Positions 1-64,000 of a stretch of 64,000 nucleotides of DNA are shown here, piece by piece; the first letter of the stretch is position 1, and each line of letters opens with the position of its first letter. The notes beneath the pieces are model-generated. The model was given only the letters and a program-made list of their open reading frames with translations. It did not search any database and had not been told where the DNA came from. The stretch is taken from NCBI RefSeq assembly GCF_014205225.1, contig NZ_JACHNB010000001.1, positions 3,763,501 through 3,827,500 of the forward strand. The letters are read 5' to 3'. Position numbers and translations under genes: made by a program. The DNA is from Actinoplanes octamycinicus (GTDB lineage Bacteria; Actinomycetota; Actinomycetes; Mycobacteriales; Micromonosporaceae).

Positions 1-8
1 CCGGCGGG

Positions 9-332
9 TCAGTCCTTGAGCGGGTCGTGGCCCCAGTTCATCAGGGAGTACCGCCACTTCGTCTCGGTGACGTCGCCCTGCGGGCGCTGGGCGAGGTGGC
101 GGTGCACGTAGCCGACGACCTTGTGCATGTGCTGCTCGTCCGCCTCGGTCAGGGCGGACTTCTTCTTGTCCAGCAAGTGGACGATCTTCCGGCCGGAGTC
201 GTGGCCGACCGACTCGGCGCCGGCCGAGGACTTCTGCCCGACGCCCTGGGACTCCTCGGTGCCGAGCCACTTCTTCAGATCCGCGGCGGACATGTTGACC
301 ACCTCGCGGAACTCCGCGTAGACGTCAGCCAC
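9..332 (-). CDS. DUF3140 family protein
   Basis: This 107-residue acidic/basic soluble protein has the look of the DUF3140 family: an N-terminal 'MADVYAEFREVVNMSAADLKKWL' type helix, a 'HDSGRKIVHLLDKKK' segment and a C-terminal 'YVHRHLAQRP ... KWRYSLMNWGHDP'. These proteins are small, DNA-associated-looking and of unknown biochemical function. The start is a GTG at 332 that overlaps the stop of the upstream DUF2945 gene by 8 bases, so the two are almost certainly translationally coupled. The pairing DUF2945-DUF3140 is common in actinobacteria and suggests a joint role, but nothing in the sequence says which. Confidence 0.8.
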   Translation of the reverse strand: MADVYAEFREVVNMSAADLKKWLGTEESQGVGQKSSAGAESVGHDSGRKIVHLLDKKKSALTEADEQHMHKVVGYVHRHLAQRPQGDVTETKWRYSLMNWGHDPLKD

Positions 333-537
333 GCTTCAGCGCTCCCGGCTTGTGCACCGCGTCCTTGCCGGTCTTGTCGCTGCGGACCCGGTACTGCGGG
401 TCGTCCGGCGACGCGGCGACGGTGCGCCCGGCGGCCTCGGTCCGCTTGGTGAGCTTCTGCTCGACGGTGCCGTGGACGTTCTCGCCGTGGCTGCGCCAGG
501 TCACGTGGTCGCCCTTTTTCAGGTCCTTGTCTGCCAT
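325..537 (-). CDS. DUF2945 (TUDOR-like) small protein
   Basis: The product is 70 residues, very rich in Lys, Arg and Asp. It carries the DUF2945 pattern: 'KGDHVTWRSHGENVHGTVE' near the N terminus and 'PQYRVRSDKTGKDAVHKP' near the C terminus. The family is annotated as a TUDOR-like SH3 fold linked to hypervirulence proteins in some databases; its function is unknown. The ATG at 537 is preferred because upstream in-frame sequence is low-complexity Arg/Pro/Gly and does not look coding. Its stop lies inside the start of the DUF3140 gene (8-base overlap). Confidence 0.8.
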   Translation of the reverse strand: MADKDLKKGDHVTWRSHGENVHGTVEQKLTKRTEAAGRTVAASPDDPQYRVRSDKTGKDAVHKPGALKRG

Positions 538-578
538 GACCAGCAAATACCCCGCCCGGCCGTGATCAACCGGGGGCG

Positions 579-1412
579 TCAGCGGGCCGGCAGGTCGCAG
601 ACGAAGATGGCGGTGCCGGGGAAGAGCCGGCCGCGCAGCGGGCTCCACTGGCCCCAGGTCTCCTCGTGACCCTCCGGCCACTCCGGCTCGATCAGGTCGC
701 GCAGCACGAAGCCGGCCGCCACCAGCTCCCGGATCCGGTCGCCCAGCGTGCGGTGCTGCTCCAGGTACGTCACCCGGCCCTGGTCGTCGCGCTCCACGTA
801 GGGCGAGCGGTCGAAGTAGGAGTTGCGGGCGAGCAGGCCGCTCACGTCGGGCTCGTCCCAGAAGATCCACCGCATCGGGTGTGTGACCGAGAACACCCAA
901 CTGCCGCCCGGGCGGAGGACCCGGGCCACCTCACGCATCGCGGCCGCCGAGTCGGCGACGAACGGGATGGCGCCGAACGCCGTGCACACGATGTCGAACG
1001 ACGCCGCCCGGAAGGGGAGCGCCAGGGCGTCCGACTGGACGAGCGGAACGCGTACCCCAGACCTGGCGGCCGCGGCCCGGGCGTGCCGCAACATGCCCGC
1101 GGACAGGTCCATCGCGATCGCGTTGGCGCCCTGGTGGCGCAGCCAGCGGGCGCCCGCGGCGGCCCCGGCGCCGAGCTCCAGGACGTCCTTGCCGGCGACC
1201 TCGCCGAGCAGCCGGGCGTCCGCCTCGCGCAGCCGCTCCGGGCACCAGACGAAGTCCACGTCGCCGAGGAAGGCGCCGTGCTCGTCCTGATAGTCGTCGG
1301 CGTCGAGATCCCACCAGCTCCGATTGGCCTGGCGGGTCTCGTCCTCGGTCACCCGGGCGTTCCCGATCGTGGGGATCTCTGTCACTCGACAACGGTACGA
1401 CAGGCGTGTCAC
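579..1412 (-). CDS. class I SAM-dependent methyltransferase
   Basis: This 277-residue cytoplasmic protein has the class I methyltransferase Rossmann fold. Motif I is 'DVLELGAGAAAGARWL' (about residues 75-90), the acidic SAM-ribose residue follows in 'AMDLSAGML', and the post-I region 'LVQSDALALPF' and motif 'VARVLRPGGSWVFSV' are present. The substrate is not identifiable; the closest general type is a small-molecule methyltransferase of the UbiE/DUF2431-like group. Two GTG starts are possible: 1412, preceded by AGGAC, and 1385, which would give a product nine residues shorter. It stands alone, divergent from rpsA. Confidence 0.85.
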   Translation of the reverse strand: MTRLSYRCRVTEIPTIGNARVTEDETRQANRSWWDLDADDYQDEHGAFLGDVDFVWCPERLREADARLLGEVAGKDVLELGAGAAAGARWLRHQGANAIAMDLSAGMLRHARAAAARSGVRVPLVQSDALALPFRAASFDIVCTAFGAIPFVADSAAAMREVARVLRPGGSWVFSVTHPMRWIFWDEPDVSGLLARNSYFDRSPYVERDDQGRVTYLEQHRTLGDRIRELVAAGFVLRDLIEPEWPEGHEETWGQWSPLRGRLFPGTAIFVCDLPAR

Positions 1413-1486
1413 GTGTCCTGATTCGGCTCAAAACGGGCATGCTGACGGGTTCTGTCCGAACAATGTGCCGCGGTCCTCAGGAGGGC

Positions 1487-1517
1487 TTGCAACCTGTGGT
1501 AATGCGCACGGTAAGCT
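1487..1517 (+). promoter_or_regulatory. possible rpsA promoter and leader
   Basis: TTGCAA (1487-1492) and TAAGCT (1512-1517) form a sigma-70-like pair, though the 19-base spacer is long. If used, the rpsA mRNA would have a leader of roughly 180 bases. That leader holds a 7-bp hairpin with a TCC loop (1636-1652). S1 autoregulates its own leader in other bacteria; whether this happens here cannot be read from the sequence. Confidence 0.35.
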
Positions 1518-1707
1518 AGTCGATGCGCTCGCGGAACGTGTGCCTCGGCAGGGAGCAGGTTCCACGGTCGCCGGTCTCGGCATGATCGACTGGTAATGAT
1601 CTGACTGCTCCTCGGTTGGTCGTCTCGTTCGTTCGTGCCGCTTCCAGCGGCAGTTCCGTCGAGCGCGGGAGACACCACGAATCCATCCGTTCGGAGCAAC
1701 TGTCCAC

Positions 1708-3210
1708 ATGACGAGCAGCATCGAGGCCACCTCGAGCGCCAACAAGGTCACCGTCGACGACCTCGGCTCTGAGGAAGCTTTCCTCGCGGCCATCGACGAG
1801 ACCATCAAGTACTTCAACGACGGCGACATTGTCGAAGGCACCGTCGTCAAGGTCGATCGGGACGAGGTCCTGCTCGACATCGGCTACAAGACCGAGGGCG
1901 TCATCCCCTCGCGCGAGTTGTCGATCAAGCATGACGTGGACCCCGCGGAAGTGGTGTCGGTCGGTGACCACATCGAAGCCCTCGTCCTCACCAAGGAGGA
2001 CAAGGAAGGTCGCCTGATCCTCTCGAAGAAGCGCGCTCAGTACGAGCGGGCTTGGGGCACCATCGAGAAGATCAAGGAAGACGACGGCGTCGTCCGTGGC
2101 TCGGTCATCGAGGTCGTCAAGGGTGGTCTCATCCTGGACATCGGCCTCCGCGGCTTCCTCCCGGCCTCCCTGGTCGAGATGCGCCGCGTCCGCGACCTGC
2201 AGCCGTACGTCGGGCGCGAGCTCGAGGCGAAGATCATCGAGCTGGACAAGAACCGCAACAACGTGGTTCTGTCCCGCCGCGCCTGGCTCGAGCAGACGCA
2301 GTCCGAGGTTCGCACCGAGTTCCTCAACAAGCTGCAGAAGGGCCAGGTCCGCAAGGGCGTCGTGTCCTCGATCGTCAACTTCGGCGCCTTCGTCGACCTG
2401 GGCGGCGTGGACGGCCTGGTGCACGTCTCCGAGCTCTCCTGGAAGCACATCGACCACCCCTCCGAGGTCGTCGAGGTCGGCCAGGAGGTCGAGGTCGAGG
2501 TGCTGGACGTCGACCTGGACCGCGAGCGCGTCTCGCTGTCGCTGAAGGCGACCCAGGAGGACCCGTGGCGTCAGTTCGCCCGGACCCACGCGATCAACCA
2601 GATCGTCCCGGGTAAGGTCACCAAGCTGGTTCCGTTCGGCGCCTTCGTCCGCGTGGACGACGGCATCGAGGGTCTGGTGCACATCTCCGAGCTGGCCGAG
2701 CGGCACGTCGAGCTGCCCGAGCAGGTCGTCCAGGTGGGCTCCGACGTCCTGGTCAAGGTCATCGACATCGACCTGGAGCGTCGCCGGATCTCGCTGTCGC
2801 TCAAGCAGGCCAACGAGGGCTTCGTCGAGGGCGAGGAGCACTTCGACCCGACCCTCTACGGCATGGCCGCGACGTACGACGCCGAGGGCAACTACATCTA
2901 CCCGGAGGGCTTCGACCCGGAGACGGGCGAGTGGCTCGAGGGCTTCGAGAAGCAGCGCGAGACGTGGGAGAAGCAGTACGCCGACGCCCGCGAGCGCTGG
3001 GAGGCCCACACCAAGCAGGTGCAGGCGTCCCGCGACGCCGACGCCGAGGCCGCGCTCAACCCGGCTCCGGCCGGCGGCGTGACCACCTCGTCGTCGACCT
3101 CGTCGAGCTCGTCCGCCCCGGCGCGGTCGGCCGAGGAGCCCGCGGGCACCCTGGCCACCGACGAGGCTCTCGCCGCCCTGCGCGAGAAGCTGGCCGGCGG
3201 CAAGAGCTGA
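1708..3210 (+). CDS. rpsA: 30S ribosomal protein S1
   Basis: S1 binds mRNA on the 30S subunit and helps start translation. The 500-residue product has four S1 (OB-fold) repeats, about residues 37-105, 125-190, 210-280 and 295-365. The last two are the most canonical, with 'VVSSIVNFGAFVDLGGVDGLVH' and 'KVTKLVPFGAFVRVDDGIEGLVHISEL'. This is the four-domain actinobacterial form rather than the six-domain proteobacterial one. A long acidic, Ser-rich C-terminal tail (from about 390) replaces the missing domains. The ATG has a GGAG about 12 bases upstream. The gene is monocistronic and ends at a strong hairpin. Confidence 0.97.
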   Translation: MTSSIEATSSANKVTVDDLGSEEAFLAAIDETIKYFNDGDIVEGTVVKVDRDEVLLDIGYKTEGVIPSRELSIKHDVDPAEVVSVGDHIEALVLTKEDKEGRLILSKKRAQYERAWGTIEKIKEDDGVVRGSVIEVVKGGLILDIGLRGFLPASLVEMRRVRDLQPYVGRELEAKIIELDKNRNNVVLSRRAWLEQTQSEVRTEFLNKLQKGQVRKGVVSSIVNFGAFVDLGGVDGLVHVSELSWKHIDHPSEVVEVGQEVEVEVLDVDLDRERVSLSLKATQEDPWRQFARTHAINQIVPGKVTKLVPFGAFVRVDDGIEGLVHISELAERHVELPEQVVQVGSDVLVKVIDIDLERRRISLSLKQANEGFVEGEEHFDPTLYGMAATYDAEGNYIYPEGFDPETGEWLEGFEKQRETWEKQYADARERWEAHTKQVQASRDADAEAALNPAPAGGVTTSSSTSSSSSAPARSAEEPAGTLATDEALAALREKLAGGKS

Positions 3211-3239
3211 CCTGCCCGGTTGCTCCGGTAAGAAACTGA

Positions 3240-3275
3240 GAAAGACCGTCCCGGCTCCGGCCGGGGCGGTCTTTC
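3240..3275 (+). terminator. rpsA terminator
   Basis: A 16-bp stem (GAAAGACCGTCCCGGC pairing with GCCGGGGCGGTCTTTC, one G-T wobble) with a TCCG loop follows the rpsA stop by about 30 bases. Confidence 0.85.
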
Positions 3276-3332
3276 CGCATATCCGGCCGATGCCGGTCGC
3301 CAAGTTCGTGGCTCGGCCGGGATACTGCTCGC

Positions 3333-4517
3333 ATGCTGAAGGTGGGTCTCACGGGTGGCATCGGCGCCGGCAAGAGTGCGGTCGCCACACGGCTCGCGCT
3401 GCTCGGCGCGGTGATCGTCGACGCCGACAAGCTGGCCCGCGAGGTGGTCGAGCCGGGCACCGAGGGGCTCGCCGAGATCGTCGCCACGTTCGGCGCCGGC
3501 GTGCTCGGCCCGGACGGCGCGCTGGACCGCCCGGCGCTGGGCGCCGAGGTCTTCGGTGACGAGGCCGCCCGCCGCCGGCTGGAGCAGATCATCCATCCCC
3601 GGGTGCGGGCCCGCACCGCCGAGCTGATCCGCGCGGCACCGGCCGACGCGATCGTGGTGAACGACGTTCCGTTGCTGGTCGAGACCGGGCTCGCTCCGAC
3701 GTACCACCTGGTGATCGTCGTCGCGGCGGACCGTGAGCTGCGGATCGAGCGGCTGACCCGCGATCGTGGCATGTCGGCGGCGGAGGCCGCGGCCCGGATC
3801 GGCGCGCAGGCCGACGACGCGACCCGGCGGGCCGCGGCCGACGTGGTGCTGCGCAACGAGGCGGATCTGGCCTCGCTGCACGCCCGGGTGGACGAGCTGT
3901 GGCGTGACCGGTTGGTGGACTTCGAGCGGAATGTGCGGCTGGGCCGCGCCGCCCGCAAACCGCCCGAGCTGAGCGTGCTGCCGCCCGATCCGGCCTGGCC
4001 GCAGGCGGCCGACCGGCTGATCGCCCGGATCCGGCAGCACGCCGGCCCGGTGGAGGTGCATCACATCGGGTCGACCGCGGTGCCCGGCCTGCCGGCCAAG
4101 GACATCATCGATCTCATGCTGTCGGTACGCACGCTGGACCAGGCCGACGCGCTCGCCGACGGTCTCGCCGCGGCCGGGTTCCCGCGCCGGTCGGGCGAGT
4201 GGGCGGACAACGCCCGCGGGCTGCCCGGCGAGACGTGGCCGAAGCGGGTGCACGGCTCGGCCGACCCGGGCCGGCCGGTGATCCTGCACGTCCGGGTGGC
4301 CGGGTCGCCGGGCTGGCGGTTCGCCCTGCTGATGCGCGATCACTTGCGCGCGGTGCCGGCCGCGCGGGACGCCTACGCGGCGGCCAAGGCCGAGCTGGCG
4401 CTGCGGTTCGCCGACCGGGCCGGGTATGCCGAGGCCAAGGAGCCGTGGTTCGACGAGGAGGCGCGGGCCGCGGACGACTGGGCCGAGGCCACCGGGTGGC
4501 AGCCGCCGGCGTCCTGA
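3333..4517 (+). CDS. coaE: dephospho-CoA kinase fused to GrpB/UPF0157 domain
   Basis: CoaE phosphorylates the ribose 3'-OH of dephospho-CoA, the last step of coenzyme A synthesis. The P-loop GGIGAGKS is at residues 8-15 and 'DADKLAREVV' is the substrate-binding DxD-type motif. The kinase ends near residue 200. The remaining ~190 residues form a GrpB/UPF0157 domain of the nucleotidyltransferase superfamily ('VEVHHIGSTAVPGLPAKDIIDLM' contains the GSTAVPG signature). This two-domain form is known from mycobacteria and other actinobacteria. At 394 residues it is about twice the length of a single-domain CoaE. The GATACT at 3321-3326 sits just upstream of the ATG, so the transcript may be leaderless. 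Confidence 0.93.
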   Translation: MLKVGLTGGIGAGKSAVATRLALLGAVIVDADKLAREVVEPGTEGLAEIVATFGAGVLGPDGALDRPALGAEVFGDEAARRRLEQIIHPRVRARTAELIRAAPADAIVVNDVPLLVETGLAPTYHLVIVVAADRELRIERLTRDRGMSAAEAAARIGAQADDATRRAAADVVLRNEADLASLHARVDELWRDRLVDFERNVRLGRAARKPPELSVLPPDPAWPQAADRLIARIRQHAGPVEVHHIGSTAVPGLPAKDIIDLMLSVRTLDQADALADGLAAAGFPRRSGEWADNARGLPGETWPKRVHGSADPGRPVILHVRVAGSPGWRFALLMRDHLRAVPAARDAYAAAKAELALRFADRAGYAEAKEPWFDEEARAADDWAEATGWQPPAS

Positions 4518-4766
4518 GCACGGCGCCGGTCGTGGAGCGGCGCTCGCGGCGACCGGCCCGCTTCCCGCGCGACCCCCGCGGGTGCGCTCGCCGGGTGCCG
4601 GGGCGCATCGACCGCGGTGCGGCACGGCTGGATCGTTGGATGATCCCGACCGCCCACGTCGGCCGCCGCGAGCGGCCTACCCCGCCAGGGTAGGCGGGGC
4701 TGGAAAGACCCGACAATGCCGCACGGCGGGGCCGATTGTGCACCATCGGCACGGCTGTCCCGGAAC
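4518..4766. other. intergenic region between coaE and uvrB
   Basis: No gene is seen. The region is GC-rich and holds one clear hairpin at 4675-4695 (stem GCCTACCC/GGGTAGGC, 5-base loop), which may terminate coaE transcription although no T-run follows. Confidence 0.5.
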
Positions 4767-4789
4767 TTGTCATACCCCCGACGTACGGT
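4767..4789 (+). promoter_or_regulatory. DNA-damage promoter of uvrB (PafBC-type)
   Basis: TTGTCA (4767-4772), 11 bases, then TACGGT (4784-4789). This fits the RecA-independent damage promoter consensus TTGTCRgtg-N8-TAnnnT described for PafBC-controlled genes in mycobacteria. The -10 ends 7 bases before the ATG at 4797, so the mRNA should be leaderless. The same element precedes uvrA, uvrC and the AlkD-like gene in this window. Confidence 0.75.
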
Positions 4790-4796
4790 GGTGGGC

Positions 4797-6899
<2,103 letters not shown>

Positions 6900-6910
6900 G
6901 CCGGTCGGCT

Positions 6911-6947
6911 CGGCCCGCGGGTGGGGATCGCTCTCGCCCGCGGGCCG
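6911..6947 (+). terminator. uvrB terminator
   Basis: A perfect 11-bp stem (CGGCCCGCGGG/CCCGCGGGCCG) with a 15-base loop starts 12 bases after the uvrB stop. No T-run follows, as is common in high-GC actinobacteria. Confidence 0.65.
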
Positions 6948-6949
6948 GT

Positions 6950-7206
6950 CTGTCTGCCGGCGTCGGGTTGCCTACCGCCGAGGGTCGGTCTGCCCGCTCT
7001 TGTCGGTCTGCCGGCGCGGGTGTGCCTGCCCCGCTCGGGTCGGCCTGGCCGCTCGGGTCGGTCTGTCGGCGCGGGTGTGCCTGCCTCGCTCGGGTCTGCC
7101 TGCCTCGCTCGGGTCTGCCTGCCTCGCTCGGGTCTGCCTGCCCCGCTCGGGTCGATCTGCCCACTCCGGTCTGCCTGCCCCGCTCGGGTCCGCCTGCCCG
7201 CTCGGA
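6950..7206. repeat. 19-bp degenerate tandem repeat
   Basis: The 300-base gap between uvrB and the MBL gene is filled by a pyrimidine-rich repeat. From about 7078 to 7200 it is regular, with a 19-bp unit of the form TGCCTGCCTCGCTCGGGTC repeated about six times with few changes; from 6950 it is more degenerate. The open frames across it translate to low-complexity Leu/Pro/Arg/Ser peptide and are judged non-coding. Confidence 0.8.
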
Positions 7207-7208
7207 TC

Positions 7209-7925
7209 TCAGCGGGGCTCCTCGCCGAAGGGTGTGCCGTGGAAATGGCCGCCGGCCAGGATGGTCCGGCCGTCGCGGTAGTGGGCGAGCACGTCGGCGC
7301 GTTGATGGCGGGCCCGGTCCGGGTCGACGTCCGAGCGGAAACGCCAGTGCGGCTCGGTGAACTGGGCGCGGGTGTGCAGCAGGTCCCCGAGGATCAGGAC
7401 CCGTTCCTCGGTGGCCGGGTCGGTGATCAGCAGGCAGGTGTGCCCGGGGGTGTGTCCCGGCGTCGGCACCGCCCGGACCCCGGCGGGCAGCTCGTCCAGG
7501 TGACCGAGCCGCTGGGCGAGCGCGGGCAGCACCCGGTCCGGGTCCGGGCCGACGCCGCCCGGGTGCGCGGACCAGTACTCCCACTCGGTGCGGTCGACCA
7601 GGTAGCGGGCACGGGGAAAGGCGCCGGCCCAGCCGACGTGGTCACGGTGCAGGTGGGTGAGGATGACCAGGTCGACGTCCGCGGGCGTGACGCCCTCGGC
7701 CGCCAGGTTGTCGAGGAGCGCGCCGCCGGGGCCCAGGCCGAGATCGACGAGGATCACCCCGGCCGATGAGTGGATCAGGAACGAGCCGACGTTGGCGACC
7801 GCTTCGCCGGCGTCGTTCAGCAGGTGGGTGTGCGCTGTCCAGTCGGAGTCCGGGAAGAAGTCGCCGGGCTGGCCGCTGATCGTCCTGTCCGGAACGAAAG
7901 AGATGGTCGTCTGTCCGAGCCGCAT
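7209..7925 (-). CDS. MBL-fold metallohydrolase
   Basis: The 238-residue product has the metallo-beta-lactamase fold with the metal-binding motif '[10 protein letters not shown]' (HxHxDH), a second histidine in '[10 protein letters not shown]', the bridging Asp in 'LILGDLLH' and a final His in 'GGHFHGT'. The overall layout resembles AHL-lactonase-like and related soluble hydrolases, but the substrate cannot be told. ATG 7925 is chosen over the longer frame because it has GGTGG 5 bases upstream. It is divergent from an HxlR-type regulator, and a perfect 16-bp palindrome lies 40 bases upstream of the start, so it is probably that regulator's target. Confidence 0.88.
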
Positions 7926-7964
7926 GTCACCACCGTTGTCGGTCCGTGGTGTGAGCGGCAAGAA

Positions 7965-7980
7965 CGCACTTGCAAGTGCG
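7965..7980. promoter_or_regulatory. palindromic operator, copy 1
   Basis: The perfect 16-bp palindrome CGCACTTGCAAGTGCG lies 40 bases upstream of the MBL hydrolase start. An identical copy lies at 8118-8133, 153 bp away, before the HxlR gene. The flanks also match (GGCAAGAA here, GGCGAGAG at copy 2). HxlR-family operators are often ACTT/AAGT palindromes, so this is probably its binding site. Confidence 0.7.
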
Positions 7981-8117
7981 GGCCGGCGGCGGCGGGTGTG
8001 CGGGGGAGTGCGGGCGCTGGTGTGCCCGGCACGAGCCGCGCGCGGTGGTGGCGTGTCCGCTGGTCAGTGCCGGGCTGAGGCGAGCGCGCGGTTGTGGGCG
8101 TGTGGGCTTGGCGAGAG

Positions 8118-8133
8118 CGCACTTGCAAGTGCG
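8118..8133. promoter_or_regulatory. palindromic operator, copy 2
   Basis: Identical to copy 1. It ends 27 bases upstream of the HxlR start. The TTGCAA inside it could be the -35 of the HxlR promoter with TAGCGT (8149-8154) as the -10, though the 20-base spacer is long. Binding here would repress the regulator's own gene. Confidence 0.7.
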
Positions 8134-8160
8134 TGGGGGCGGTCGCGCTAGCGTGGCGGG

Positions 8161-8553
8161 ATGGCGAGGAGACCGCGTCCTGGCACGCTGCTTCCGGTCG
8201 GGGCCGGCCGGAACTGCCCGACCACCTGCCCGACCCGGCAGACGCTGGCGCGGCTGGCGGACCGGTGGACGATCGTGCTGGTGGAGGCGCTGGCGGGCGG
8301 GCCGCGGCGGTTCGGTCAGCTACGGGCGGTGGCTGACGGGATCAGCGAGAAGATGCTCACCCAGACGCTGCGCAGCCTGGAGCGGGACGGGTTGGTGGCT
8401 CGGGATGAGCTGCCCGGTTCGCCGCCCGGGGTCGCCTATCGGCTCACCGATCTCGGGAACTCCCTGATGGAGCCGCTGGCCGCGATCCGCGACTGGGGTC
8501 AGCGGCACATGCCCGAGGTGGAAGCGGCCCGCACCGTCTTCGACGGCCGCTGA
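8161..8553 (+). CDS. HxlR-family winged-helix transcriptional regulator
   Basis: The 130-residue protein is a typical HxlR regulator: 'CPTRQTLARLADRWTIVLVEALAGGPRRFGQL' is the first helix pair, 'ISEKMLTQTLRSLERDGLVARDEL' the recognition helix and wing, and 'YRLTDLGNSLMEPL' the dimerisation segment. Two Cys (19 and 23) near the N terminus are where redox- or aldehyde-sensing HxlR proteins carry their reactive cysteine. It is divergent from the MBL hydrolase, and both genes have the same palindrome upstream, so it likely controls both. The effector is unknown. Confidence 0.9.
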   Translation: MARRPRPGTLLPVGAGRNCPTTCPTRQTLARLADRWTIVLVEALAGGPRRFGQLRAVADGISEKMLTQTLRSLERDGLVARDELPGSPPGVAYRLTDLGNSLMEPLAAIRDWGQRHMPEVEAARTVFDGR

Positions 8554-8554
8554 C

Positions 8555-8800
8555 CGGCCCGGACCCGTCGTCGTCGGCGCTGACCCCCTCCCGGCTGTCA
8601 TCAGTGGCTGCTGGGCGGTCCGGATCATTCTTCGTCGGGCGCTGGCCGGTCCGGGCTGTCATCAGTGGCTGCTGGGCGGTCCGGATCATCTTCGTCGGGC
8701 GCGGGCCGGTCCGGGCTGTGGTCGGCGGGCGCTGGCCGGTCCGGGCTGTCGTCGGCGGACGCTGCCGAGGCGGACTGTCTTCGTCGGGCGCTGGCCGCTC
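8555..8800. repeat. 61-bp / 30-bp tandem repeat
   Basis: Two nearly identical 61-bp units (starting at 8593 and 8654) contain 'GGCTGTCATCAGTGGCTGCT' and 'TTCGTCGGGCGC'. They are followed by three ~30-bp derived units ('GGCTGTGGTCGGCGGGCGCT' type). The 450-base stretch 8554-9003 holds no recognisable gene; the remainder (8800-9003) is Gly/Arg-coding low-complexity sequence judged non-coding. Confidence 0.75.
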
Positions 8801-9003
8801 GCCCGGGACCTCGACCTATCTCCGGCTTGGGTCGACCGGGAGGAGATCGGGGCTGGGAGGGCGGCCGGGAGGAAGCCGGATGGCGGGGGCCGGCAGGAGG
8901 GCGGGGCCGGCAGGACGTCGAGGAGTTTGGGCAGCCGGGGACTTGGGCGGCCGGGAGGACGTCTAGGGGCTTGGGGCGGCCGGGGAAGAGGGCGGGCTAT
9001 GGC

Positions 9004-9339
9004 TCAGCCGGCGAAGAAGTCGTGGTCGGGATCCGGCTGGCCGGCCAAGGAGGGCAGGCCGGTGAAGAACTCGGAGACCGGGGGCTGGGCCAGGGTGGCG
9101 GAGATCAGGGCGCGCCACTGGGCGAAGCGTTCGGTGCGGCGGAAATGCTGCTCCTGGGCCTCCATCGAGTCCCATTCGACCAGGAGCAGGAAGCGCGTGG
9201 ACGACTCGACGCGATGCTTCAGTCCCAGCCCGTGGCAGCCGTCGGCGCCCGCGATCAGCGAGCGCCCGAGTCGGTAGGCGGCGACGAAGTCCGCCTCCCG
9301 GCCGGGGAGGACGTCGATAAGCATAACTTCGAGGATCAT
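9004..9339 (-). CDS. antibiotic biosynthesis monooxygenase (ABM) domain protein
   Basis: The 111-residue product is a single ABM (dimeric alpha-beta barrel) domain: 'MILEVMLIDVLPGREADFVAAY' is the first strand-helix, 'GCHGLGLKHRVESSTRFLLLVEWDSMEAQEQHFR' the central strands and 'FAQWRALISATL' the last helix. Members are small cofactor-free monooxygenases, heme-degrading enzymes or simply stress proteins of unknown role; there is no catalytic residue here that decides between them. ATG 9339 is used because the sequence upstream becomes repetitive. It is isolated between two repeat-rich regions. Confidence 0.8.
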   Translation of the reverse strand: MILEVMLIDVLPGREADFVAAYRLGRSLIAGADGCHGLGLKHRVESSTRFLLLVEWDSMEAQEQHFRRTERFAQWRALISATLAQPPVSEFFTGLPSLAGQPDPDHDFFAG

Positions 9340-10024
9340 GCCCGCAAGCGTCCCATACGCACCAGATGGCGACCTTACTAGGCGGCCCGGAATGATCATG
9401 ACCGCTCCTGAACTGCGCGAAAGCGGTGGTGAGAGATCGGCGCCGGTGAGGATCGGCCCGCAGGTGGCAAGCGGCGACACGGGCGTGGCAGCAGCCGAGG
9501 CAGGTGGCGGGCCGGCGAGTGAGCGCGGCGGCGGCCGTGGCAGGTGGCGGGCGGCGAGTGAGCGCGGCAGCGGCCGTGGCAGGCGGGCCGGCGGGCCGGC
9601 GGATAAGGGTGGCGGCGGATAAGGGTGGCGGCGGCAGCGGCCGTGGCGGGGGCCGAGGCGAGCGGCGGGCCCGCGGTGAGCGCGGCGGCGACGGGGAAGT
9701 GGCGGACGGCAGGGCCGCGACGGCCGTGAACAACGGCTGAAACGGGTGAAAGGGCCGGTCGGTCGTTGCAACTCAGGAGTGGATCCGCGGCGTGGAGATC
9801 GTTGACCGGGTGGCGGAGAGGTCTCGGCCAGGCGGTGCCGGAGAGGGAGAAGTGCCTGGTGGGAGCGTTGTGACCGGGACGCGGCCGGGCTCCGGCGAGG
9901 CTGCGGCCGGGCAGCGCGCGGGTTACGTACGGGAAATTGCCTTGCTGGGTGGTTTGGACAGCGAGTCCAGCCACTCTTCGGCTCCCGGTGTGTCGATCGG
10001 GGTGGGGATGCGCAACAATGGTTG
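9340..10024. repeat. repeat-rich intergenic region
   Basis: No gene is recognised in this ~690-base stretch. At 9514-9592 a 39-bp unit beginning GGCGAGTGAGCGCGGC is repeated twice, and at 9600-9631 a 16-bp unit (CGGATAAGGGTGGCGG) is repeated twice. The open frames through it on both strands are Ala/Gly/Arg/Pro low-complexity. The final ~100 bases must contain the promoter for the riboswitch-TerC transcript, but no convincing -35/-10 pair was found. Confidence 0.6.
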
Positions 10025-10145
10025 TGTGGGAGGGGAGTATTCCCCCGCCCCGGTCTCGTCAACACGGAACGTTCGCCTGGGTGACCAGCGGGCGACCCGG
10101 GGCCGGGGGTCGCGACGAAGCTTCGCGGCGGAAGAGACCTCCGAC
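10025..10145 (+). promoter_or_regulatory. yybP-ykoY (manganese) riboswitch
   Basis: The leader of the TerC gene has the yybP-ykoY hallmarks: GGGGAGTA (10032-10039), then TCGTCAACACGG (about 10057-10068), and the 3' conserved GAGACC (10134-10139). The 5' GGAGG (10029-10033) pairs with the 3' CCTCC (10138-10142) to close the basal P1 stem. This class binds Mn2+ and very often sits upstream of TerC/Alx-type genes, which strengthens the call. The middle stems were not fully folded by eye. Confidence 0.75.
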
Positions 10146-10236
10146 AGTCGCACGTCGCTGGGCCCTTCGTGATTGTTCCGGAAAAGGATTTCTCGACGAG
10201 GGCACAGCGGCGACTCGTGTCTGCCGGAGGTTCGCA

Positions 10237-11238
10237 TTGAACGTTTCAGCCTGGGTGTGGATCGCCACGTTGGTGGCGTTGGTGGCCGTGCTCGCCGTGG
10301 ATCTGTTGATCATCGGGCGCCGGCCGCACGAGCCCACGATGAAAGAGGCCAGCGGCTGGGTGGCCTTCTATGTCGCGCTCGCGCTGCTCTTCGGCGCCGG
10401 GGTGTGGGTGGTCGCCGGTGGCCGGGCGGCCGGTGAGTTCTACACCGGCTGGCTCACCGAGTACTCGCTGAGCGTCGACAACCTGTTCGTCTTCGTGATC
10501 ATCATGGGCCGGTTCGCGGTGCCCCGCCGATTCCAGCAGAAGGTGTTGCTGATCGGCATCGTGCTCGCGCTGGTCATGCGGGGCGCGTTCATCGCCGCCG
10601 GCGCGGCGCTGATCTCGCAGTTCTCCTGGGTGTTCTACATCTTCGGCGCGTTCCTGGTCTACACGGCCGTGACGCTGGTGAAGGGCGGCGAGAACGACGA
10701 GGAGGACTTCAAGGAGAACGTGCTGATCCGCTGGGCGAAACGAGCGCTGCCGCTCTCCTCGTCGTTCGGCGACGGGCAGTTCCGGGTGGTCACCTCGGCC
10801 GGCAAGCGCCTCTTCACCCCGATGCTGATCGTGATGATCGCGATCGGCACCACCGACCTGATCTTCGCGCTCGACTCGATCCCGGCGATCTTCGGGATCA
10901 CCAAGGAGCCCTACCTGGTCTTCACCGCGAACGTTTTCGCGCTGATGGGCCTGCGTCAGCTCTTCTTCCTGCTCGGCGGCCTGCTGGAGCGCCTGGTCTA
11001 CCTGAACGTCGGCCTCGCCGTGGTGCTCGCCTTCATCGGCGTCAAACTCTTCCTCGAGGCCCTGCACACCAACAGCCTGCCGTTCATCAACGGCGGCCAC
11101 GGCCTGCACTGGGCCCCGGAGATCCCGATCTGGCTCTCCCTGCTGGTGATCCTCGGCACGCTCGCCGTCGCCACCGCCGCCAGCCTGGCCAAATCGGCCC
11201 GGGACCGGAAAAGGGAGCTAGTCACCACCGGTCACTGA
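10237..11238 (+). CDS. TerC/Alx family integral membrane protein
   Basis: This 333-residue polytopic membrane protein belongs to the TerC family, with about nine hydrophobic segments. The family signature residues are present: 'EYSLSVDNLFVFVIIMGRF' and 'IGTTDLIFALDSIPAIF', whose Asp residues lie inside the membrane. Alx-type members export Mn2+ and others are linked to tellurite resistance or metal loading of secreted proteins. The start is the TTG at 10237, with GGAGG 6 bases upstream; no ATG or GTG in frame has a good ribosome site. A yybP-ykoY-type riboswitch upstream points to manganese homeostasis. Confidence 0.9.
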   Translation: MNVSAWVWIATLVALVAVLAVDLLIIGRRPHEPTMKEASGWVAFYVALALLFGAGVWVVAGGRAAGEFYTGWLTEYSLSVDNLFVFVIIMGRFAVPRRFQQKVLLIGIVLALVMRGAFIAAGAALISQFSWVFYIFGAFLVYTAVTLVKGGENDEEDFKENVLIRWAKRALPLSSSFGDGQFRVVTSAGKRLFTPMLIVMIAIGTTDLIFALDSIPAIFGITKEPYLVFTANVFALMGLRQLFFLLGGLLERLVYLNVGLAVVLAFIGVKLFLEALHTNSLPFINGGHGLHWAPEIPIWLSLLVILGTLAVATAASLAKSARDRKRELVTTGH

Positions 11239-11262
11239 GCTTTTCGGTACGAGGTGAGCACC

Positions 11263-11292
11263 GAGCCCGGGCAACCGTTGTTGCCCGGGCTC
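11263..11292 (+). terminator. TerC-gene terminator
   Basis: A perfect 12-bp stem (GAGCCCGGGCAA/TTGCCCGGGCTC) with a 6-base loop starts 24 bases after the stop. Confidence 0.8.
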
Positions 11293-11349
11293 TTCGCTGT
11301 CACCGGTCCCGCCGAGCGGTGGAGCGGCCCCGAGCGGGTGGACAGCGAA

Positions 11350-11376
11350 ACGCCCCCGCCGGCAGGGCGGGGGCGT
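11350..11376 (-). terminator. typA terminator
   Basis: A perfect 11-bp stem (ACGCCCCCGCC/GGCGGGGGCGT) with a 5-base loop, followed on the minus strand by TTT, lies 38 bases beyond the typA stop. Together with the TerC hairpin it separates the two convergent genes. Confidence 0.75.
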
Positions 11377-11413
11377 CTCGGGAAGCGGGGTGGCCGGGTG
11401 CGCCGGCCCCGGG

Positions 11414-13279
11414 TCACTGCTGGTGCTTGCGGCGGGCGGCGGCGCGGCCGCGGGCGGTCTGGTCGAGGACGACCTTGCGGATGCGGATCGCGGACGGGGT
11501 GACCTCGACGCACTCGTCCTCGCGGCAGAACTCCAGGGACTGCTCCAGGGAGAGCTTGCGCGGCGGGATCACCTTCTCGGTGTTGTCCGCGCTCGCGGCG
11601 CGCATGTTGGTGAGCTTCTTCTCCTTGGTGATGTTGACGTCCATGTCGTCCTCACGGGAGTTCTCACCCACGATCATGCCCTCGTAGACCTCGGTGGTCG
11701 GCTCGACGAAGAGCTGGCCGCGCTCCTGGATGTTGATCATCGCGAACGGGGTGACCGCGCCGGACCGGTCGGCCACCAGGGACCCGTTCTGCCGGGTGCG
11801 GAGGTCGCCGAACCACGGCTCGTGCGCCTCGTAGAGGTGGTGCATGATGCCGGTGCCGCGGGTCTCGGTGAGGAACTCGGTGCGGAAGCCGATCAGGCCG
11901 CGCGCCGGGACCAGCCACTCCATCCGGAGCCAGCCGGTGCCGTGGTTGGTCAGCTGCTCCATCCGGCCCTTGCGGGTGGCCAGCAGCGAGGTGATGGCGC
12001 CCATGTACTCGTCCGGGGCGTCGATGGTCAGGCGCTCGACCGGCTCGTGCACCTTGCCGTCGATCACCTTGGTGACCACCTGCGGCTTGCCGACGGTCAG
12101 CTCGTAGTTCTCCCGGCGCATCTGCTCGACCAGGATCGCCAGGGCCAGCTCGCCACGGCCCTGCACCTCCCAGGCGTCCGGGCGCTCGGTCGGCAGGACG
12201 CGGAGCGAGACGTTGCCGATCAGCTCCTTGTCCAGCCGGTCCTTGACCATGCGCGCGGTGACCTTGGCGCCCTTGACCTTGCCGACCAGCGGCGAGGTGT
12301 TGGTGCCGATGACCATCGAGATGGCCGGCTCGTCAACCGTGATCAGCGGCAGCGGGATCGGGTTCTCCGCGTCGGCCAGCGTCTCGCCGATCATGATCTC
12401 CGGGATGCCGGCGACGGCCATGATGTCGCCCGGGCCGGCGCTCTCGGCGGGCTTGCGCTCCAGGCCCTCGGTGATGAGCAGCTCGGAGATCCGCACGTTG
12501 CTGATCGTGCCGTCGGTCTTGCACCAGGCCACGGTCTGGCCCTTGCGGATGGTGCCCTCGTGCACCCGGCACAGCGCGAGCCGGCCGAGGAACGGGGAGG
12601 CGTCCAGGTTGACCACGTGCGCCTGCAGCGGCGCGCCCTCGGTGTAGGTCGGGGCCGGGATGGTGTTCAGAATCGTCGAGAACAGCGGCTCCAGGTCGGC
12701 GCTGTCCTCCGGGACGGCGCCGTCGGCCGGCTGGTTCAGCGAGGCGATGCCGTCCCGCGCGCAGGCGTAGATGATCGGGAACTCGATCTGGTCCTCGTCG
12801 GCGTCCAGGTCGAAGAAGAGCGCGTACGTGTCGTCCACGACCTCCTTGATCCGGGCGTCCGGCCGGTCCACCTTGTTGATCACCAGGATGATCGGCAGCT
12901 TGGCCTGCAGCGCCTTGCGGAGCACGAAGCGGGTCTGCGGCAGCGGACCCTCGGACGCGTCGACCAGCAGCACCACGCCGTCGACCATGGTCAGGCCGCG
13001 CTCCACCTCGCCGCCGAAGTCGGCGTGCCCCGGGGTGTCGATGATGTTGATGACGACCGGCGCGCCCTCGGCCGGCTGGTAGCTGATCGCGGTGTTCTTG
13101 GCGAGAATGGTGATGCCCTTTTCCCGCTCCAGGTCCATGGAGTCCATGGCGCGCTCGGCCATCTCTCCACGTGCGTGGGACTGACCGCCCTGTCGGAGCA
13201 TGGCGTCGACCAGGGTGGTTTTGCCATGGTCGACGTGAGCGATGATGGCGACATTACGGAGGTCGGTGCGGGTCTGCAT
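11414..13279 (-). CDS. typA: ribosome-associated GTPase TypA/BipA
   Basis: TypA/BipA is a translational GTPase related to EF-G that aids 50S assembly and growth under stress. The 621-residue product has G1 'AHVDHGKTT', G3 '[11 protein letters not shown]', G4 'NKVD' and the BipA C-terminal domain after the domain III/V region ('[17 protein letters not shown]'). The family is usually 600-640 residues. ATG 13279 begins directly at the conserved '[20 protein letters not shown]'. A GACAAT element 6 bases upstream of the ATG on the minus strand suggests a leaderless transcript. Confidence 0.96.
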
Positions 13280-13429
13280 AACCCCATTGTCCCCGGTTCA
13301 GGTTGCCGTTCGTGACACGGGGTCAAGTCCGGAACCTTGGCATCCTTTGGGCGGTTTGCCGGTCACCACGCCGTGATCTTCAGTTGTTAGCGTTCTTCTT
13401 CGATGTCTCTACGGGGGAGGACTTCGTCG

Positions 13430-14233
13430 ATGAAGGTGCGGTTGTTGGCCGCGGCGGCGGTGCTGGTGATCGCCGCCGGCTGCGGTTTCGGTGGCGGGGA
13501 CGACGACAAGGCGTCCGGCTCGGCGCCGACGGTGGCGGTGACCTCCGAGTCGCCGGTCCCGGAGGAGTCACCCACCCCGGAGCCGGAGGAGCCGACCGAG
13601 GTGCCCACGCCGAAGCCGTCGAAGACCAGCGCCAAGCCGAAGAAGACCACGTCGTCGCCGGAGCCGACCGGTCCGGTGAACAACTTCCAGGCGGCGTCCT
13701 GCACCAAGGCGCCGAGCGTGAAGAACGTCTCGAAGGCCAAGGCGAAGGCGGCCCTGAACGCGGCGGCCACCAAGACCTACTGGCCCGGCTCGGCGCCCAC
13801 CCTGAAGGTGCCGGCCGACCTGATCCGCTCGGTCGCCTGGCACGAGAGCGGCTGGCAGTCGGCGATCGAGAACTGTGACGGCGGTTACGGCCTGATGCAG
13901 GTCATGCCGGACACCGAGGCGTTCATCAACCAGCGCTTCGAGCAGTCCTACGACTACAAGGACTACAAGCAGAACGCGGTCATCGGGGCCAACCAGCTGG
14001 CCTGGCTGACCAAGTACTTCGGCGAGAAGTACTTCAAGAAGAACTACGACCTGAGCACTTCGAAGTGCAAGACCGACGCCTCGCCGTGCCTGCTGAACCT
14101 GGTGATCGACGGCTACAACATGGGCTACGGCACCACCGAGGAGGCGTACCTGGACGGCAAGCGGCTCTCCAACCCGAAGTACGTCCACGTCGTGCGGGCG
14201 AACATGCGCTCCTGCTTCTGCGACAACTACTGA
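13430..14233 (+). CDS. lytic transglycosylase (SLT domain) lipoprotein
   Basis: The 267-residue product starts with a lipoprotein signal peptide (MKVRLLAAAAVLVIAAGC, lipid-attachable Cys at the end), followed by a Pro/Glu/Ser/Thr-rich linker to about residue 80. The C-terminal domain is an SLT lysozyme-like fold: the catalytic Glu is in 'VAWHESGWQSAI', followed by 'GGYGLMQVMPDTEAFIN' and 'VIDGYNMGYGT'. It probably cleaves peptidoglycan from the outer face of the membrane during cell-wall remodelling. ATG 13430 is preferred to an upstream in-frame start because it has GGAGG 9 bases upstream and begins the signal peptide directly. Confidence 0.9.
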   Translation: MKVRLLAAAAVLVIAAGCGFGGGDDDKASGSAPTVAVTSESPVPEESPTPEPEEPTEVPTPKPSKTSAKPKKTTSSPEPTGPVNNFQAASCTKAPSVKNVSKAKAKAALNAAATKTYWPGSAPTLKVPADLIRSVAWHESGWQSAIENCDGGYGLMQVMPDTEAFINQRFEQSYDYKDYKQNAVIGANQLAWLTKYFGEKYFKKNYDLSTSKCKTDASPCLLNLVIDGYNMGYGTTEEAYLDGKRLSNPKYVHVVRANMRSCFCDNY

Positions 14234-14241
14234 TCCGGGGT

Positions 14242-14262
14242 GGTCCCGGGGCTGCCGGGACC
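14242..14262 (+). terminator. hairpin after the transglycosylase gene
   Basis: An 8-bp stem (GGTCCCGG/CCGGGACC) with a GGCTG loop lies 9 bases after the stop; a probable terminator without a T-run. Confidence 0.5.
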
Positions 14263-14310
14263 GCGAGCTACACTGGTCAGCGGACCCGAGACCCCGCTTA
14301 CCCAGCCGTT

Positions 14311-14340
14311 TTGACCCTCTCGTCACAGCGGTAGTAAGGT
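14311..14340 (+). promoter_or_regulatory. promoter of the L11-like gene
   Basis: TTGACC (14311-14316), 18-base spacer, TAAGGT (14335-14340): a good sigma-70/HrdB-type promoter. The predicted start near 14347 gives a leader of about 74 bases. Confidence 0.6.
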
Positions 14341-14371
14341 CTCGGGGTTGTCGTGTGTCGTTGATGCTGGC

Positions 14372-14400
14372 GAGCTGCGTTTTTTCTCGGCCCGCAGCTC
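14372..14400 (+). other. leader hairpin upstream of the L11-like gene
   Basis: A perfect 8-bp stem GAGCTGCG/CGCAGCTC closes a 13-base loop that begins with six T and ends CTCGGCC. It ends 5 bases before the AAGGAG ribosome site (14406-14411). It could modulate translation or be a protein-binding site; the function is inferred only from position. Confidence 0.5.
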
Positions 14401-14420
14401 ACCCTAAGGAGCCTTACCCG

Positions 14421-14846
14421 ATGCCTCCCAAGAAGAAGACCCATGAGGTAACCCTCGCGCTTGAGGCGGGTAACGCCGCGATGGTCGACCTCGGTAAGAT
14501 GCTCGGTCCGACCGGTGCCAACATGCGTGCCGTCAAGGTCGAGTACGACGAGGCCACCGCGAAGAACCGGGGCGAGATCATCCCGGTCATCGTGTCGGTC
14601 TACGAGGACCGTAGCCACACGCTGGCCTACAAGACCCCGCCGACGAGCTTCCTGATCCGCAAGGCTCTGGGGATCCAGTCGGGCGCGTCGAACCCGCTGA
14701 CCCAGACCGTCGGCACGCTCAGCGCGCAGCAGGTCAAGGAGATCGCCGAGCGCAAGCTCCCCGACCTCAACGCGAACGACATGGACGCCGCGATTCAGAT
14801 CGTGAGCGGCACCGCGCGTTCGATGGGCGTCAAGGTCGCCTCCTGA
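14421..14846 (+). CDS. divergent, stand-alone ribosomal protein L11 homolog
   Basis: This 141-residue protein aligns along its whole length with L11 (uL11). The C-terminal RNA-binding half is well kept ('SVYEDRSHTLAYKTPPTSFLIRKA', 'DLNANDMDAAIQIVSGTARSMGV'). The N-terminal half is unusual: where L11 normally reads N-P-x-P-P-V-G-P-A-L-G, this protein has 'NAAMVDLGKMLGPTGANM', so the prolines at E. coli positions 22 and 26, which matter for thiopeptide binding and factor contacts, are Val and Lys. The canonical rplK normally sits by nusG and rplA; here the gene is alone between a cell-wall enzyme and a ClpP-like gene, so it is probably a paralog. It has its own promoter, leader hairpin and terminator. 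Confidence 0.85.
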   Translation: MPPKKKTHEVTLALEAGNAAMVDLGKMLGPTGANMRAVKVEYDEATAKNRGEIIPVIVSVYEDRSHTLAYKTPPTSFLIRKALGIQSGASNPLTQTVGTLSAQQVKEIAERKLPDLNANDMDAAIQIVSGTARSMGVKVAS

Positions 14847-14860
14847 TCATCAGGATCTGA

Positions 14861-14894
14861 GAACGGCCCCGGACCTCGGTCCGGGGCCGTTCTT
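14861..14894 (+). terminator. terminator of the L11-like gene
   Basis: A perfect ~15-bp stem (AGAACGGCCCCGGAC/GTCCGGGGCCGTTCT) with a 4-base loop, followed by TCTG; it starts 14 bases after the stop. Confidence 0.85.
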
Positions 14895-14996
14895 CTGTCC
14901 GGCCGTTTCTCGATTCGGGTCGTTCGCCGCCGCGGGCTTCCGATCCGCTGGTCAGCAGACCGCGACGTTTCCGGTACGCCGTGAGCGCACCCGCCG

Positions 14997-15608
14997 TCAG
15001 CGGGCCTTCGGCGAGATCACCTCGTCCAGCAGCCCGTACTCCAGGGCCTCCGTCGCGTTCAGGCTCCGCCCCACGGACAGGTCGTCCTCGACCCGGCTGC
15101 GCGGCTTCCCGGTCACCTCGGCCAGCCGGACCACGACCTCCTCCAGCTCCCGCAGGTGCTGGCCGGCCGCGGCCGCCACCTCGTCGGCGGTCCCGTTCAC
15201 CCCGGCCGCCCGGGGCTCGGCCAGCTTGAACCGGGCGTGCCGGTAACCGGCGCGGCGGTCGGCGGCGGCCAGCACGGCCAGCGCCGCCCCGCCCGCCTCC
15301 GCGGTGACCAGCACGTGCACCGGCGACACCAGGGCGTCGATCACGTCGACCACGGCGAGCGCGGCGCTCAGCTCGCCGCCCGGGCAGGCCACGTGCAGCT
15401 GGATCGGGGCCTGACCGGCCGCGTCCAGGGTGAGCAGCGCGGCCGAGATGCCGGTCGCCACGTCGCTGGTCAGCTGGCCACGGATCATCACGATCCGCTG
15501 GTCGAAGAGCCGCTCCTCGAGCCAGCCGGGGAACGCCGGGCCGGTCTCCGGCGGCTGGGGCGGCTGCACCGGGAAACCCCATCGGGACGGATCATGTCGC
15601 AGGTTCAC
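14997..15608 (-). CDS. ClpP-like protein lacking the catalytic triad
   Basis: The 203-residue protein has the ClpP/crotonase fold and head-domain pattern: 'ERLFDQRIVMIRGQLTSDVAT', 'IQLHVACPGGELSAALAVVD' and 'LNATEALEYGLLDEV'. By hand alignment the catalytic Ser of GQAASMG is Gly107 ('AEAGGAAL'), the His of MIHQP is Ala130 ('KLAEP') and the Asp of RDR is Gly180 ('VGRSLNA'). It should therefore be unable to cut peptides. Such ClpR-like subunits can assemble with active ClpP rings. It is monocistronic, not next to clpX or other clpP genes. GTG 15608 has GGAGG 7 bases upstream. Confidence 0.85.
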   Translation of the reverse strand: MNLRHDPSRWGFPVQPPQPPETGPAFPGWLEERLFDQRIVMIRGQLTSDVATGISAALLTLDAAGQAPIQLHVACPGGELSAALAVVDVIDALVSPVHVLVTAEAGGAALAVLAAADRRAGYRHARFKLAEPRAAGVNGTADEVAAAAGQHLRELEEVVVRLAEVTGKPRSRVEDDLSVGRSLNATEALEYGLLDEVISPKAR

Positions 15609-15743
15609 CAGGCGGCCTCCACGTCATCTCCGGTCTCCCGCCAGCCTACGTGGGAAAGCCGCCGGTGACCGGAATCCGCCGGGCCAGGTGATCACCCGGG
15701 CGGGCCGGGGAGACCCGTGTCACAGGGCGAAGCCACCGTCGTG

Positions 15744-15768
15744 CAACCTGGGACGGCTGGGACACGTC
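15744..15768 (+). promoter_or_regulatory. possible SigE-family autoregulated promoter
   Basis: CAACC (15744-15748), 16 bases, CGTC (15765-15768) resembles an ECF-type promoter (aac -35, cgtc -10), 29 bases upstream of the sigma factor GTG. Autoregulation is common for such sigma factors; this is inference from the motif alone. Confidence 0.45.
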
Positions 15769-15796
15769 AGGGAGGTGTGACAGCGAAGGAGGACTC

Positions 15797-16309
15797 GTGA
15801 GAAGCGAGCGCGACGAGCAGTTCCACCGCTTCGTGGTGTCCCGGAGATCCAGCCTGGTGCGCACTGCCACTCTGCTCACGGCGGGCGACGCCCATCTGGC
15901 GGAAGACCTGGTCCAGTCGGTTCTGACCAAGCTCTACGTGGCCTGGCCGGCGTTCCAGCGGGCGGACAATCCGGACGGCTATCTACGCCGGGTGATGGTC
16001 AACGCGTTGACCGACGAGCGGCGGCGCTGGTGGCGCCGGCGGGAGGAGACGATGGCAGACGTGCCGGACCTTCCCGCGGCGGAACCGGGAATCACCGGGG
16101 AGGTGGCCGACGGATTGCGCGCGGCCCTGCGGCAACTTCCCCCACGCATGCGGGCGGCGCTGGTCTTCCGCTACTTCTACGACCTCGACGTCGCTGACAC
16201 CGCCGACGCCCTCGGCTGCTCCGAGGGCACGGTGAAGAGCCAGACGGCCCGGGCGCTGGACCGGCTCCGGGACGTCATCGGTCCATCGCTGACATCCGCC
16301 TACCGCTGA
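15797..16309 (+). CDS. SigE-family ECF RNA polymerase sigma factor
   Basis: The 170-residue protein has sigma region 2 ('FVVSRRSSLVRTATLLTAGDAHLAEDLVQSVLTKLYVAWPAFQ', then 'NPDGYLRRVMVNALTDERRR') and region 4 ('LRQLPPRMRAALVFRYFYDLDVADTADALGCSEGTVKSQTARALDRLR'). This is the short SigE/SigL-like group very abundant in Micromonosporaceae and Streptomyces. The GTG start has AAGGAGG 5-8 bases upstream. It is followed after 12 bases by a gene for a single-pass membrane protein, its likely partner or antagonist. Confidence 0.93.
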   Translation: MRSERDEQFHRFVVSRRSSLVRTATLLTAGDAHLAEDLVQSVLTKLYVAWPAFQRADNPDGYLRRVMVNALTDERRRWWRRREETMADVPDLPAAEPGITGEVADGLRAALRQLPPRMRAALVFRYFYDLDVADTADALGCSEGTVKSQTARALDRLRDVIGPSLTSAYR

Positions 16310-16321
16310 AAAGGCATAGCC

Positions 16322-17029
16322 ATGACCACTTTGCGTGACCAGCTCGCCGACCTTGCCGGGTCGCCGGGCGAACCCACCACCGTCCAGGCCGACGCCGACC
16401 TGGCCCGCGGCCGCGCCGCCCTGCGCCGCCGCCGGGTCCTGCAGTCGGCCACCGGCTCCGCCCTCGTGGTCGCGGTCGCCGCCGCGGCCGTCGGCCTGAC
16501 CTCCGGGACCGGGCCGGCCGGCAGCGCGCCGCAGGCCGGCGCCACGGTCGCCGCGACCACCGCCGCCGCCGGGAAGGCCTCGTTCGAGCTGGTCTCCTAC
16601 ACCGGCAAGCAGCCCGCCGGCTTCTCGGTCGACAAGGTCCCGGCCGGCTGGGAGGTGCAGGGCGTCACCGAGGGCTTCATGACCCTGGCCCCGGTCGGCG
16701 CCAAGCCGCGCAACAGCGCGGTGCCGCAGGGCGACGTGGCCGACACCGACGCCAACAGCTTCGTCGGCAAGGTCGCCGTGATGCTGCAGTCGGTCGACGA
16801 GCACGGCAAGATGCCCGGCAAGCCGGAGAAGGTCACGGTCGGCGACAAGACCGGCTACTTCGTCAAGCGGCCCGGCACCGGTGACGGGATCACCCTCTTC
16901 ATCAAGCAGCCGAACGGCATCAACCTGGAGATCCAGGTGTGGGACGGCATCGGCTGGTCCCGCGACCAGATCGTCGAGTTCGCCGCCGGCGTCCACGTGA
17001 ACCCGAACGCCCAGCAGGGCCGCGGCTGA
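16322..17029 (+). CDS. single-pass membrane protein paired with the sigma factor
   Basis: The 235-residue protein has a short cytoplasmic N terminus (about residues 1-40, 'MTTLRDQLADLAGSPGEPTTVQADADLARGRAALRRRRVLQ'), one membrane helix ('ATGSALVVAVAAAAVGLTS', about 42-60) and an extracytoplasmic domain with no recognised family ('FELVSYTGKQPAGFSVDKVPAGWEVQGV ...'). This topology and its place 12 bases behind the sigma gene are what an anti-sigma factor or its sensor would have, but it lacks a zinc-binding anti-sigma motif. Function is therefore inferred from context only. Confidence 0.75.
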   Translation: MTTLRDQLADLAGSPGEPTTVQADADLARGRAALRRRRVLQSATGSALVVAVAAAAVGLTSGTGPAGSAPQAGATVAATTAAAGKASFELVSYTGKQPAGFSVDKVPAGWEVQGVTEGFMTLAPVGAKPRNSAVPQGDVADTDANSFVGKVAVMLQSVDEHGKMPGKPEKVTVGDKTGYFVKRPGTGDGITLFIKQPNGINLEIQVWDGIGWSRDQIVEFAAGVHVNPNAQQGRG

Positions 17030-17045
17030 CCGGGCACCACCGACG

Positions 17046-17088
17046 AGGCGCCGGATCCGGACGCGCCAATCGCCCGGATCCGGCGCCT
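17046..17088 (+). terminator. sigma-factor operon terminator
   Basis: A perfect 15-bp stem (AGGCGCCGGATCCGG/CCGGATCCGGCGCCT) with a 13-base loop begins 16 bases after the stop of the membrane protein. Confidence 0.8.
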
Positions 17089-17137
17089 ACTACGTCTACC
17101 ACTCGCGCGCACCTCGCTCTCCCGGCCGCGGGTGTGG

Positions 17138-18934
17138 TTACCCGGTCCCCACCAGGGAGCGCACGTCCCAGATCTCCACGCCGCCGATCAGCTGTGGCTT
17201 GCCCAGCGCGTCGGTCAGCGTGGCGCGCAGCGCCGCCGCGTTCTGTGCCCGCGGGATCAGCACCACCACGGCGGCCCGCCAGTACACCAGGTCGGCGCGG
17301 ATCCGCTCCCGCTCGGCATCGCTGATCACCGGGCGCAGGCCGGTCGCCTGGACCATGGTGAGCAGCTCGGACGTCGGCCGGGCCGGGGCGCGCCAGGAAC
17401 CGGTGTGGTTGTCCGGCGGGTCGGCCGGGCCCATGAAGTAGCCGCGCGGGACGGCGAAGTCCAGGTTCTGCAGGGTGGCCCAGCGCTGCGCGGTGCGCCC
17501 GGTGGTCACCTCGGGCAGCGGCACCGGGACCAGGGTCCGGCCCTCCGGCACGTACTGCTTCCAGATGCCGGCGGTGAGGAACTCGGGCAGCGGATCGCCC
17601 TGGATCGTCGGGACCGGCTTGGGGAAGAGCGGGACCAGCGCCAGCGTCATGCCGATCCAGAACCGGCGGCGGCGCACCGGCGAGGAGCCGTCGATCCGGT
17701 CGGCGGCCAGCGCCAGCAGGATCCCGGCGATGATGGCCGGCACCATGGCGAACCGGGTGACGCTCACCAGGTCAATCACCGGGATGTGGCTGATCAGGCC
17801 GAACGGCAGCGGGATCGCGGTCTTGACGCCGCCGATCTGCAGGCGCGGGCCCATCGAGGCGAGCAGCAGGACCAGCCCGGCGATCGCCGCGGACCGGGCC
17901 GCCGCGTTCTGCCAGAGCATCCGCAGCGCCACCACGATCATGAGCAGGCCGACCGGGCCGAAGAACGTGTTGTCCTCGGTGGCGCTCACGCTCAGCCGCT
18001 GGGTCACCGCCTCGATCCCGGCCACCGACTGCCGCGGGTAGGCGCCCAGCGCCAGCAGGTCGGTGACGAAGTCGGTCGGCGCGAACGGCTGCCCGTGGTA
18101 GTTGCCCGGGGCGAAGAACTGGTACCACAGCGGATAGCCGGCCAGCGCCAGCGAAACCCCGGCGGCCACCCCGAGCCCGGCCAGGAACCGCCGCGCCACC
18201 GCCCGCACCTCGGCCGGCCGCATGATCGCGTAGGACAGCACGAAGACGCCCAGGGTGAGCGCGGTGAAGAGCAGCGTCTCCTCGTTGATGAAGATCTGCA
18301 GCAGGATCAGCAGGCCCAGGGTGATCCCGCCACGCACCGCCCGGCCCGGCTCGCGCAGCCGCAGCACCTGCCAGACGATGAACGGCACCAGGTACTGGTT
18401 GACGAAGTTCAGATGGCCGTTGGCGTGCGAGATCATCGTCGGCCCGAAGCCGCACCACAGCGCGCCGACCAGCGCGGCCCGCCGGCTGCGCACCAGGTGC
18501 CGGGCGAACAACCAGTACCAGGCCGCCGCGGTGCCGGCCAGCCCGAAGGTCAGGATGATCGCGACCGTGACGCCGCCGCCGAGGAAGTGGGTGACCGGGG
18601 CGAGCGGCAGGCTCAACGCGAGGATCGCGGTGTTCGCCATCATGTTGACGCCGACCGGCGCGTTCAGATGGTCCTCGAAGAACGGCGGCGCCCCGTCGAA
18701 GACCACCCGCTCGCCGTGCGCCAGCATGAACAGGAAGATCCCGTGGTCGTCGTCGTTCCCGTCGAGCACCCGCCCGTTCGGGTCGATCCACAGCCGGATC
18801 ATCACCAGCACGGCGAGGGCCAGGAAGCCCAGCAGCGCCCAGAGATCGGTCCGCCGCCACCCGGTGAACCCGGTCCGGGCCTCGGTGGCGACCGCCCCGT
18901 CCCGCTGCTCGAGCATCTCCTCCGCCGCACGCAC
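17138..18934 (-). CDS. polytopic membrane protein, GT-C glycosyltransferase-like
   Basis: The product (about 598 residues) has about 11-12 membrane helices and a soluble C-terminal region of ~150 residues. The first loop after TM1 is acidic ('LWIDPNGRVLDGNDDDHGIF'), as in GT-C fold glycosyltransferases where loop-1 Asp residues bind the metal or lipid-phosphate donor. No specific family is recognised, so a lipid-linked sugar transferase is only one possibility. Two starts compete: GTG 18934 with CAGAAT 7 bases upstream (leaderless) and ATG 18916, whose GGAGGA is too close to serve as a ribosome site. The gene is convergent with the sigma-factor operon. Confidence 0.75.
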   Translation of the reverse strand: MRAAEEMLEQRDGAVATEARTGFTGWRRTDLWALLGFLALAVLVMIRLWIDPNGRVLDGNDDDHGIFLFMLAHGERVVFDGAPPFFEDHLNAPVGVNMMANTAILALSLPLAPVTHFLGGGVTVAIILTFGLAGTAAAWYWLFARHLVRSRRAALVGALWCGFGPTMISHANGHLNFVNQYLVPFIVWQVLRLREPGRAVRGGITLGLLILLQIFINEETLLFTALTLGVFVLSYAIMRPAEVRAVARRFLAGLGVAAGVSLALAGYPLWYQFFAPGNYHGQPFAPTDFVTDLLALGAYPRQSVAGIEAVTQRLSVSATEDNTFFGPVGLLMIVVALRMLWQNAAARSAAIAGLVLLLASMGPRLQIGGVKTAIPLPFGLISHIPVIDLVSVTRFAMVPAIIAGILLALAADRIDGSSPVRRRRFWIGMTLALVPLFPKPVPTIQGDPLPEFLTAGIWKQYVPEGRTLVPVPLPEVTTGRTAQRWATLQNLDFAVPRGYFMGPADPPDNHTGSWRAPARPTSELLTMVQATGLRPVISDAERERIRADLVYWRAAVVVLIPRAQNAAALRATLTDALGKPQLIGGVEIWDVRSLVGTG

Positions 18935-19176
18935 CGTCCGGATTCTGCCAGAGCCACCTGGGCTCTCCGGAGCAACCCGGGCAGGCGGCCCCCCACGGTG
19001 TGAGGTGCGCTGACCGGCCGCTTGCCGGTTCACACACCCGCGTGACGGTACGACCGGAGCAGCCGCCCGCGATGACGCGGCGTCCCGTGCGGCGCGTGGC
19101 CCGGGCGCCGCGGTCGTACCGGAAAGCGGGTCGGGAAAGGACCGGCAGCGGCCGTGCGCCGCCGGTCCTCCCGTGC

Positions 19177-20211
19177 TCAGTGATGACGCCGGCGGGGGGC
19201 CGTCGCCAGACGGACCGAGCGGCGCCGGCTCTCCACCGCCACCTCCCGGTGCAGCTTGCGCCAGCTGGCCAGCCGGCGCGGCGGCAGCGAGCCGTCGGCG
19301 AGCGCGGCCTGCACCGCGCACCCCGGCTCGGCGTCGTGCCCGCAGTCGTCGAACCGGCACCGCCCGGCCAGCTCGGCGACGTCGGCGAACGCCCGGTCCA
19401 GCCCGGACCCGGTGTCCAGCAGGCCGACACCCCGGATGCCCGGGGTGTCCACGACGCAGCCGCCACCCGGGATGGTGATCAGATTCCGGTACGCCGTGGT
19501 GTGCCGGCCTTTGCCGTCCGCGTCGCGGATCGCCTGCACCGGCATGACCGGCGTGCCGGCCAGGGCGTTGGCCAGCGTCGACTTGCCGGCGCCGGACCGG
19601 CCGAGCAGGGCCAGGGTGCGGCCCGGGGTGACGAACTCGCGGAGCCGGTCGAGGCCGCAGCCGTGGTGCACGCTGACCGGGACGACCGGGACGCCCGGGG
19701 CCAGCTCGGCGAGCTGCCGGGCCACCGCCTCCGGCGTCCGGGTGGTGTCGCTCTTGGTCAGCACCAGCAGCGGCTCGGCGCCGGACTCCCAGGCCAGGGC
19801 GAGCAGGCGCTCCACCCGGGCGTCGCTGGGCTCGGGGAAGATCGGCTCGACCACCGCGACGGTGTCCATGTTGGCGGCGAGCACCTGGCCGGAGGCGTCC
19901 TTGCCGGCGGTGCGGCGGATCAGTGTGGTGCGCCGGCGGAGCACCAGCTCGAGGGTGACCCGGCGGTCGGGCCAGGTGCGCAGCACCACCCAGTCGCCGG
20001 CACAGGGCAGCAGGGCCGGGTCGCGGGCCGCCTCGAGCAGCGCGCTGCCGCCCAGGCTGGCGCGGGTGACGCCGGTCGCGGTGAGGACGGTGCTGATCCC
20101 GCGGTCGGCGCGGAGCACCCGGCCGGGGACGGTGTCGGGGCGGTCACAGGGACGGAACGAGGATGCGAAGAACTCGTCCCAGCCGAGCTGGGACAGGTCG
20201 AACGACGACAT
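19177..20211 (-). CDS. rsgA: ribosome small subunit-dependent GTPase A
   Basis: RsgA is a circularly permuted GTPase that checks late 30S maturation. The 344-residue product has an N-terminal OB-fold, then the permuted motifs in order G4 'VLTKSD', G1 'LLGRSGAGKSTLANAL', G2 'GKGRHTTAYRNL' and G3 'VVDTPGIRGVGL'. The C-terminal zinc site is C-x5-C-x-H-x5-C ('CRFDDCGHDAEPGC'). ATG 20211 has a short AAAGGG upstream. The gene stands alone; a GC-rich region of ~240 bases without a recognisable gene separates it from the membrane protein downstream. Confidence 0.94.
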   Translation of the reverse strand: MSSFDLSQLGWDEFFASSFRPCDRPDTVPGRVLRADRGISTVLTATGVTRASLGGSALLEAARDPALLPCAGDWVVLRTWPDRRVTLELVLRRRTTLIRRTAGKDASGQVLAANMDTVAVVEPIFPEPSDARVERLLALAWESGAEPLLVLTKSDTTRTPEAVARQLAELAPGVPVVPVSVHHGCGLDRLREFVTPGRTLALLGRSGAGKSTLANALAGTPVMPVQAIRDADGKGRHTTAYRNLITIPGGGCVVDTPGIRGVGLLDTGSGLDRAFADVAELAGRCRFDDCGHDAEPGCAVQAALADGSLPPRRLASWRKLHREVAVESRRRSVRLATAPRRRHH

Positions 20212-20408
20212 GGGAACCCTTTACGGTCGAGTAGGGGCGAAGGCCCCCGGGTGAAGGGACGCGAGAACGACGAACAGCACGTGCCTCACCTCCTCCGCGG
20301 GTTCGATCTGGCGGCGCGTCTCGGGATCGACCGTACGGTCCGGGTCAGCACCGCGAAAGTGAATTCCCCTGGCCTGTGGACAACGGCCCGGGCGCTAGTG
20401 TCATTGCT

Positions 20409-21110
20409 GTGACTATCGACCCGCTGGTCCTGATGACCGACGTGGAGCAGGCCACCGAGACGCTGCTGCGGGCCGTCGAGGGCTTCGACGACGGGGTGGT
20501 CGGCGAGCCGTCCGCACTGCCCGGCTGGACCGTCGGCCACGTGCTGACCCATCTGGCGCGCAACGCGGACGCCCTGACCAACCTGCTCACCTGGGCACGG
20601 ACCGGGGTGGAGACGCCGGCCTACGCGTCCCGCGAGGCCCGTGACGCGGCGATCGAGGCCGGCGCCGGGCGACCCCTCGACGAGCAGATCGCCGACCTGC
20701 GGGCCGCGCACGAGCGGTTCGCCGACGCGGCCGCGGCGATGCCGGCCACGGCGTGGACGTTCACGTACCCGGCGATGGTCCCGTCCGCGGCCGTGGTGCC
20801 GTGGGCCCGGCTGCGCGAGGTCGAGGTGCACCACGTCGACCTGGGCCGCGGCTACACCCCGGTGGACTGGACCGACGCGTTCGCGCTGCGGTTGCTCCGG
20901 GAGATCGCCGGTGACCTGCCGGCCTCGGCGCCGGCCATGGTGCTGCACCCGGCCGGGGTGGAGCACCCGCTCGTGATCGGCTCGGCGGACGGCCCGGCGA
21001 TCGGCGGCCCGACCCGCTCGCTCGCGGCCTGGCTGGCCGGCCGGGCCGACGGCGCCGACCTGACCGTCTCGCCGGACGGCGAGCTGCCCCAGCCCGTGCG
21101 GTGGAAGTGA
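20409..21110 (+). CDS. maleylpyruvate isomerase family protein (mycothiol-type)
   Basis: This 233-residue protein belongs to the mycothiol-dependent maleylpyruvate isomerase (MDMPI/DinB-like) family. The metal-binding residues are in place: His in 'VGHVLTHLARNAD' and Glu/His in 'REVEVHHVDLG'. True MDMPI isomerises maleylpyruvate using mycothiol; many paralogs have unknown thiol-linked roles. GTG 20409 is chosen because TAGTGT (20396-20401) lies 7 bases upstream, giving a leaderless mRNA. The next gene, an MBL hydrolase, starts 7 bases after its stop, so the two form an operon, perhaps a thiol-adduct detoxification pair. Confidence 0.87.
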   Translation: MTIDPLVLMTDVEQATETLLRAVEGFDDGVVGEPSALPGWTVGHVLTHLARNADALTNLLTWARTGVETPAYASREARDAAIEAGAGRPLDEQIADLRAAHERFADAAAAMPATAWTFTYPAMVPSAAVVPWARLREVEVHHVDLGRGYTPVDWTDAFALRLLREIAGDLPASAPAMVLHPAGVEHPLVIGSADGPAIGGPTRSLAAWLAGRADGADLTVSPDGELPQPVRWK

Positions 21111-21117
21111 GGCTGCG

Positions 21118-21762
21118 ATGACCACGGAGTACACCGGCGAGGCCCCCGGCACCCGGGACCTGGGCGGCGGGCTGACCCTGACCAAGGTGTCGGTCGGCCC
21201 GATGGACAACAACGCGTACCTGTTGACCGCCGGCCCCGAGCAGCTGCTGATCGACGCCGCCAACGACGCCCCCGAGCTGCTGAAACTCATCGGCGACGGC
21301 GGGCTGGCCACGGTGGTGACCACGCACCGGCACCGGGACCACTGGTTCGCGCTGGCCGAGGTGGTCGAGGCGACCGGGGCGGCGTCGCTGGCGCACGAGG
21401 CGGACGCCGGCGAGCTGCCGGTGGTCACCCGCACCCTGCGGGACGGCGACACGGTCACCGTCGGCGGGCACACCCTGGAGGTGATCCACGTGGTGGGTCA
21501 CACGCCCGGGTCGATCGTGCTGGCGTACCGGGAGCCGGACGGCGGCCGGGCACACCTGTTCACCGGCGACAGCCTCTTCCCGGGCGGGGTGGGCAACACC
21601 CGGGGCGTCAAGGAGCACTTCGACTCCCTGATCAACGACGTGGAGCGCAAACTCTTCGACCGCTTCCCGGACGACACCTGGTTCTACCCGGGCCACGGCA
21701 AGGACTCGACCCTCGGCGCCGAGCGCCCGCACCTGGCGGAGTGGCGCGACCGCGGCTGGTGA
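21118..21762 (+). CDS. MBL-fold hydrolase
   Basis: The 214-residue protein has the MBL motif 'TTHRHRDHWFAL' (HxHxDH), a second-site His in 'VVGHTPGSI', the Asp in 'LFTGDSLFPGG' and the C-terminal His in 'YPGHGKDST'. The short length and layout fit the glyoxalase II-like group, which act on thioesters; in an actinobacterium the partner thiol would be mycothiol. It is co-transcribed with the MDMPI-like gene 7 bases upstream. The substrate is inferred only from this pairing. Confidence 0.87.
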   Translation: MTTEYTGEAPGTRDLGGGLTLTKVSVGPMDNNAYLLTAGPEQLLIDAANDAPELLKLIGDGGLATVVTTHRHRDHWFALAEVVEATGAASLAHEADAGELPVVTRTLRDGDTVTVGGHTLEVIHVVGHTPGSIVLAYREPDGGRAHLFTGDSLFPGGVGNTRGVKEHFDSLINDVERKLFDRFPDDTWFYPGHGKDSTLGAERPHLAEWRDRGW

Positions 21763-22111
21763 CCGGGCTCGCGACGCCGCGACCGGCTGACCGGACCGAG
21801 GTCACCGGGTCGTTGTCCCGCCCGGCCGGTTCGGACGTCGCCGGCCGGCTCGGCGCGTCGGTGATCCGCCGGCCACGCGGGCTCCGGGCGTACCGGAAGA
21901 GGGGTTGAGAGAGCGGGCGGACCTCGCGCGTGCCGGCGGCCCGGTCATGAGCGGACCGCGGGGCCGTGGGCAGGTCGATAGGCTGGATGTCTCGCTGGGC
22001 GAGGGTGATCTGCGTCGCTGCCGGTGGGGTCACCCGCGGGAGGGACCTTGCGGCGTCCGTTCTGCGGGAATGTCCGGCATGTGGGCGGCGCTGCACCTGG
22101 GCGCACGGAAA
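21763..22111. other. intergenic region upstream of uvrA
   Basis: About 350 bases without a gene. It contains several GC-rich self-complementary stretches built on GGCCGG but no clear terminator or conserved RNA. The uvrA promoter element follows. Confidence 0.5.
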
Positions 22112-22134
22112 TTGTCATACCCCGTCGCTAGAGT
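22112..22134 (+). promoter_or_regulatory. DNA-damage promoter of uvrA (PafBC-type)
   Basis: TTGTCA (22112-22117), 11 bases (TAC then 8), TAGAGT (22129-22134). It is the same 23-bp element as at uvrB; in both the three bases after TTGTCA are TAC followed by CCC. The predicted start near 22141 leaves a ~33-base leader with GGAGAGG (22161-22167) as ribosome site. Confidence 0.75.
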
Positions 22135-22173
22135 GTTCGCCGTCTTTCAAACACTTGTACGGAGAGGCTAGTA

Positions 22174-25146
<2,973 letters not shown>

Positions 25147-25534
25147 CCCCATTTCCGGTACGCGGTGCGCGGCGGCCGTCTCCACGCGGAGGCGGCCGCC
25201 GCGCGCGTCCGGGTCAGGCTCTCCGTCCGCCGGTCGCCGCGGTGGGGAACCGCGGGGCGCCGGGCGGTGTCTCCCTGTCGTGGGAGCACGATGCGCCACT
25301 CCGGGAAAGTTGATTTTAGAAATTTCTTAGGTGACTCATAGCGACGCCGTCATCCCGATCTCCTAGGGTCGACCGGAGCAACCGGGCGTGCGAACCCGTA
25401 CGAAACGGGGAAAGACGCCGCGCCTCGCGGTGGTTAATCTCGCCGCACGCATGAACCGAACGCGGTGGCGGCCGCGTACTCACGGGCGACTCCGCGTGTC
25501 ACCCGCGCGCGGACCAGGTACTGGAGGGCGATAC
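25147..25534. other. intergenic region and long leader of the Rieske gene
   Basis: No gene is seen. A short AT-rich island (about 25308-25340) contains the 10-bp palindrome AGAAATTTCT (25318-25327) and TTGATT, and is probably the promoter area. The ~170 bases from about 25370 to 25530 are GC-rich with several possible stems and would be the 5' leader; no riboswitch class could be assigned with confidence. Confidence 0.45.
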
Positions 25535-26074
25535 ATGACTGACGTGCAGACGGGAACCGAAGCCGGAAACCGGGTCGAGGAGGCGGGCACGGCATCCACC
25601 CGCCGCGTCGTCCTGCTGGGCGCCGGCGGCCTCGGCGCCGCCGCGGTCCTGGCCGCCTGCGGCACCGACACCACCGGCACCAACCCGAACGGCTCGGACT
25701 TCGCCAAGGACCCGGTTCCGGCCGGCAGCGAGGGCCCGGCGGCCGGCGACTCCGGCAGCACCGGTGGCGGGGACAGCGGCGGCGGCGCGGCCGGCGCCTC
25801 GCTCGCGCTGGTCGCCGACGTGCCGGCCGGCGGCGGCATCATCTCCGGCGACTACGTCATCACGCAGCCGAAGCAGGGCACCTTCAAGGCGTTCACCAAG
25901 ATCTGCACCCACCAGGGCTGCGAGGTCAGCGAGATCAAGAACGGCACCATCAACTGCCCGTGCCACGGCGCCAAGTTCTCCATCGAGGACGGCTCGGTGG
26001 CCGGCGGGCCGGCGCCGAAGCCGCTGGCCGAGACCAAGGTCAAGGTGGACGGCGACAAGATCGTCGCAGCCTGA
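25535..26074 (+). CDS. Rieske [2Fe-2S] lipoprotein
   Basis: The 179-residue product has a twin-arginine-like signal ('STRRVVLLGAGGLGAAAVLAAC') ending in a lipobox Cys, a Gly/Ser/Thr/Asp-rich linker, and a C-terminal Rieske domain with both cluster motifs: 'CTHQGC' (C-x-H) and 'CPCHGAKFS' (C-x2-H, first Cys of CPCH). Such proteins are small secreted electron carriers; the redox partner is unknown. Tat export fits a pre-folded Fe-S protein. ATG 25535 has GGAGG 8 bases upstream. It sits between uvrA and uvrC but has no evident link to repair. Confidence 0.9.
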   Translation: MTDVQTGTEAGNRVEEAGTASTRRVVLLGAGGLGAAAVLAACGTDTTGTNPNGSDFAKDPVPAGSEGPAAGDSGSTGGGDSGGGAAGASLALVADVPAGGGIISGDYVITQPKQGTFKAFTKICTHQGCEVSEIKNGTINCPCHGAKFSIEDGSVAGGPAPKPLAETKVKVDGDKIVAA

Positions 26075-26146
26075 TCCACGCGACAGCGGGCGCAGGCCGG
26101 AGATCCGGCGCCGTGGCGGCGGCACCGGACCTCCGGTCGGGCAATT

Positions 26147-26169
26147 CTGTCAGTCCCACGCACTACTGT
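26147..26169 (+). promoter_or_regulatory. DNA-damage promoter of uvrC (PafBC-type)
   Basis: CTGTCA (26147-26152), 11 bases (GTC then 8), TACTGT (26164-26169): the same 23-bp spacing as at uvrA and uvrB, with a single change in the first base. The GTG at 26177 lies 7 bases after the -10, so translation would start at the 5' end. Confidence 0.75.
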
Positions 26170-26176
26170 TGTGGTT

Positions 26177-28174
26177 GTGCCAGACCCGTCCACTTATCGT
26201 CCGGCGCCCGGTACCATTCCCGACGCTCCGGGCGTCTACCGCTTCCGCGATCCGGCCGGCCGGGTGATCTACGTCGGCAAGGCCAAGAGCCTGCGTAACC
26301 GGCTGAATTCCTACTTCGCCGACACCTGGTCGCTGCACCCGCGCACCCAGCAGATGGTCACCACGGCCGGCTCGGTCGACTGGGTGACGGTCGGCACCGA
26401 GGTCGAGGCGCTGCAGCTGGAGTTCTCCTGGATCAAGGAGTTCGACCCCCGCTTCAACGTGAAGTACCGGGACGACAAGTCGTACCCGTTCCTCGCCGTC
26501 ACGCTCAACGAGGAGTTCCCCCGCCTGCAGGTGATGCGGGGCGCCAAGCGCAAGGGCGTCCGCTACTTCGGGCCGTATTCGCACGCCTGGGCCATCCGGG
26601 AGACCCTCGACCTGCTGCTCCGGGTCTTCCCGGCGCGCACCTGCTCGGCCGGCGTCTTCAAACGGTCCGGCCAGGTCGGCCGCCCGTGCCTGCTGGGTTA
26701 CATCGGCAAGTGCTCGGCCCCGTGCGTCGGCCAGGTCTCCGCCGAGCAGCACCGGGCCATCGTCGACGACTTCTGCGACTTCATGGCCGGTCGCACCGAC
26801 ACCTTCGTGAAACGGCTGGAGCAGGACATGCTGGCCGCCTCCGAGGAGCTGGAGTTCGAGCGGGCGGCCCGGCTGCGCGACGACATCGCGGCGCTGCGCC
26901 GGGCCATGGAGAAACAGACCGTGGTGCTCGGCGACGGCACCGACGCCGACGTGGTCGCCTTCGCCGAGGACCCGCTCGAGGCGGCCGTGATGGTCTTCCA
27001 CGTCCGCGACGGCCGGGTCCGCGGCCAGCGCGGCTGGGTGGTGGAGAAAGTGGAGGACCTGTCCACCGGCGACCTGGTCCACCACTTCTGCACCCAGATG
27101 TACGGGGAGTCCGAGGGCGAGGCCGACGTCCCCCGCGAGCTGCTGGTGCCGGCCCTGCCGGAGGACGCCGAGGCGCTGGAGGGCTGGCTGTCGGCCCACC
27201 GTGGCAGCCGGGTCAGCCTGCGCGTCCCGCAGCGCGGCGACAAGAGGTCGCTGATGGAGACCGTGGCGCGGAACGCGGGGGAGTCGCTGCAGCGGCACAA
27301 GCTGCGCCGGGCCGGCGACCTGACCACCCGCAACAAGGCCCTGGAGGAGATCGCCGAGGCGCTCGGGCTGGACTCCGCGCCGCTGCGCATCGAGTGCTAC
27401 GACATCTCGCAGATCCAGGGCACCGACGTGGTCGCCTCGATGGTGGTCTTCGAGGACGGCCTGGCCCGCAAGGCGGAATATCGCCGGTTCGCGATCCGCG
27501 GCAACCCGGACGGCAGCGGGATGGACGACCTGTCCGCGATGAGCGAGGTGATGCGCCGCCGGTTCGCCCGATACAAGGCGCAGGCCGGGGCGGAGGCGCC
27601 GCGCGACCAGCCGGAGCCGGCCGGCGAGGAGACCGGGGAGGCGACCGGCGAGCTGGAGACCGCCGACCTGCCCGGCATCGACCCGCTGACCGGCCGGCCG
27701 CGCCGGTTCGCCTATCCGCCGCAGCTGGTCGTGGTGGACGGCGGCCAGCCGCAGGTGAACGCGGCCGCCGCGGTCCTGGCCGAGCTGGGCATCACCGACG
27801 TGGCGCTGTGCGGCCTGGCCAAGCGGCTGGAGGAGGTGTGGCTGCCCGGCGACGACTTCCCGGTCATCCTGCCGCGCACCTCGGAGGCGCTCTACCTGCT
27901 GCAGCGCGCCCGCGACGAGGCACACCGGTTCGCCATCACGTTCCACCGGCAGCGGCGGGCCAAGCGGATGACCGAGTCGGCGCTGGACACCGTGGCCGGG
28001 CTGGGCGAGACCCGGCGCAAGGCGCTGCTGCGGCACTTCGGATCGGTGAAGCGGCTCGCCGCGGCCACCCCGGAGGAGATCATCGAGGTGCCCGGGGTCG
28101 GCCGCCGGACCGCCGAGGCGGTGCTGGCCGCGCTGAACCCGGCCACCCCGGAGAAGACCGAGACGAGCCGATGA
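26177..28174 (+). CDS. uvrC: excinuclease ABC subunit C
   Basis: UvrC makes both incisions in nucleotide excision repair. The 665-residue product has an N-terminal GIY-YIG domain ('[21 protein letters not shown]'), a UVR motif that binds UvrB ('[15 protein letters not shown]'), an RNase H-like 5' nuclease domain ('[20 protein letters not shown]', '[13 protein letters not shown]') and a C-terminal helix-hairpin-helix pair ('[18 protein letters not shown]', '[13 protein letters not shown]'). GTG 26177 is chosen over GTG 26171 because it is at the expected transcription start. Usual family length is 600-680. Confidence 0.96.
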
Positions 28175-28274
28175 CCGCCGGCGGACACGCTGTCCGGCGG
28201 CTGGGAGCCCACCCATCGGCCTACCATGTAGCGTCCGCCCGCGGGGTGCGGGCGCAGCGACGCGGGAGGCGTGC

Positions 28275-29189
28275 GTGACGGAAGCGATGCCCGGGTTCGG
28301 CACCGACGACGTGGTCGACCCGGACGAGGCCGGTACCGATCTGGTGGTGGTCACCGGTCTGTCCGGTGGTGGCCGCAGCACGGTGGCCCGGGCCCTGGAG
28401 AATGTCGGGTTCTACGTGGTGGACAACCTGCCACAGGCGCTGATGCTGGAGATGGCCGAGCTGGCCTTCGCGGCCGGCGGCGCGGCCCGGCGCACCGCGA
28501 TGGTGCTGGACGTGCGCAGCCGCGCGTTCTCCACCGACCTGGCCGGCGCGGTGCGCGCGCTGAAGGAGCGCGGTTTCTCGCCGCGCGTGGTCTTCGTGGA
28601 CGCCGACGACGAGGTGCTGATCCGGCGCTTCGAGTCGGTGCGCCGCTCGCACCCGCTGCAGGGTGACGGCCGGCTGGCCGACGGGATCGCGGCCGAGCGC
28701 AAGCTGCTCGAGGAGGCCCGCGAGCAGGCCGACGTGATCATCGACACCAGCCACCTGAACGTCAACCAGCTGCGCCGCCGGGTGGAGGAGCTGTTCGGCG
28801 GGGAGGACGCCCGCAAGCTGCGGATCACCGTGCTCTCCTTCGGCTTCAAGTACGGCCTGCCGCCGGACGCCGACTACGTGCTCGACGCCCGGTTCCTGCC
28901 GAACCCGTTCTGGGTGCCGGAGCTGCGCGAGCACACCGGCCTGGAGGAGGGCGTCAGCAGCTACGTGCTGGGCCAGGAGGGCGCCACCGACTTCGTGGCG
29001 ACCTACGCCGGCCTGATCGCGGCGACCGCGCCCGGCTTCGAGCGGGAGGGCAAGCGATACCTGACTGTCGCGATCGGGTGCACCGGTGGCAAACACCGGA
29101 GCGTGGCGATAACCGAGGAGTTGACTTCGCGGCTGAGCGCCATGCGCCTCTCGGCACACGCCTCGCACCGCGACCTGGGGCGCGAGTGA
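28275..29189 (+). CDS. rapZ: RNase adapter / UDP-sugar-linked NTPase RapZ (YvcJ family)
   Basis: The 304-residue protein belongs to the RapZ/YvcJ family. Walker A is GLSGGGRS (about 28-35), with the second motif 'VDADDEVLIRRFESVRRSHPL' and the conserved C-terminal 'SFGFKYGLPPDADYVLDARFLPNPFW' and 'IGCTGGKHRSV'. In E. coli RapZ guides decay of glmZ RNA; in Gram-positives its role is less clear. The GTG start has GGGAGG 5 bases upstream. It overlaps the next gene by 4 bases (GTGA) and belongs to the conserved uvrC-rapZ-yvcK-whiA cluster. Confidence 0.94.
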   Translation: MTEAMPGFGTDDVVDPDEAGTDLVVVTGLSGGGRSTVARALENVGFYVVDNLPQALMLEMAELAFAAGGAARRTAMVLDVRSRAFSTDLAGAVRALKERGFSPRVVFVDADDEVLIRRFESVRRSHPLQGDGRLADGIAAERKLLEEAREQADVIIDTSHLNVNQLRRRVEELFGGEDARKLRITVLSFGFKYGLPPDADYVLDARFLPNPFWVPELREHTGLEEGVSSYVLGQEGATDFVATYAGLIAATAPGFEREGKRYLTVAIGCTGGKHRSVAITEELTSRLSAMRLSAHASHRDLGRE

Positions 29190-30220
29190 CCGCCCCGGCC
29201 CGGCCGATCCGGGTCGTGGCCTTCGGCGGCGGTCACGGGCTCGGCGCCTCGCTGCGGGCGCTGCGGCACGCCGCCCGCGAGGTGGAGCTGGACATCACCG
29301 CGATCGTCACGGTCGGCGACGACGGGGGCTCCAGCGGGCGTCTGCGGGTCGAGCGGGACGCTCTGCTGCCCCCGGGCGACCTGCGGCAGGCGCTCGCCGC
29401 GCTGGCCGACCACGACCCGACCGCGCAGCTCACCGCGCAGGTGATGCAGCACCGGTTCGTGGCGATGTCCGAGCCCGGGGTGAGCCCGGCGCCGCCGGCC
29501 GCCCGCGGGCCCCGGCTGGAGCGCCGGGCCGACCGCAGCAAGGACACCCTGGCCGGGCACACGGTGGGCAACCTGCTGCTGCTCGGGCTGATGGAGATGC
29601 TCGGCGACCCGGTGCGGGCGCTGGACCACGCGGCCGCGATGGTCGGCGCGCGCGGCCGGGTGCTGCCGATGGCGCTGCACGCGGTCGGCATCGAGGCCGA
29701 CGTCACCGACGGGTCCGGGCGGCGGTCGACCATCCGGGGTCAGCACTCGGTGGCGGTCGTCGACGGCCGGGTGGAGTCGGTGCGGCTGGAGCCGGCCGAC
29801 CCGCCGGCCTGCCCGCAGGCCCTGGAGGCGGTCCGCGCCGCCGACTGGCTGATCTTCGGGCCGGGCAGCTGGTACACCAGCGTGCTGCCGCATCTGCTGG
29901 TGCCCGGCCTGGCCCGGGAGATCGTGGCGAGCCCGGCCCGCCGGCTGGTCACCCTCAACCTCGGCACGGACAAGGAGACGCACGGGCTGTCGGCGGCCGC
30001 GCACCTGGCCACCCTGCACGGTTACCTGCCCCAGCTGCGGGTGGACACGGTGCTGGCCGACGAGAAATGGGCCGGCGAGCCGGAACCGGTCCGAGCCGCT
30101 GCCCAGCGGATGGGGGCCGAGCTGGTATTGGCACCCGTCGCCGTTGCGGACGGAAGCCCACGGCATGATCCTGAGGCACTGGGTGTTGCACTGGTGCCAG
30201 TATTGGGCGCCGCTCGTTAA
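29186..30220 (+). CDS. yvcK: YvcK/CofD-like gluconeogenesis factor
   Basis: The 344-residue protein is of the YvcK/CofD family, which binds UDP-GlcNAc in Bacillus and Mycobacterium (CuvA) and affects cell-wall precursor metabolism. Seen are '[17 protein letters not shown]' (N-terminal glycine loop), '[14 protein letters not shown]', '[13 protein letters not shown]', 'TVGNLLL' and '[16 protein letters not shown]'. The start GTG overlaps the rapZ stop by 4 bases, so the two are translationally coupled. An insertion of about 15 residues rich in Pro and Ala precedes '[16 protein letters not shown]'. Confidence 0.93.
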
Positions 30221-30278
30221 TTACTGGCGTAAGTGCGGCACACACTGTCCAAGATCCGGCGCATGAGGTGACAACACG

Positions 30279-31259
30279 ATGGCGATGACGGCAGCGGTCA
30301 AAGACGAGCTGAGCCGGGTCGACGTGCCCAAGCCCTGCTGTCGCCGGGCGGAGATGGCTTCCCTGCTCCGGTTCGCCGGCGGGCTGCACATCGTCTCCGG
30401 CCGGGTCGTCGTCGAGGCCGAGCTGGACACCGGGGCGGTCGCGCGGCGGCTCCGCCGGGAGATCGCCGACGTGTACGGGTACCCCAGCGAGGTGCACGTG
30501 CTCGCCTCCGGTGGCCTGCGCAAGGGCAGCCACTACATCGTCCGGATCGTCAAGGACGGCGAGGCCCTGGCCCGGCAGACCGGCCTGCTCGACGTCCGCG
30601 GCCGCCCGGTCCGCGGGCTGCCCCCGCACGTCGTCTCGGCGAACGTGTGCTGTGCGGTGGCGGCCTGGCGGGGCGCCTTCATGGCGCACGGCTCGCTCAC
30701 CGAGCCGGGCCGGTCCAGCGCCCTGGAGATCACCTGCCCGGGGCCGGAGGCGGCGCTGGCGCTGCGCGGCGCGGCCCGCCGGATCGGGATCACCGCCAAG
30801 GAGCGCGAGGTGCGCGGCGTGGACCGGGTGGTGATCAAGGACGGCGACGCGATCGCCGCGCTGCTCACCCGGATCGGTGCGCACTCCAGCGTGCTGGCCT
30901 GGGAGGAGCGGCGGGTGCGCCGCGAGGTGCGGGCCACCGCCAACCGGCTGGCCAACTTCGACGACGCGAACCTGCGGCGCTCGGCGCGGGCTGCGGTGGC
31001 GGCGGCCGCCCGGGTCACCCGGGCGCTGGAGATCCTCTCCGAGGACGCGCCGAACCATCTGACCTCGGCCGGGCGGCTGCGGCTGGAGCACCGGCAGGCG
31101 TCGCTGGAGGAGCTGGGCGCGCTGGCCGACCCGCCGCTGACCAAGGACGCCATCGCCGGGCGGATCCGGCGGCTGCTGGCGCTGGCCGACAAGCGCGCCC
31201 GCGACCTGGGAATCCCGGACACCGAGGCCGCCGTCACCCCGGAGATGATGGCCTGCTGA
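30279..31259 (+). CDS. whiA: sporulation/cell-division regulator WhiA
   Basis: WhiA, with WhiB, controls the switch to sporulation septation in Streptomyces and its relatives. The 326-residue protein has the LAGLIDADG-derived N-terminal domain ('[19 protein letters not shown]', '[24 protein letters not shown]') and a C-terminal helix-turn-helix ('[26 protein letters not shown]'). It lies 58 bases after yvcK, in the usual place. The ATG and '[13 protein letters not shown]' are strongly conserved. A large inverted repeat follows. Confidence 0.96.
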
Positions 31260-31285
31260 GCTGGCTGGCTCCGCTTCGCTCCGCG

Positions 31286-31385
31286 GCGATTCGCCTTGTA
31301 ACCGGTGAGATGGGCGCGGTTTTTCCGACGCCGCACACCCCGCGGCGTCGGAAAAACCGAGCCCATCTCACCGGCGGCGAATCGC
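31286..31385. repeat. large inverted repeat downstream of whiA
   Basis: The inner stem pairs 31302-31334 with 31342-31374 (33 bp, one G/A mismatch, loop ACACCCC). Each arm contains GGTTTTTCCGACGCCGC or its complement. An outer 10-bp stem (GCGATTCGCC/GGCGAATCGC, 31286-31295 with 31376-31385) continues it after a 6-base bulge. It is far longer than the other terminators in this window. It may be the whiA operon terminator or a cruciform/mobile-type element. The rest of 31386-31815 holds no gene. Confidence 0.8.
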
Positions 31386-32817
<1,432 letters not shown>

Positions 32818-32823
32818 TCTTCC

Positions 32824-34020
32824 ATGAAGACTCTCGACGACCTGCTCGGCGAGGGTGTCTCGGGTCGGCGCGTGTTCGTGCGCGCCGACCTGAACGTCCC
32901 GTTCGACAAGGCAAACCCGGGTGTCATCAGCGACGACGGCCGCGCCCGCGCGGTGCTGCCGACGCTGATCGCGCTGCGGGACGCGGGCGCCCGGGTGATC
33001 GTGGCGTCCCACCTGGGGCGTCCGAAGGGCGCGCCGGACCCGAAGTTCACCCTCGCGCCGGTGGCGACCCGGCTGGGTGAGCTGCTCGGCTCGGACGTGA
33101 TCTTCGCGACGGACACCGTCGGCGCCTCCGCGTCGGCCGCCGTGGAGTCGCTGCAGGACGGCCAGGTGCTGCTCCTGGAGAACCTGCGGTTCAACGAGGG
33201 CGAGACCTCGAAGGACGACGCGGTTCGGGGCGCCTTCGCCGACGAGCTGGCGAAGTTCGCGGACTTCTACGTCGACGACGCCTTCGGTGCGGTGCACCGG
33301 AAGCACGCCTCGGTGTACGACGTGCCGGCCCGGCTCCCGCACTACGCGGGTGGCCTGGTCGTCAAGGAGGTCGAGGTCCTGCGCAAGGTCTCCGAGACCC
33401 CCGAGAAGCCGTATGTCGTGGTGCTCGGCGGCTCGAAGGTCTCCGACAAGCTCGCCGTGATCCAGGCGCTGCTGCCGAAGGTGGACAAGCTTCTCGTCGG
33501 TGGCGGGATGTGCTTCACCTTCCTCAAGGCGCAGGGTCACGAGGTGGGTAAGTCTCTGCTGGAGACCGAGATGATCTCGGTGTGTGCGGACCTTCTCGCG
33601 CAGGCCGACGGTCGGATCGTGCTGCCCGTCGACGTGGTCGCGGCGACGGAGTTCTCCGCCGACGCGGATCACGATATTGCAGACATCTCCGAAATTCCGG
33701 CTGACCGGCTCGGCCTGGACATCGGTCCCCGCTCCACCGCGCTCTTCGCCGACGCCATCTCCGGTGCCAAGACCGTGTTCTGGAACGGCCCGATGGGCGT
33801 CTTCGAGCTGGCCCCGTTCGCCGCGGGCACCCGCGGCGTCGCCGAGGCGATCACCAAGATCGACGGCTTCTCGGTCGTCGGCGGCGGCGACTCGGCGGCG
33901 GCGGTCCGCACGCTCGGCCTGGACGAGTCCGCGTTCGGCCACATCTCCACCGGTGGGGGCGCGTCCCTGGAGTACCTCGAAGGCAAGACGCTGCCGGGCG
34001 TCGCCGCTCTGGAGAAGTGA
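32824..34020 (+). CDS. pgk: phosphoglycerate kinase
   Basis: PGK transfers phosphate from 1,3-bisphosphoglycerate to ADP. The 398-residue product shows '[13 protein letters not shown]', '[10 protein letters not shown]', '[10 protein letters not shown]', '[12 protein letters not shown]', and the C-terminal nucleotide-binding '[10 protein letters not shown]' and '[11 protein letters not shown]'. It begins 7 bases after gap and its last base is shared with the tpiA start (TGATG), so translation of the three genes is coupled. Confidence 0.96.
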
Positions 34021-34811
34021 TGGGTGACGTGACCCGCAAGCCGATCATCGCCGGCAACTGGAAGATGAACCTCAACCACTTCGAGGCGAATCTGCTGGTC
34101 CAGAAGCTGGCCGCGAGCCTGAACGCGCAGCAGCTGGAGGCGGTCGAGACCGTCGTGCTGCCGCCGTTCACCGACCTGCGCACCGTGCAGACCGCGATCG
34201 AGGGCGACAAGCTCGCGATCGGCTACGGCGCGCAGGACATCTCGCAGCACGCGTCCGGGGCGTACACCGGCGAGATCGCCGGCTCGATGCTGGCGAAGCT
34301 CGGCTGCACCTACGTGGTGATCGGGCACTCCGAGCGCCGCGAGTACCACAACGAGAGCGACCAGCTGGTCAACGCGAAGATCAAGGCGGCCTTCGCGGCC
34401 GGCCTGACCCCGATCTTCTGCTGCGGCGAGGGCCTGGAGATCCGCGAGGCCGGCAACCAGGTCGAGCACGTGCTCGCCCAGGTCGACGGTGGGCTCGAGG
34501 ACCTCAAGACCGACCAGATCAAGCAGATCGTGATCGCGTACGAGCCGGTCTGGGCGATCGGCACCGGCAAGACCGCGACGCCGGACGACGCCCAGGAGGT
34601 GTGCGGAGCGATCCGTGCCCGGCTGGCCGAGAAGTACGGCAGCGAGGTCGCCGAGGCCGTCCGCATCCAGTACGGCGGGTCGGTCAAGGCGAACAACATC
34701 GCGCAGATCATGGCCCAGCCCGACGTGGACGGGGCCCTGGTCGGCGGTGCGGCCCTGGACGCCGAGGGCTTCGCGGCCATCGTGCGTTTCCCGGAGCACG
34801 TCGCTCGCTGA
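34020..34811 (+). CDS. tpiA: triosephosphate isomerase
   Basis: TIM interconverts the two triose phosphates. The 263-residue product has 'IAGNWKMN' at the N terminus, the catalytic His in '[11 protein letters not shown]', the catalytic Glu in '[16 protein letters not shown]', and 'YGGSVKANN'. ATG 34020 shares its A with the pgk stop (TGATG); a GTG at 34029 is an alternative start. Confidence 0.96.
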
Positions 34812-34824
34812 TCGTCATTGGCGC

Positions 34825-34853
34825 GTGCCCGGCCGTGGTAAACGGCCGGGCAC
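34825..34853 (+). terminator. terminator after tpiA
   Basis: A perfect 11-bp stem (GTGCCCGGCCG/CGGCCGGGCAC) with loop TGGTAAA lies 13 bases after the tpiA stop. TATTGT (34859-34864) just beyond may be the -10 of secG. Confidence 0.8.
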
Positions 34854-34891
34854 CCGCTATTGTGGGACCGCTGCTGTGCCCTTCGAGAGGA

Positions 34892-35158
34892 ATGAACCCG
34901 ACCATGCCGATCGGATTCGCGTACACGTTGATCGTGTTGCTGATCATCACCAGCATCCTGCTGACCCTGCTGATCCTGTTGCACCGGGGCAAGGGCGGCG
35001 GCATGTCCAGCATGTTCGGCGGCGGCGTGACCTCCAGCCTGGCCGGTTCCTCGGTCGCGGAGAAGAACCTGGACCGCTACACGCTGCTGGTCGGCATCAT
35101 CTGGTTCGCCTGCATTGTCGGGCTTGGCTTCTGGCTCAAACTCGCCGTCTCTTCCTGA
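34892..35158 (+). CDS. secG: preprotein translocase subunit SecG
   Basis: SecG is a small, two-helix membrane partner of SecYE. The protein (88 or 84 residues) has two membrane segments: 'FAYTLIVLLIITSILLTLLILL' and 'YTLLVGIIWFACIVGLGFWL'. Between them is the family's Gly-rich loop 'HRGKGGGMSSMFGGGVTSS'. ATG 34892 is used, but GAGAGG ends only 1 base before it; ATG 34904 (13 bases from GAGAGG) begins at 'MPIGF', as many actinobacterial SecG do, and is equally likely. Confidence 0.93.
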   Translation: MNPTMPIGFAYTLIVLLIITSILLTLLILLHRGKGGGMSSMFGGGVTSSLAGSSVAEKNLDRYTLLVGIIWFACIVGLGFWLKLAVSS

Positions 35159-35182
35159 CCCGCGAGTAGCGTCGTACAATCT

Positions 35183-35218
35183 GCCGCGCGGCCGGTTTCA
35201 CCGGTCGCGCGGCTTTTT
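35183..35218 (+). terminator. secG terminator
   Basis: A 13-bp stem (GCCGCGCGGCCGG/CCGGTCGCGCGGC, one G-T pair), loop TTTCA, followed by five T: a classic intrinsic terminator. Confidence 0.9.
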
Positions 35219-35284
35219 GGCTTCTCTGACCGTTTTGATCTTCCGGCTTCCGAGCCTCCGCCCGCTCTGACAGGAGTGACGTCC

Positions 35285-35629
35285 GTGTCCAGTGGCAGCG
35301 CTATCCGTGGCAGCCGCGTCGGGTCCAGCCCGATGCGCCCCGACGAGCGCACCGAACCGGCCCCTCGCCGCCAGGTGAAATACTTCTGCGCGGCCGGCCA
35401 TGACAGTCTCATCTGGTTCGCCGCCGAGGCCGCCGCCCCGGAGACCTGGGACTGCCCCCGGTGCGGCCAGCCGGCCGGGCTCGATCAGGAGCGACCGCCC
35501 GGGCGGCTGCGGACCGAGCCGTACAAGTCGCATCTGGCCTATGTGAAGGAGCGCCGCAGCGAGGAGGACGCGGCCGCCATCCTGGCCGAGGCGCTGGCCA
35601 AGGTGCGCCAGCGCCGCGGCCGCGAGTGA
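35285..35629 (+). CDS. rbpA: RNA polymerase-binding protein RbpA
   Basis: RbpA is an actinobacterial factor that binds RNA polymerase and the group 1/2 sigma factors and helps open promoters. The 114-residue product has the zinc-type core 'FCAAGHDSLIWFAAEAAAPETWDCPRCG', and the C-terminal sigma-interaction region 'RTEPYKSHLAYVKERRSEEDAAAILAEAL', preceded by the basic linker. The N-terminal tail 'AIRGSRVGSSPM' is also typical. GTG 35285 has GGAG 8 bases upstream; an in-frame GTG at 35276 lacks a ribosome site. Confidence 0.95.
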   Translation: MSSGSAIRGSRVGSSPMRPDERTEPAPRRQVKYFCAAGHDSLIWFAAEAAAPETWDCPRCGQPAGLDQERPPGRLRTEPYKSHLAYVKERRSEEDAAAILAEALAKVRQRRGRE

Positions 35630-35630
35630 C

Positions 35631-36236
35631 TCACACCGGGCTGGTGTCCCGCCCGAGGTAAAGCGCGCCCGGGTCGTCCAGCGACAGGTCGTGGAAGCCG
35701 AGACGGCGGTAGAACGCGTAGGCCCCGGGGTTCTCCGGCGACATGCCGAGGTGCACCCGGGGCACACCGGCCGCGCGCAGCCCGTCCAGGAAGGCGGCCA
35801 TCAGCCCCCGGCCCTGACCGCGGCCCTGCCACTCGGGCAGCAGGTCGATGTGCAGGTGGGCCGGGTAATCGGCCAGCTCCGGGTGCAGCATCCGCTCCGG
35901 GCGCCGGTGCAGGTCCAGCATGATCTCGTCGCGCGGGTCGCCGTCGGTCATCCGGCCGGCGGTGGCCGGCAGCCACTCGGCGCGGTACCGCTCGACGAAC
36001 TTGGCGGTGTCCGCGGTGCCGATGATGTAACCGACCGGGCGGCCGGTCCCGTCGTCCAGCACGTGCGCGTGCTCCGGCTCCAGGATCACGTAGGGCGCCG
36101 CCCAGATGTCCCCGAGCAGGCGGTCCGAGCTGTACTTCCCGCGGGCGTCCTGGCCCGCGTCACCGGTGCGGACACAGATGTCGTAGACGGCGTCCAGGTC
36201 GCTCGGCCGGTAGGCGCGGATCATCGGCCCGCTCAC
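35631..36236 (-). CDS. GNAT-family N-acetyltransferase
   Basis: The 201-residue protein is a GNAT acetyltransferase: 'MIRAYRPSDLDAVYDIC' at the start, the acetyl-CoA loop 'LLPEWQGRGQGRGLMAAFL' (R/Q-x-x-G-x-G/A) and 'NPGAYAFYRRLGFHDLSL' at the end. The length and Asp/Tyr-rich centre resemble the O-GlcNAcase-associated acetyltransferases, but the substrate is unknown. The GTG start overlaps the pgl stop by 4 bases (36233-36236), so it is likely co-translated with pgl. An in-frame ATG at 36224 could also serve as start. Confidence 0.87.
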   Translation of the reverse strand: MSGPMIRAYRPSDLDAVYDICVRTGDAGQDARGKYSSDRLLGDIWAAPYVILEPEHAHVLDDGTGRPVGYIIGTADTAKFVERYRAEWLPATAGRMTDGDPRDEIMLDLHRRPERMLHPELADYPAHLHIDLLPEWQGRGQGRGLMAAFLDGLRAAGVPRVHLGMSPENPGAYAFYRRLGFHDLSLDDPGALYLGRDTSPV

Positions 36237-36955
36237 CGCTTGCTCGCGGCCGCTTCGTCGAGCAGGAAGAGCGTCTTGCGTACGCCCTGAGCGCGCGCGG
36301 CCGGCAGGTCACCCCCACGCAGCACCTCACCGATCGGTCCCGCCTTGTCCGGACCGGCCGCCACCAGCCAGACCTCGTCGGCCTGCCGGATGGTGTCCAT
36401 GGTCAGGGTGATCCGGGTGGGCGGCGGTTTCGGGCTGTTCCGCACCGCCGCCGTGACACCGGTGGCCCGCGCGTCCGGGTGCCCCGGGAAGAGCGACGCC
36501 ACATGCCCGTCCTCGCCGACCCCCAGCATCAGCACGTCGAAGCGCAGCGGCCGGCCGCCGGCGGTCAGCTCCGCGGCGTACCGGGCAGCCGCCACGTCCG
36601 GGTCGTCGCCGTCCGGGCCGTCGGTGGCCGGCATCGGGTGCACCCGGGCCGGGTCCAGCGGCAGCGCGTCCAGGACCGCCTCGCGCGCCTGGGTCTCGTT
36701 GCGGTCCGGGTCGCCGGCCGGCAGGAACCGCTCGTCGCCCCACCACAGGTCCACCCGGGACCAGTCGATCGCCGCGGCGGCCGGCAGCTCCCGCAGCTGG
36801 CGCAGCACCTTGGCGGCCACCCGGCCGCCGGTCAGCACCACGCTCGCCGTCCCGTGCACCGCCTGCGCGTCGATGATCCGGATGGTCAGCCGTGCCGCCA
36901 CCGTGGACGCCAGGATGTCGGCGTCCGGAACCACCACGACCACGGTCTCACTCAC
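36233..36955 (-). CDS. pgl: 6-phosphogluconolactonase
   Basis: Pgl hydrolyses 6-phosphogluconolactone, the second step of the oxidative pentose-phosphate pathway. The 240-residue protein has 'LTGGRVAAKVL', 'DLWWGDERFLPAGDPDRNE' (conserved GDER) and 'MLGVGEDGHVASLFPGH' (active-site loop). The GTG start has GGAG 6 bases upstream. The gene lies 68 bases downstream of opcA on the same strand, with a 15-bp hairpin between them, and it overlaps the GNAT gene. Confidence 0.95.
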   Translation of the reverse strand: MSETVVVVVPDADILASTVAARLTIRIIDAQAVHGTASVVLTGGRVAAKVLRQLRELPAAAAIDWSRVDLWWGDERFLPAGDPDRNETQAREAVLDALPLDPARVHPMPATDGPDGDDPDVAAARYAAELTAGGRPLRFDVLMLGVGEDGHVASLFPGHPDARATGVTAAVRNSPKPPPTRITLTMDTIRQADEVWLVAAGPDKAGPIGEVLRGGDLPAARAQGVRKTLFLLDEAAASKR

Positions 36956-36974
36956 TGCGCTCTCCTTTTTAGCT

Positions 36975-37007
36975 GAAGGGCCGTCCGCCGGTGGCGGACG
37001 GCCCTTC
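36975..37007 (-). terminator. hairpin between opcA and pgl
   Basis: A perfect 15-bp stem (GAAGGGCCGTCCGCC/GGCGGACGGCCCTTC) with a 3-base loop follows the opcA stop and precedes pgl. It may partly terminate zwf-opcA transcription or stabilise the upstream mRNA. Confidence 0.7.
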
Positions 37008-37023
37008 TCTGTAGTTGTGTGGC

Positions 37024-38022
37024 TCAGCCGGCCAGCGCGTCGCTGGTGCTGGCCGCGCGGGCCGCCAGAGCCGGGTCCTTCCAGACGTGCACCCGCATCG
37101 ACGGGCGGTGGTCCAGACCGGACAGGCCGGCCATCGCGCCCAGCGCCTCCGCGTAGATCTGGTCGGCGTCCAGCCGGCGCAGCTCCTCGGCCAGCTCGTC
37201 GCCGACCGGCCGCTTGGGCAGCGGCATGTAGCGGTCCTCCTGGCCGGTCCGGCTGAACAGCGCGGTGCCCTCCTCGCGGGTGACCCGCACGCAGTCGCCG
37301 TTCTCGCACTGCAGCTCGACCGAGTGCATCCGCGGGGCCCGGTCGGTGTGCTCCAGCACCGGCTCGACGCCGAGCCGGGACTTGAGCCAGCCGAGCATCA
37401 GCCAGGCGGTCGGGTCCTTCTCCGGGGCGACGATCCGGGCGCCGATCACCTTGGCCTCGGTGGTGTCGAAGGCGCCGGCCACCAGCGTCCGCCACAGCGT
37501 GATCCGGGTCCAGGTGAGGTCGGTGTCGCCGGGCGCGTAGTCGGCGGCCCGCTGGCGCAGCGCGGCCACCGGGTCGGGCGCCTGCGCGCTGTCGGTGATC
37601 CGGCGGTCGGCGACCACGCCGAGGAAGTCGTTGGCGATCGACTCCGGCGGCTCCTCGTGCCACCAGCTGACCACCGGGACGTCCGGGGCGAGCAGCGGGA
37701 TGACCACCGACTCGGCGTGCAGGGCGAGCCGGCCGTACATCCGCATCACGACCGCCTCGGCCGGGCCCAGCCGGCCGCCGACCACGATCTCCGCGTCCAG
37801 CCGGCTGCGGCCGTCCAGGTCGGAGCGGACGACGATCAGCACCCGGCAGGGGTGCGCCGCCGCCGCGATGGTGGCGGCCGCCTCGGCCTCCCGGACCTTC
37901 TTCTCCTCGACCACCGCGATCAGGGTGAGCGCCAGGCCGGAGGCGACGCCCCCGGCGCTGCGGCGCTCCGCGGCGAGGGCCTTGACGACCTCGTTACCGG
38001 TGGTGTCCCACAGCCCGATCAT
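37024..38022 (-). CDS. opcA: glucose-6-phosphate dehydrogenase assembly protein OpcA
   Basis: OpcA is required for full glucose-6-phosphate dehydrogenase activity in actinobacteria and cyanobacteria. The 332-residue protein begins 'MIGLWDTTGNEVVKALAAERR' and shows family regions 'RVLIVVRSDLDGRSRLDAEIVVG', 'PLLAPDVPVVSWWHEEPP' and 'DLTWTRITLWRTLVAGAFD'. ATG 38022 has GGAGG about 6 bases upstream and overlaps the zwf stop (ATGA), the usual zwf-opcA arrangement. Confidence 0.94.
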   Translation of the reverse strand: MIGLWDTTGNEVVKALAAERRSAGGVASGLALTLIAVVEEKKVREAEAAATIAAAAHPCRVLIVVRSDLDGRSRLDAEIVVGGRLGPAEAVVMRMYGRLALHAESVVIPLLAPDVPVVSWWHEEPPESIANDFLGVVADRRITDSAQAPDPVAALRQRAADYAPGDTDLTWTRITLWRTLVAGAFDTTEAKVIGARIVAPEKDPTAWLMLGWLKSRLGVEPVLEHTDRAPRMHSVELQCENGDCVRVTREEGTALFSRTGQEDRYMPLPKRPVGDELAEELRRLDADQIYAEALGAMAGLSGLDHRPSMRVHVWKDPALAARAASTSDALAG

Positions 38023-39536
38023 GCTCGCCTCCAGGCGCGGCCTTCGCGTTCCAGCATCTCGTCCGAGGCCCGCGGGCCCCACTCGCCGGACCGGTAGGGC
38101 TCCGGCGTGGTGCCCGCCCAGGCGGCCTCCAGCGGGTCGATGACCCGCCAGGACTGCTCCACCTCGGCCGCGTCCGGGAAGAGCGTGCGGTCGCCGATCA
38201 GCACGTCCAGGACGAGCCGTTCGTACGCCTCCGGGCTGGACTCGGTGAACGCCTCGCCGTACTGGAAGTCCATCGCGATGTCGCGGACCTCCATGGCGGT
38301 GCCGGGCACCTTGGAGCCGAACTTGAGCACCACGCCCTCGTCCGGCTGGACCCGGATGACCAGCTGGTTGTTACCCAGCATCTCCACGTCGGCCGGGTCG
38401 AACGGCAGGTGCGGGGCCTTCTTGAAGAGGATCGCGATCTCGGTGACCCGGCGCGGCATCCGCTTGCCGACCCGGACGTAGAACGGCACGCCCGCCCAGC
38501 GCCGGTTCTGGATCCCCAGGCGGACCGCGACGTACGTCTCGGTCGTGGAGTCCGGCGGGATGTTCTTCTCCTCGAGATAGCCCACCGCGCGCTCGCCGGC
38601 CACCCAGCCGGGGAGGTACTGCCCGCGCACCGAGCCGGCCGCGATGTCGGCCGGCAGGCTGATCGCCTTGAGCACCTTCAGTTTCTCGGCCCGCACCTCC
38701 TGCGGGTCGAAGCTGGTCGGCTCCTCCATCCCGACCAGCGCGAGCAGCTGGAGCAGGTGGTTCTGCAGCACGTCGCGGGCGGCGCCGGACGCGTCGTAGA
38801 ACGCGGCCCGGGTGCCGATGCCGACGTCCTCGGCCATGGTGATCTGCACCGAGTCGACGTACTTGGAGTTCCACACCGGCTCGAACAGGCTGTTCGCGAA
38901 GCGCAGGGCCAGGATGTTCTGGACCGTCTCCTTGCCCAGGTAATGGTCGATCCGGTAGACGTCGGCCGGGTTGAAGACGTCGTCGACGAGCTGGTTCAGC
39001 GCGACGGCGGTCTGCAGGTCGTTGCCGAACGGTTTCTCCACCACCACCCGGCGCCAGCCGCCGAGTTTCGCGTTGTCGGCCAGGCCGGTGCGGTTGAGCT
39101 GGTTGAGCACCAGCGGGAAGGCGGCCGGCGGGATCGAGAAGTAGAAGGCCGTGTTGCCCTGGATGCCGTTGCGCTCGCGCAGCTCGTCCAGGGTCTCGGC
39201 GAGTTTGTCGAAGTCGGCGTCGTCGTCGAACGAGCCGGGCACGAACTGGAACTGGCTCGACAGCCGCTGCCAGACGTCCTCGCGCCACGGGGTCCGGGCG
39301 CCCTTCTTGGCGGCGGCGTAGGCCAGCGACTCGAAGTCGCCGTCACCCCAGTCGGCCCGGGCGAAGCCCACCACCACGAAACCGGGCGGCAGCAGACCTC
39401 GGTTGGCCAGGTCGTACACGGCCGGGATGAGCTTCTTACGGGACAGGTCACCGGTGACCCCGAAGATCACCAGAGCGCAGGGCTCCGGAATCCGCGGTAG
39501 CCGTCGGTCCTGTGCGGTGCGCAGCGGATTACCCAC
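38019..39536 (-). CDS. zwf: glucose-6-phosphate 1-dehydrogenase
   Basis: G6PD carries out the first, NADP-linked step of the pentose-phosphate pathway. The 505-residue protein has the nucleotide loop 'IFGVTGDLSRKKLIPA' and the catalytic motif 'YRIDHYLGKETVQN'. 'VVVEKPFGNDLQTA' is the conserved substrate-binding EKPFG. The start is GTG 39536 with an AGGA upstream. It is followed directly by opcA (ATGA overlap). Confidence 0.96.
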   Translation of the reverse strand: MGNPLRTAQDRRLPRIPEPCALVIFGVTGDLSRKKLIPAVYDLANRGLLPPGFVVVGFARADWGDGDFESLAYAAAKKGARTPWREDVWQRLSSQFQFVPGSFDDDADFDKLAETLDELRERNGIQGNTAFYFSIPPAAFPLVLNQLNRTGLADNAKLGGWRRVVVEKPFGNDLQTAVALNQLVDDVFNPADVYRIDHYLGKETVQNILALRFANSLFEPVWNSKYVDSVQITMAEDVGIGTRAAFYDASGAARDVLQNHLLQLLALVGMEEPTSFDPQEVRAEKLKVLKAISLPADIAAGSVRGQYLPGWVAGERAVGYLEEKNIPPDSTTETYVAVRLGIQNRRWAGVPFYVRVGKRMPRRVTEIAILFKKAPHLPFDPADVEMLGNNQLVIRVQPDEGVVLKFGSKVPGTAMEVRDIAMDFQYGEAFTESSPEAYERLVLDVLIGDRTLFPDAAEVEQSWRVIDPLEAAWAGTTPEPYRSGEWGPRASDEMLEREGRAWRRA

Positions 39537-39567
39537 GTTGCCATCCTGCCAGTTTTTCGTGAGGGGA

Positions 39568-39601
39568 GCGGCCTGTCGCGGAGGGTTCCGCGACAGGCCG
39601 C
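39568..39601 (-). terminator. tal terminator
   Basis: A perfect 15-bp stem (GCGGCCTGTCGCGGA/TCCGCGACAGGCCGC) with a 4-base loop lies just after the tal stop on the minus strand and separates tkt-tal from zwf-opcA. Confidence 0.8.
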
Positions 39602-39611
39602 ACGGCGTCCG

Positions 39612-40724
39612 TCAGGCGCCTTCGCCGGTCTTCAGCGACTTCTCGACGTGCTCGAGCAGCTCTTTCCAGCTCGCCTCGAACTTCTCGACGCCCTCCTCCT
39701 CGAGGACCTTGACGACGTCGTCGAAGTCGACGCCGACCGCCGCCAGGTCGGCGAAGACCTGCTTGGCGTCGGCGTAGTTGTTCGTGATGCTGCCCGGCTT
39801 GGTGGTGCCGTGGTCGGCGAACGCCACGATCACCGACTCCGGCATGGTGTTCACCGTGCCGGGCGCGATCAGCTCCTCGACGTAGATCGTGTCGGGGAAG
39901 TCCGGGTTCTTGGTGGACGTGGAGGCCCACAGCGGCCGCTGCGGGTGCGCCCCGGCGGCGGCCAGCGACTTCCACCGCTCCGACCCGAAGACCTCCTCGT
40001 ACGCCTCGTAGGCCAGCCGGGCGTTGGCGATCGCGGCCTTGCCCTTGAGCGCCTTGGCCTGGTCGCTGCCGATCTTGTCGAGCCGCTTGTCCACCTCGGT
40101 GTCCACCCGGGAGACGAAGAACGACGCCACCGAGCCGATCTTGGACAGGTCGTGGCCGTTCGCCTTCGCCTGCTCCAGACCGGCCAGGAACGCGTCCATC
40201 ACCGCGCGGTAGCGCTCCAGCGAGAAGATCAGCGTCACGTTCACGCTGATCCCGGCCGCCAGGGTCTGCGTGATCGCCGGCAGGCCGGCCAGCGTCGCCG
40301 GGATCTTGATGAACAGGTTCGGCCGGTCGACCAGCCACCACAGCGTCTTCGCCTCGGCGACGGTGGACTCGGTCTCGTGCGCCTTGCGCGGGTCGACCTC
40401 GATCGAGACCCGGCCGTCCACGCCGTTCGAGGCGTCGTACGCCGGGCGCAGCACGTCGGCCGCGGCGCGCACGTCGGCGGCGGTCATCAGCCGGACCGCC
40501 TCCTCGACCGTCACCCGCTGCGCGGCCAGGTCGCGGACCTGCTCGTCGTAGGCGTCCGCGTCGGAGAGCGCCTTCTGGAAGATGCTCGGGTTCGTGGTGA
40601 CCCCGACCATGTGCTGCTCACGGCGCATCTTGTCGAGCGAGCCGCTGGTCAGCCGCACCCGGGAGAGGTCGTCGAGCCAGACCGCCACACCCTGGGCGGA
40701 CAGCTCTGCCAGTCTGTCGGTCAT
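39612..40724 (-). CDS. tal: transaldolase
   Basis: Transaldolase moves a dihydroxyacetone unit between sugar phosphates. The 370-residue protein is the long actinobacterial class with the Schiff-base Lys in '[18 protein letters not shown]', and conserved '[14 protein letters not shown]', '[11 protein letters not shown]' and '[21 protein letters not shown]'. ATG 40724 is favoured over a TTG three codons upstream because GGAG is 9 bases from it. It lies 15 bases after tkt, the usual tkt-tal pair. Confidence 0.95.
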
Positions 40725-40739
40725 TACCTTCAACTCCTG

Positions 40740-42854
40740 TCAGTTGCCGGTCTTGTGACCGGTGATCTCGCCGACCTTCGCCAGGGAGGCGTTGGCCTTC
40801 GCAACGACGTTGTCAGCGGTGAAACCGAACTGCTCGAAGAGGATCTTCGCCGGGGCGCTGGCACCGTAGTGCTCGATGCTGACCGCCTCGCCGGCGTCGC
40901 CGATGATCCGGTCCCAGCTCATCCGGATGCCGGCCTCCACCGAGACGCGGGCCTTCACCCCGTGCGGCAGGACCTGCTGCTGGTACGCGGTCTCCTGCTG
41001 GAAGAACCACTCCTGGCAGGGCATCGAGACCACCCGGGTGGGGGTGCCCTGGGCCTCCAGGCGCTCCTGCGCGGTGAGCGCGATGGCCACCTCGGAGCCG
41101 CTGGCGATCAGGATCACCTGCGGGGTGCCGGTGGACGCCTCGGACAGGATGTAGCCGCCCTTGAGGGTGCCCTCGGCCGACGCGTACTTCGAGCGGTCGA
41201 GGGTCGGCAGGTTCTGCCGGGACAGCGCCAGCGCGGTCGGGCGGTCGTGGTGCTCCAGGGCGCCGCGCCAGGCGAACGCGGTCTCGTTGGCGTCGGCCGG
41301 GCGGACCACGTCGAGGCCGACGATGGCGCGCAGCGCGGTCAGCGTCTCGATCGGCTGGTGGGTCGGGCCGTCCTCGCCGAGACCGATCGAGTCGTGCGTC
41401 CACACGAAGACGACCGGCAGCTTCATCAGCGCGGAGAGCCGGACGGCGCCGCGCATGTAGTCGCTGAAGACCAGGAAGGTGCCACCGTACGGCCGGGTGC
41501 CGCCGTGCACCGCGATGCCGTTGAGGATCGAGCCCATGCCGTGCTCACGGATGCCGAAGTGCAGGGTGCGCCCGTACTCGTGGCCGGGGAACTCCTTGGT
41601 GGCGTACTCCGCCGGGATGAACGACGGCTCGCCCTTCATCGTGGTGTTGTTGCTCTCCGCCAGGTCGGCGGAACCGCCCCACAGCTCGGGCAGGACCGGG
41701 GCGAGCGCCTCCAGGATCTTGCCGGACGCGGCGCGGGTGGCCAGGCCCTTCTCGTCGGCCGGGAACTCGGGCAGCGCGGCGGCCCAGCCGTCCGGCAGCT
41801 GCTTGGCGGCGAGCCGGTCGAACAGCTTCTTGCCCTCGGCGTTGCCGGCGGCCCAGGCGTCGAACGCCTTCTGCCACTCGGCGTGCGCCGCCTTGCCGCG
41901 CTCGACCGCCTGCTGGGTGTGCTTGACCACCTCGTCGTCGATCGCGAACGGCTCGTCGGTGAAGCCGAGCAGCGCCTTGGTGGCGGTGATCTCGTCCTTG
42001 CCCAGCGCCGAGCCGTGGATCTTGCCGGTGTTCTGCTTCTTCGGCGCCGGCCAGCCGATCACCGTCTTGAGGACGATGAACGACGGCTTGTCGGTGACCG
42101 CCTTGGCGGCCTGGATCGCCGCCCAGAGCGCCTCGACGTCCTCCACGTACGGGTCCGAGCCGCTCCAGTCGACGGTCTGGACGTGCCAGCCGTACGCCTC
42201 GTAGCGGGCGCCGACGTCCTCGGACTTGGCGATCCGGGTGTCGTCCTCGATGGAGATCTGGTTGTCGTCGTAGATCACCGTGAGGTTGCCGAGCTTCTGC
42301 ACCGAGGCGATCGCACTCGACTCGTGGCTGACGCCCTCCTCGATGTCACCGTCCGAGGCGATCGAGTAGACGTGGTGGTCGAACGGCGACTGGCCGGCCG
42401 CGGTGTCCGGGTCGAACAGGCCGCGCTCGCGGCGGGCCGCCATCGCCATGCCGACCGCGTTGCCGATGCCCTGGCCCAGCGGGCCGGTGGTGATCTCGAC
42501 GCCCGGCGTGTGCCCGAACTCGGGGTGGCCCGGGGTGAGCGAGTCCCACTGGCGCAGCGACTTCAGGTCGTCCAGCGACAGTCCGTAACCGCTGAGGAAG
42601 AGCTGAATGTAGAGGGTGAGGCTGGAGTGACCGCAGGACAGCACGAACCGGTCGCGGCCCGCCCAGTGCGGGTCGGTCGGGTCGTGCCGCATGACGCGGT
42701 TGAACAGCAGGTAGGCGGCCGGAGCCAGGCTCATGGCCGTGCCGGGGTGGCCGTTGCCGGCCTTCTCGACGGCATCCATGGCCAGCACCCGCACTGTGTC
42801 GACCGCCTTGCGGTCGAGGTCGGACCAATTGAGAGCAGGATCTGTGGCACCCAC
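40740..42854 (-). CDS. tkt: transketolase
   Basis: Transketolase transfers two-carbon units with thiamine diphosphate. The 704-residue protein shows 'GNGHPGTAMSLAPAAYLLF', the ThDP/metal motif 'IASDGDIEEGVSHE' (GDG-N type), and the C-terminal 'HDSIGLGEDGPTHQPIETL' and 'SGSEVAIAL'. GTG 42854 is used, with GAGGAG 10 bases upstream; sequence further upstream shows no similarity to transketolase. It is divergent from ctaB. Confidence 0.95.
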   Translation of the reverse strand: MGATDPALNWSDLDRKAVDTVRVLAMDAVEKAGNGHPGTAMSLAPAAYLLFNRVMRHDPTDPHWAGRDRFVLSCGHSSLTLYIQLFLSGYGLSLDDLKSLRQWDSLTPGHPEFGHTPGVEITTGPLGQGIGNAVGMAMAARRERGLFDPDTAAGQSPFDHHVYSIASDGDIEEGVSHESSAIASVQKLGNLTVIYDDNQISIEDDTRIAKSEDVGARYEAYGWHVQTVDWSGSDPYVEDVEALWAAIQAAKAVTDKPSFIVLKTVIGWPAPKKQNTGKIHGSALGKDEITATKALLGFTDEPFAIDDEVVKHTQQAVERGKAAHAEWQKAFDAWAAGNAEGKKLFDRLAAKQLPDGWAAALPEFPADEKGLATRAASGKILEALAPVLPELWGGSADLAESNNTTMKGEPSFIPAEYATKEFPGHEYGRTLHFGIREHGMGSILNGIAVHGGTRPYGGTFLVFSDYMRGAVRLSALMKLPVVFVWTHDSIGLGEDGPTHQPIETLTALRAIVGLDVVRPADANETAFAWRGALEHHDRPTALALSRQNLPTLDRSKYASAEGTLKGGYILSEASTGTPQVILIASGSEVAIALTAQERLEAQGTPTRVVSMPCQEWFFQQETAYQQQVLPHGVKARVSVEAGIRMSWDRIIGDAGEAVSIEHYGASAPAKILFEQFGFTADNVVAKANASLAKVGEITGHKTGN

Positions 42855-43116
42855 GTCTGTTGTGCTCCTCGGGCAGGATTGTGGAACCCTTTTCGGCTTG
42901 ACCCTATCCAGTCGGGCTAAACGTCTGCGCAGCGAACGGCACAGGTGCATACGCTGTGAGCGGACACACGGTTGACGGGTGTGACGGCGTCCACCTGTGC
43001 CGGGTGGCCCGAGCAGCGGAGACGGTGGCGCGTAGGCTGTCCGGGCGGCTCGGCCGGGTTGATCTCCACCCGGCAGGCGGCCGCGAGTTGGTCCAAATGC
43101 CGGAAGGTGGCTGTCC

Positions 43117-44079
43117 GTGAGCATGATCACCGAGCGTTCCGTCCAGCGACGGTCGCCCGGCGTGGCGGAGCCCGCGCCACGCGAGGAAGCGCGACGCGAC
43201 CGGATGGCGGTGTTGCGGGGCTACCTGGCGCTGACCAAACCGGCCATCGTCGAGCTGCTGCTGGTCACCACGGTGCCGACCATGATGCTGGCCGCCGGCG
43301 GCTGGCCCGACCTGGTCACCTTCTTCGCGGTGCTGGTCGGCGGCGCGCTGGCGGGCGGCGCGGCGAGCGCGCTGAACTGCTACATCGACCGCGACATCGA
43401 CGTGCTGATGAAGCGGACCAAGCGGCGGCCGCTGCCCACCCACCAGATCACCCCGCGCGCGGTGCTGATCTTCGGGCTCACCCTCGCGGTGGTGTCGGTG
43501 GTGCTGATGGCGCTGCTGACCAACTGGCTGGCGACCGCGCTGACCGCGTTCTCGATCTTCTACTACGACGTGGTCTACACGCTCTGGCTGAAGCGGCGCA
43601 CCCCGGCGAACACGTTCTGGGGCGGCGTCTGCGGCGCCGCGCCGGTGGTCATCGGCTGGGCCGCGGTGACCGGTTCGATCGCGCCGATGGGCTGGGCGCT
43701 GTTCGCAGTCGTCTTCTTCTGGCAAATGCCGCACTTCTACGCACTTGCCATCAAGTACAAGGACGACTACGCCCGGGCCGGTGTGCCGATGCTCCCGGTG
43801 GTCCGCTCGGTCGCCCGGGTCAACTTCGAGATCGTGCTCTACACCGTGCTCACCGTGGCGTCCTCGCTGATCGCCTGGCCGCTCGGGCGGGACCTGGGGC
43901 TGGGCTGGATCTACGGCGCCGCCGCGGTGCTCACCGGCGGGCTCTTCCTGGGCGAGTCGATCCGGCTGGTCTACCAGACCCGCAACGGCGGCATGGTGAA
44001 GCCGATGCGGCTGTTCCAGCTCTCGATCACATACCTGACGCTGCTCTTCATGGCGATCGCCGTGGATGCCCTGATCTGA
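43117..44079 (+). CDS. ctaB: protoheme IX farnesyltransferase (heme O synthase)
   Basis: CtaB attaches farnesyl to heme b, giving heme O for cytochrome oxidase. The 320-residue, roughly nine-helix UbiA-type protein has the prenyl-diphosphate motif '[22 protein letters not shown]' (NxxxDxxxD) and the second '[16 protein letters not shown]' (D-x-x-R/D). GTG 43117 has a GGAAGGTGG about 8 bases upstream; ATG 43123 is an alternative. It is divergent from tkt. ctaA, the next enzyme of heme A synthesis, is 2 kb away. Confidence 0.95.
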
Positions 44080-44304
44080 GGTCGCGTTCAGTCAGCGGGT
44101 TACGGCCTTGTCGCACACGATGCCCGGATTGTGACCAGTGTCAACTACGTTCCGTCACTCGATCGACGGATTCTGGTGACTGCACAATTCGGGCGAAATT
44201 GGTGCATAACTATACGCCGACTGCGGAAACCTGCTGGTAACTCCAATCACAAAAGGCGTCCGGAGTACCCCGCGGCGCGTCGCTGATTGCTTAGGCTGCG
44301 AGGC

Positions 44305-44598
44305 ATGGCAGAAGGTTCCGTAATGACGCTGACCTCCGAGATCAAGTCTTTCGCCGCCGGGCACGGCGGCGCCAAGGCGGTCATCGAGTACGTCGGTAAG
44401 CGCGGCGCCCGCATCGTCCTGGTCGGTGAGGATGGCGAGTGGTCCGACCAGTTCGCCCAGGACACCGGCGTCGCCCGGGAGGCCTGCGAGCACGCCGGCG
44501 TCCAGGTCGAGAACGAGTGGGAGCGCGAGCTCCTGGAGCAGATGCGTCCCAGCAACGACCTGTGGCGGTCGATGGCGCGCCGGAGCATGGCCCGCTGA
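44305..44598 (+). CDS. small protein of unknown family
   Basis: The 97-residue protein is not recognised. It reads like a small alpha/beta protein: 'GGAKAVIEYVGKRGARIVLVGEDGEW' then helical 'VAREACEHAGVQVENEWERELLEQM', ending in a basic 'RSMARRSMAR'. TAGGCT (44292-44297) lies 7 bases upstream of the ATG, so the gene is probably leaderless; an internal ATG 44323 preceded by AGAAGG is a possible alternative. Its stop shares a base with the next gene (TGATG), coupling it to an ATP-grasp enzyme. Confidence 0.75.
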   Translation: MAEGSVMTLTSEIKSFAAGHGGAKAVIEYVGKRGARIVLVGEDGEWSDQFAQDTGVAREACEHAGVQVENEWERELLEQMRPSNDLWRSMARRSMAR

Positions 44599-45479
44599 TG
44601 GCCGCTCCGGACGCCCGGGTCGCCCTGGTCACCTGCGCCCACTTCCCCGACCTGTGGGAGGACGACCACCCGCTGCGCGACGCGCTGCTCGCGCGCGGGG
44701 TCGCCGTCGAGGTGCTGCGCTGGGACGACGCGGACGCGGACTGGTCGCGGTTCGACCTGACCGTGATCCGGTCGCCGTGGGACTACGTCGCCCGCCACGA
44801 GCAGTTCGTGGCCTGGGCGCGCAGCGTCCCCCGGCTGGCCAACCCGGGCGACATCATCGCCTGGAACACCGACAAGCGGTACCTGAGCGACCTCGCCGCG
44901 GCCGGCGTCCCGGTCATCCCGACCGACTTCGTCGGCCCGGGGGAGACCTGGTCCCCACCGGCCACCGGCGAGTGGGTGGTCAAGCCGACCGTCTCGGCCG
45001 GCAGCCAGGACACCGCCCGCTACACCTTCCCCGAGCAGCTCGACCAGGCCCGGGCGCACGTGGCCCGGCTCACCGCGAGCGGCCGCACCGCGATGATCCA
45101 GCCCTACCTCGCCGCGGTCGCCACCGCCGGCGAGACCGCGCTGCTCTGCTTCCCGGACGCGGCCGGCGAGCTGAGCTTCAGCCACGCGATCCGCAAGGGC
45201 CCGATGCTGCGGCAGACCGGCGAGCACACGATCGACGTGGGCAGCGAGGAGATCACCCCGCGCACCCCGTCGGAGGCCGAGCTGGAGGTCGCCCGCCAGG
45301 TCCTCGCCGCGGTCCCGGGCGGCGCCAAGCGCCTGCTCTACGCCCGCGTCGACGTGATCCCGGGCGCGGACGGCAAGCCACAGATGATCGAGCTGGAGCT
45401 CACCGAGCCGGCGCTGTTCCTGCGCACGGCCCCGGGCGCCGCCGACCGCCTCGCCGACGCCATCCTGGCTCGCCTCTAA
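44598..45479 (+). CDS. ATP-grasp enzyme of unknown substrate
   Basis: The 293-residue protein has an ATP-grasp layout: an N-terminal pre-ATP domain ('VALVTCAHFPDLWEDD', 'RSPWDYV'), the ATP-binding Lys in 'GEWVVKPTVSAGSQDT', 'MIQPYLAAVATAGETALLCF', and the metal-binding 'ARVDVIPGADGKPQMIELELTEPALFL' (Glu-x-x-Asn/Glu type). This class resembles glutathione-synthetase/RimK-related ligases; the substrate is not identified. It starts at ATG 44598 overlapping the stop of the small upstream gene and ends at a strong terminator. Confidence 0.85.
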   Translation: MAAPDARVALVTCAHFPDLWEDDHPLRDALLARGVAVEVLRWDDADADWSRFDLTVIRSPWDYVARHEQFVAWARSVPRLANPGDIIAWNTDKRYLSDLAAAGVPVIPTDFVGPGETWSPPATGEWVVKPTVSAGSQDTARYTFPEQLDQARAHVARLTASGRTAMIQPYLAAVATAGETALLCFPDAAGELSFSHAIRKGPMLRQTGEHTIDVGSEEITPRTPSEAELEVARQVLAAVPGGAKRLLYARVDVIPGADGKPQMIELELTEPALFLRTAPGAADRLADAILARL

Positions 45480-45498
45480 CCCCACACCCACGAAAGTC

Positions 45499-45533
45499 CG
45501 GGCCGCGACCTCCGTCGCGGCCCGCTCCTTTTT
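45499..45533 (+). terminator. terminator of the ATP-grasp operon
   Basis: A perfect 11-bp stem (CGGGCCGCGAC/GTCGCGGCCCG), loop CTCC, followed by CTCCTTTTT. Confidence 0.88.
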
Positions 45534-45556
45534 CCCGCCCTCCCGGCGCTCGTGCG

Positions 45557-45935
45557 GTGAAGCGCCAGCCGGAACCGCGAGGCGCGCCGCGGCCCGAATC
45601 GCAGCGCGCCTCGCGGTGGTCCAGCTGGCTCCCATGGGTGTTTCGAGGGCCGTGAGGCACCCGTGAGGCCCAGCCGGGATCGTGAGGCGGGCCGCGGTCC
45701 GGGTCGCAGCGCGCCTTGCGGTGGTTCGGCTGGTTCCCACGGGTGTTTGGAGGGATGTCAGGCACCCGTGAGGCCCAGCCGGGATCGTGAGGCGCGATGC
45801 GGTCCGGGTTGCAGCGCGCCTCGCGGTGGCCCGGCTGGGCCTCACGGGTGTTTGGAGGGATGTGAGGCACCCGTGAGGCCCAGCCGGGGTGGTGAGGCGC
45901 GCGCCTTGCGGTGGTTCGGCTGGTTCTCACCAACC
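45557..45935. repeat. 105-bp tandem repeat, 3.6 copies
   Basis: Units begin at about 45557, 45662, 45767 and 45872 (period exactly 105). The first is the most diverged, the second and third nearly identical, the fourth cut short at about 60 bases. Each contains CGTGAGGCCCAGCCGGG, a GCAGCGCGCCT core and CGGGTGTTTGGAGGGATG. As 105 is divisible by 3, long open frames run through on both strands, but their 35-residue repeats (Arg/Ala/Pro/His) look like by-products. It lies between convergent genes. Confidence 0.88.
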
Positions 45936-45983
45936 CGGGCGTGCCGGGACCGGGCTGCGTCCCTGTGGGCGGGGAGTGGCGGG

Positions 45984-46949
45984 TCAGGAGGCGGGGACGG
46001 GCTCCTGGGCCGGCGCCGGATCCGTGGTGGACGCGGCCGGGGCGGTGAGGGCGGGACGTTCGCGCAGGGACCAGAGGACGGCCAGGGTGGCGCACCAGAC
46101 CAGGCCGGCGCCGAGCATGTGGGCGGCGACCAGGATCACCGGAAGGTGGGTGAAGTACTGGACGAAGCCGATCAGGCCCTGGGCCAGCTCGACGGCGACC
46201 AGGACCAGCGCGGCGCGGACCGCGGCCGGCGGGGCCGGGACGGCGCGCAGCGCGAACCACAGGGCCACCGAGAGGCCGATCAGCAGGAAGACCAGGTCGG
46301 CGTGGACCTGGGAGATCGCCGCCGGGTCGAGGCCGTTGCGCTTGGCGCCGCGGTCGCCGGAGTGCGGGCCGCTGCCGGTGACGACCACGCCGACCGCGAC
46401 CACGGCCAGGCTGGCCAGCGCGGTCAGCCGGGCCAGGGCGCGCAGCGGTGCCGGGACCAGCGAGCGGGGGGCGCCGTCGCCCTCGTCGATCCGGCGCCAG
46501 AACGCGTAGGCCACCGAGATCAGCGCGATGGAGAGCAGGAAGTGCAGGCCGACCACCCACGGGTTCAGGTGGGTGAGCACGGTGATGCCGCCGACCACGC
46601 CCTGCATCGGGATGCCCAGGCCGACCGCGACCGACAGCCAGACCAGCGAGCGGCGGCGGGGCCGGGCCAGCGCGCCGAGGAAGCAGGCGATGGCGAGGCC
46701 GGCCAGCACGAAGGTGAGCAGCCGGTTGCCGAACTCGATGACGCCGTGCACGCCCATCGCCGCGGTCGTCGTGTAGGACTCGTCGGTGCACCGCGGCCAG
46801 GTCGGGCAGCCGAGGCCGGAGTCGGTGAGCCGGACCGCCGCGCCGGTGACGATCAGCGCGACGTTGGCGACCAGGGACGCGCACGCCAGGGGGCGCAGCC
46901 AGGCGGCGAACGGGCGGAACAGCGGCGCGAAGGACTTCACCCGTGGCAT
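45984..46949 (-). CDS. ctaA: heme A synthase (COX15/CtaA family)
   Basis: CtaA oxidises the methyl group of heme O to make heme A. The 321-residue protein has eight membrane segments and the His ligands in 'MGVHGVIEFGNR', 'THLNPWVVGLHF', 'QVHADLVF' and 'LPVILVAAHMLGA'. The Cys pair in 'GCPTWPRC' fits the Gram-positive COX15 type. ATG 46949 starts directly before the first helix. It is divergent from sufR with only ~107 bases between the two starts. Confidence 0.94.
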   Translation of the reverse strand: MPRVKSFAPLFRPFAAWLRPLACASLVANVALIVTGAAVRLTDSGLGCPTWPRCTDESYTTTAAMGVHGVIEFGNRLLTFVLAGLAIACFLGALARPRRRSLVWLSVAVGLGIPMQGVVGGITVLTHLNPWVVGLHFLLSIALISVAYAFWRRIDEGDGAPRSLVPAPLRALARLTALASLAVVAVGVVVTGSGPHSGDRGAKRNGLDPAAISQVHADLVFLLIGLSVALWFALRAVPAPPAAVRAALVLVAVELAQGLIGFVQYFTHLPVILVAAHMLGAGLVWCATLAVLWSLRERPALTAPAASTTDPAPAQEPVPAS

Positions 46950-47020
46950 CGTACGCCCGAATTTGATCTTGAAAGGAGGCGTCCCCGGCGGCCGGTGTGA
47001 TGGATCACCCGGGGATCGGT

Positions 47021-47049
47021 TTGCAGCCTCCCGAGGAAATACGTAACGT
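47021..47049 (+). promoter_or_regulatory. suf operon promoter
   Basis: TTGCAG (47021-47026), 17-base spacer, TAACGT (47044-47049). The GTG of sufR is 8 bases after the -10, so the operon is probably leaderless. Upstream, GTGATGGATCAC (46997-47008) is an inverted repeat that could be a regulator site. Confidence 0.7.
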
Positions 47050-47056
47050 TGCCGTA

Positions 47057-47785
47057 GTGAAAAACCAGGTGCAGCTCGGAGACGGTGCGGTGGCGACAGC
47101 CGCCGCGTCGGACGGGCGCACCCGCGATCGGGTCGCCCAGCTGTTGCTGGAGCGCGGCGCGGCCACCGCGGCCGAGCTCGGCGCCTGTCTCGGCCTGAGC
47201 CCCGCGGCGATCCGCAAGCACCTGGACGCGATGCTGTCCGACGCGCTCGTCGAGACCCGCGAGGTGCGCCGCACCGGCCCGCGCGGCCGTGGCCGCCCGG
47301 CCAAGGCGTTCGTGCTCACCGCCGCCGCCCGGGAGAGCCTGCCGCACCACTACGACAACATCGCCGCCGCGGCGCTCCGCTGGATCGCCCAGCACAACGG
47401 GCCGGAGGCGGTCACCGCGTTCGCCGGTTCGCAGATCCAGGCCCTGGAGGACCGCTGCCGCACCGCCCTGGAGGAGGCCGGCACCGATCCGATCGCGCGG
47501 GCGGAGGCACTCGCCGACGCGCTGACCGCGGAGGGCTACGCTGCCAGCGCGACCACGATCGCGTCCGGCGGACAGTTGTGCCAGCACCACTGCCCGGTGG
47601 CCCACGTGGCTGCCGAGTTCCCTCAGCTGTGCGACGCCGAGACCGAAGTCATCTCCCGGCTCATCGGCACCCACGTGCAGCGCCTCGCCACCATCGCGCA
47701 CGGCGACGGGGTGTGCACCACGCACATCCCCGCTCGCGGTTCGCGCATCACCGCCACCACGGTTAGGACAGATAGCAATGACTGA
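47057..47785 (+). CDS. sufR: SufR-type Fe-S transcriptional repressor
   Basis: SufR is a winged-helix repressor carrying an Fe-S cluster; it adjusts suf expression to Fe-S supply. The 242-residue protein has an N-terminal HTH ('[38 protein letters not shown]', '[19 protein letters not shown]') and the C-terminal cysteine cluster '[21 protein letters not shown]' typical of actinobacterial SufR. The leaderless GTG 47057 is preferred to longer starts because they lack a ribosome site. It overlaps sufB by 8 bases. Confidence 0.92.
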
Positions 47786-49199
47786 CCAGATCGTCACTCA
47801 GGAAGAGCACCTCGCCGCTCTTGGCAAGTACGAGTACGGCTGGGCCGATGCCGACGTCGCCGGCGCTGCCGCGCAGCGTGGCCTGTCCGAGGCCGTGGTG
47901 CGGGACATCTCCGCGAAGAAGAGCGAGCCGCAGTGGATGCTCGACCTGCGGCTCAAGGGCCTGCGCCTGTTCGACCGCAAGCCGATGCCGAACTGGGGCG
48001 CCGACCTCACCGGCATCGACTTCCAGAACATCAAGTACTTCGTCCGCTCCACCGAGAAGCAGGCCGCCAGCTGGGAGGACCTGCCGGAGGACATCAAGGC
48101 GACGTACGACAAGCTGGGCATCCCGGAGGCGGAGAAGCAGCGTCTGGTGGCCGGCGTCGCCGCGCAGTACGAGTCCGAGGTCGTCTACCACGCGATCCGT
48201 GAGGACCTCGAGCAGCAGGGTGTCATCTTCCTGGACACCGACACCGCGCTGAAGCAGCACGAGGACATCTTCAAGGAGTACTTCGGCACGGTCATCCCGG
48301 TCGGCGACAACAAGTTCGCCGCGCTGAACACCAGCGTGTGGTCCGGCGGCTCGTTCATCTACGTGCCGAAGGGCGTGCACGTCGACATCCCGCTGCAGGC
48401 CTACTTCCGGATCAACACGGAGAACATGGGCCAGTTCGAGCGGACCCTGATCATCGCCGACGAGGGCAGCTACGTGCACTACGTCGAGGGCTGCACGGCG
48501 CCGATCTACTCGTCCGACTCGCTGCACTCCGCGGTCGTCGAGATCATCGTGAAGAAGAACGCCCGGGTGCGGTACACGACCATCCAGAACTGGTCGAACA
48601 ACGTCTACAACCTGGTCACCAAGCGCGCCACCTGCGAGGAGGGCGCGACCATGGAGTGGATCGACGGCAACATCGGCTCCAAGGTGACGATGAAGTACCC
48701 GGCGGTCTACATGACCGGCCCGCACGCCAAGGGCGAGGTGCTCTCGATCGCGATGGCCGGTGAGGGCCAGCACCAGGACTCCGGCGCCAAGATGGTGCAC
48801 GCCGCGCCGTACACGTCCTCGACCATCGTGTCGAAGTCGATCGCCCGGGGCGGTGGCCGCACGTCGTACCGGGGCCTGGTCCAGGTGCTGGAGGGCTCCT
48901 CGCACTCGAAGAGCACGGTCAAGTGCGACGCGCTGCTGGTCGACACGGTCTCCCGCTCGGACACGTACCCGTACGTGGACATCCGCGAGGACGACGTGAA
49001 CATGGGCCACGAGGCGACCGTCTCCAAGGTCAGCGAGGACCAGCTCTTCTACCTGATGAGCCGCGGCCTGACCGAGGACGAGGCGATGGCGATGATCGTG
49101 CGTGGCTTCATCGAGCCGATCGCCAAGGAGCTCCCGATGGAGTACGCGCTGGAGCTGAACCGCCTGATCGAGCTGCAGATGGAAGGGGCCGTGGGTTAA
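47778..49199 (+). CDS. sufB: Fe-S cluster scaffold SufB
   Basis: SufB is the scaffold on which SufBCD builds Fe-S clusters. The 473-residue protein shows '[20 protein letters not shown]', the beta-helix core '[23 protein letters not shown]', and the cluster-related C-terminal '[21 protein letters not shown]' and '[21 protein letters not shown]'. The ATG overlaps the sufR stop by 8 bases; AGGA lies 8 bases upstream. Confidence 0.97.
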
Positions 49200-49249
49200 C
49201 CGGCCCGGGGCTCAGCTGACAAGCGCAAAGAAGCGGACATAAGGAAGAA

Positions 49250-50377
49250 ATGACTACCGAGGCCATCGCCCCGCCGAGCACCAAGTCGCAGGTGCTGCGC
49301 TCCTTCGACGTCGCCGACTTCCCGGCCCTGACCGGCCTGGAGGAGGAATGGCGTTTCACCCCGCTCAAGCGGCTGCGTGACCTGGTCACGGCCACGTCGC
49401 TGGGCGGCGCGGCGCCTTCCGTGGAGTTCGGCGACCTGCCGGCCGGCGTGACGGTCTCGACCGCCGACGACGTCGACCCGGTGCTCACCCCGTTCGACCG
49501 GATCAGCGCCCTGGCCTACGGCTCGGCCGCCGGCGTCACCGTGATCGAGGTGGCGGCCGAGGCGGTGCCCGCCGAGGCGGCGGTGATCCGGCTGGTCGGC
49601 AAGGGCGGCGCGGCCGCGGCCGCCCGCACCGTGGTCAGGGTCGGCCAGTTCGCCAAGGCCACCGTCGTGCTGGAGCAGACCGGCACGGTCACCCTGGCCG
49701 ACAACGTCGAGGTGATCATCGGCGACGGCGCCCAGCTCACCTTCGTGACGCTGGCCGAGTGGGACCACGACGCGGTGCAGGCCCAGCACGTCAAGTTCCG
49801 GGTCGGCAAGGACGCCCGGGTGCAGCACGTGCAGGTGACCCTGGGCGGCGACCTGGTCCGCCAGTTCACCAGCGTCGACTACGCCGGCCGCGGCGGCGAC
49901 GCCGAGCTGTGGGGCCTCTACTTCGCCGACGCCGGGCAGCACCACGAGCACCGCCAGCTGGTCGACCACTCGGTGCCGGACTGCCGCAGCTACGTCGGTT
50001 ACCGGGGCGCCCTGCAGGGCAAGTCCGCGCACACCGTCTGGGTCGGCGACGTGCTGATCCGGGCCGCCGCCACCGGCACCGACACGTACGAGATCAACCG
50101 GAACCTGGTGCTGACCGACGGCGCCCGCGCCGACTCGGTCCCCAACCTGGAGATCGAGACCGGCGAGGTGGCCGGCGCCGGCCACGCGAGCGCCACCGGC
50201 CGCTTCGACGACGAGCAGCTGTTCTACCTGATGGCCCGCGGCATCCCCGAGGGGGACGCGCGCAAGCTGGTGGTCCGCGGCTTCTTCGCCGAGCTGATCA
50301 ACAAGATCCCGGTCGAGGAGCTGCGCGAGCGGCTCGGCGACGCGATCGAGGCCCGCCTGGCCGAGGCCGGTCAGTGA
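49250..50377 (+). CDS. sufD: Fe-S cluster assembly protein SufD
   Basis: SufD is the SufB paralog in the SufBC2D complex. The 375-residue protein has the shared beta-helix core 'SRSAHTVWVGDVLIRAAATGTDTYEIN' type region (about 250-290) and the conserved C-terminal 'DEQLFYLMARGIPEGDARKLVVRGFF'. AAGGAAG sits just upstream of ATG 49250. It follows sufB after 50 bases and overlaps the next gene by 4 bases (GTGA). Confidence 0.96.
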   Translation: MTTEAIAPPSTKSQVLRSFDVADFPALTGLEEEWRFTPLKRLRDLVTATSLGGAAPSVEFGDLPAGVTVSTADDVDPVLTPFDRISALAYGSAAGVTVIEVAAEAVPAEAAVIRLVGKGGAAAAARTVVRVGQFAKATVVLEQTGTVTLADNVEVIIGDGAQLTFVTLAEWDHDAVQAQHVKFRVGKDARVQHVQVTLGGDLVRQFTSVDYAGRGGDAELWGLYFADAGQHHEHRQLVDHSVPDCRSYVGYRGALQGKSAHTVWVGDVLIRAAATGTDTYEINRNLVLTDGARADSVPNLEIETGEVAGAGHASATGRFDDEQLFYLMARGIPEGDARKLVVRGFFAELINKIPVEELRERLGDAIEARLAEAGQ

Positions 50378-50709
50378 CCACGTTCGAGAACGTCGGACCG
50401 GCGTCCGACATCGCGAAGGGCACGTCGCTCCAGGTGGAGGTCGACGGCGTCGAGATCGCGGTGGTGCACGCCGACGACGACAACTTCTACGCGGTCCGGG
50501 ACGAGTGCAGCCACGCCTCGGTGGCGCTCTCCGAGGGCGAGGTCGACGGGTGCACGCTGGAGTGCTGGCTGCACGGCTCGCGCTTCGACCTGCGTACCGG
50601 TGAGCCCTCCGGACCGCCCGCCATCGACCCGGTGGCGGTCTACCCCGTCGAGATCCGCGACGGAGACATCTACGTTTCGACGACACCGAGCAATGGAGTA
50701 GAGCCGTGA
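50374..50709 (+). CDS. Rieske-type ferredoxin in the suf operon
   Basis: The 111-residue protein is a Rieske ferredoxin: motif 1 'ECSHAS' (C-x-H) and motif 2 'LECWLHGSRFD' (C-x2-H) bind a [2Fe-2S] cluster. It resembles non-heme iron oxygenase ferredoxins. Encoded between sufD and sufC with 4-base overlaps on both sides (GTGA at 50374 and 50706), as in other actinobacterial suf operons, it may deliver electrons for cluster assembly. It is a soluble protein without a signal peptide. Confidence 0.93.
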   Translation: MTTFENVGPASDIAKGTSLQVEVDGVEIAVVHADDDNFYAVRDECSHASVALSEGEVDGCTLECWLHGSRFDLRTGEPSGPPAIDPVAVYPVEIRDGDIYVSTTPSNGVEP

Positions 50710-51464
50710 GCACCCTGGAGATCCGCGACCTGCAGGTTTCGGTGAAGCTGCCCGATGGCGAGCTGAAGCCGATCCTGGCCGGGGTCGACCTCACCATCAA
50801 GTCGGGCGAGACGCACGCCATCATGGGCCCGAACGGCTCCGGCAAGTCGACCCTGGCGTACTCCATCGCCGGCCACCCGAAGTACGAGATCACCGGCGGC
50901 TCGGTGACCCTGGACGGTCAGGACGTGCTGGAGCTGAGCGTGGACGAGCGCGCCCGGGCCGGCCTCTTCCTGGCCATGCAGTACCCGGTCGAGGTCCCCG
51001 GCGTCTCGGTGGCCAACTTCCTGCGCACCGCGAAGACCGCGATCGACGGCGAGGCGCCGAAACTGCGCACCTGGGCCGGCGAGCTGCGCGGCGCCATGGA
51101 GAAACTGCAGATGGACCCGGCCTTCGCGCAGCGCAACGTGAACGAGGGCTTCTCCGGCGGGGAGAAGAAGCGGCACGAGATCATGCAGCTCGAGCTGCTC
51201 AAGCCGAAGATGGCGATCCTCGACGAGACCGACTCCGGCCTGGACATCGACGCGCTGCGGATCGTCAGCGAGGGCGTCAACCGGGTCCGCGAGACCGGTG
51301 CCACCGGCTTCCTGCTGATCACCCACTACACCCGGATCCTGCGCTACATCAAGCCGGACTTCGTGCACGTCTTCGTCGGCGGCAAGATCGTCGAGGAGGG
51401 CGGCCCGGAGCTGGCCGAGGAACTCGAGGTGTCGGGCTACGAGAAGTTCCTCGCCAAGGCATAA
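50706..51464 (+). CDS. sufC: Fe-S assembly ATPase SufC
   Basis: SufC is the soluble ABC ATPase that drives SufBC2D. The 252-residue protein has Walker A 'MGPNGSGKSTLAY', signature 'NEGFSGGEKKRHEIMQ', and Walker B 'MAILDETDSGLDIDAL'. The start GTG overlaps the stop of the Rieske gene by 4 bases. Confidence 0.97.
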   Translation: MSTLEIRDLQVSVKLPDGELKPILAGVDLTIKSGETHAIMGPNGSGKSTLAYSIAGHPKYEITGGSVTLDGQDVLELSVDERARAGLFLAMQYPVEVPGVSVANFLRTAKTAIDGEAPKLRTWAGELRGAMEKLQMDPAFAQRNVNEGFSGGEKKRHEIMQLELLKPKMAILDETDSGLDIDALRIVSEGVNRVRETGATGFLLITHYTRILRYIKPDFVHVFVGGKIVEEGGPELAEELEVSGYEKFLAKA

Positions 51465-51474
51465 GGACCAGATC

Positions 51475-52704
51475 ATGAGCTTCGACGTCGCGCGGGTGCG
51501 CAAGGACTTCCCGATCTTCGAGCGGGAGGTGAACGGCCACCCGCTGGTCTACCTGGACAGCGCCAACACCTCGCAGAAGCCGGTGCAGGTGCTCGACGTC
51601 ATGCGCCTGCACCAGGAGAAACACAACGGGAACGTGTCGCGCTCGGTGCACACCCTGGGCACCGAGTCGACCGAGATGTACGAGGCCGCCCGCGCCAAGA
51701 TCGCCGCGTTCATCGGCGCGGGCACCCCGGACGAGGTGGTGTTCACCAAGAACTCCACCGAGGCGATCAACCTGGTCGCGCACGCGGCCGGGTCGTTCCT
51801 GCGGCTCGGCCCGGGCGACGAGATCGTCATCTCCGAGATGGAGCACCACTCCAACCTGGTGCCCTGGCAGCTGCTCTGCGAGCGGACCGGCGCCACGCTG
51901 CGCTGGTTCGGCATCACCGACGAGGGCCGGCTCGACGAGTCGCAGCTGGACGAGCTGGTCAACGAGCGCACCAAGCTGGTCTCGGTGGTGCACATGTCCA
52001 ACGTGCTCGGCACCATCAACGACGTGACCCGGCTGGTCGAGCGGGCCCGTCAGGTCGGCGCGCTGGTCATGCTGGACGCCTCGCAGTCGGTGCCGCACCT
52101 GCCGATCGACGTACGGCAGCTCGGTGTCGACTTCATCGCCTTCACCGGGCACAAGATGCTCGGCCCGACCGGCATCGGCGCGCTCTGGGGGCGGTTCGAG
52201 CTGCTCGCCGAGATGCCGCCGTTCCTGGCCGGCGGGTCGATGATCGAGACTGTCTCGATGGCGAAGACGACGTACGCTCCGCCGCCGGCCCGCTTCGAGG
52301 CCGGCACCCCGCCGATCACCGAGGCGATCGGGCTGGGCGCGGCGGTCGACTACCTGACCGGGCTCGGGATGGAGAACATCCACCGGCACGAGCAGGAGAT
52401 CACGGCGTACGCGCTGGAGCAGCTCGCCGCGGTCCCCGGCGTCCGGATCTTCGGCCCGGCCTCGCCTCTCAACCGGGGCGGCACCGTGTCGTTCGGTGTG
52501 GACGGGGTACACCCGCACGATGTGGGACAGATCCTGGACGCGCTCGGCGTCGAGGTCCGGGTCGGCCACCACTGCGCCCGGCCGGTCTGCGTGCGGTTCG
52601 CGGTGCCGGCGATGACCCGGGCCTCGTTCTACCTCTACACGACCACGGAGGAGATCGACGCCCTGGCGCGCGGTCTCGACCAGGTCCGGAAGGTGTTCGG
52701 CTGA
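51475..52704 (+). CDS. sufS: cysteine desulfurase SufS
   Basis: SufS takes sulfur from cysteine with PLP. The 409-residue protein has the PLP Lys in 'FTGHKMLGPTGIGAL', the active-site Cys in 'RVGHHCARPVC', and 'FTKNSTEAINLVA'. ATG 51475 has AAGGA 6-10 bases upstream. Its last base is shared with the sufU start. Confidence 0.97.
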   Translation: MSFDVARVRKDFPIFEREVNGHPLVYLDSANTSQKPVQVLDVMRLHQEKHNGNVSRSVHTLGTESTEMYEAARAKIAAFIGAGTPDEVVFTKNSTEAINLVAHAAGSFLRLGPGDEIVISEMEHHSNLVPWQLLCERTGATLRWFGITDEGRLDESQLDELVNERTKLVSVVHMSNVLGTINDVTRLVERARQVGALVMLDASQSVPHLPIDVRQLGVDFIAFTGHKMLGPTGIGALWGRFELLAEMPPFLAGGSMIETVSMAKTTYAPPPARFEAGTPPITEAIGLGAAVDYLTGLGMENIHRHEQEITAYALEQLAAVPGVRIFGPASPLNRGGTVSFGVDGVHPHDVGQILDALGVEVRVGHHCARPVCVRFAVPAMTRASFYLYTTTEEIDALARGLDQVRKVFG

Positions 52705-53159
52705 TGATGCTCGACGGGCTGTACCAGGAGATCATCCTGGACCACTACAAGAACCCGCACGGGCGTGGCCTGCGCGACCCCTTCGACGGCGAAGCGCACC
52801 ACGTCAACCCGACCTGCGGCGACGAGATCACCGTACGGGTCAGCTCGGACCTCTCCGAGATCTCGTACGACGGTCTCGGCTGCTCGATCAGCCAGGCGTC
52901 CGCCTCGGTGCTGCACGAGCTGCTGCAGGGCAAGGACCGGCACGACGCCGCCGAGATCCACCACGCGTTCGTGGAGCTGATGCAGAGCCGCGGCCAGGTG
53001 GAACCGGACGAGGACGTGCTCGGCGACGGGATCGCCTTCGCCGGCGTGGCGAAATTCCCCGCCCGGGTGAAGTGTGCCCTGCTGCCGTGGATGGCATTCA
53101 AGGACGCCGCGGCGCGTGCCGGCGTCGACGTGGGCGCGAGCCCGGAGGTGAAGGCATGA
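52704..53159 (+). CDS. sufU: SufU-type sulfur-transfer protein
   Basis: SufU accepts sulfur from SufS in Gram-positive SUF systems, using a zinc site. The 151-residue protein has the three Cys in the right places: 'VNPTCGDEITV', 'GLGCSISQAS' and 'ARVKCALLPW', together with the preceding Asp. ATG 52704 overlaps the sufS stop (TGATG); ATG 52707 directly follows. It overlaps the sufT start by 4 bases (ATGA). Confidence 0.96.
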   Translation: MMLDGLYQEIILDHYKNPHGRGLRDPFDGEAHHVNPTCGDEITVRVSSDLSEISYDGLGCSISQASASVLHELLQGKDRHDAAEIHHAFVELMQSRGQVEPDEDVLGDGIAFAGVAKFPARVKCALLPWMAFKDAAARAGVDVGASPEVKA

Positions 53160-53611
53160 CCGACAAGACCGACGAGGTTCCCGCGTGGCTCGCCGAGGAG
53201 CGCGCCGCAGCTGAAGAGGCCGGCGAGCCGGTCGAGGTTCCCGAGGCCAGCGTCTCGGAGGCGGCCGACAAGCCGGCCGTGACCAAGAAGGCGTCCGTCG
53301 ACGACGTCGAAGAGGCGATGAAGGACGTCGTCGACCCGGAGCTCGGGATCAACGTCGTCGACCTCGGCCTGGTCTACGGCGTGCACGTCGACGACGACAA
53401 CGTCGTCACCCTGGACATGACGCTGACCTCGGCGGCCTGCCCGCTGACCGACGTCATCGAGGACCAGACCCGGCAGGCGCTGACCACCGGCCCGGGTGGC
53501 GGGCTGGTGCAGGACTTCCGGATCAACTGGGTGTGGCTGCCGCCGTGGGGCCCCGACAAGATCACCGACGACGGGCGCGAGCAGCTGCGGGCGCTCGGCT
53601 TCAACGTCTGA
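53156..53611 (+). CDS. sufT: SufT/MIP18-like Fe-S maturation protein with N-terminal extension
   Basis: This 151-residue protein ends in a DUF59/MIP18 domain ('DVVDPELGINVVDLGLVYG', 'MTLTSAACPLTDVIEDQT') and helps mature certain Fe-S proteins. The first ~45 residues are a hydrophilic Glu/Ala/Pro extension ('TDEVPAWLAEERAAAEEAGEPVEVP') not part of the domain. It closes the suf operon; the ATG overlaps the sufU stop. Confidence 0.93.
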   Translation: MTDKTDEVPAWLAEERAAAEEAGEPVEVPEASVSEAADKPAVTKKASVDDVEEAMKDVVDPELGINVVDLGLVYGVHVDDDNVVTLDMTLTSAACPLTDVIEDQTRQALTTGPGGGLVQDFRINWVWLPPWGPDKITDDGREQLRALGFNV

Positions 53612-53657
53612 TCCGGCGAGGCGTCTGATCCGGCGAGGCGTCGGATTTCGTACGTCG

Positions 53658-53691
53658 AAAAGGCGGTGCGCAACAAGCGCGCCGCCTTTTT
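53658..53691 (+). terminator. suf operon terminator
   Basis: A stem AAAAGGCGG/CCGCCTTTT continued after one G-T pair by GCGC/GCGC with loop AACAA, followed by T. Before it, a 17-bp unit (GTCTGATCCGGCGAGGC) is tandemly duplicated across the sufT stop (53606-53639). Confidence 0.88.
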
Positions 53692-53718
53692 GTCATCTCC
53701 CGATGGTAGAAACCGGAC

Positions 53719-54471
53719 ATGACTCCGACTTCGCCCTTCCCCGACCTGGTCGCCCTGGTCGAGGAGCGCTCGACCGCCCTGCGCGAGGCCGCCGCCACGG
53801 CGCCCGACCCGGCCGTCCGGGTGCCGGGCTGCCCCGACTGGTCGCTGCGTGACCTGGTCGCCCACCTCGGCGAGGTGCAGCGTTTCTGGGCGCTGGTGGT
53901 GACCGAGGCGGACCCGTCCGGCCCGCCGTCCCGGGAGCGGCACGGCAGCACCGTCCCGCAGAGCGACCTGCTGGCCTGGTCCGCCGAGTCGACCCGGATG
54001 CTCGGCACCGCGCTGCGCGCGGCCGGCCCGGAGACACCGTGCTGGGCGTGGTGGCCGTCGACGGCCGCGCCGCACACCGCCGGGGCGGTGGCCCGGCACC
54101 AGGTGCAGGAGGCGGCGGTGCACGCCTACGACGCGCTGGAGTCGCTGGGCAAGCCGGAGCCGCTGCCCGCCGCGGTCGCCGTCGACGGCGTGCACGAGTT
54201 CCTCAGCACCGGCCTGGGCGCACTCGGCGCCTGGCCGCACCGCCCGGCCCGGGTGCTCTACCAGGCGATCGAGGGGCCGTCCTGGACCGTCGACCTGTCC
54301 CCGGCCGGCGCCACCGCCGACCCGGCGGCCAGCGGTGAACCGGTCACCCGGATCCACGGCACCGCCAGCGACCTGGTGCTGCTGCTGCACCGCAGGATCC
54401 CGCTGCACGCGGTCCGGATCGACGGCGACCGCGAGGTCGCCGCCCAGATCCGCGACTGGACCGGTGACTAG
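53719..54471 (+). CDS. maleylpyruvate isomerase family / TIGR03083-type protein
   Basis: The 250-residue protein has the DinB-like N-terminal helical domain with 'VPGCPDWSLRDLVAHLGEVQRFWALVV', the His in 'AVARHQVQEAAVHAYDAL', and a C-terminal SCP2-like/MDMPI_C domain ('IHGTASDLVLLLHRRI'). The metal-binding residues (HLGE, HQVQEAAVHAYD) are there. As with other members in mycothiol producers, a thiol-dependent reaction is plausible but the substrate is unknown. It is independent of the suf operon, which ends at a terminator. Confidence 0.85.
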   Translation: MTPTSPFPDLVALVEERSTALREAAATAPDPAVRVPGCPDWSLRDLVAHLGEVQRFWALVVTEADPSGPPSRERHGSTVPQSDLLAWSAESTRMLGTALRAAGPETPCWAWWPSTAAPHTAGAVARHQVQEAAVHAYDALESLGKPEPLPAAVAVDGVHEFLSTGLGALGAWPHRPARVLYQAIEGPSWTVDLSPAGATADPAASGEPVTRIHGTASDLVLLLHRRIPLHAVRIDGDREVAAQIRDWTGD

Positions 54472-54475
54472 CCAG

Positions 54476-56071
54476 CTAGCTCCAGGACCGATCGAGAGCC
54501 ACCGCGAGCCGGCGCAGCCACGGCTGCTCGTGCGGCTCGGTGACCAGCTCCGGATAGTCCCGGAAGAAGTTGTCCCACTCCACGTCCGGCCAGCTCAGCA
54601 CCGACTCGGCGGTGAACCGGCCGGCCTCGTCGCCCAGCTCCGGCCGCATCAGCTCGCGGACCAGCGCCAGGTCGACGGTGGCCCGCTCGGCGAGCAGCAC
54701 CGCGTCGTACAGATCCTTGCCCTGCGGATAGCAGTCGGTGGCCAGCCACAACAGCTTCCACGCCAGGGACAGGCCGGCGGTGACGGCCAGGACCGGCCGG
54801 TCCTGGCCGGGCAGCAGCAGCGGCTCCGGCGCGATCGGCAGCTCCTCGCCGAACACGATGTCGACCTGCACGGCGCCCTCCGGGATCCGCGACCCGGTGA
54901 AGGGGATCACCAGGCGCCGGCCGTCGGCCCGCTCGTAGGTCCAGATCGCGGACTGCTCGACCCGCTCCGGGCGCAGGCCGGCGCCGGGACGCGCGGCCAG
55001 CTCGGCGACGATGCCGTCGAGCAGCGCCCGAGCCTCCGCGCTGTCGCTGGTCATCGAGGCCGGGATGACCACGAAGTCGAGGTCGCCGGGCTCGCGGGCG
55101 GCCGGACCGGCCCAGGCCGGCATCGTGACGCTGCCGCGCAGCACCAGCGAACGCCCCCAGGAGCCGCCGGCCAGCACCGTCAGCACGTGGTCCAGCGCGG
55201 CGCGCCGGGCGGCCCGCCAGCGGTCCCCCTCGACCGGGTTGTCGAAGATCGGCTCACCGGCCCGGTAGGCATTCTCGTGCTGCTTGAGCGCCGGGTCGAA
55301 GACCAGCCCCTGCAGGGTGCCGGCGACCGGATGGTAGGTGGCCGGGAAGTCCCGGCGTTGCCGCGGGGCGACCCGGTCGAGGTGCGGCGTCCGGCTCACG
55401 GCGGCGCGGGCCGGCTCGGCGCGAGGCAGCCAGCCGTCGTCCAGCCGCAGGTTGTCGTCGTGCACCACATACTCCTGCTCGACCGAGACGATCTCGTGGC
55501 CGTCCTCGCGCAGCGCGGTGACCAGCCGGTCGAGACGCTCCGACGCGGTGGCCCGGCCGGCCCGGTGGCAGCGCTGATTGACGAACCGGATCTCGGAACC
55601 GTCCGCCGACCGCTTCCGCGCATTGCGCGACAGGCGGGCGCCGTGCGGCTCGACCAGGTCGGTGATCGCGATCAGATCGGCCACCCCGGCCGGCAGGCGC
55701 AGCTTGATGTGATGCTCGAAATAGCGGTGGGCCGGCTCGTCGCGGGCGGCCTCGTCGGACTGCGGCACCCCAGCCGCCCACGGGGTGGCCTCGATCTTGC
55801 TGCGGATCGGATCCATCCCGGCCACCCGCAGCCAGCCGCACCAGTCCCGCACCGTGGCCAGCTGCTCGGTGAGCGTGCCGCTGCCGTGCAGGGTCAGCAT
55901 CGGCTGGGACGCCGAGGTGCCCCGGTCCAGCTCGATGTGCAGGAACTTGACACCGTGCTCGGCGGCGAACGCGGCCAGGCCCTCGGCCTGCCCGGGATAG
56001 ACCGTCAGGTGTATCTCGAAGTCCCCGGTAATCTCAGTCACGGCCGTCAGGGTAGTCAGCGGGCCCGACAT
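54476..56071 (-). CDS. two-part protein with C-terminal AbiEii/AbiGii-like nucleotidyltransferase
   Basis: The 531-residue protein has no full-length family that I recognise. The C-terminal part (about 265-531) looks like the AbiEii/AbiGii nucleotidyltransferase: 'LVLRGSVTMPAWAG ... GDLDFVVIPASM' (GS and DxD), 'AVQVDIVFGEEL', and 'LAWKLLWLATDCYPQGKDLYDAVLLA'. The N-terminal 230 residues hold two similar halves, 'FEIHLTVYPGQ ... RSKIEATPWA' and 'YFEHHIKLRLPAG ... NQRCHRAGR', suggesting a duplicated domain. No AbiEi-like antitoxin is next to it. The start is ATG 56071 or GTG 56041, the latter with TACCCT 7 bases upstream. Confidence 0.7.
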   Translation of the reverse strand: MSGPLTTLTAVTEITGDFEIHLTVYPGQAEGLAAFAAEHGVKFLHIELDRGTSASQPMLTLHGSGTLTEQLATVRDWCGWLRVAGMDPIRSKIEATPWAAGVPQSDEAARDEPAHRYFEHHIKLRLPAGVADLIAITDLVEPHGARLSRNARKRSADGSEIRFVNQRCHRAGRATASERLDRLVTALREDGHEIVSVEQEYVVHDDNLRLDDGWLPRAEPARAAVSRTPHLDRVAPRQRRDFPATYHPVAGTLQGLVFDPALKQHENAYRAGEPIFDNPVEGDRWRAARRAALDHVLTVLAGGSWGRSLVLRGSVTMPAWAGPAAREPGDLDFVVIPASMTSDSAEARALLDGIVAELAARPGAGLRPERVEQSAIWTYERADGRRLVIPFTGSRIPEGAVQVDIVFGEELPIAPEPLLLPGQDRPVLAVTAGLSLAWKLLWLATDCYPQGKDLYDAVLLAERATVDLALVRELMRPELGDEAGRFTAESVLSWPDVEWDNFFRDYPELVTEPHEQPWLRRLAVALDRSWS

Positions 56072-56111
56072 TTCCCGGCCATTTATCGAGGCTCACGCAT
56101 AGGATCCGGGC

Positions 56112-56957
56112 GTGGAAAGCTTCGACGCCCCCGACGGAACCTCCCTCGCGCTGCATCGTTCCGGCGCCGGCGAGCCCCTGGTCTGCCTGCCCGGCGGCCC
56201 GATGCAGGCCGCCGCCTATCTGGGTGACCTCGGTGGGCTCGCCGCCGATCGGCAGCTCGTCATCCCGGACCTGCGCGGCACCGGCGCGTCGGCGGTCCCG
56301 GCCGACCCGGCCACCTACCGCTGCGACCATCAGGTCGGCGACGTCGAGGCCCTCCGCGAGCACGCCGGCCTGGACCGCTTCGACCTGCTCGGCCACTCGG
56401 CCGGCGCGACGATCGCGCTGCTCTACGCGGCCCGCCACCCGGACCGGATCCGCCGCCTGGTCCTGGTCAACGCGAGCCCGCGCGTGGTCGGCCTGGAGAT
56501 CACCGACCTGGACCGGCGGCAGGTCGCCGAGGAACGCCGCGGCGAGCCGTGGTTCCCGGAGGCCTTCGCCGCCCTGGAACGCGTCCAGTCCGGCCAGGCG
56601 ACCCCGGCCGACGGCCGGGCGCTGGCCCCGTTCATCTACGGCCGCTGGGACGCCGAGACCCAGGCCTATTCGGCCCGCGAGGCAGGCCAGAAGAACAGGT
56701 TGGCGGCCGCGACCTACTACGCCGACGGCGCCTTCGACCCCTTGACGGTACGAACGGAGCTGGCTGCCCTGCCGGCCCCGGTGCTCCTGATCGCCGGCGA
56801 GGCCGACCTCCAGCTGCCGCCGAAGAGCGCCGCGGAGTACGCCGGTCTCTTCGCGCAGGCCGAGCTGGCCATGGTCCCGGGTGGCGGTCACTTCGCCTGG
56901 CTGGACGACGCCGACTGGTTCCGCCAGCAGGTCACCGGCTTCCTCCAGCACCCCTGA
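56112..56957 (+). CDS. alpha/beta hydrolase (proline iminopeptidase-like)
   Basis: The 281-residue protein is an alpha/beta hydrolase with the oxyanion segment 'LVCLPGGPMQAAAY', nucleophile Ser in 'LLGHSAGATIAL', acid Asp in 'LIAGEADLQLP' and His in 'VPGGGHFAWLDDA'. The layout resembles prolyl iminopeptidases and related esterases; the substrate is unknown. TAGGAT (56100-56105) lies 6 bases upstream of the GTG, giving a leaderless start. It is divergent from the AbiEii-like gene. Confidence 0.88.
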   Translation: MESFDAPDGTSLALHRSGAGEPLVCLPGGPMQAAAYLGDLGGLAADRQLVIPDLRGTGASAVPADPATYRCDHQVGDVEALREHAGLDRFDLLGHSAGATIALLYAARHPDRIRRLVLVNASPRVVGLEITDLDRRQVAEERRGEPWFPEAFAALERVQSGQATPADGRALAPFIYGRWDAETQAYSAREAGQKNRLAAATYYADGAFDPLTVRTELAALPAPVLLIAGEADLQLPPKSAAEYAGLFAQAELAMVPGGGHFAWLDDADWFRQQVTGFLQHP

Positions 56958-57171
56958 CAACCTCACGACCAGCCCAACCCCAAGATCCTCAGACCCCGCC
57001 CTTCCCAAGGGGGAGCCCCCGCTGGTCAGTGTGGCCGAAAAAGGGCGTCGGCGGAGGGTGGCCTGTGGACGGAACGGCATTGTGGATGACCGGCGCGGTG
57101 AGCTAGGCGCGTCGCCAGGGGCGCGAGCGGTCGCGGGTGCCGGATGCCAGGCGCAAGGCGCTGGGTGCTCG

Positions 57172-57645
57172 ATGCCGAGTGCCGAGTGCCGAGTGCCGAG
57201 TGCCGAGTGGCGAGTGGCGAGTGGCGAGTGCCGAGTGCCGAGCGGCGAGTGCCGAGTGCCGAGCGGCGACTGGTGAGTGGCCAGTGGCGAGTGGCGACTG
57301 CCGAGTGGCGAGTGGCCAGTGCCGAGTGGCGAGTGCCGAGCGGCGAGTGCCGAGCGGCGAGTGGCGAGTGGCGAGTGCCGAGCGGTGAGTGGCGAGTGGC
57401 CAGTGCCGAGTGCCGAATGCGAAGTGCCGAACGGCGAGTGGTGAGTGGCCCCAGTGGCGCGAGTGGCGCGAGTGGCCAGTGGCGAGTGGCGAGCGGCGAG
57501 CGGCGAGCGCCGAGCGCAGTGGCGAGCGCCGAGTGGCGATTGCTGGGTGGCGAGTGCCGGGTGCCGAGTGGTGAGTGCCCAGTGGCGAGTGGCGAGTGCC
57601 CGGTGGCGAGTGGCGAGTGCCCGGTGGCGAGTGCCGAGCGCCGGT
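57172..57645. repeat. heptanucleotide tandem repeat array
   Basis: About 470 bases consist almost entirely of 7-base units of the form GCCGAGT, GGCGAGT, GCCGAGC or GGCCAGT, roughly 65 in a row with local breaks (for instance near 57450). As 7 is not a multiple of 3, all frames read the same short peptide repeat and stay open; long frames here are by-products. The rest of the 750-base gap (56958-57171 and 57646-57703) shows no gene. Confidence 0.92.
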
Positions 57646-57703
57646 GACGGGGGTGCGGTGCTGGGTGTGCGCTGGTCGGCTGGGGTGTGCGGCCAGGGTC
57701 CTC

Positions 57704-58948
57704 TCATTTGGCGGTGACCAGGGTCTTGGCTGGGGCCGCGCGGTGCTCGTCGAGGGAGCGCCAGACCGAGAACAGGAACGGGGAGAGGGTGACCGTCAGG
57801 TAGCCGATGGCGGCGAGCAGGGCGCCGGTGCGCAGGCCGAGCTCGTCGGCTGCCCAGCCGCCGAGGACGCCGCCGAGGGGGATGCCGGCCCAGGAGAAGG
57901 CGATCAGGACGCTCATCACCCGGCCCTGGACGCGGACCGGGATGCGTTCGTAGACGGCGGCCAGCAGGATCGGGTTGATCGTCGACATCAGCGCGCCGGC
58001 CAGCGCGGCCGCCGCCAGGACCAGCCACAACCGGTCGGTCAGGGCGAGGGCGAAGAGCTGCGCCGGGCCGCCGGCCAGGAAGCAGACGGCGAACGTGGTG
58101 CGGCGCGGCAGGCGCGGCGCGATCACCGTCCAGAGCAGGTTGCCGGCCACCGCGCCGATGCCGAAGGCGCTGCCCAGCACGCCCAGGGCGGCCGGGCCGT
58201 GCGGGCTCTCGCGCACCCACACCGGCACGAAGACGGTGGCGAACGCCTGGTCGAAGAGGTTCGTGGCGAACAGCATCGACATGATCCCGATGATCAGGCG
58301 GTCCTGCCGGACGTACCGGAAACCGCAGCGCAGGGCCGCGGCGTACCCGCCCTCCTCGTCCTCGGCGGGGTGGTGGCCGGTGGCGCCGGCCGTGACGTAG
58401 ACGGTGATCAGCAGCGCGCACAGGCCGAACGTGGCGGCGTCGACCAGCAGCACCCGGGCCGGGCCGACCGCGGCCACCAGCAGCCCGGCCAGCGGCAGGC
58501 CGAGCAGCGTGGCGGCCCGGCTGATCCCGTCGTAGAGGGTGGTGCCGCGCTCGGTGGTCAGCCCGGCGTCGGCGATCACCCGGGGCAGCAGGGCGCGCTT
58601 GGCGGTGTCGCCGAAGCCGCGCAGCGCGCCGGCGAGCGCGATCAGGCCGAGCAGGGTGTGGTAGCGAACCGTGTCGGTGGTGGTGACGATCGCGATGCCG
58701 GAGACCGCGAGCAGGCTGGCCGCGTCGGCGGCCACCGCGGTCGGCCGCGGCCCGACCCGGTCCACGATCGGGCCGCCGAGCAGGCCGGCCAGCACGTAGG
58801 GGAGCATCTCGGCGAAACCGGCCAGTCCGGCCCGGAGCGCCGAATCGGTGCTGGTCAGCACCAGCCAGGGCAGCGCCACGAAGGTGATCCGGCTGCCCAG
58901 CAGTGAGATCGCCTCGGCCGCGAGCAGGCCGGCCAGCCCGCGCCTCAC
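57704..58948 (-). CDS. MFS transporter
   Basis: The 414-residue protein has about 12 membrane segments and MFS landmarks: 'RITFVALPWLVL' in TM1, 'AGLLGGPIVDRVGPRPTAVAADA' (G-x3-D-R-x-G, motif A-like) after TM2, and 'RGFGDTAKRALLPRVI'. It resembles enterobactin-exporter/macrolide-type MFS efflux proteins; the substrate is unknown. GTG 58948 is the start available; no strong ribosome site is visible. Confidence 0.87.
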   Translation of the reverse strand: MRRGLAGLLAAEAISLLGSRITFVALPWLVLTSTDSALRAGLAGFAEMLPYVLAGLLGGPIVDRVGPRPTAVAADAASLLAVSGIAIVTTTDTVRYHTLLGLIALAGALRGFGDTAKRALLPRVIADAGLTTERGTTLYDGISRAATLLGLPLAGLLVAAVGPARVLLVDAATFGLCALLITVYVTAGATGHHPAEDEEGGYAAALRCGFRYVRQDRLIIGIMSMLFATNLFDQAFATVFVPVWVRESPHGPAALGVLGSAFGIGAVAGNLLWTVIAPRLPRRTTFAVCFLAGGPAQLFALALTDRLWLVLAAAALAGALMSTINPILLAAVYERIPVRVQGRVMSVLIAFSWAGIPLGGVLGGWAADELGLRTGALLAAIGYLTVTLSPFLFSVWRSLDEHRAAPAKTLVTAK

Positions 58949-59040
58949 CGCTTATCCAGAGGTCGGGAGGGCATCGACCCAACCTATCCACCACGAAGAA
59001 TTCGCGGAAGACGCCGGTCGATATGTTTTCCCGCGGCCGG

Positions 59041-59739
59041 TCAGGCCGGTGGCAGGTGGTCGATCACGTTGTAGCGGTCGAGTTCCAGCTTGTTCTCACC
59101 GTTGCGCAGGAAACGGCTGATCGAGGCGTTCCGGACGCTGCCCGCGGATTTCTCCACGGCCGCCACCCCGTCCCAGTCGAGATCCTCCAGAACGGCGCGG
59201 AACATCAGCACCACCGAATCGTGCGCGACCACCACCACACGCCGATCGGCGTGCTCCGCGTGCAGATCTTCGAGAAAGGACGACAACCGGATCCGGATGT
59301 CGCCGAACGACTCGCCGCCGGGCGGCCGGTATTCGTAGAGGCCGGCCTCGGCGAGCCGGGCCGCCTCGCCGGGGAACCGGGCGGCGACCGCGGCCCGGGT
59401 GAGCATCTCCAGATCGCCCAGCAGCCGATCGACAAGACGATCATCGGTACGCGGGGCCGGCAGGGGCAGCCCGGCGGCCTCGGCGGCGATCCGCCAGGTC
59501 TCCCGGGCCCGCAGGTACGGCGAGGTGATCACCACCTCGGGACGGTGCCCGGCGGGCAGCGCGGCCAGCCACGCGCCGACCGCCTCGGCCTGCTCGACAC
59601 CGAGCTCGGAGAGCGGGACCTCGGCGTCCCGCCCGCTCAGCTCGACCTCCAGCAGGCCTTTCGCGTCGGCGGCCGGGAAGGCGACGTTGGCCAGGCTCTG
59701 CCCGTGCCGGATCAGGATCAGTTCGGCGACCACACCCAT
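59041..59739 (-). CDS. histidine phosphatase (phosphoglycerate mutase-like)
   Basis: The 232-residue protein belongs to the histidine phosphatase superfamily: catalytic 'LIRHGQSLAN', Arg in 'ITSPYLRARETW' and His in 'VVVVAHDSVVLMF'. There is a Glu in 'PPGGESFGDIRIRL' as in many family members. Substrates range from phosphosugars to nucleotides and are not told by sequence. TAGGGT on the minus strand is 7 bases upstream of ATG 59739 (leaderless). Confidence 0.87.
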   Translation of the reverse strand: MGVVAELILIRHGQSLANVAFPAADAKGLLEVELSGRDAEVPLSELGVEQAEAVGAWLAALPAGHRPEVVITSPYLRARETWRIAAEAAGLPLPAPRTDDRLVDRLLGDLEMLTRAAVAARFPGEAARLAEAGLYEYRPPGGESFGDIRIRLSSFLEDLHAEHADRRVVVVAHDSVVLMFRAVLEDLDWDGVAAVEKSAGSVRNASISRFLRNGENKLELDRYNVIDHLPPA

Positions 59740-59796
59740 GATCTGGACCCTAGCGGCGACCGCCGAGGCGCGCAGAGCGGCGTTAGCATCCGTCGG

Positions 59797-60309
59797 GTGA
59801 CCAGGTTGATCGTGCTGAACGGGCCGGCCGGGTGCGGCAAGTCCACCCTCGCCCGCCGGTTCGCCGAGGAGCATCCGCTGACGCTGAACCTGGACGTCGA
59901 CCGGGTCCGGGACCTGATCGGCGGGTGGCGGGACCGGCCGGCCGAGGCCGGGCTGCTGGCCCGGGCGGCGGCGCTGGCCGCGGCCCGGGCGCACCTGCTC
60001 GCCGGGCACCCGGTGATCGTGCCGCAGCTGCTGGCCCGGCCGGAGTTCCTGAACCAGGCCGCGGCGCTGGCGGCCGAGGTGGGCGCCGGATTCCACCACC
60101 TGGTGCTGATGGACGGCCGGGAGAGCGCGCTGCGCCGGTGGGCGGCCCGCGAGGGCCGGCCGGTCACCGACGCGGAGCGGGCCGAGGTGGCGGCGCTCTA
60201 TGACCGGCTGCTGACCCTGCTCGCGTCGCGCCCGGAGGCCCGGTTCGTGACCAGCCGGGAGGGCCGGATCGACCGGACATACCAGGAGGTTCTCGCGGCG
60301 CTCGGGTGA
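59797..60309 (+). CDS. P-loop kinase-like protein
   Basis: The 170-residue protein begins with Walker A 'LNGPAGCGKSTLARRFAEEH' and has 'LDVDRVRDLIGGWRD', an Asp-containing substrate region, and a lid with 'RRWAAREGRPVTDAERAEV'. It resembles small AAA/zeta-toxin-like or shikimate-kinase-like phosphotransferases; no antitoxin gene is seen. TAGCAT (59784-59789) lies 7 bases upstream of GTG 59797 (leaderless). It is divergent from the histidine phosphatase. Confidence 0.83.
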   Translation: MTRLIVLNGPAGCGKSTLARRFAEEHPLTLNLDVDRVRDLIGGWRDRPAEAGLLARAAALAAARAHLLAGHPVIVPQLLARPEFLNQAAALAAEVGAGFHHLVLMDGRESALRRWAAREGRPVTDAERAEVAALYDRLLTLLASRPEARFVTSREGRIDRTYQEVLAALG

Positions 60310-60357
60310 CCGCGAAATTCGGTGGCCGGGGTCGCGGCGGATCGCAATGATGGCGGC

Positions 60358-60465
60358 GTGACCGAGCTGATGGCCTTCCTCGCTGTCCCTGTCGCCGCGG
60401 CCGATCGGGCCGGGCGACAGCAGAAGGCCGTCCGGGGAACGGCGGTGCGCAAGCAGCGGCCATGA
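60358..60465 (+). CDS. possible small ORF upstream of lysE-like gene
   Basis: A 35-codon frame (GTG 60358) encodes 'MTELMAFLAVPVAAADRAGR ...' ending in a basic 'VRKQRP'. Its stop overlaps the next gene's ATG (ATGA, 60462-60465), which is the only reason to take it seriously. It has no recognisable family and no strong ribosome site. Confidence 0.3.
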   Translation: MTELMAFLAVPVAAADRAGRQQKAVRGTAVRKQRP

Positions 60466-61064
60466 GCGCCCCGTTCCTGGCCGGCGTGGTCGCCGGCTAC
60501 GGGATCGCGGTGCCGGTCGGCGCGATCGGGGCGCTGATCGCCGGGCTGAGCGCGCGCACGTCGCTGCGGGTCGGCGCGGCCGCCGGGATGGGCGCGGCCA
60601 CCGCGGACGGGATCTACGCCGCGGTCGCGGTGGCCGGGGGCGCCGCGGTCGCCGGGGTGATCGCGCCGGTCGCTGGGCCGCTGCGCTGGGCCGGAGCGCT
60701 GGTGTTGCTGGCGCTGGCCGGCTGGACCGCCTGGGGCGCGCTGCGCGGCCCGGGCTCCGGGGCGCGGGACGAGCGGCCCACCACGGCCTGGCGGGCCTAC
60801 GCCGGGATCCTCGGGCTGACCCTGCTCAACCCGGCCACGGTGATCTATTTCGCGGCGCTGGTGCTGGGCAACGGGGGCGCCGGGGGCGGGATCTGGTTCG
60901 TGGCCGGGGCGTTCCTCGCGTCGGCCAGCTGGCAACTGCTGATCGCCGGGGGCGGCTCGCTGATCGGGCGGCTGCTGACCGGGCCACGGGGGCGGCTGGT
61001 GACCGCGCTGACGTCCAGCGCGGTGATCGCGGTCCTCGCCGTGCGCCTGCTCCTGGACACCTGA
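60462..61064 (+). CDS. LysE-family exporter
   Basis: The 200-residue membrane protein has about six hydrophobic segments and the LysE/RhtB outline: 'FLAGVVAGYGIAVPVGAIGALIA', 'GAATADGIYAAVAVAGG', then 'GLTLLNPATVIYFAALVLG' (conserved NP in a membrane segment). Members export amino acids or related small molecules. The ATG overlaps the stop of a doubtful small ORF. Confidence 0.87.
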   Translation: MSAPFLAGVVAGYGIAVPVGAIGALIAGLSARTSLRVGAAAGMGAATADGIYAAVAVAGGAAVAGVIAPVAGPLRWAGALVLLALAGWTAWGALRGPGSGARDERPTTAWRAYAGILGLTLLNPATVIYFAALVLGNGGAGGGIWFVAGAFLASASWQLLIAGGGSLIGRLLTGPRGRLVTALTSSAVIAVLAVRLLLDT

Positions 61065-61081
61065 CAACCCACATGTCCGTC

Positions 61082-61112
61082 GAGGCCACCGGCTCCCCGG
61101 GCCGGTGGCCTC
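61082..61112. terminator. bidirectional terminator between lysE-like and AlkD-like genes
   Basis: A perfect 11-bp stem (GAGGCCACCGG/CCGGTGGCCTC) with loop CTCCCCGGG lies between the two convergent genes, 18 bases after the LysE stop. Confidence 0.65.
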
Positions 61113-61170
61113 CGGTCGTGCGGGGGCGCGGAACCGGGTCACGGCGGGCTCCGGCCCGTACCGAAAAGGG

Positions 61171-61854
61171 TCAGAGGTGTTTGGCGGCCTCGCGGACCGA
61201 CAACGGTGACAGGCGGGCGGACTCGGCGGTGAGGTAGGCCCGGACCGCGTCCGGGTCGGTGCGGGCGTAGTGCCGCAGCGCCCAGCCGATCGCCTTGCGG
61301 ACGAAGAAGTCCGGGTGGCCGGCCTGCCGGGAGCAGTAGTGGAACAGGCGCGTGGTGTCGGTGGCCGGGCCGTAGTGCAGCTGGTGCAGGATCGCGGTGC
61401 GGACCAGCCACCGGTCGGCGGACCCGGACCACTCGTCCATCCGGGCGGCCAGGCCGGGGTGGCGGCGGACCAGGCCGCCGACGACGTGGGTGGCGAGCGG
61501 GTCGACGGTGTCCCACCAGGATCTCGTGGTGATCAGCTCGGCGGCGACGTCGAGGAAGCCGGGACCGGGCACCCGCGGGTGCGCCATCAGGTAGTCGCAG
61601 GCGAACTGCTGGAACTCCCGCTCGTCGCGGGCCCAGCAGGCGCGGGCGACCTCGGCCAGATCGGTCTCGGCGGGCGTGGGCAGACCGGCCAGCGCGACCC
61701 GGGCGGCGGCCCGCCGGGTGGCGGCGGACAGGCCCAGGAACGGGAACTGGTCCCGCATGTAGGCCGCCATCGCGGGCGCGCGGGCCGCGTCGCGCCGGGC
61801 CTGGAAGCCGGCGGTCAGCCGGGCCAGCAGCGTCTCGGAGAGCCGGTCAGTCAT
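61171..61854 (-). CDS. AlkD-like DNA alkylation repair protein
   Basis: The 227-residue protein has HEAT-like helical repeats of the DNA alkylation repair (AlkC/AlkD) family: 'AYMRDQFPFLGLSAATRRAAAR', 'DEREFQQFACDYLMAHPR', 'TRSWWDTVDPLATHVVGGLV' (conserved W-D-x-V-D) and 'FFVRKAIGWALRHYARTDP'. AlkD removes positively charged alkylated bases. ATG 61854 is 7 bases after the -10 of a PafBC-type damage promoter, so the mRNA is likely leaderless; this context supports a repair role. Confidence 0.9.
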   Translation of the reverse strand: MTDRLSETLLARLTAGFQARRDAARAPAMAAYMRDQFPFLGLSAATRRAAARVALAGLPTPAETDLAEVARACWARDEREFQQFACDYLMAHPRVPGPGFLDVAAELITTRSWWDTVDPLATHVVGGLVRRHPGLAARMDEWSGSADRWLVRTAILHQLHYGPATDTTRLFHYCSRQAGHPDFFVRKAIGWALRHYARTDPDAVRAYLTAESARLSPLSVREAAKHL

Positions 61855-61861
61855 GCCGCGG

Positions 61862-61884
61862 ATCCTGCCACCGTAGTCTGACAA
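61862..61884 (-). promoter_or_regulatory. DNA-damage promoter of the AlkD-like gene (PafBC-type)
   Basis: On the minus strand: TTGTCA (61884-61879), 11 bases, CAGGAT (61867-61862). It has the same 23-bp geometry as at uvrA, uvrB and uvrC. It overlaps the probable -10 TAGTCT (61874-61879) of the divergent acVLRF1 gene, so both genes may influence each other. Confidence 0.7.
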
Positions 61885-61886
61885 GA

Positions 61887-62519
61887 ATGGGCGAACGGGC
61901 GGCCGCCGGCGGCGGGAAATGGGTGGATGTCGCGCCGGAGCGGCTGCCCCGGTGGCTGGCGAACTTCGCCACCCGGCACGGGGAGTACCGCGCGGACGGG
62001 CTGCTCCTGGTCGCGGCGGACGGGGCGGAGGCGACCCTGCACGCGCCGCCCGGCGTGACCGGGGCCGCGACGGTGACCGAGCTCATCGAGGCGGCGCGGG
62101 CGCCGCGCCGGCTCGGGCTGCTGCTGGCCCGCAAGGGCGCGGTCGCGGTCGGCGTGGCGGACGGCACCGAGCTGGTCGCCTCCAAGGTGGACACCCACTA
62201 CGTGCAGGGCCGGACCGCGGCCGGCGGCTGGTCGCAGCAGCGCTTCGCCCGCCGCCGGGACAACCAGGCGAAGGCGGCCGCCGCCGACGGCGCCGGGATC
62301 GTCGGCCGGTTGCTGCTTCCCGCGGTACGGACGATGGCCGCGCTGGTCACCGGCGGCGACCGGACCGCGGTCGACGCGATCCTCGCGGACCGTGCCCTGG
62401 CGCCGGTGGCCGCGCTCCGCGCCGGGCGGCTGCTGGAGGTGCCGGAGCCCCGGCACGCCGTGCTGGTCTCCGCGGTGGCGATGGCCCGCGCGGTGCCGAT
62501 CCTGATCCGGGAGCCCTGA
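61887..62519 (+). CDS. acVLRF1-family peptidyl-tRNA hydrolase
   Basis: The 210-residue protein matches the actinobacterial VLRF1 family, a release-factor-1-like fold related to Vms1/ANKZF1, thought to release nascent chains from stalled 50S complexes. The key region is 'KVDTHYVQGRTAAGGWSQQRFARRRDNQA', with the catalytic-type Gln in 'GGWSQQRFARRR'. ATG 61887 is 7 bases after TAGTCT (leaderless). A 14-bp unit (ATCCGGGAGCCCTG) is repeated three times across its stop codon (about 62507-62548). Confidence 0.85.
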   Translation: MGERAAAGGGKWVDVAPERLPRWLANFATRHGEYRADGLLLVAADGAEATLHAPPGVTGAATVTELIEAARAPRRLGLLLARKGAVAVGVADGTELVASKVDTHYVQGRTAAGGWSQQRFARRRDNQAKAAAADGAGIVGRLLLPAVRTMAALVTGGDRTAVDAILADRALAPVAALRAGRLLEVPEPRHAVLVSAVAMARAVPILIREP

Positions 62520-62580
62520 TCCGGGAGCCCTGACCCGGGAGCCCTGACCCCGGGACGGCATCCGGGAGCCGGGGACGGCT

Positions 62581-62619
62581 CCGGCCGCCGTCCCGCGCCA
62601 GGTGCGGGTCGGCGGCCGG
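62581..62619 (-). terminator. terminator between acVLRF1 and metallopeptidase genes
   Basis: A 10-bp stem (CCGGCCGCCG/CGGCGGCCGG) continued after one mismatch by CCCGC/GCGGG with loop GCCAGGT; it lies 20 bases beyond the metallopeptidase stop on the minus strand and can serve both convergent genes. Confidence 0.7.
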
Positions 62620-62638
62620 ATGTCAGGGGCGGAGGCGG

Positions 62639-63565
62639 TCAGTCGCCCTGGTTGACCGCACCCGGCGCGAACGTGTCGCACTGCGTCGGGTCACCCGAGT
62701 CGTACCCGGTCCGGAACCACTTCTGCCGGTCCGCGGACGTGCCGTGGGTGAACTCCGCCGGATTGATGGTGCCACCGCCGCGTTGCTGGAGGGTGTCGTC
62801 GCCGATCTGGCCGGCGGTCTGGATGCCCTCCTGGATGTCGGCGTCGGACAGGCTCTTGAAGATCTTGTTGCCCTTGGCGTCGGTGGTGCCGGTCGCGCCC
62901 TTCGCCCAGGCCCCGGCGTAGCAGTCGGCCTGCAGCTCGAGCCGGACCGACTGCAGGTTGGCCGAGTCCGGGTCGGCCTGCTGCGCGCGTCGCATCTTGG
63001 CCTCGGTGCCGAGCAGATCCTGCACGTGGTGACCGTACTCGTGGGCGAGCACGTAGGGCTGCGCGAACTCGCCCGGCGCGCCGAGCTCCTTGGCCAGCTG
63101 CTGGTAGAAGCTCAGGTCGATGTAGACCTTGTTGTCGGCCGGGCAGTAGAACGGCCCGACGCCGGAGTCGGCGGCGCCGCACCCGGTGTTCACCCGGCTC
63201 TGGAAGATCTTGGTGGTCGACTTCTCGTACTGCTTGCCGAAGGCCTGCGGCAGCTCCTTGGCCCAGTACGCCTGGATCGAGTTGATGTAGAGCACGTTCC
63301 GGCAGTCGAGCTGCTTGACCGCGTCCTGCTGCTGGCACTCGGTGGCGAGATTGGTGTTGTTGCTGGGCGTCTCACCGCCGCCACCACCGAGGTTGTTGAT
63401 CCCGAAGTAGCCGCCGACCAGCGCGAGCAGCACCGTGACCACGATGCCGGCGAGCCCGCCGCCACCGATCGGGATGGGCAGCCCGCCGAAGCCCCCGCCG
63501 CCACCCGAACCACGGGCATCCTCCACCTGACTGGTGTCGATCTCGGCGTTCTCGTTGAGTTCCAT
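62639..63565 (-). CDS. neutral zinc metallopeptidase (YpfJ family), membrane-anchored
   Basis: The 308-residue protein has a short cytoplasmic N terminus, a Gly-rich stretch, one membrane helix ('LAGIVVTVLLALVGGYFGI', about 42-62) and an extracytoplasmic zinc-peptidase domain with 'VLAHEYGHHVQDLLG' (HExxH variant HEYGH) and downstream 'RLELQADCYAGAWA' supplying the third ligand Glu/Asp. The family is known as putative neutral zinc metallopeptidase (YpfJ). Cys pairs ('CQQQDAVKQLDC', 'CGAADSGVGPFYC') suggest extracellular disulfides. ATG 63565 has GGAGG 6 bases upstream. Confidence 0.9.
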   Translation of the reverse strand: MELNENAEIDTSQVEDARGSGGGGGFGGLPIPIGGGGLAGIVVTVLLALVGGYFGINNLGGGGGETPSNNTNLATECQQQDAVKQLDCRNVLYINSIQAYWAKELPQAFGKQYEKSTTKIFQSRVNTGCGAADSGVGPFYCPADNKVYIDLSFYQQLAKELGAPGEFAQPYVLAHEYGHHVQDLLGTEAKMRRAQQADPDSANLQSVRLELQADCYAGAWAKGATGTTDAKGNKIFKSLSDADIQEGIQTAGQIGDDTLQQRGGGTINPAEFTHGTSADRQKWFRTGYDSGDPTQCDTFAPGAVNQGD

Positions 63566-63661
63566 CCGTTCCTCCTGCGCCACGGTTGCACCGCGTTTAC
63601 CCGATGATCTTGCGGACTAATCGGTTGGGAGGTGCTCCGCTGCCCCGGGTAGTATGGCCCG

Positions 63662-63682
63662 GTGCTGCTCCGCGAAGGCTGA
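63662..63682 (+). other. possible leaderless hexapeptide leader ORF
   Basis: GTG 63662 starts a 6-codon frame (MLLREG, stop 63680-63682) 6 bases after a good -10, TAGTAT (63650-63655), in the 5' region of the ABC-F gene. It might be a translated leader for attenuation of the ABC-F gene; the idea rests on position only. Confidence 0.3.
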
Positions 63683-63740
63683 CCTGCCGATTTGATTGCG
63701 CCCCGAGTCAGCCCGATCCCCGAGAGCGAGAAGCTTCTTT

Positions 63741-64000
63741 ATGATCACCGCCACCGGACTGGAACTCCGCGCCGGCGCGCGCATCCTGCTGTCCCCGACC
63801 ACGCTGCGGGTGCAGCCCGGCGACCGGATCGGCCTGGTCGGCCGCAACGGCGCGGGCAAGACCACCACGCTGAAGGTGCTGGCCGGCGAGGGCATCCCGT
63901 ACGCCGGGCAGGTCGAGCGGACCAGTGAGATCGGTTACCTGCCGCAGGACCCGCGCACCGGCGATCTGAACGTGACCGGGCGCGACCGGGTGCTCTCCGC
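63741..64000 (+). CDS. ABC-F family ATPase, N-terminal part
   Basis: The frame runs off the window end; 86 residues are seen. It has Walker A 'GLVGRNGAGKTTTLKVLAGE' (GRNGAGKT) and the downstream 'IGYLPQDPRTGDLNVTGRDRVLS' (Q-loop region), the usual N-terminal start of ABC-F proteins, which lack membrane domains and act on the ribosome (EttA/Uup/antibiotic-resistance type). The subtype cannot be decided from this part. ATG 63741 is 59 bases after a possible leader peptide. Confidence 0.88.
   Translation, partial: MITATGLELRAGARILLSPTTLRVQPGDRIGLVGRNGAGKTTTLKVLAGEGIPYAGQVERTSEIGYLPQDPRTGDLNVTGRDRVLS

Follow-up and report, generated by a model that had tools for sequence, protein, structure and literature searches.

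Promoters of the RecA-NDp type are known from mycobacteria and Streptomyces (PMC5087735, PMC9411070, PMC8223512, PMC2897130, PMC6789036). On activation by single-stranded DNA, PafBC enables SigA polymerase to work from promoters carrying a -26 motif (PMC11804915). In Streptomyces coelicolor the macrodomain gene SCO6735 has a RecA-NDp promoter and is UV-inducible (PMC5087735). For S. venezuelae, an initial search reportedly suggested a lack of conservation of the M. smegmatis PafBC motif, and a RecA/LexA-independent response in Streptomyces is regarded as still to be shown (PMC9380542). The PafBC box close to lexA of M. tuberculosis acts on the rv2719c operon alone, and its direction is called essential (PMC8151990). 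The literature searched, with partial coverage, yielded no paper linking PafBC with AlkD or PafBC with Actinoplanes, and none on acVLRF1.

The locus compared here with these systems lies in a window of 64,000 nt, the whole stretch of Actinoplanes octamycinicus DNA that was analysed. Its features are as follows.

61171..61854, minus strand: alkD-like gene, 227 aa, PF08713, assigned by domain search and AlkD alignment
61862..61884, minus strand: predicted PafBC/RecA-NDp-type leaderless promoter of alkD, TTGTCA-N11-CAGGAT, called from sequence, geometry and relatives
61879..61884, minus strand: upstream box TTGTCA, roughly where a PafB-bound -26 motif would be expected
61862..61867, minus strand: alkD -10 element CAGGAT, 7 nt from the ATG
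61874..61879, plus strand: acVLRF1 -10 element TAGTCT, 7 nt before the acVLRF1 ATG (61887)
61887..62519, plus strand: acVLRF1 gene, 210 aa, divergent from alkD, PF18859 (3.6e-43)

The product of 61171..61854 is predicted to be an AlkD-type alkylbase glycosylase. It matches PF08713 over its whole length (2e-60, residues 16-228 of the translated stretch) and Bacillus cereus AlkD at 2e-39. Residues W114, D118, R152 and W191 are invariant in an alignment of 13 sequences, and align with the active-site residues W109, D113, R148 and W187 of the B. cereus enzyme.

On the minus strand, positions 61884-61862 read TTGTCAGACTACGGTGGCAGGAT, and 7 nt (61861-61855) separate the end of this element from the alkD ATG (61854-61852), just as the initial annotation had described. 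If the A of the ATG is taken as +1, the TTGTCA box occupies -30 to -25. The box fits TTGTCR, and its gap to the -10 hexamer is 11 bases, as in RecA-NDp/PafBC promoters. The -10 hexamer CAGGAT, preceded by TGG in a manner resembling an extended -10, has the A and T of TAnnnT in place with C rather than T as its first base; C takes this position in 10 of the 38 elements retained genome-wide, alkD included, under a search pattern that admitted only C or T. Positions 7-9 of the element are GAC and not the mycobacterial GTG, and the alkD promoter is therefore classed as a variant rather than as a plain member of the RecA-NDp/PafBC group.

The start codons of alkD and acVLRF1 are 32 nt apart, and TAGTCT covers positions 6-11 of the alkD element, so that the overlap with the divergent promoter claimed earlier is literal. 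An alternative, which we consider unlikely, is that alkD is transcribed constitutively from an ordinary SigA promoter (extended -10 TGG-CAGGAT, leaderless), with TTGTCA arising as a by-product of the -10 and start region of acVLRF1 on the opposite strand. SigA -35 and -10 elements are separated by about 17 bases. The gap of 11 bases is unfit for a SigA -35, and TTGTCA was rejected as a plain -35 element on that ground and because the -35 reported for Actinoplanes is nTGACn (PMC7682106). An Actinoplanes transcript map (PMC7682106) records 1179 leaderless starts and a -10 of TAnnnT; leaderless genes and TAnnnT are normal in Actinoplanes, which fits the reading of the alkD promoter.

The loose pattern YTGTCR-N11-YAnnnT matches seven times in the window; 100 shuffles gave 1.03 matches on average and 5 at most. 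Four of the seven precede repair genes, namely alkD and the following three.

4767..4789, plus strand: element before uvrB, 7 nt to the ATG; UvrB by domain
22112..22134, plus strand: element before uvrA, 39 nt to the GTG, not leaderless; UvrA by domain
26147..26169, plus strand: element before uvrC, 7 nt to the GTG; UvrC by domain

An additional in-frame GTG lies 1 nt past the uvrB element, and uvrC has two in-frame GTGs, 7 nt and 1 nt after its element. The alkD element had been put forward as the fourth of identical geometry before a repair gene in the window; the count of four stands, but the distance at uvrA departs from the leaderless arrangement. The remaining matches (26456, 32206 and 47336, all minus strand) have no start codon 6-8 nt downstream opening an ORF of more than 60 aa.

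The initial annotation had proposed a whole-genome scan comparing repair genes with others, and the outcome favours the motif. In the 10.28 Mb genome (one contig), TTGTCR-N11-YAnnnT-N6..8-RTG has 49 matches. The same leaderless pattern read backwards has 4, and two permuted boxes with the -10 and start geometry unchanged have 6 and 3 (0 and 9 when read backwards), so that roughly a tenth, and at most a fifth, of the 49 may be chance matches given the 0-9 found in the five controls. Without the demand for a start codon, NTGTCRNACCC-N7-AnnnT has 51 matches versus 4. A plausible downstream gene was the ground for keeping 38 of the 49; the 11 dropped comprised 5 inside an opposite-strand gene, 3 with ORFs below 50 aa and 3 with atypical codon composition.

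By Pfam, 14 of the 38 downstream genes belong to repair, recombination or replication: RecA, AlkZ-like, RmuC, a PD-(D/E)XK nuclease, RadA-like, MGMT, a DNA polymerase III delta-type protein (holB), RecO, UvrB, AlkD, a DinB-type polymerase, a 5'-3' exonuclease, RecN-like and PriA, with RadA and RecN named from domain make-up. The upstream neighbours of the same sites include one repair gene in 34 (uracil glycosylase family, cut-off 1e-6), 4 of the 38 sites having no usable upstream neighbour. The Fisher test for 14/38 versus 1/34 gives p = 3.5e-4, with the genes sorted by hand and not blind, and with uvrB and alkD, the source of the finding, among the 14. The other 24 genes were not counted as repair and several have no link to it; they include ScpA, a macrodomain protein, a WYL regulator, two SWIM proteins and a helicase-like AAA protein. 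No repair gene was found among the 5 downstream ORFs scanned from 9 permuted-control matches. Thirty of the 51 NTGTCRNACCC matches fall outside the strict list, and one of these is that of uvrA. Eight further non-strict matches, picked by hand, were scanned for domains: one is that of lexA, an RNase T-type exonuclease gene has an element 8 nt upstream, and six of the eight precede non-repair genes (two ABC transporter, DinB_2/MDMPI, HEAT, WGR and pentapeptide genes). Beside alkD, the alkylation-repair genes carrying the element are the MGMT gene and the AlkZ-like glycosylase gene.

Several other element-bearing genes were recorded. A macrodomain gene (L017:853-1503) bears the element, as does the UV-inducible SCO6735 of S. 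coelicolor. lexA (L286, 386252-386273 of this genome) has a same-direction element 103 nt ahead of its probable start, which could join the two damage responses. Elements also precede two genes for SWIM zinc-finger proteins, an AAA-domain gene and one lacking a Pfam match (L026, L032, L042, L049), which may be part of a SWIM-MoxR-type cluster. At a PD-(D/E)XK nuclease gene, a holB-type gene, a recN-like gene and priA (L008, L012, L046, L048), TTGTCR is followed by G-runs (GGGG, AGGG) and not by ACCC.

The consensus of Gamulin (2004) reportedly has GTG after TTGTCR. The boxes of this genome mostly read TTGTCRKACCC rather than TTGTCRGTG: exact TTGTCRKACCC-N6-TAnnnT has 18 matches here and no more than 5 in any of 58 other genomes of the class, while TTGTCRGTG-N8-TAnnnT has 2 here, up to 40 in other class genomes, and 33, 43 and 39 in three named Streptomyces genomes. 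Counts in 61 genomes of the family span 0-18 for the ACCC form and 0-8 for the GTG form. Judged by its letters, the box of this genome is a lineage variant that would work like a RecA-NDp promoter. The deviation from the GTG form, in both the 18 versus 2 exact matches here and the Streptomyces counts, favours a reading in which the TTGTCRKACCC boxes are read by a regulator other than PafBC, such as a WYL-domain paralogue or an alternative sigma factor, and so does the element borne by a gene for a WYL regulator itself. Against it, the TTGTCR-N11-TAnnnT geometry is that of RecA-NDp promoters, as is much of the target set (recA, the uvr genes and the macrodomain gene), and PafB and PafC orthologues are present. 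These are encoded side by side in this genome, with matches of 8e-68 (PafB) and 1e-76 (PafC) to solved PafB/PafC chains, and PafB has a match in all 61 family genomes searched. A different reader of these boxes thus appears quite improbable. NCBIfam gave no family at 0.001 for PafB, PafC, AlkD or the AlkZ-like protein.

The WYL-domain regulator gene in question (L018:1531-2226, near 3450944 of this genome) has an ACCC element, TTGTCATACCCCCGCTCTACGGT, 7 nt before its GTG; this second WYL regulator may be a candidate regulator within the regulon. In its DNA-binding region, PafB (L147:4769-6717, 8702768-8704716 of this genome) differs from the solved PafB chain 7p5x_AY by a four-residue insertion and by two residue changes. 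The insertion was rejected as the cause of ACCC variation within the family, as it occurs in all 30 PafB sequences read, all from this family and taken from the 61 genomes with a match, over which ACCC counts run from 1 to 18; a constant insertion does not explain a count that varies.

AlkD relatives were sought in 200 genomes of the family, 121 of which gave a match, many of them weak or partial. Upstream regions were read for 89 long matches, 36 from the same genus (our own locus included) and 53 from other genera, for NTGTCR-N11-NAnnnT with its end 6-8 nt ahead of an in-frame ATG or GTG. The box precedes alkD in 18 of the 36 same-genus loci and in 4 of the 53 others (L111, L119, L133, L134), with L133 and L134 resembling the rest only weakly. 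On a tree of 54 AlkD+acVLRF1 rows, the box is present in 28 and 6 changes are needed; one clade has it in 24 of its 27 rows, and the sister clade in 0 of 16. Fourteen of these 16 hold a -10 at the same place without the box (7 CATGAT, 4 GATGAT, 2 CAGGAT, 1 TATGAT), which suggests an ordinary promoter as the alternative state. The nearest named relatives of this alkD are from Actinoplanes. Among the 80 best named loci listed, the box was seen ahead of alkD in records of Actinoplanes, Paractinoplanes and Jidongwangia, and 0 of the 50 Streptomyces loci have it within the 160 nt searched upstream of the match. As the box is absent from the sister clade, from half of the same-genus loci and from Streptomyces, it is not needed for alkD expression. 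Many Streptomyces alkD genes (L173-L228) have in common a conserved upstream stretch, for example GATCGCCGTATGGTTCGTCTCATG, without a TTGTC box at the alkD spacing.

The reading of an ordinary SigA promoter gains from these data, in that most relatives without the box still have a -10. It gains also from the rows in which the two promoters overlap, where the box region doubles as acVLRF1 promoter sequence, and from L058, in which alkD lies further away and TTGTCAGACTA is kept on the acVLRF1 side only. The relatives provide a natural experiment on this point. In 19 element rows, with a gap of 32-33 nt between the genes, the alkD box overlaps the acVLRF1 -10 (L149, whose acVLRF1 match is partial, was placed here by eye), and all 19 have A at position 6 and TA at positions 10-11, the complement of the acVLRF1 TAnnnT. 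In 9 further element rows, with gene starts separated by 38-309 nt, the two do not overlap in this way; the box remains with alkD at the right spacing, and 8 of the 9, the exception being the distant L237, have CCC at positions 9-11, as do most boxes of the genome, with position 6 being G in 5 and A in 4. A box that stays with alkD when the acVLRF1 -10 is elsewhere argues against a by-product, as do two of these 9 rows, L235 and L236, in which that -10 touches position 1 of the box only. Among the 38 elements of our own genome, T at position 10 and A at position 11 each occur once, both in alkD. Positions 6, 10 and 11 are thus held as A, T and A where the box shares bases with the acVLRF1 -10, and the simplest reading of these alignments is that the odd box of alkD is a PafBC box bent by the -10 of its neighbour. 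A row-wise Fisher test of overlap against the CCC pattern gives p = 2.9e-6, a value that is unusable because the rows are related. Three phylogenetically independent pairs, scored for CCC at positions 10-12 and not 9-11, contain two to three that agree and none opposite, too few for a significant sign test.

The earlier suggestion that acVLRF1 might take part in the same damage response found no support. acVLRF1 lies upstream of alkD in 59 of the 89 family loci and TAnnnT stands 6-8 nt before its start in 46 of 58 upstream regions, and an element in its own direction is present in 0 of these 58. The widespread divergent neighbourhood and the overlapping promoters would suit a common region that co-induces both genes after damage. 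In several relatives with the genes apart, though, the box stays beside alkD, Actinoplanes philippinensis (L153) being one species with the separated arrangement, and the lexA box of M. tuberculosis likewise acts in one direction (PMC8151990). With the one-way precedent and no own-direction element, co-induction is very improbable, and acVLRF1 was rejected as a regulon member, its shared box pointing to alkD only. Occlusion of acVLRF1 is likelier than co-induction, and is possible.

We therefore regard it as quite probable that the element is a promoter of PafBC type (RecA-NDp type) for a leaderless alkD transcript, with acVLRF1 unaffected or lowered. DNA damage would expose single-stranded DNA and activate PafBC, which would bring the housekeeping SigA polymerase to the TTGTCA box near -26. 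The alkD transcript would begin at or beside the ATG, and the alkylbase glycosylase would rise along with recA, uvrA/B/C, recN, ogt and others. A polymerase on either the alkD or the acVLRF1 promoter would exclude a polymerase on the other, and given this mutual exclusion acVLRF1 would be expected to stay flat or fall after damage, and not to rise. The proposal that alkD belongs with the uvr genes in one damage response is thus retained as membership of a predicted regulon, for which the geometry, the 14/38 versus 1/34 enrichment, the conservation, the shared-base pattern and the presence of PafB and PafC speak; its extension to acVLRF1 falls away. More tentatively, and rather doubtfully as a whole, the locus may be a dual-use promoter in which the PafBC box of alkD is also the acVLRF1 -10, damage raising the glycosylase and, by occlusion, lowering the release factor, within a lineage-wide re-tuning from TTGTCRGTG to TTGTCRKACCC across most of the regulon.

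With its different box extension, the set found here offers a concrete, testable regulon of PafBC type outside mycobacteria, predicted to take in three alkylation-repair genes (alkD, MGMT and AlkZ-like). Removing RecA and turning down PafBC did not abolish induction of the M. tuberculosis alkA-ogt operon (PMC8151990), so PafBC control of alkylation repair would be a genuine difference. The acVLRF1 overlap hints at how a neighbour's promoter can bend a regulatory site, which differs where it is free.

The AlkD-like protein has its family and active-site residues in common with B. cereus AlkD (PDB 3jy1, 5cl4). With the mycobacterial RecA-NDp/PafBC promoters the alkD element shares TTGTCR, the 11-base gap, the A and T of the -10, its aim at a repair gene and a genome encoding PafBC; it differs in GAC at positions 7-9, in a genome where most boxes have ACCC at 8-11 and not GTG at 7-9, in a -10 that starts with C, in alkD as the target and in a box shared with a divergent -10. 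The Streptomyces promoters, with SCO6735 as example (PMC5087735), are of the same class, with a macrodomain gene bearing one in both; they differ in the 33-43 GTG-form matches of the three genomes, and the 50 listed alkD loci are without the box. The M. tuberculosis lexA/rv2719c box likewise lies beside two genes and serves the one it points to, but its unaffected neighbour is lexA (PMC8151990), whereas the corresponding gene here is release-factor-like and has a -10 with bases in common with the box.
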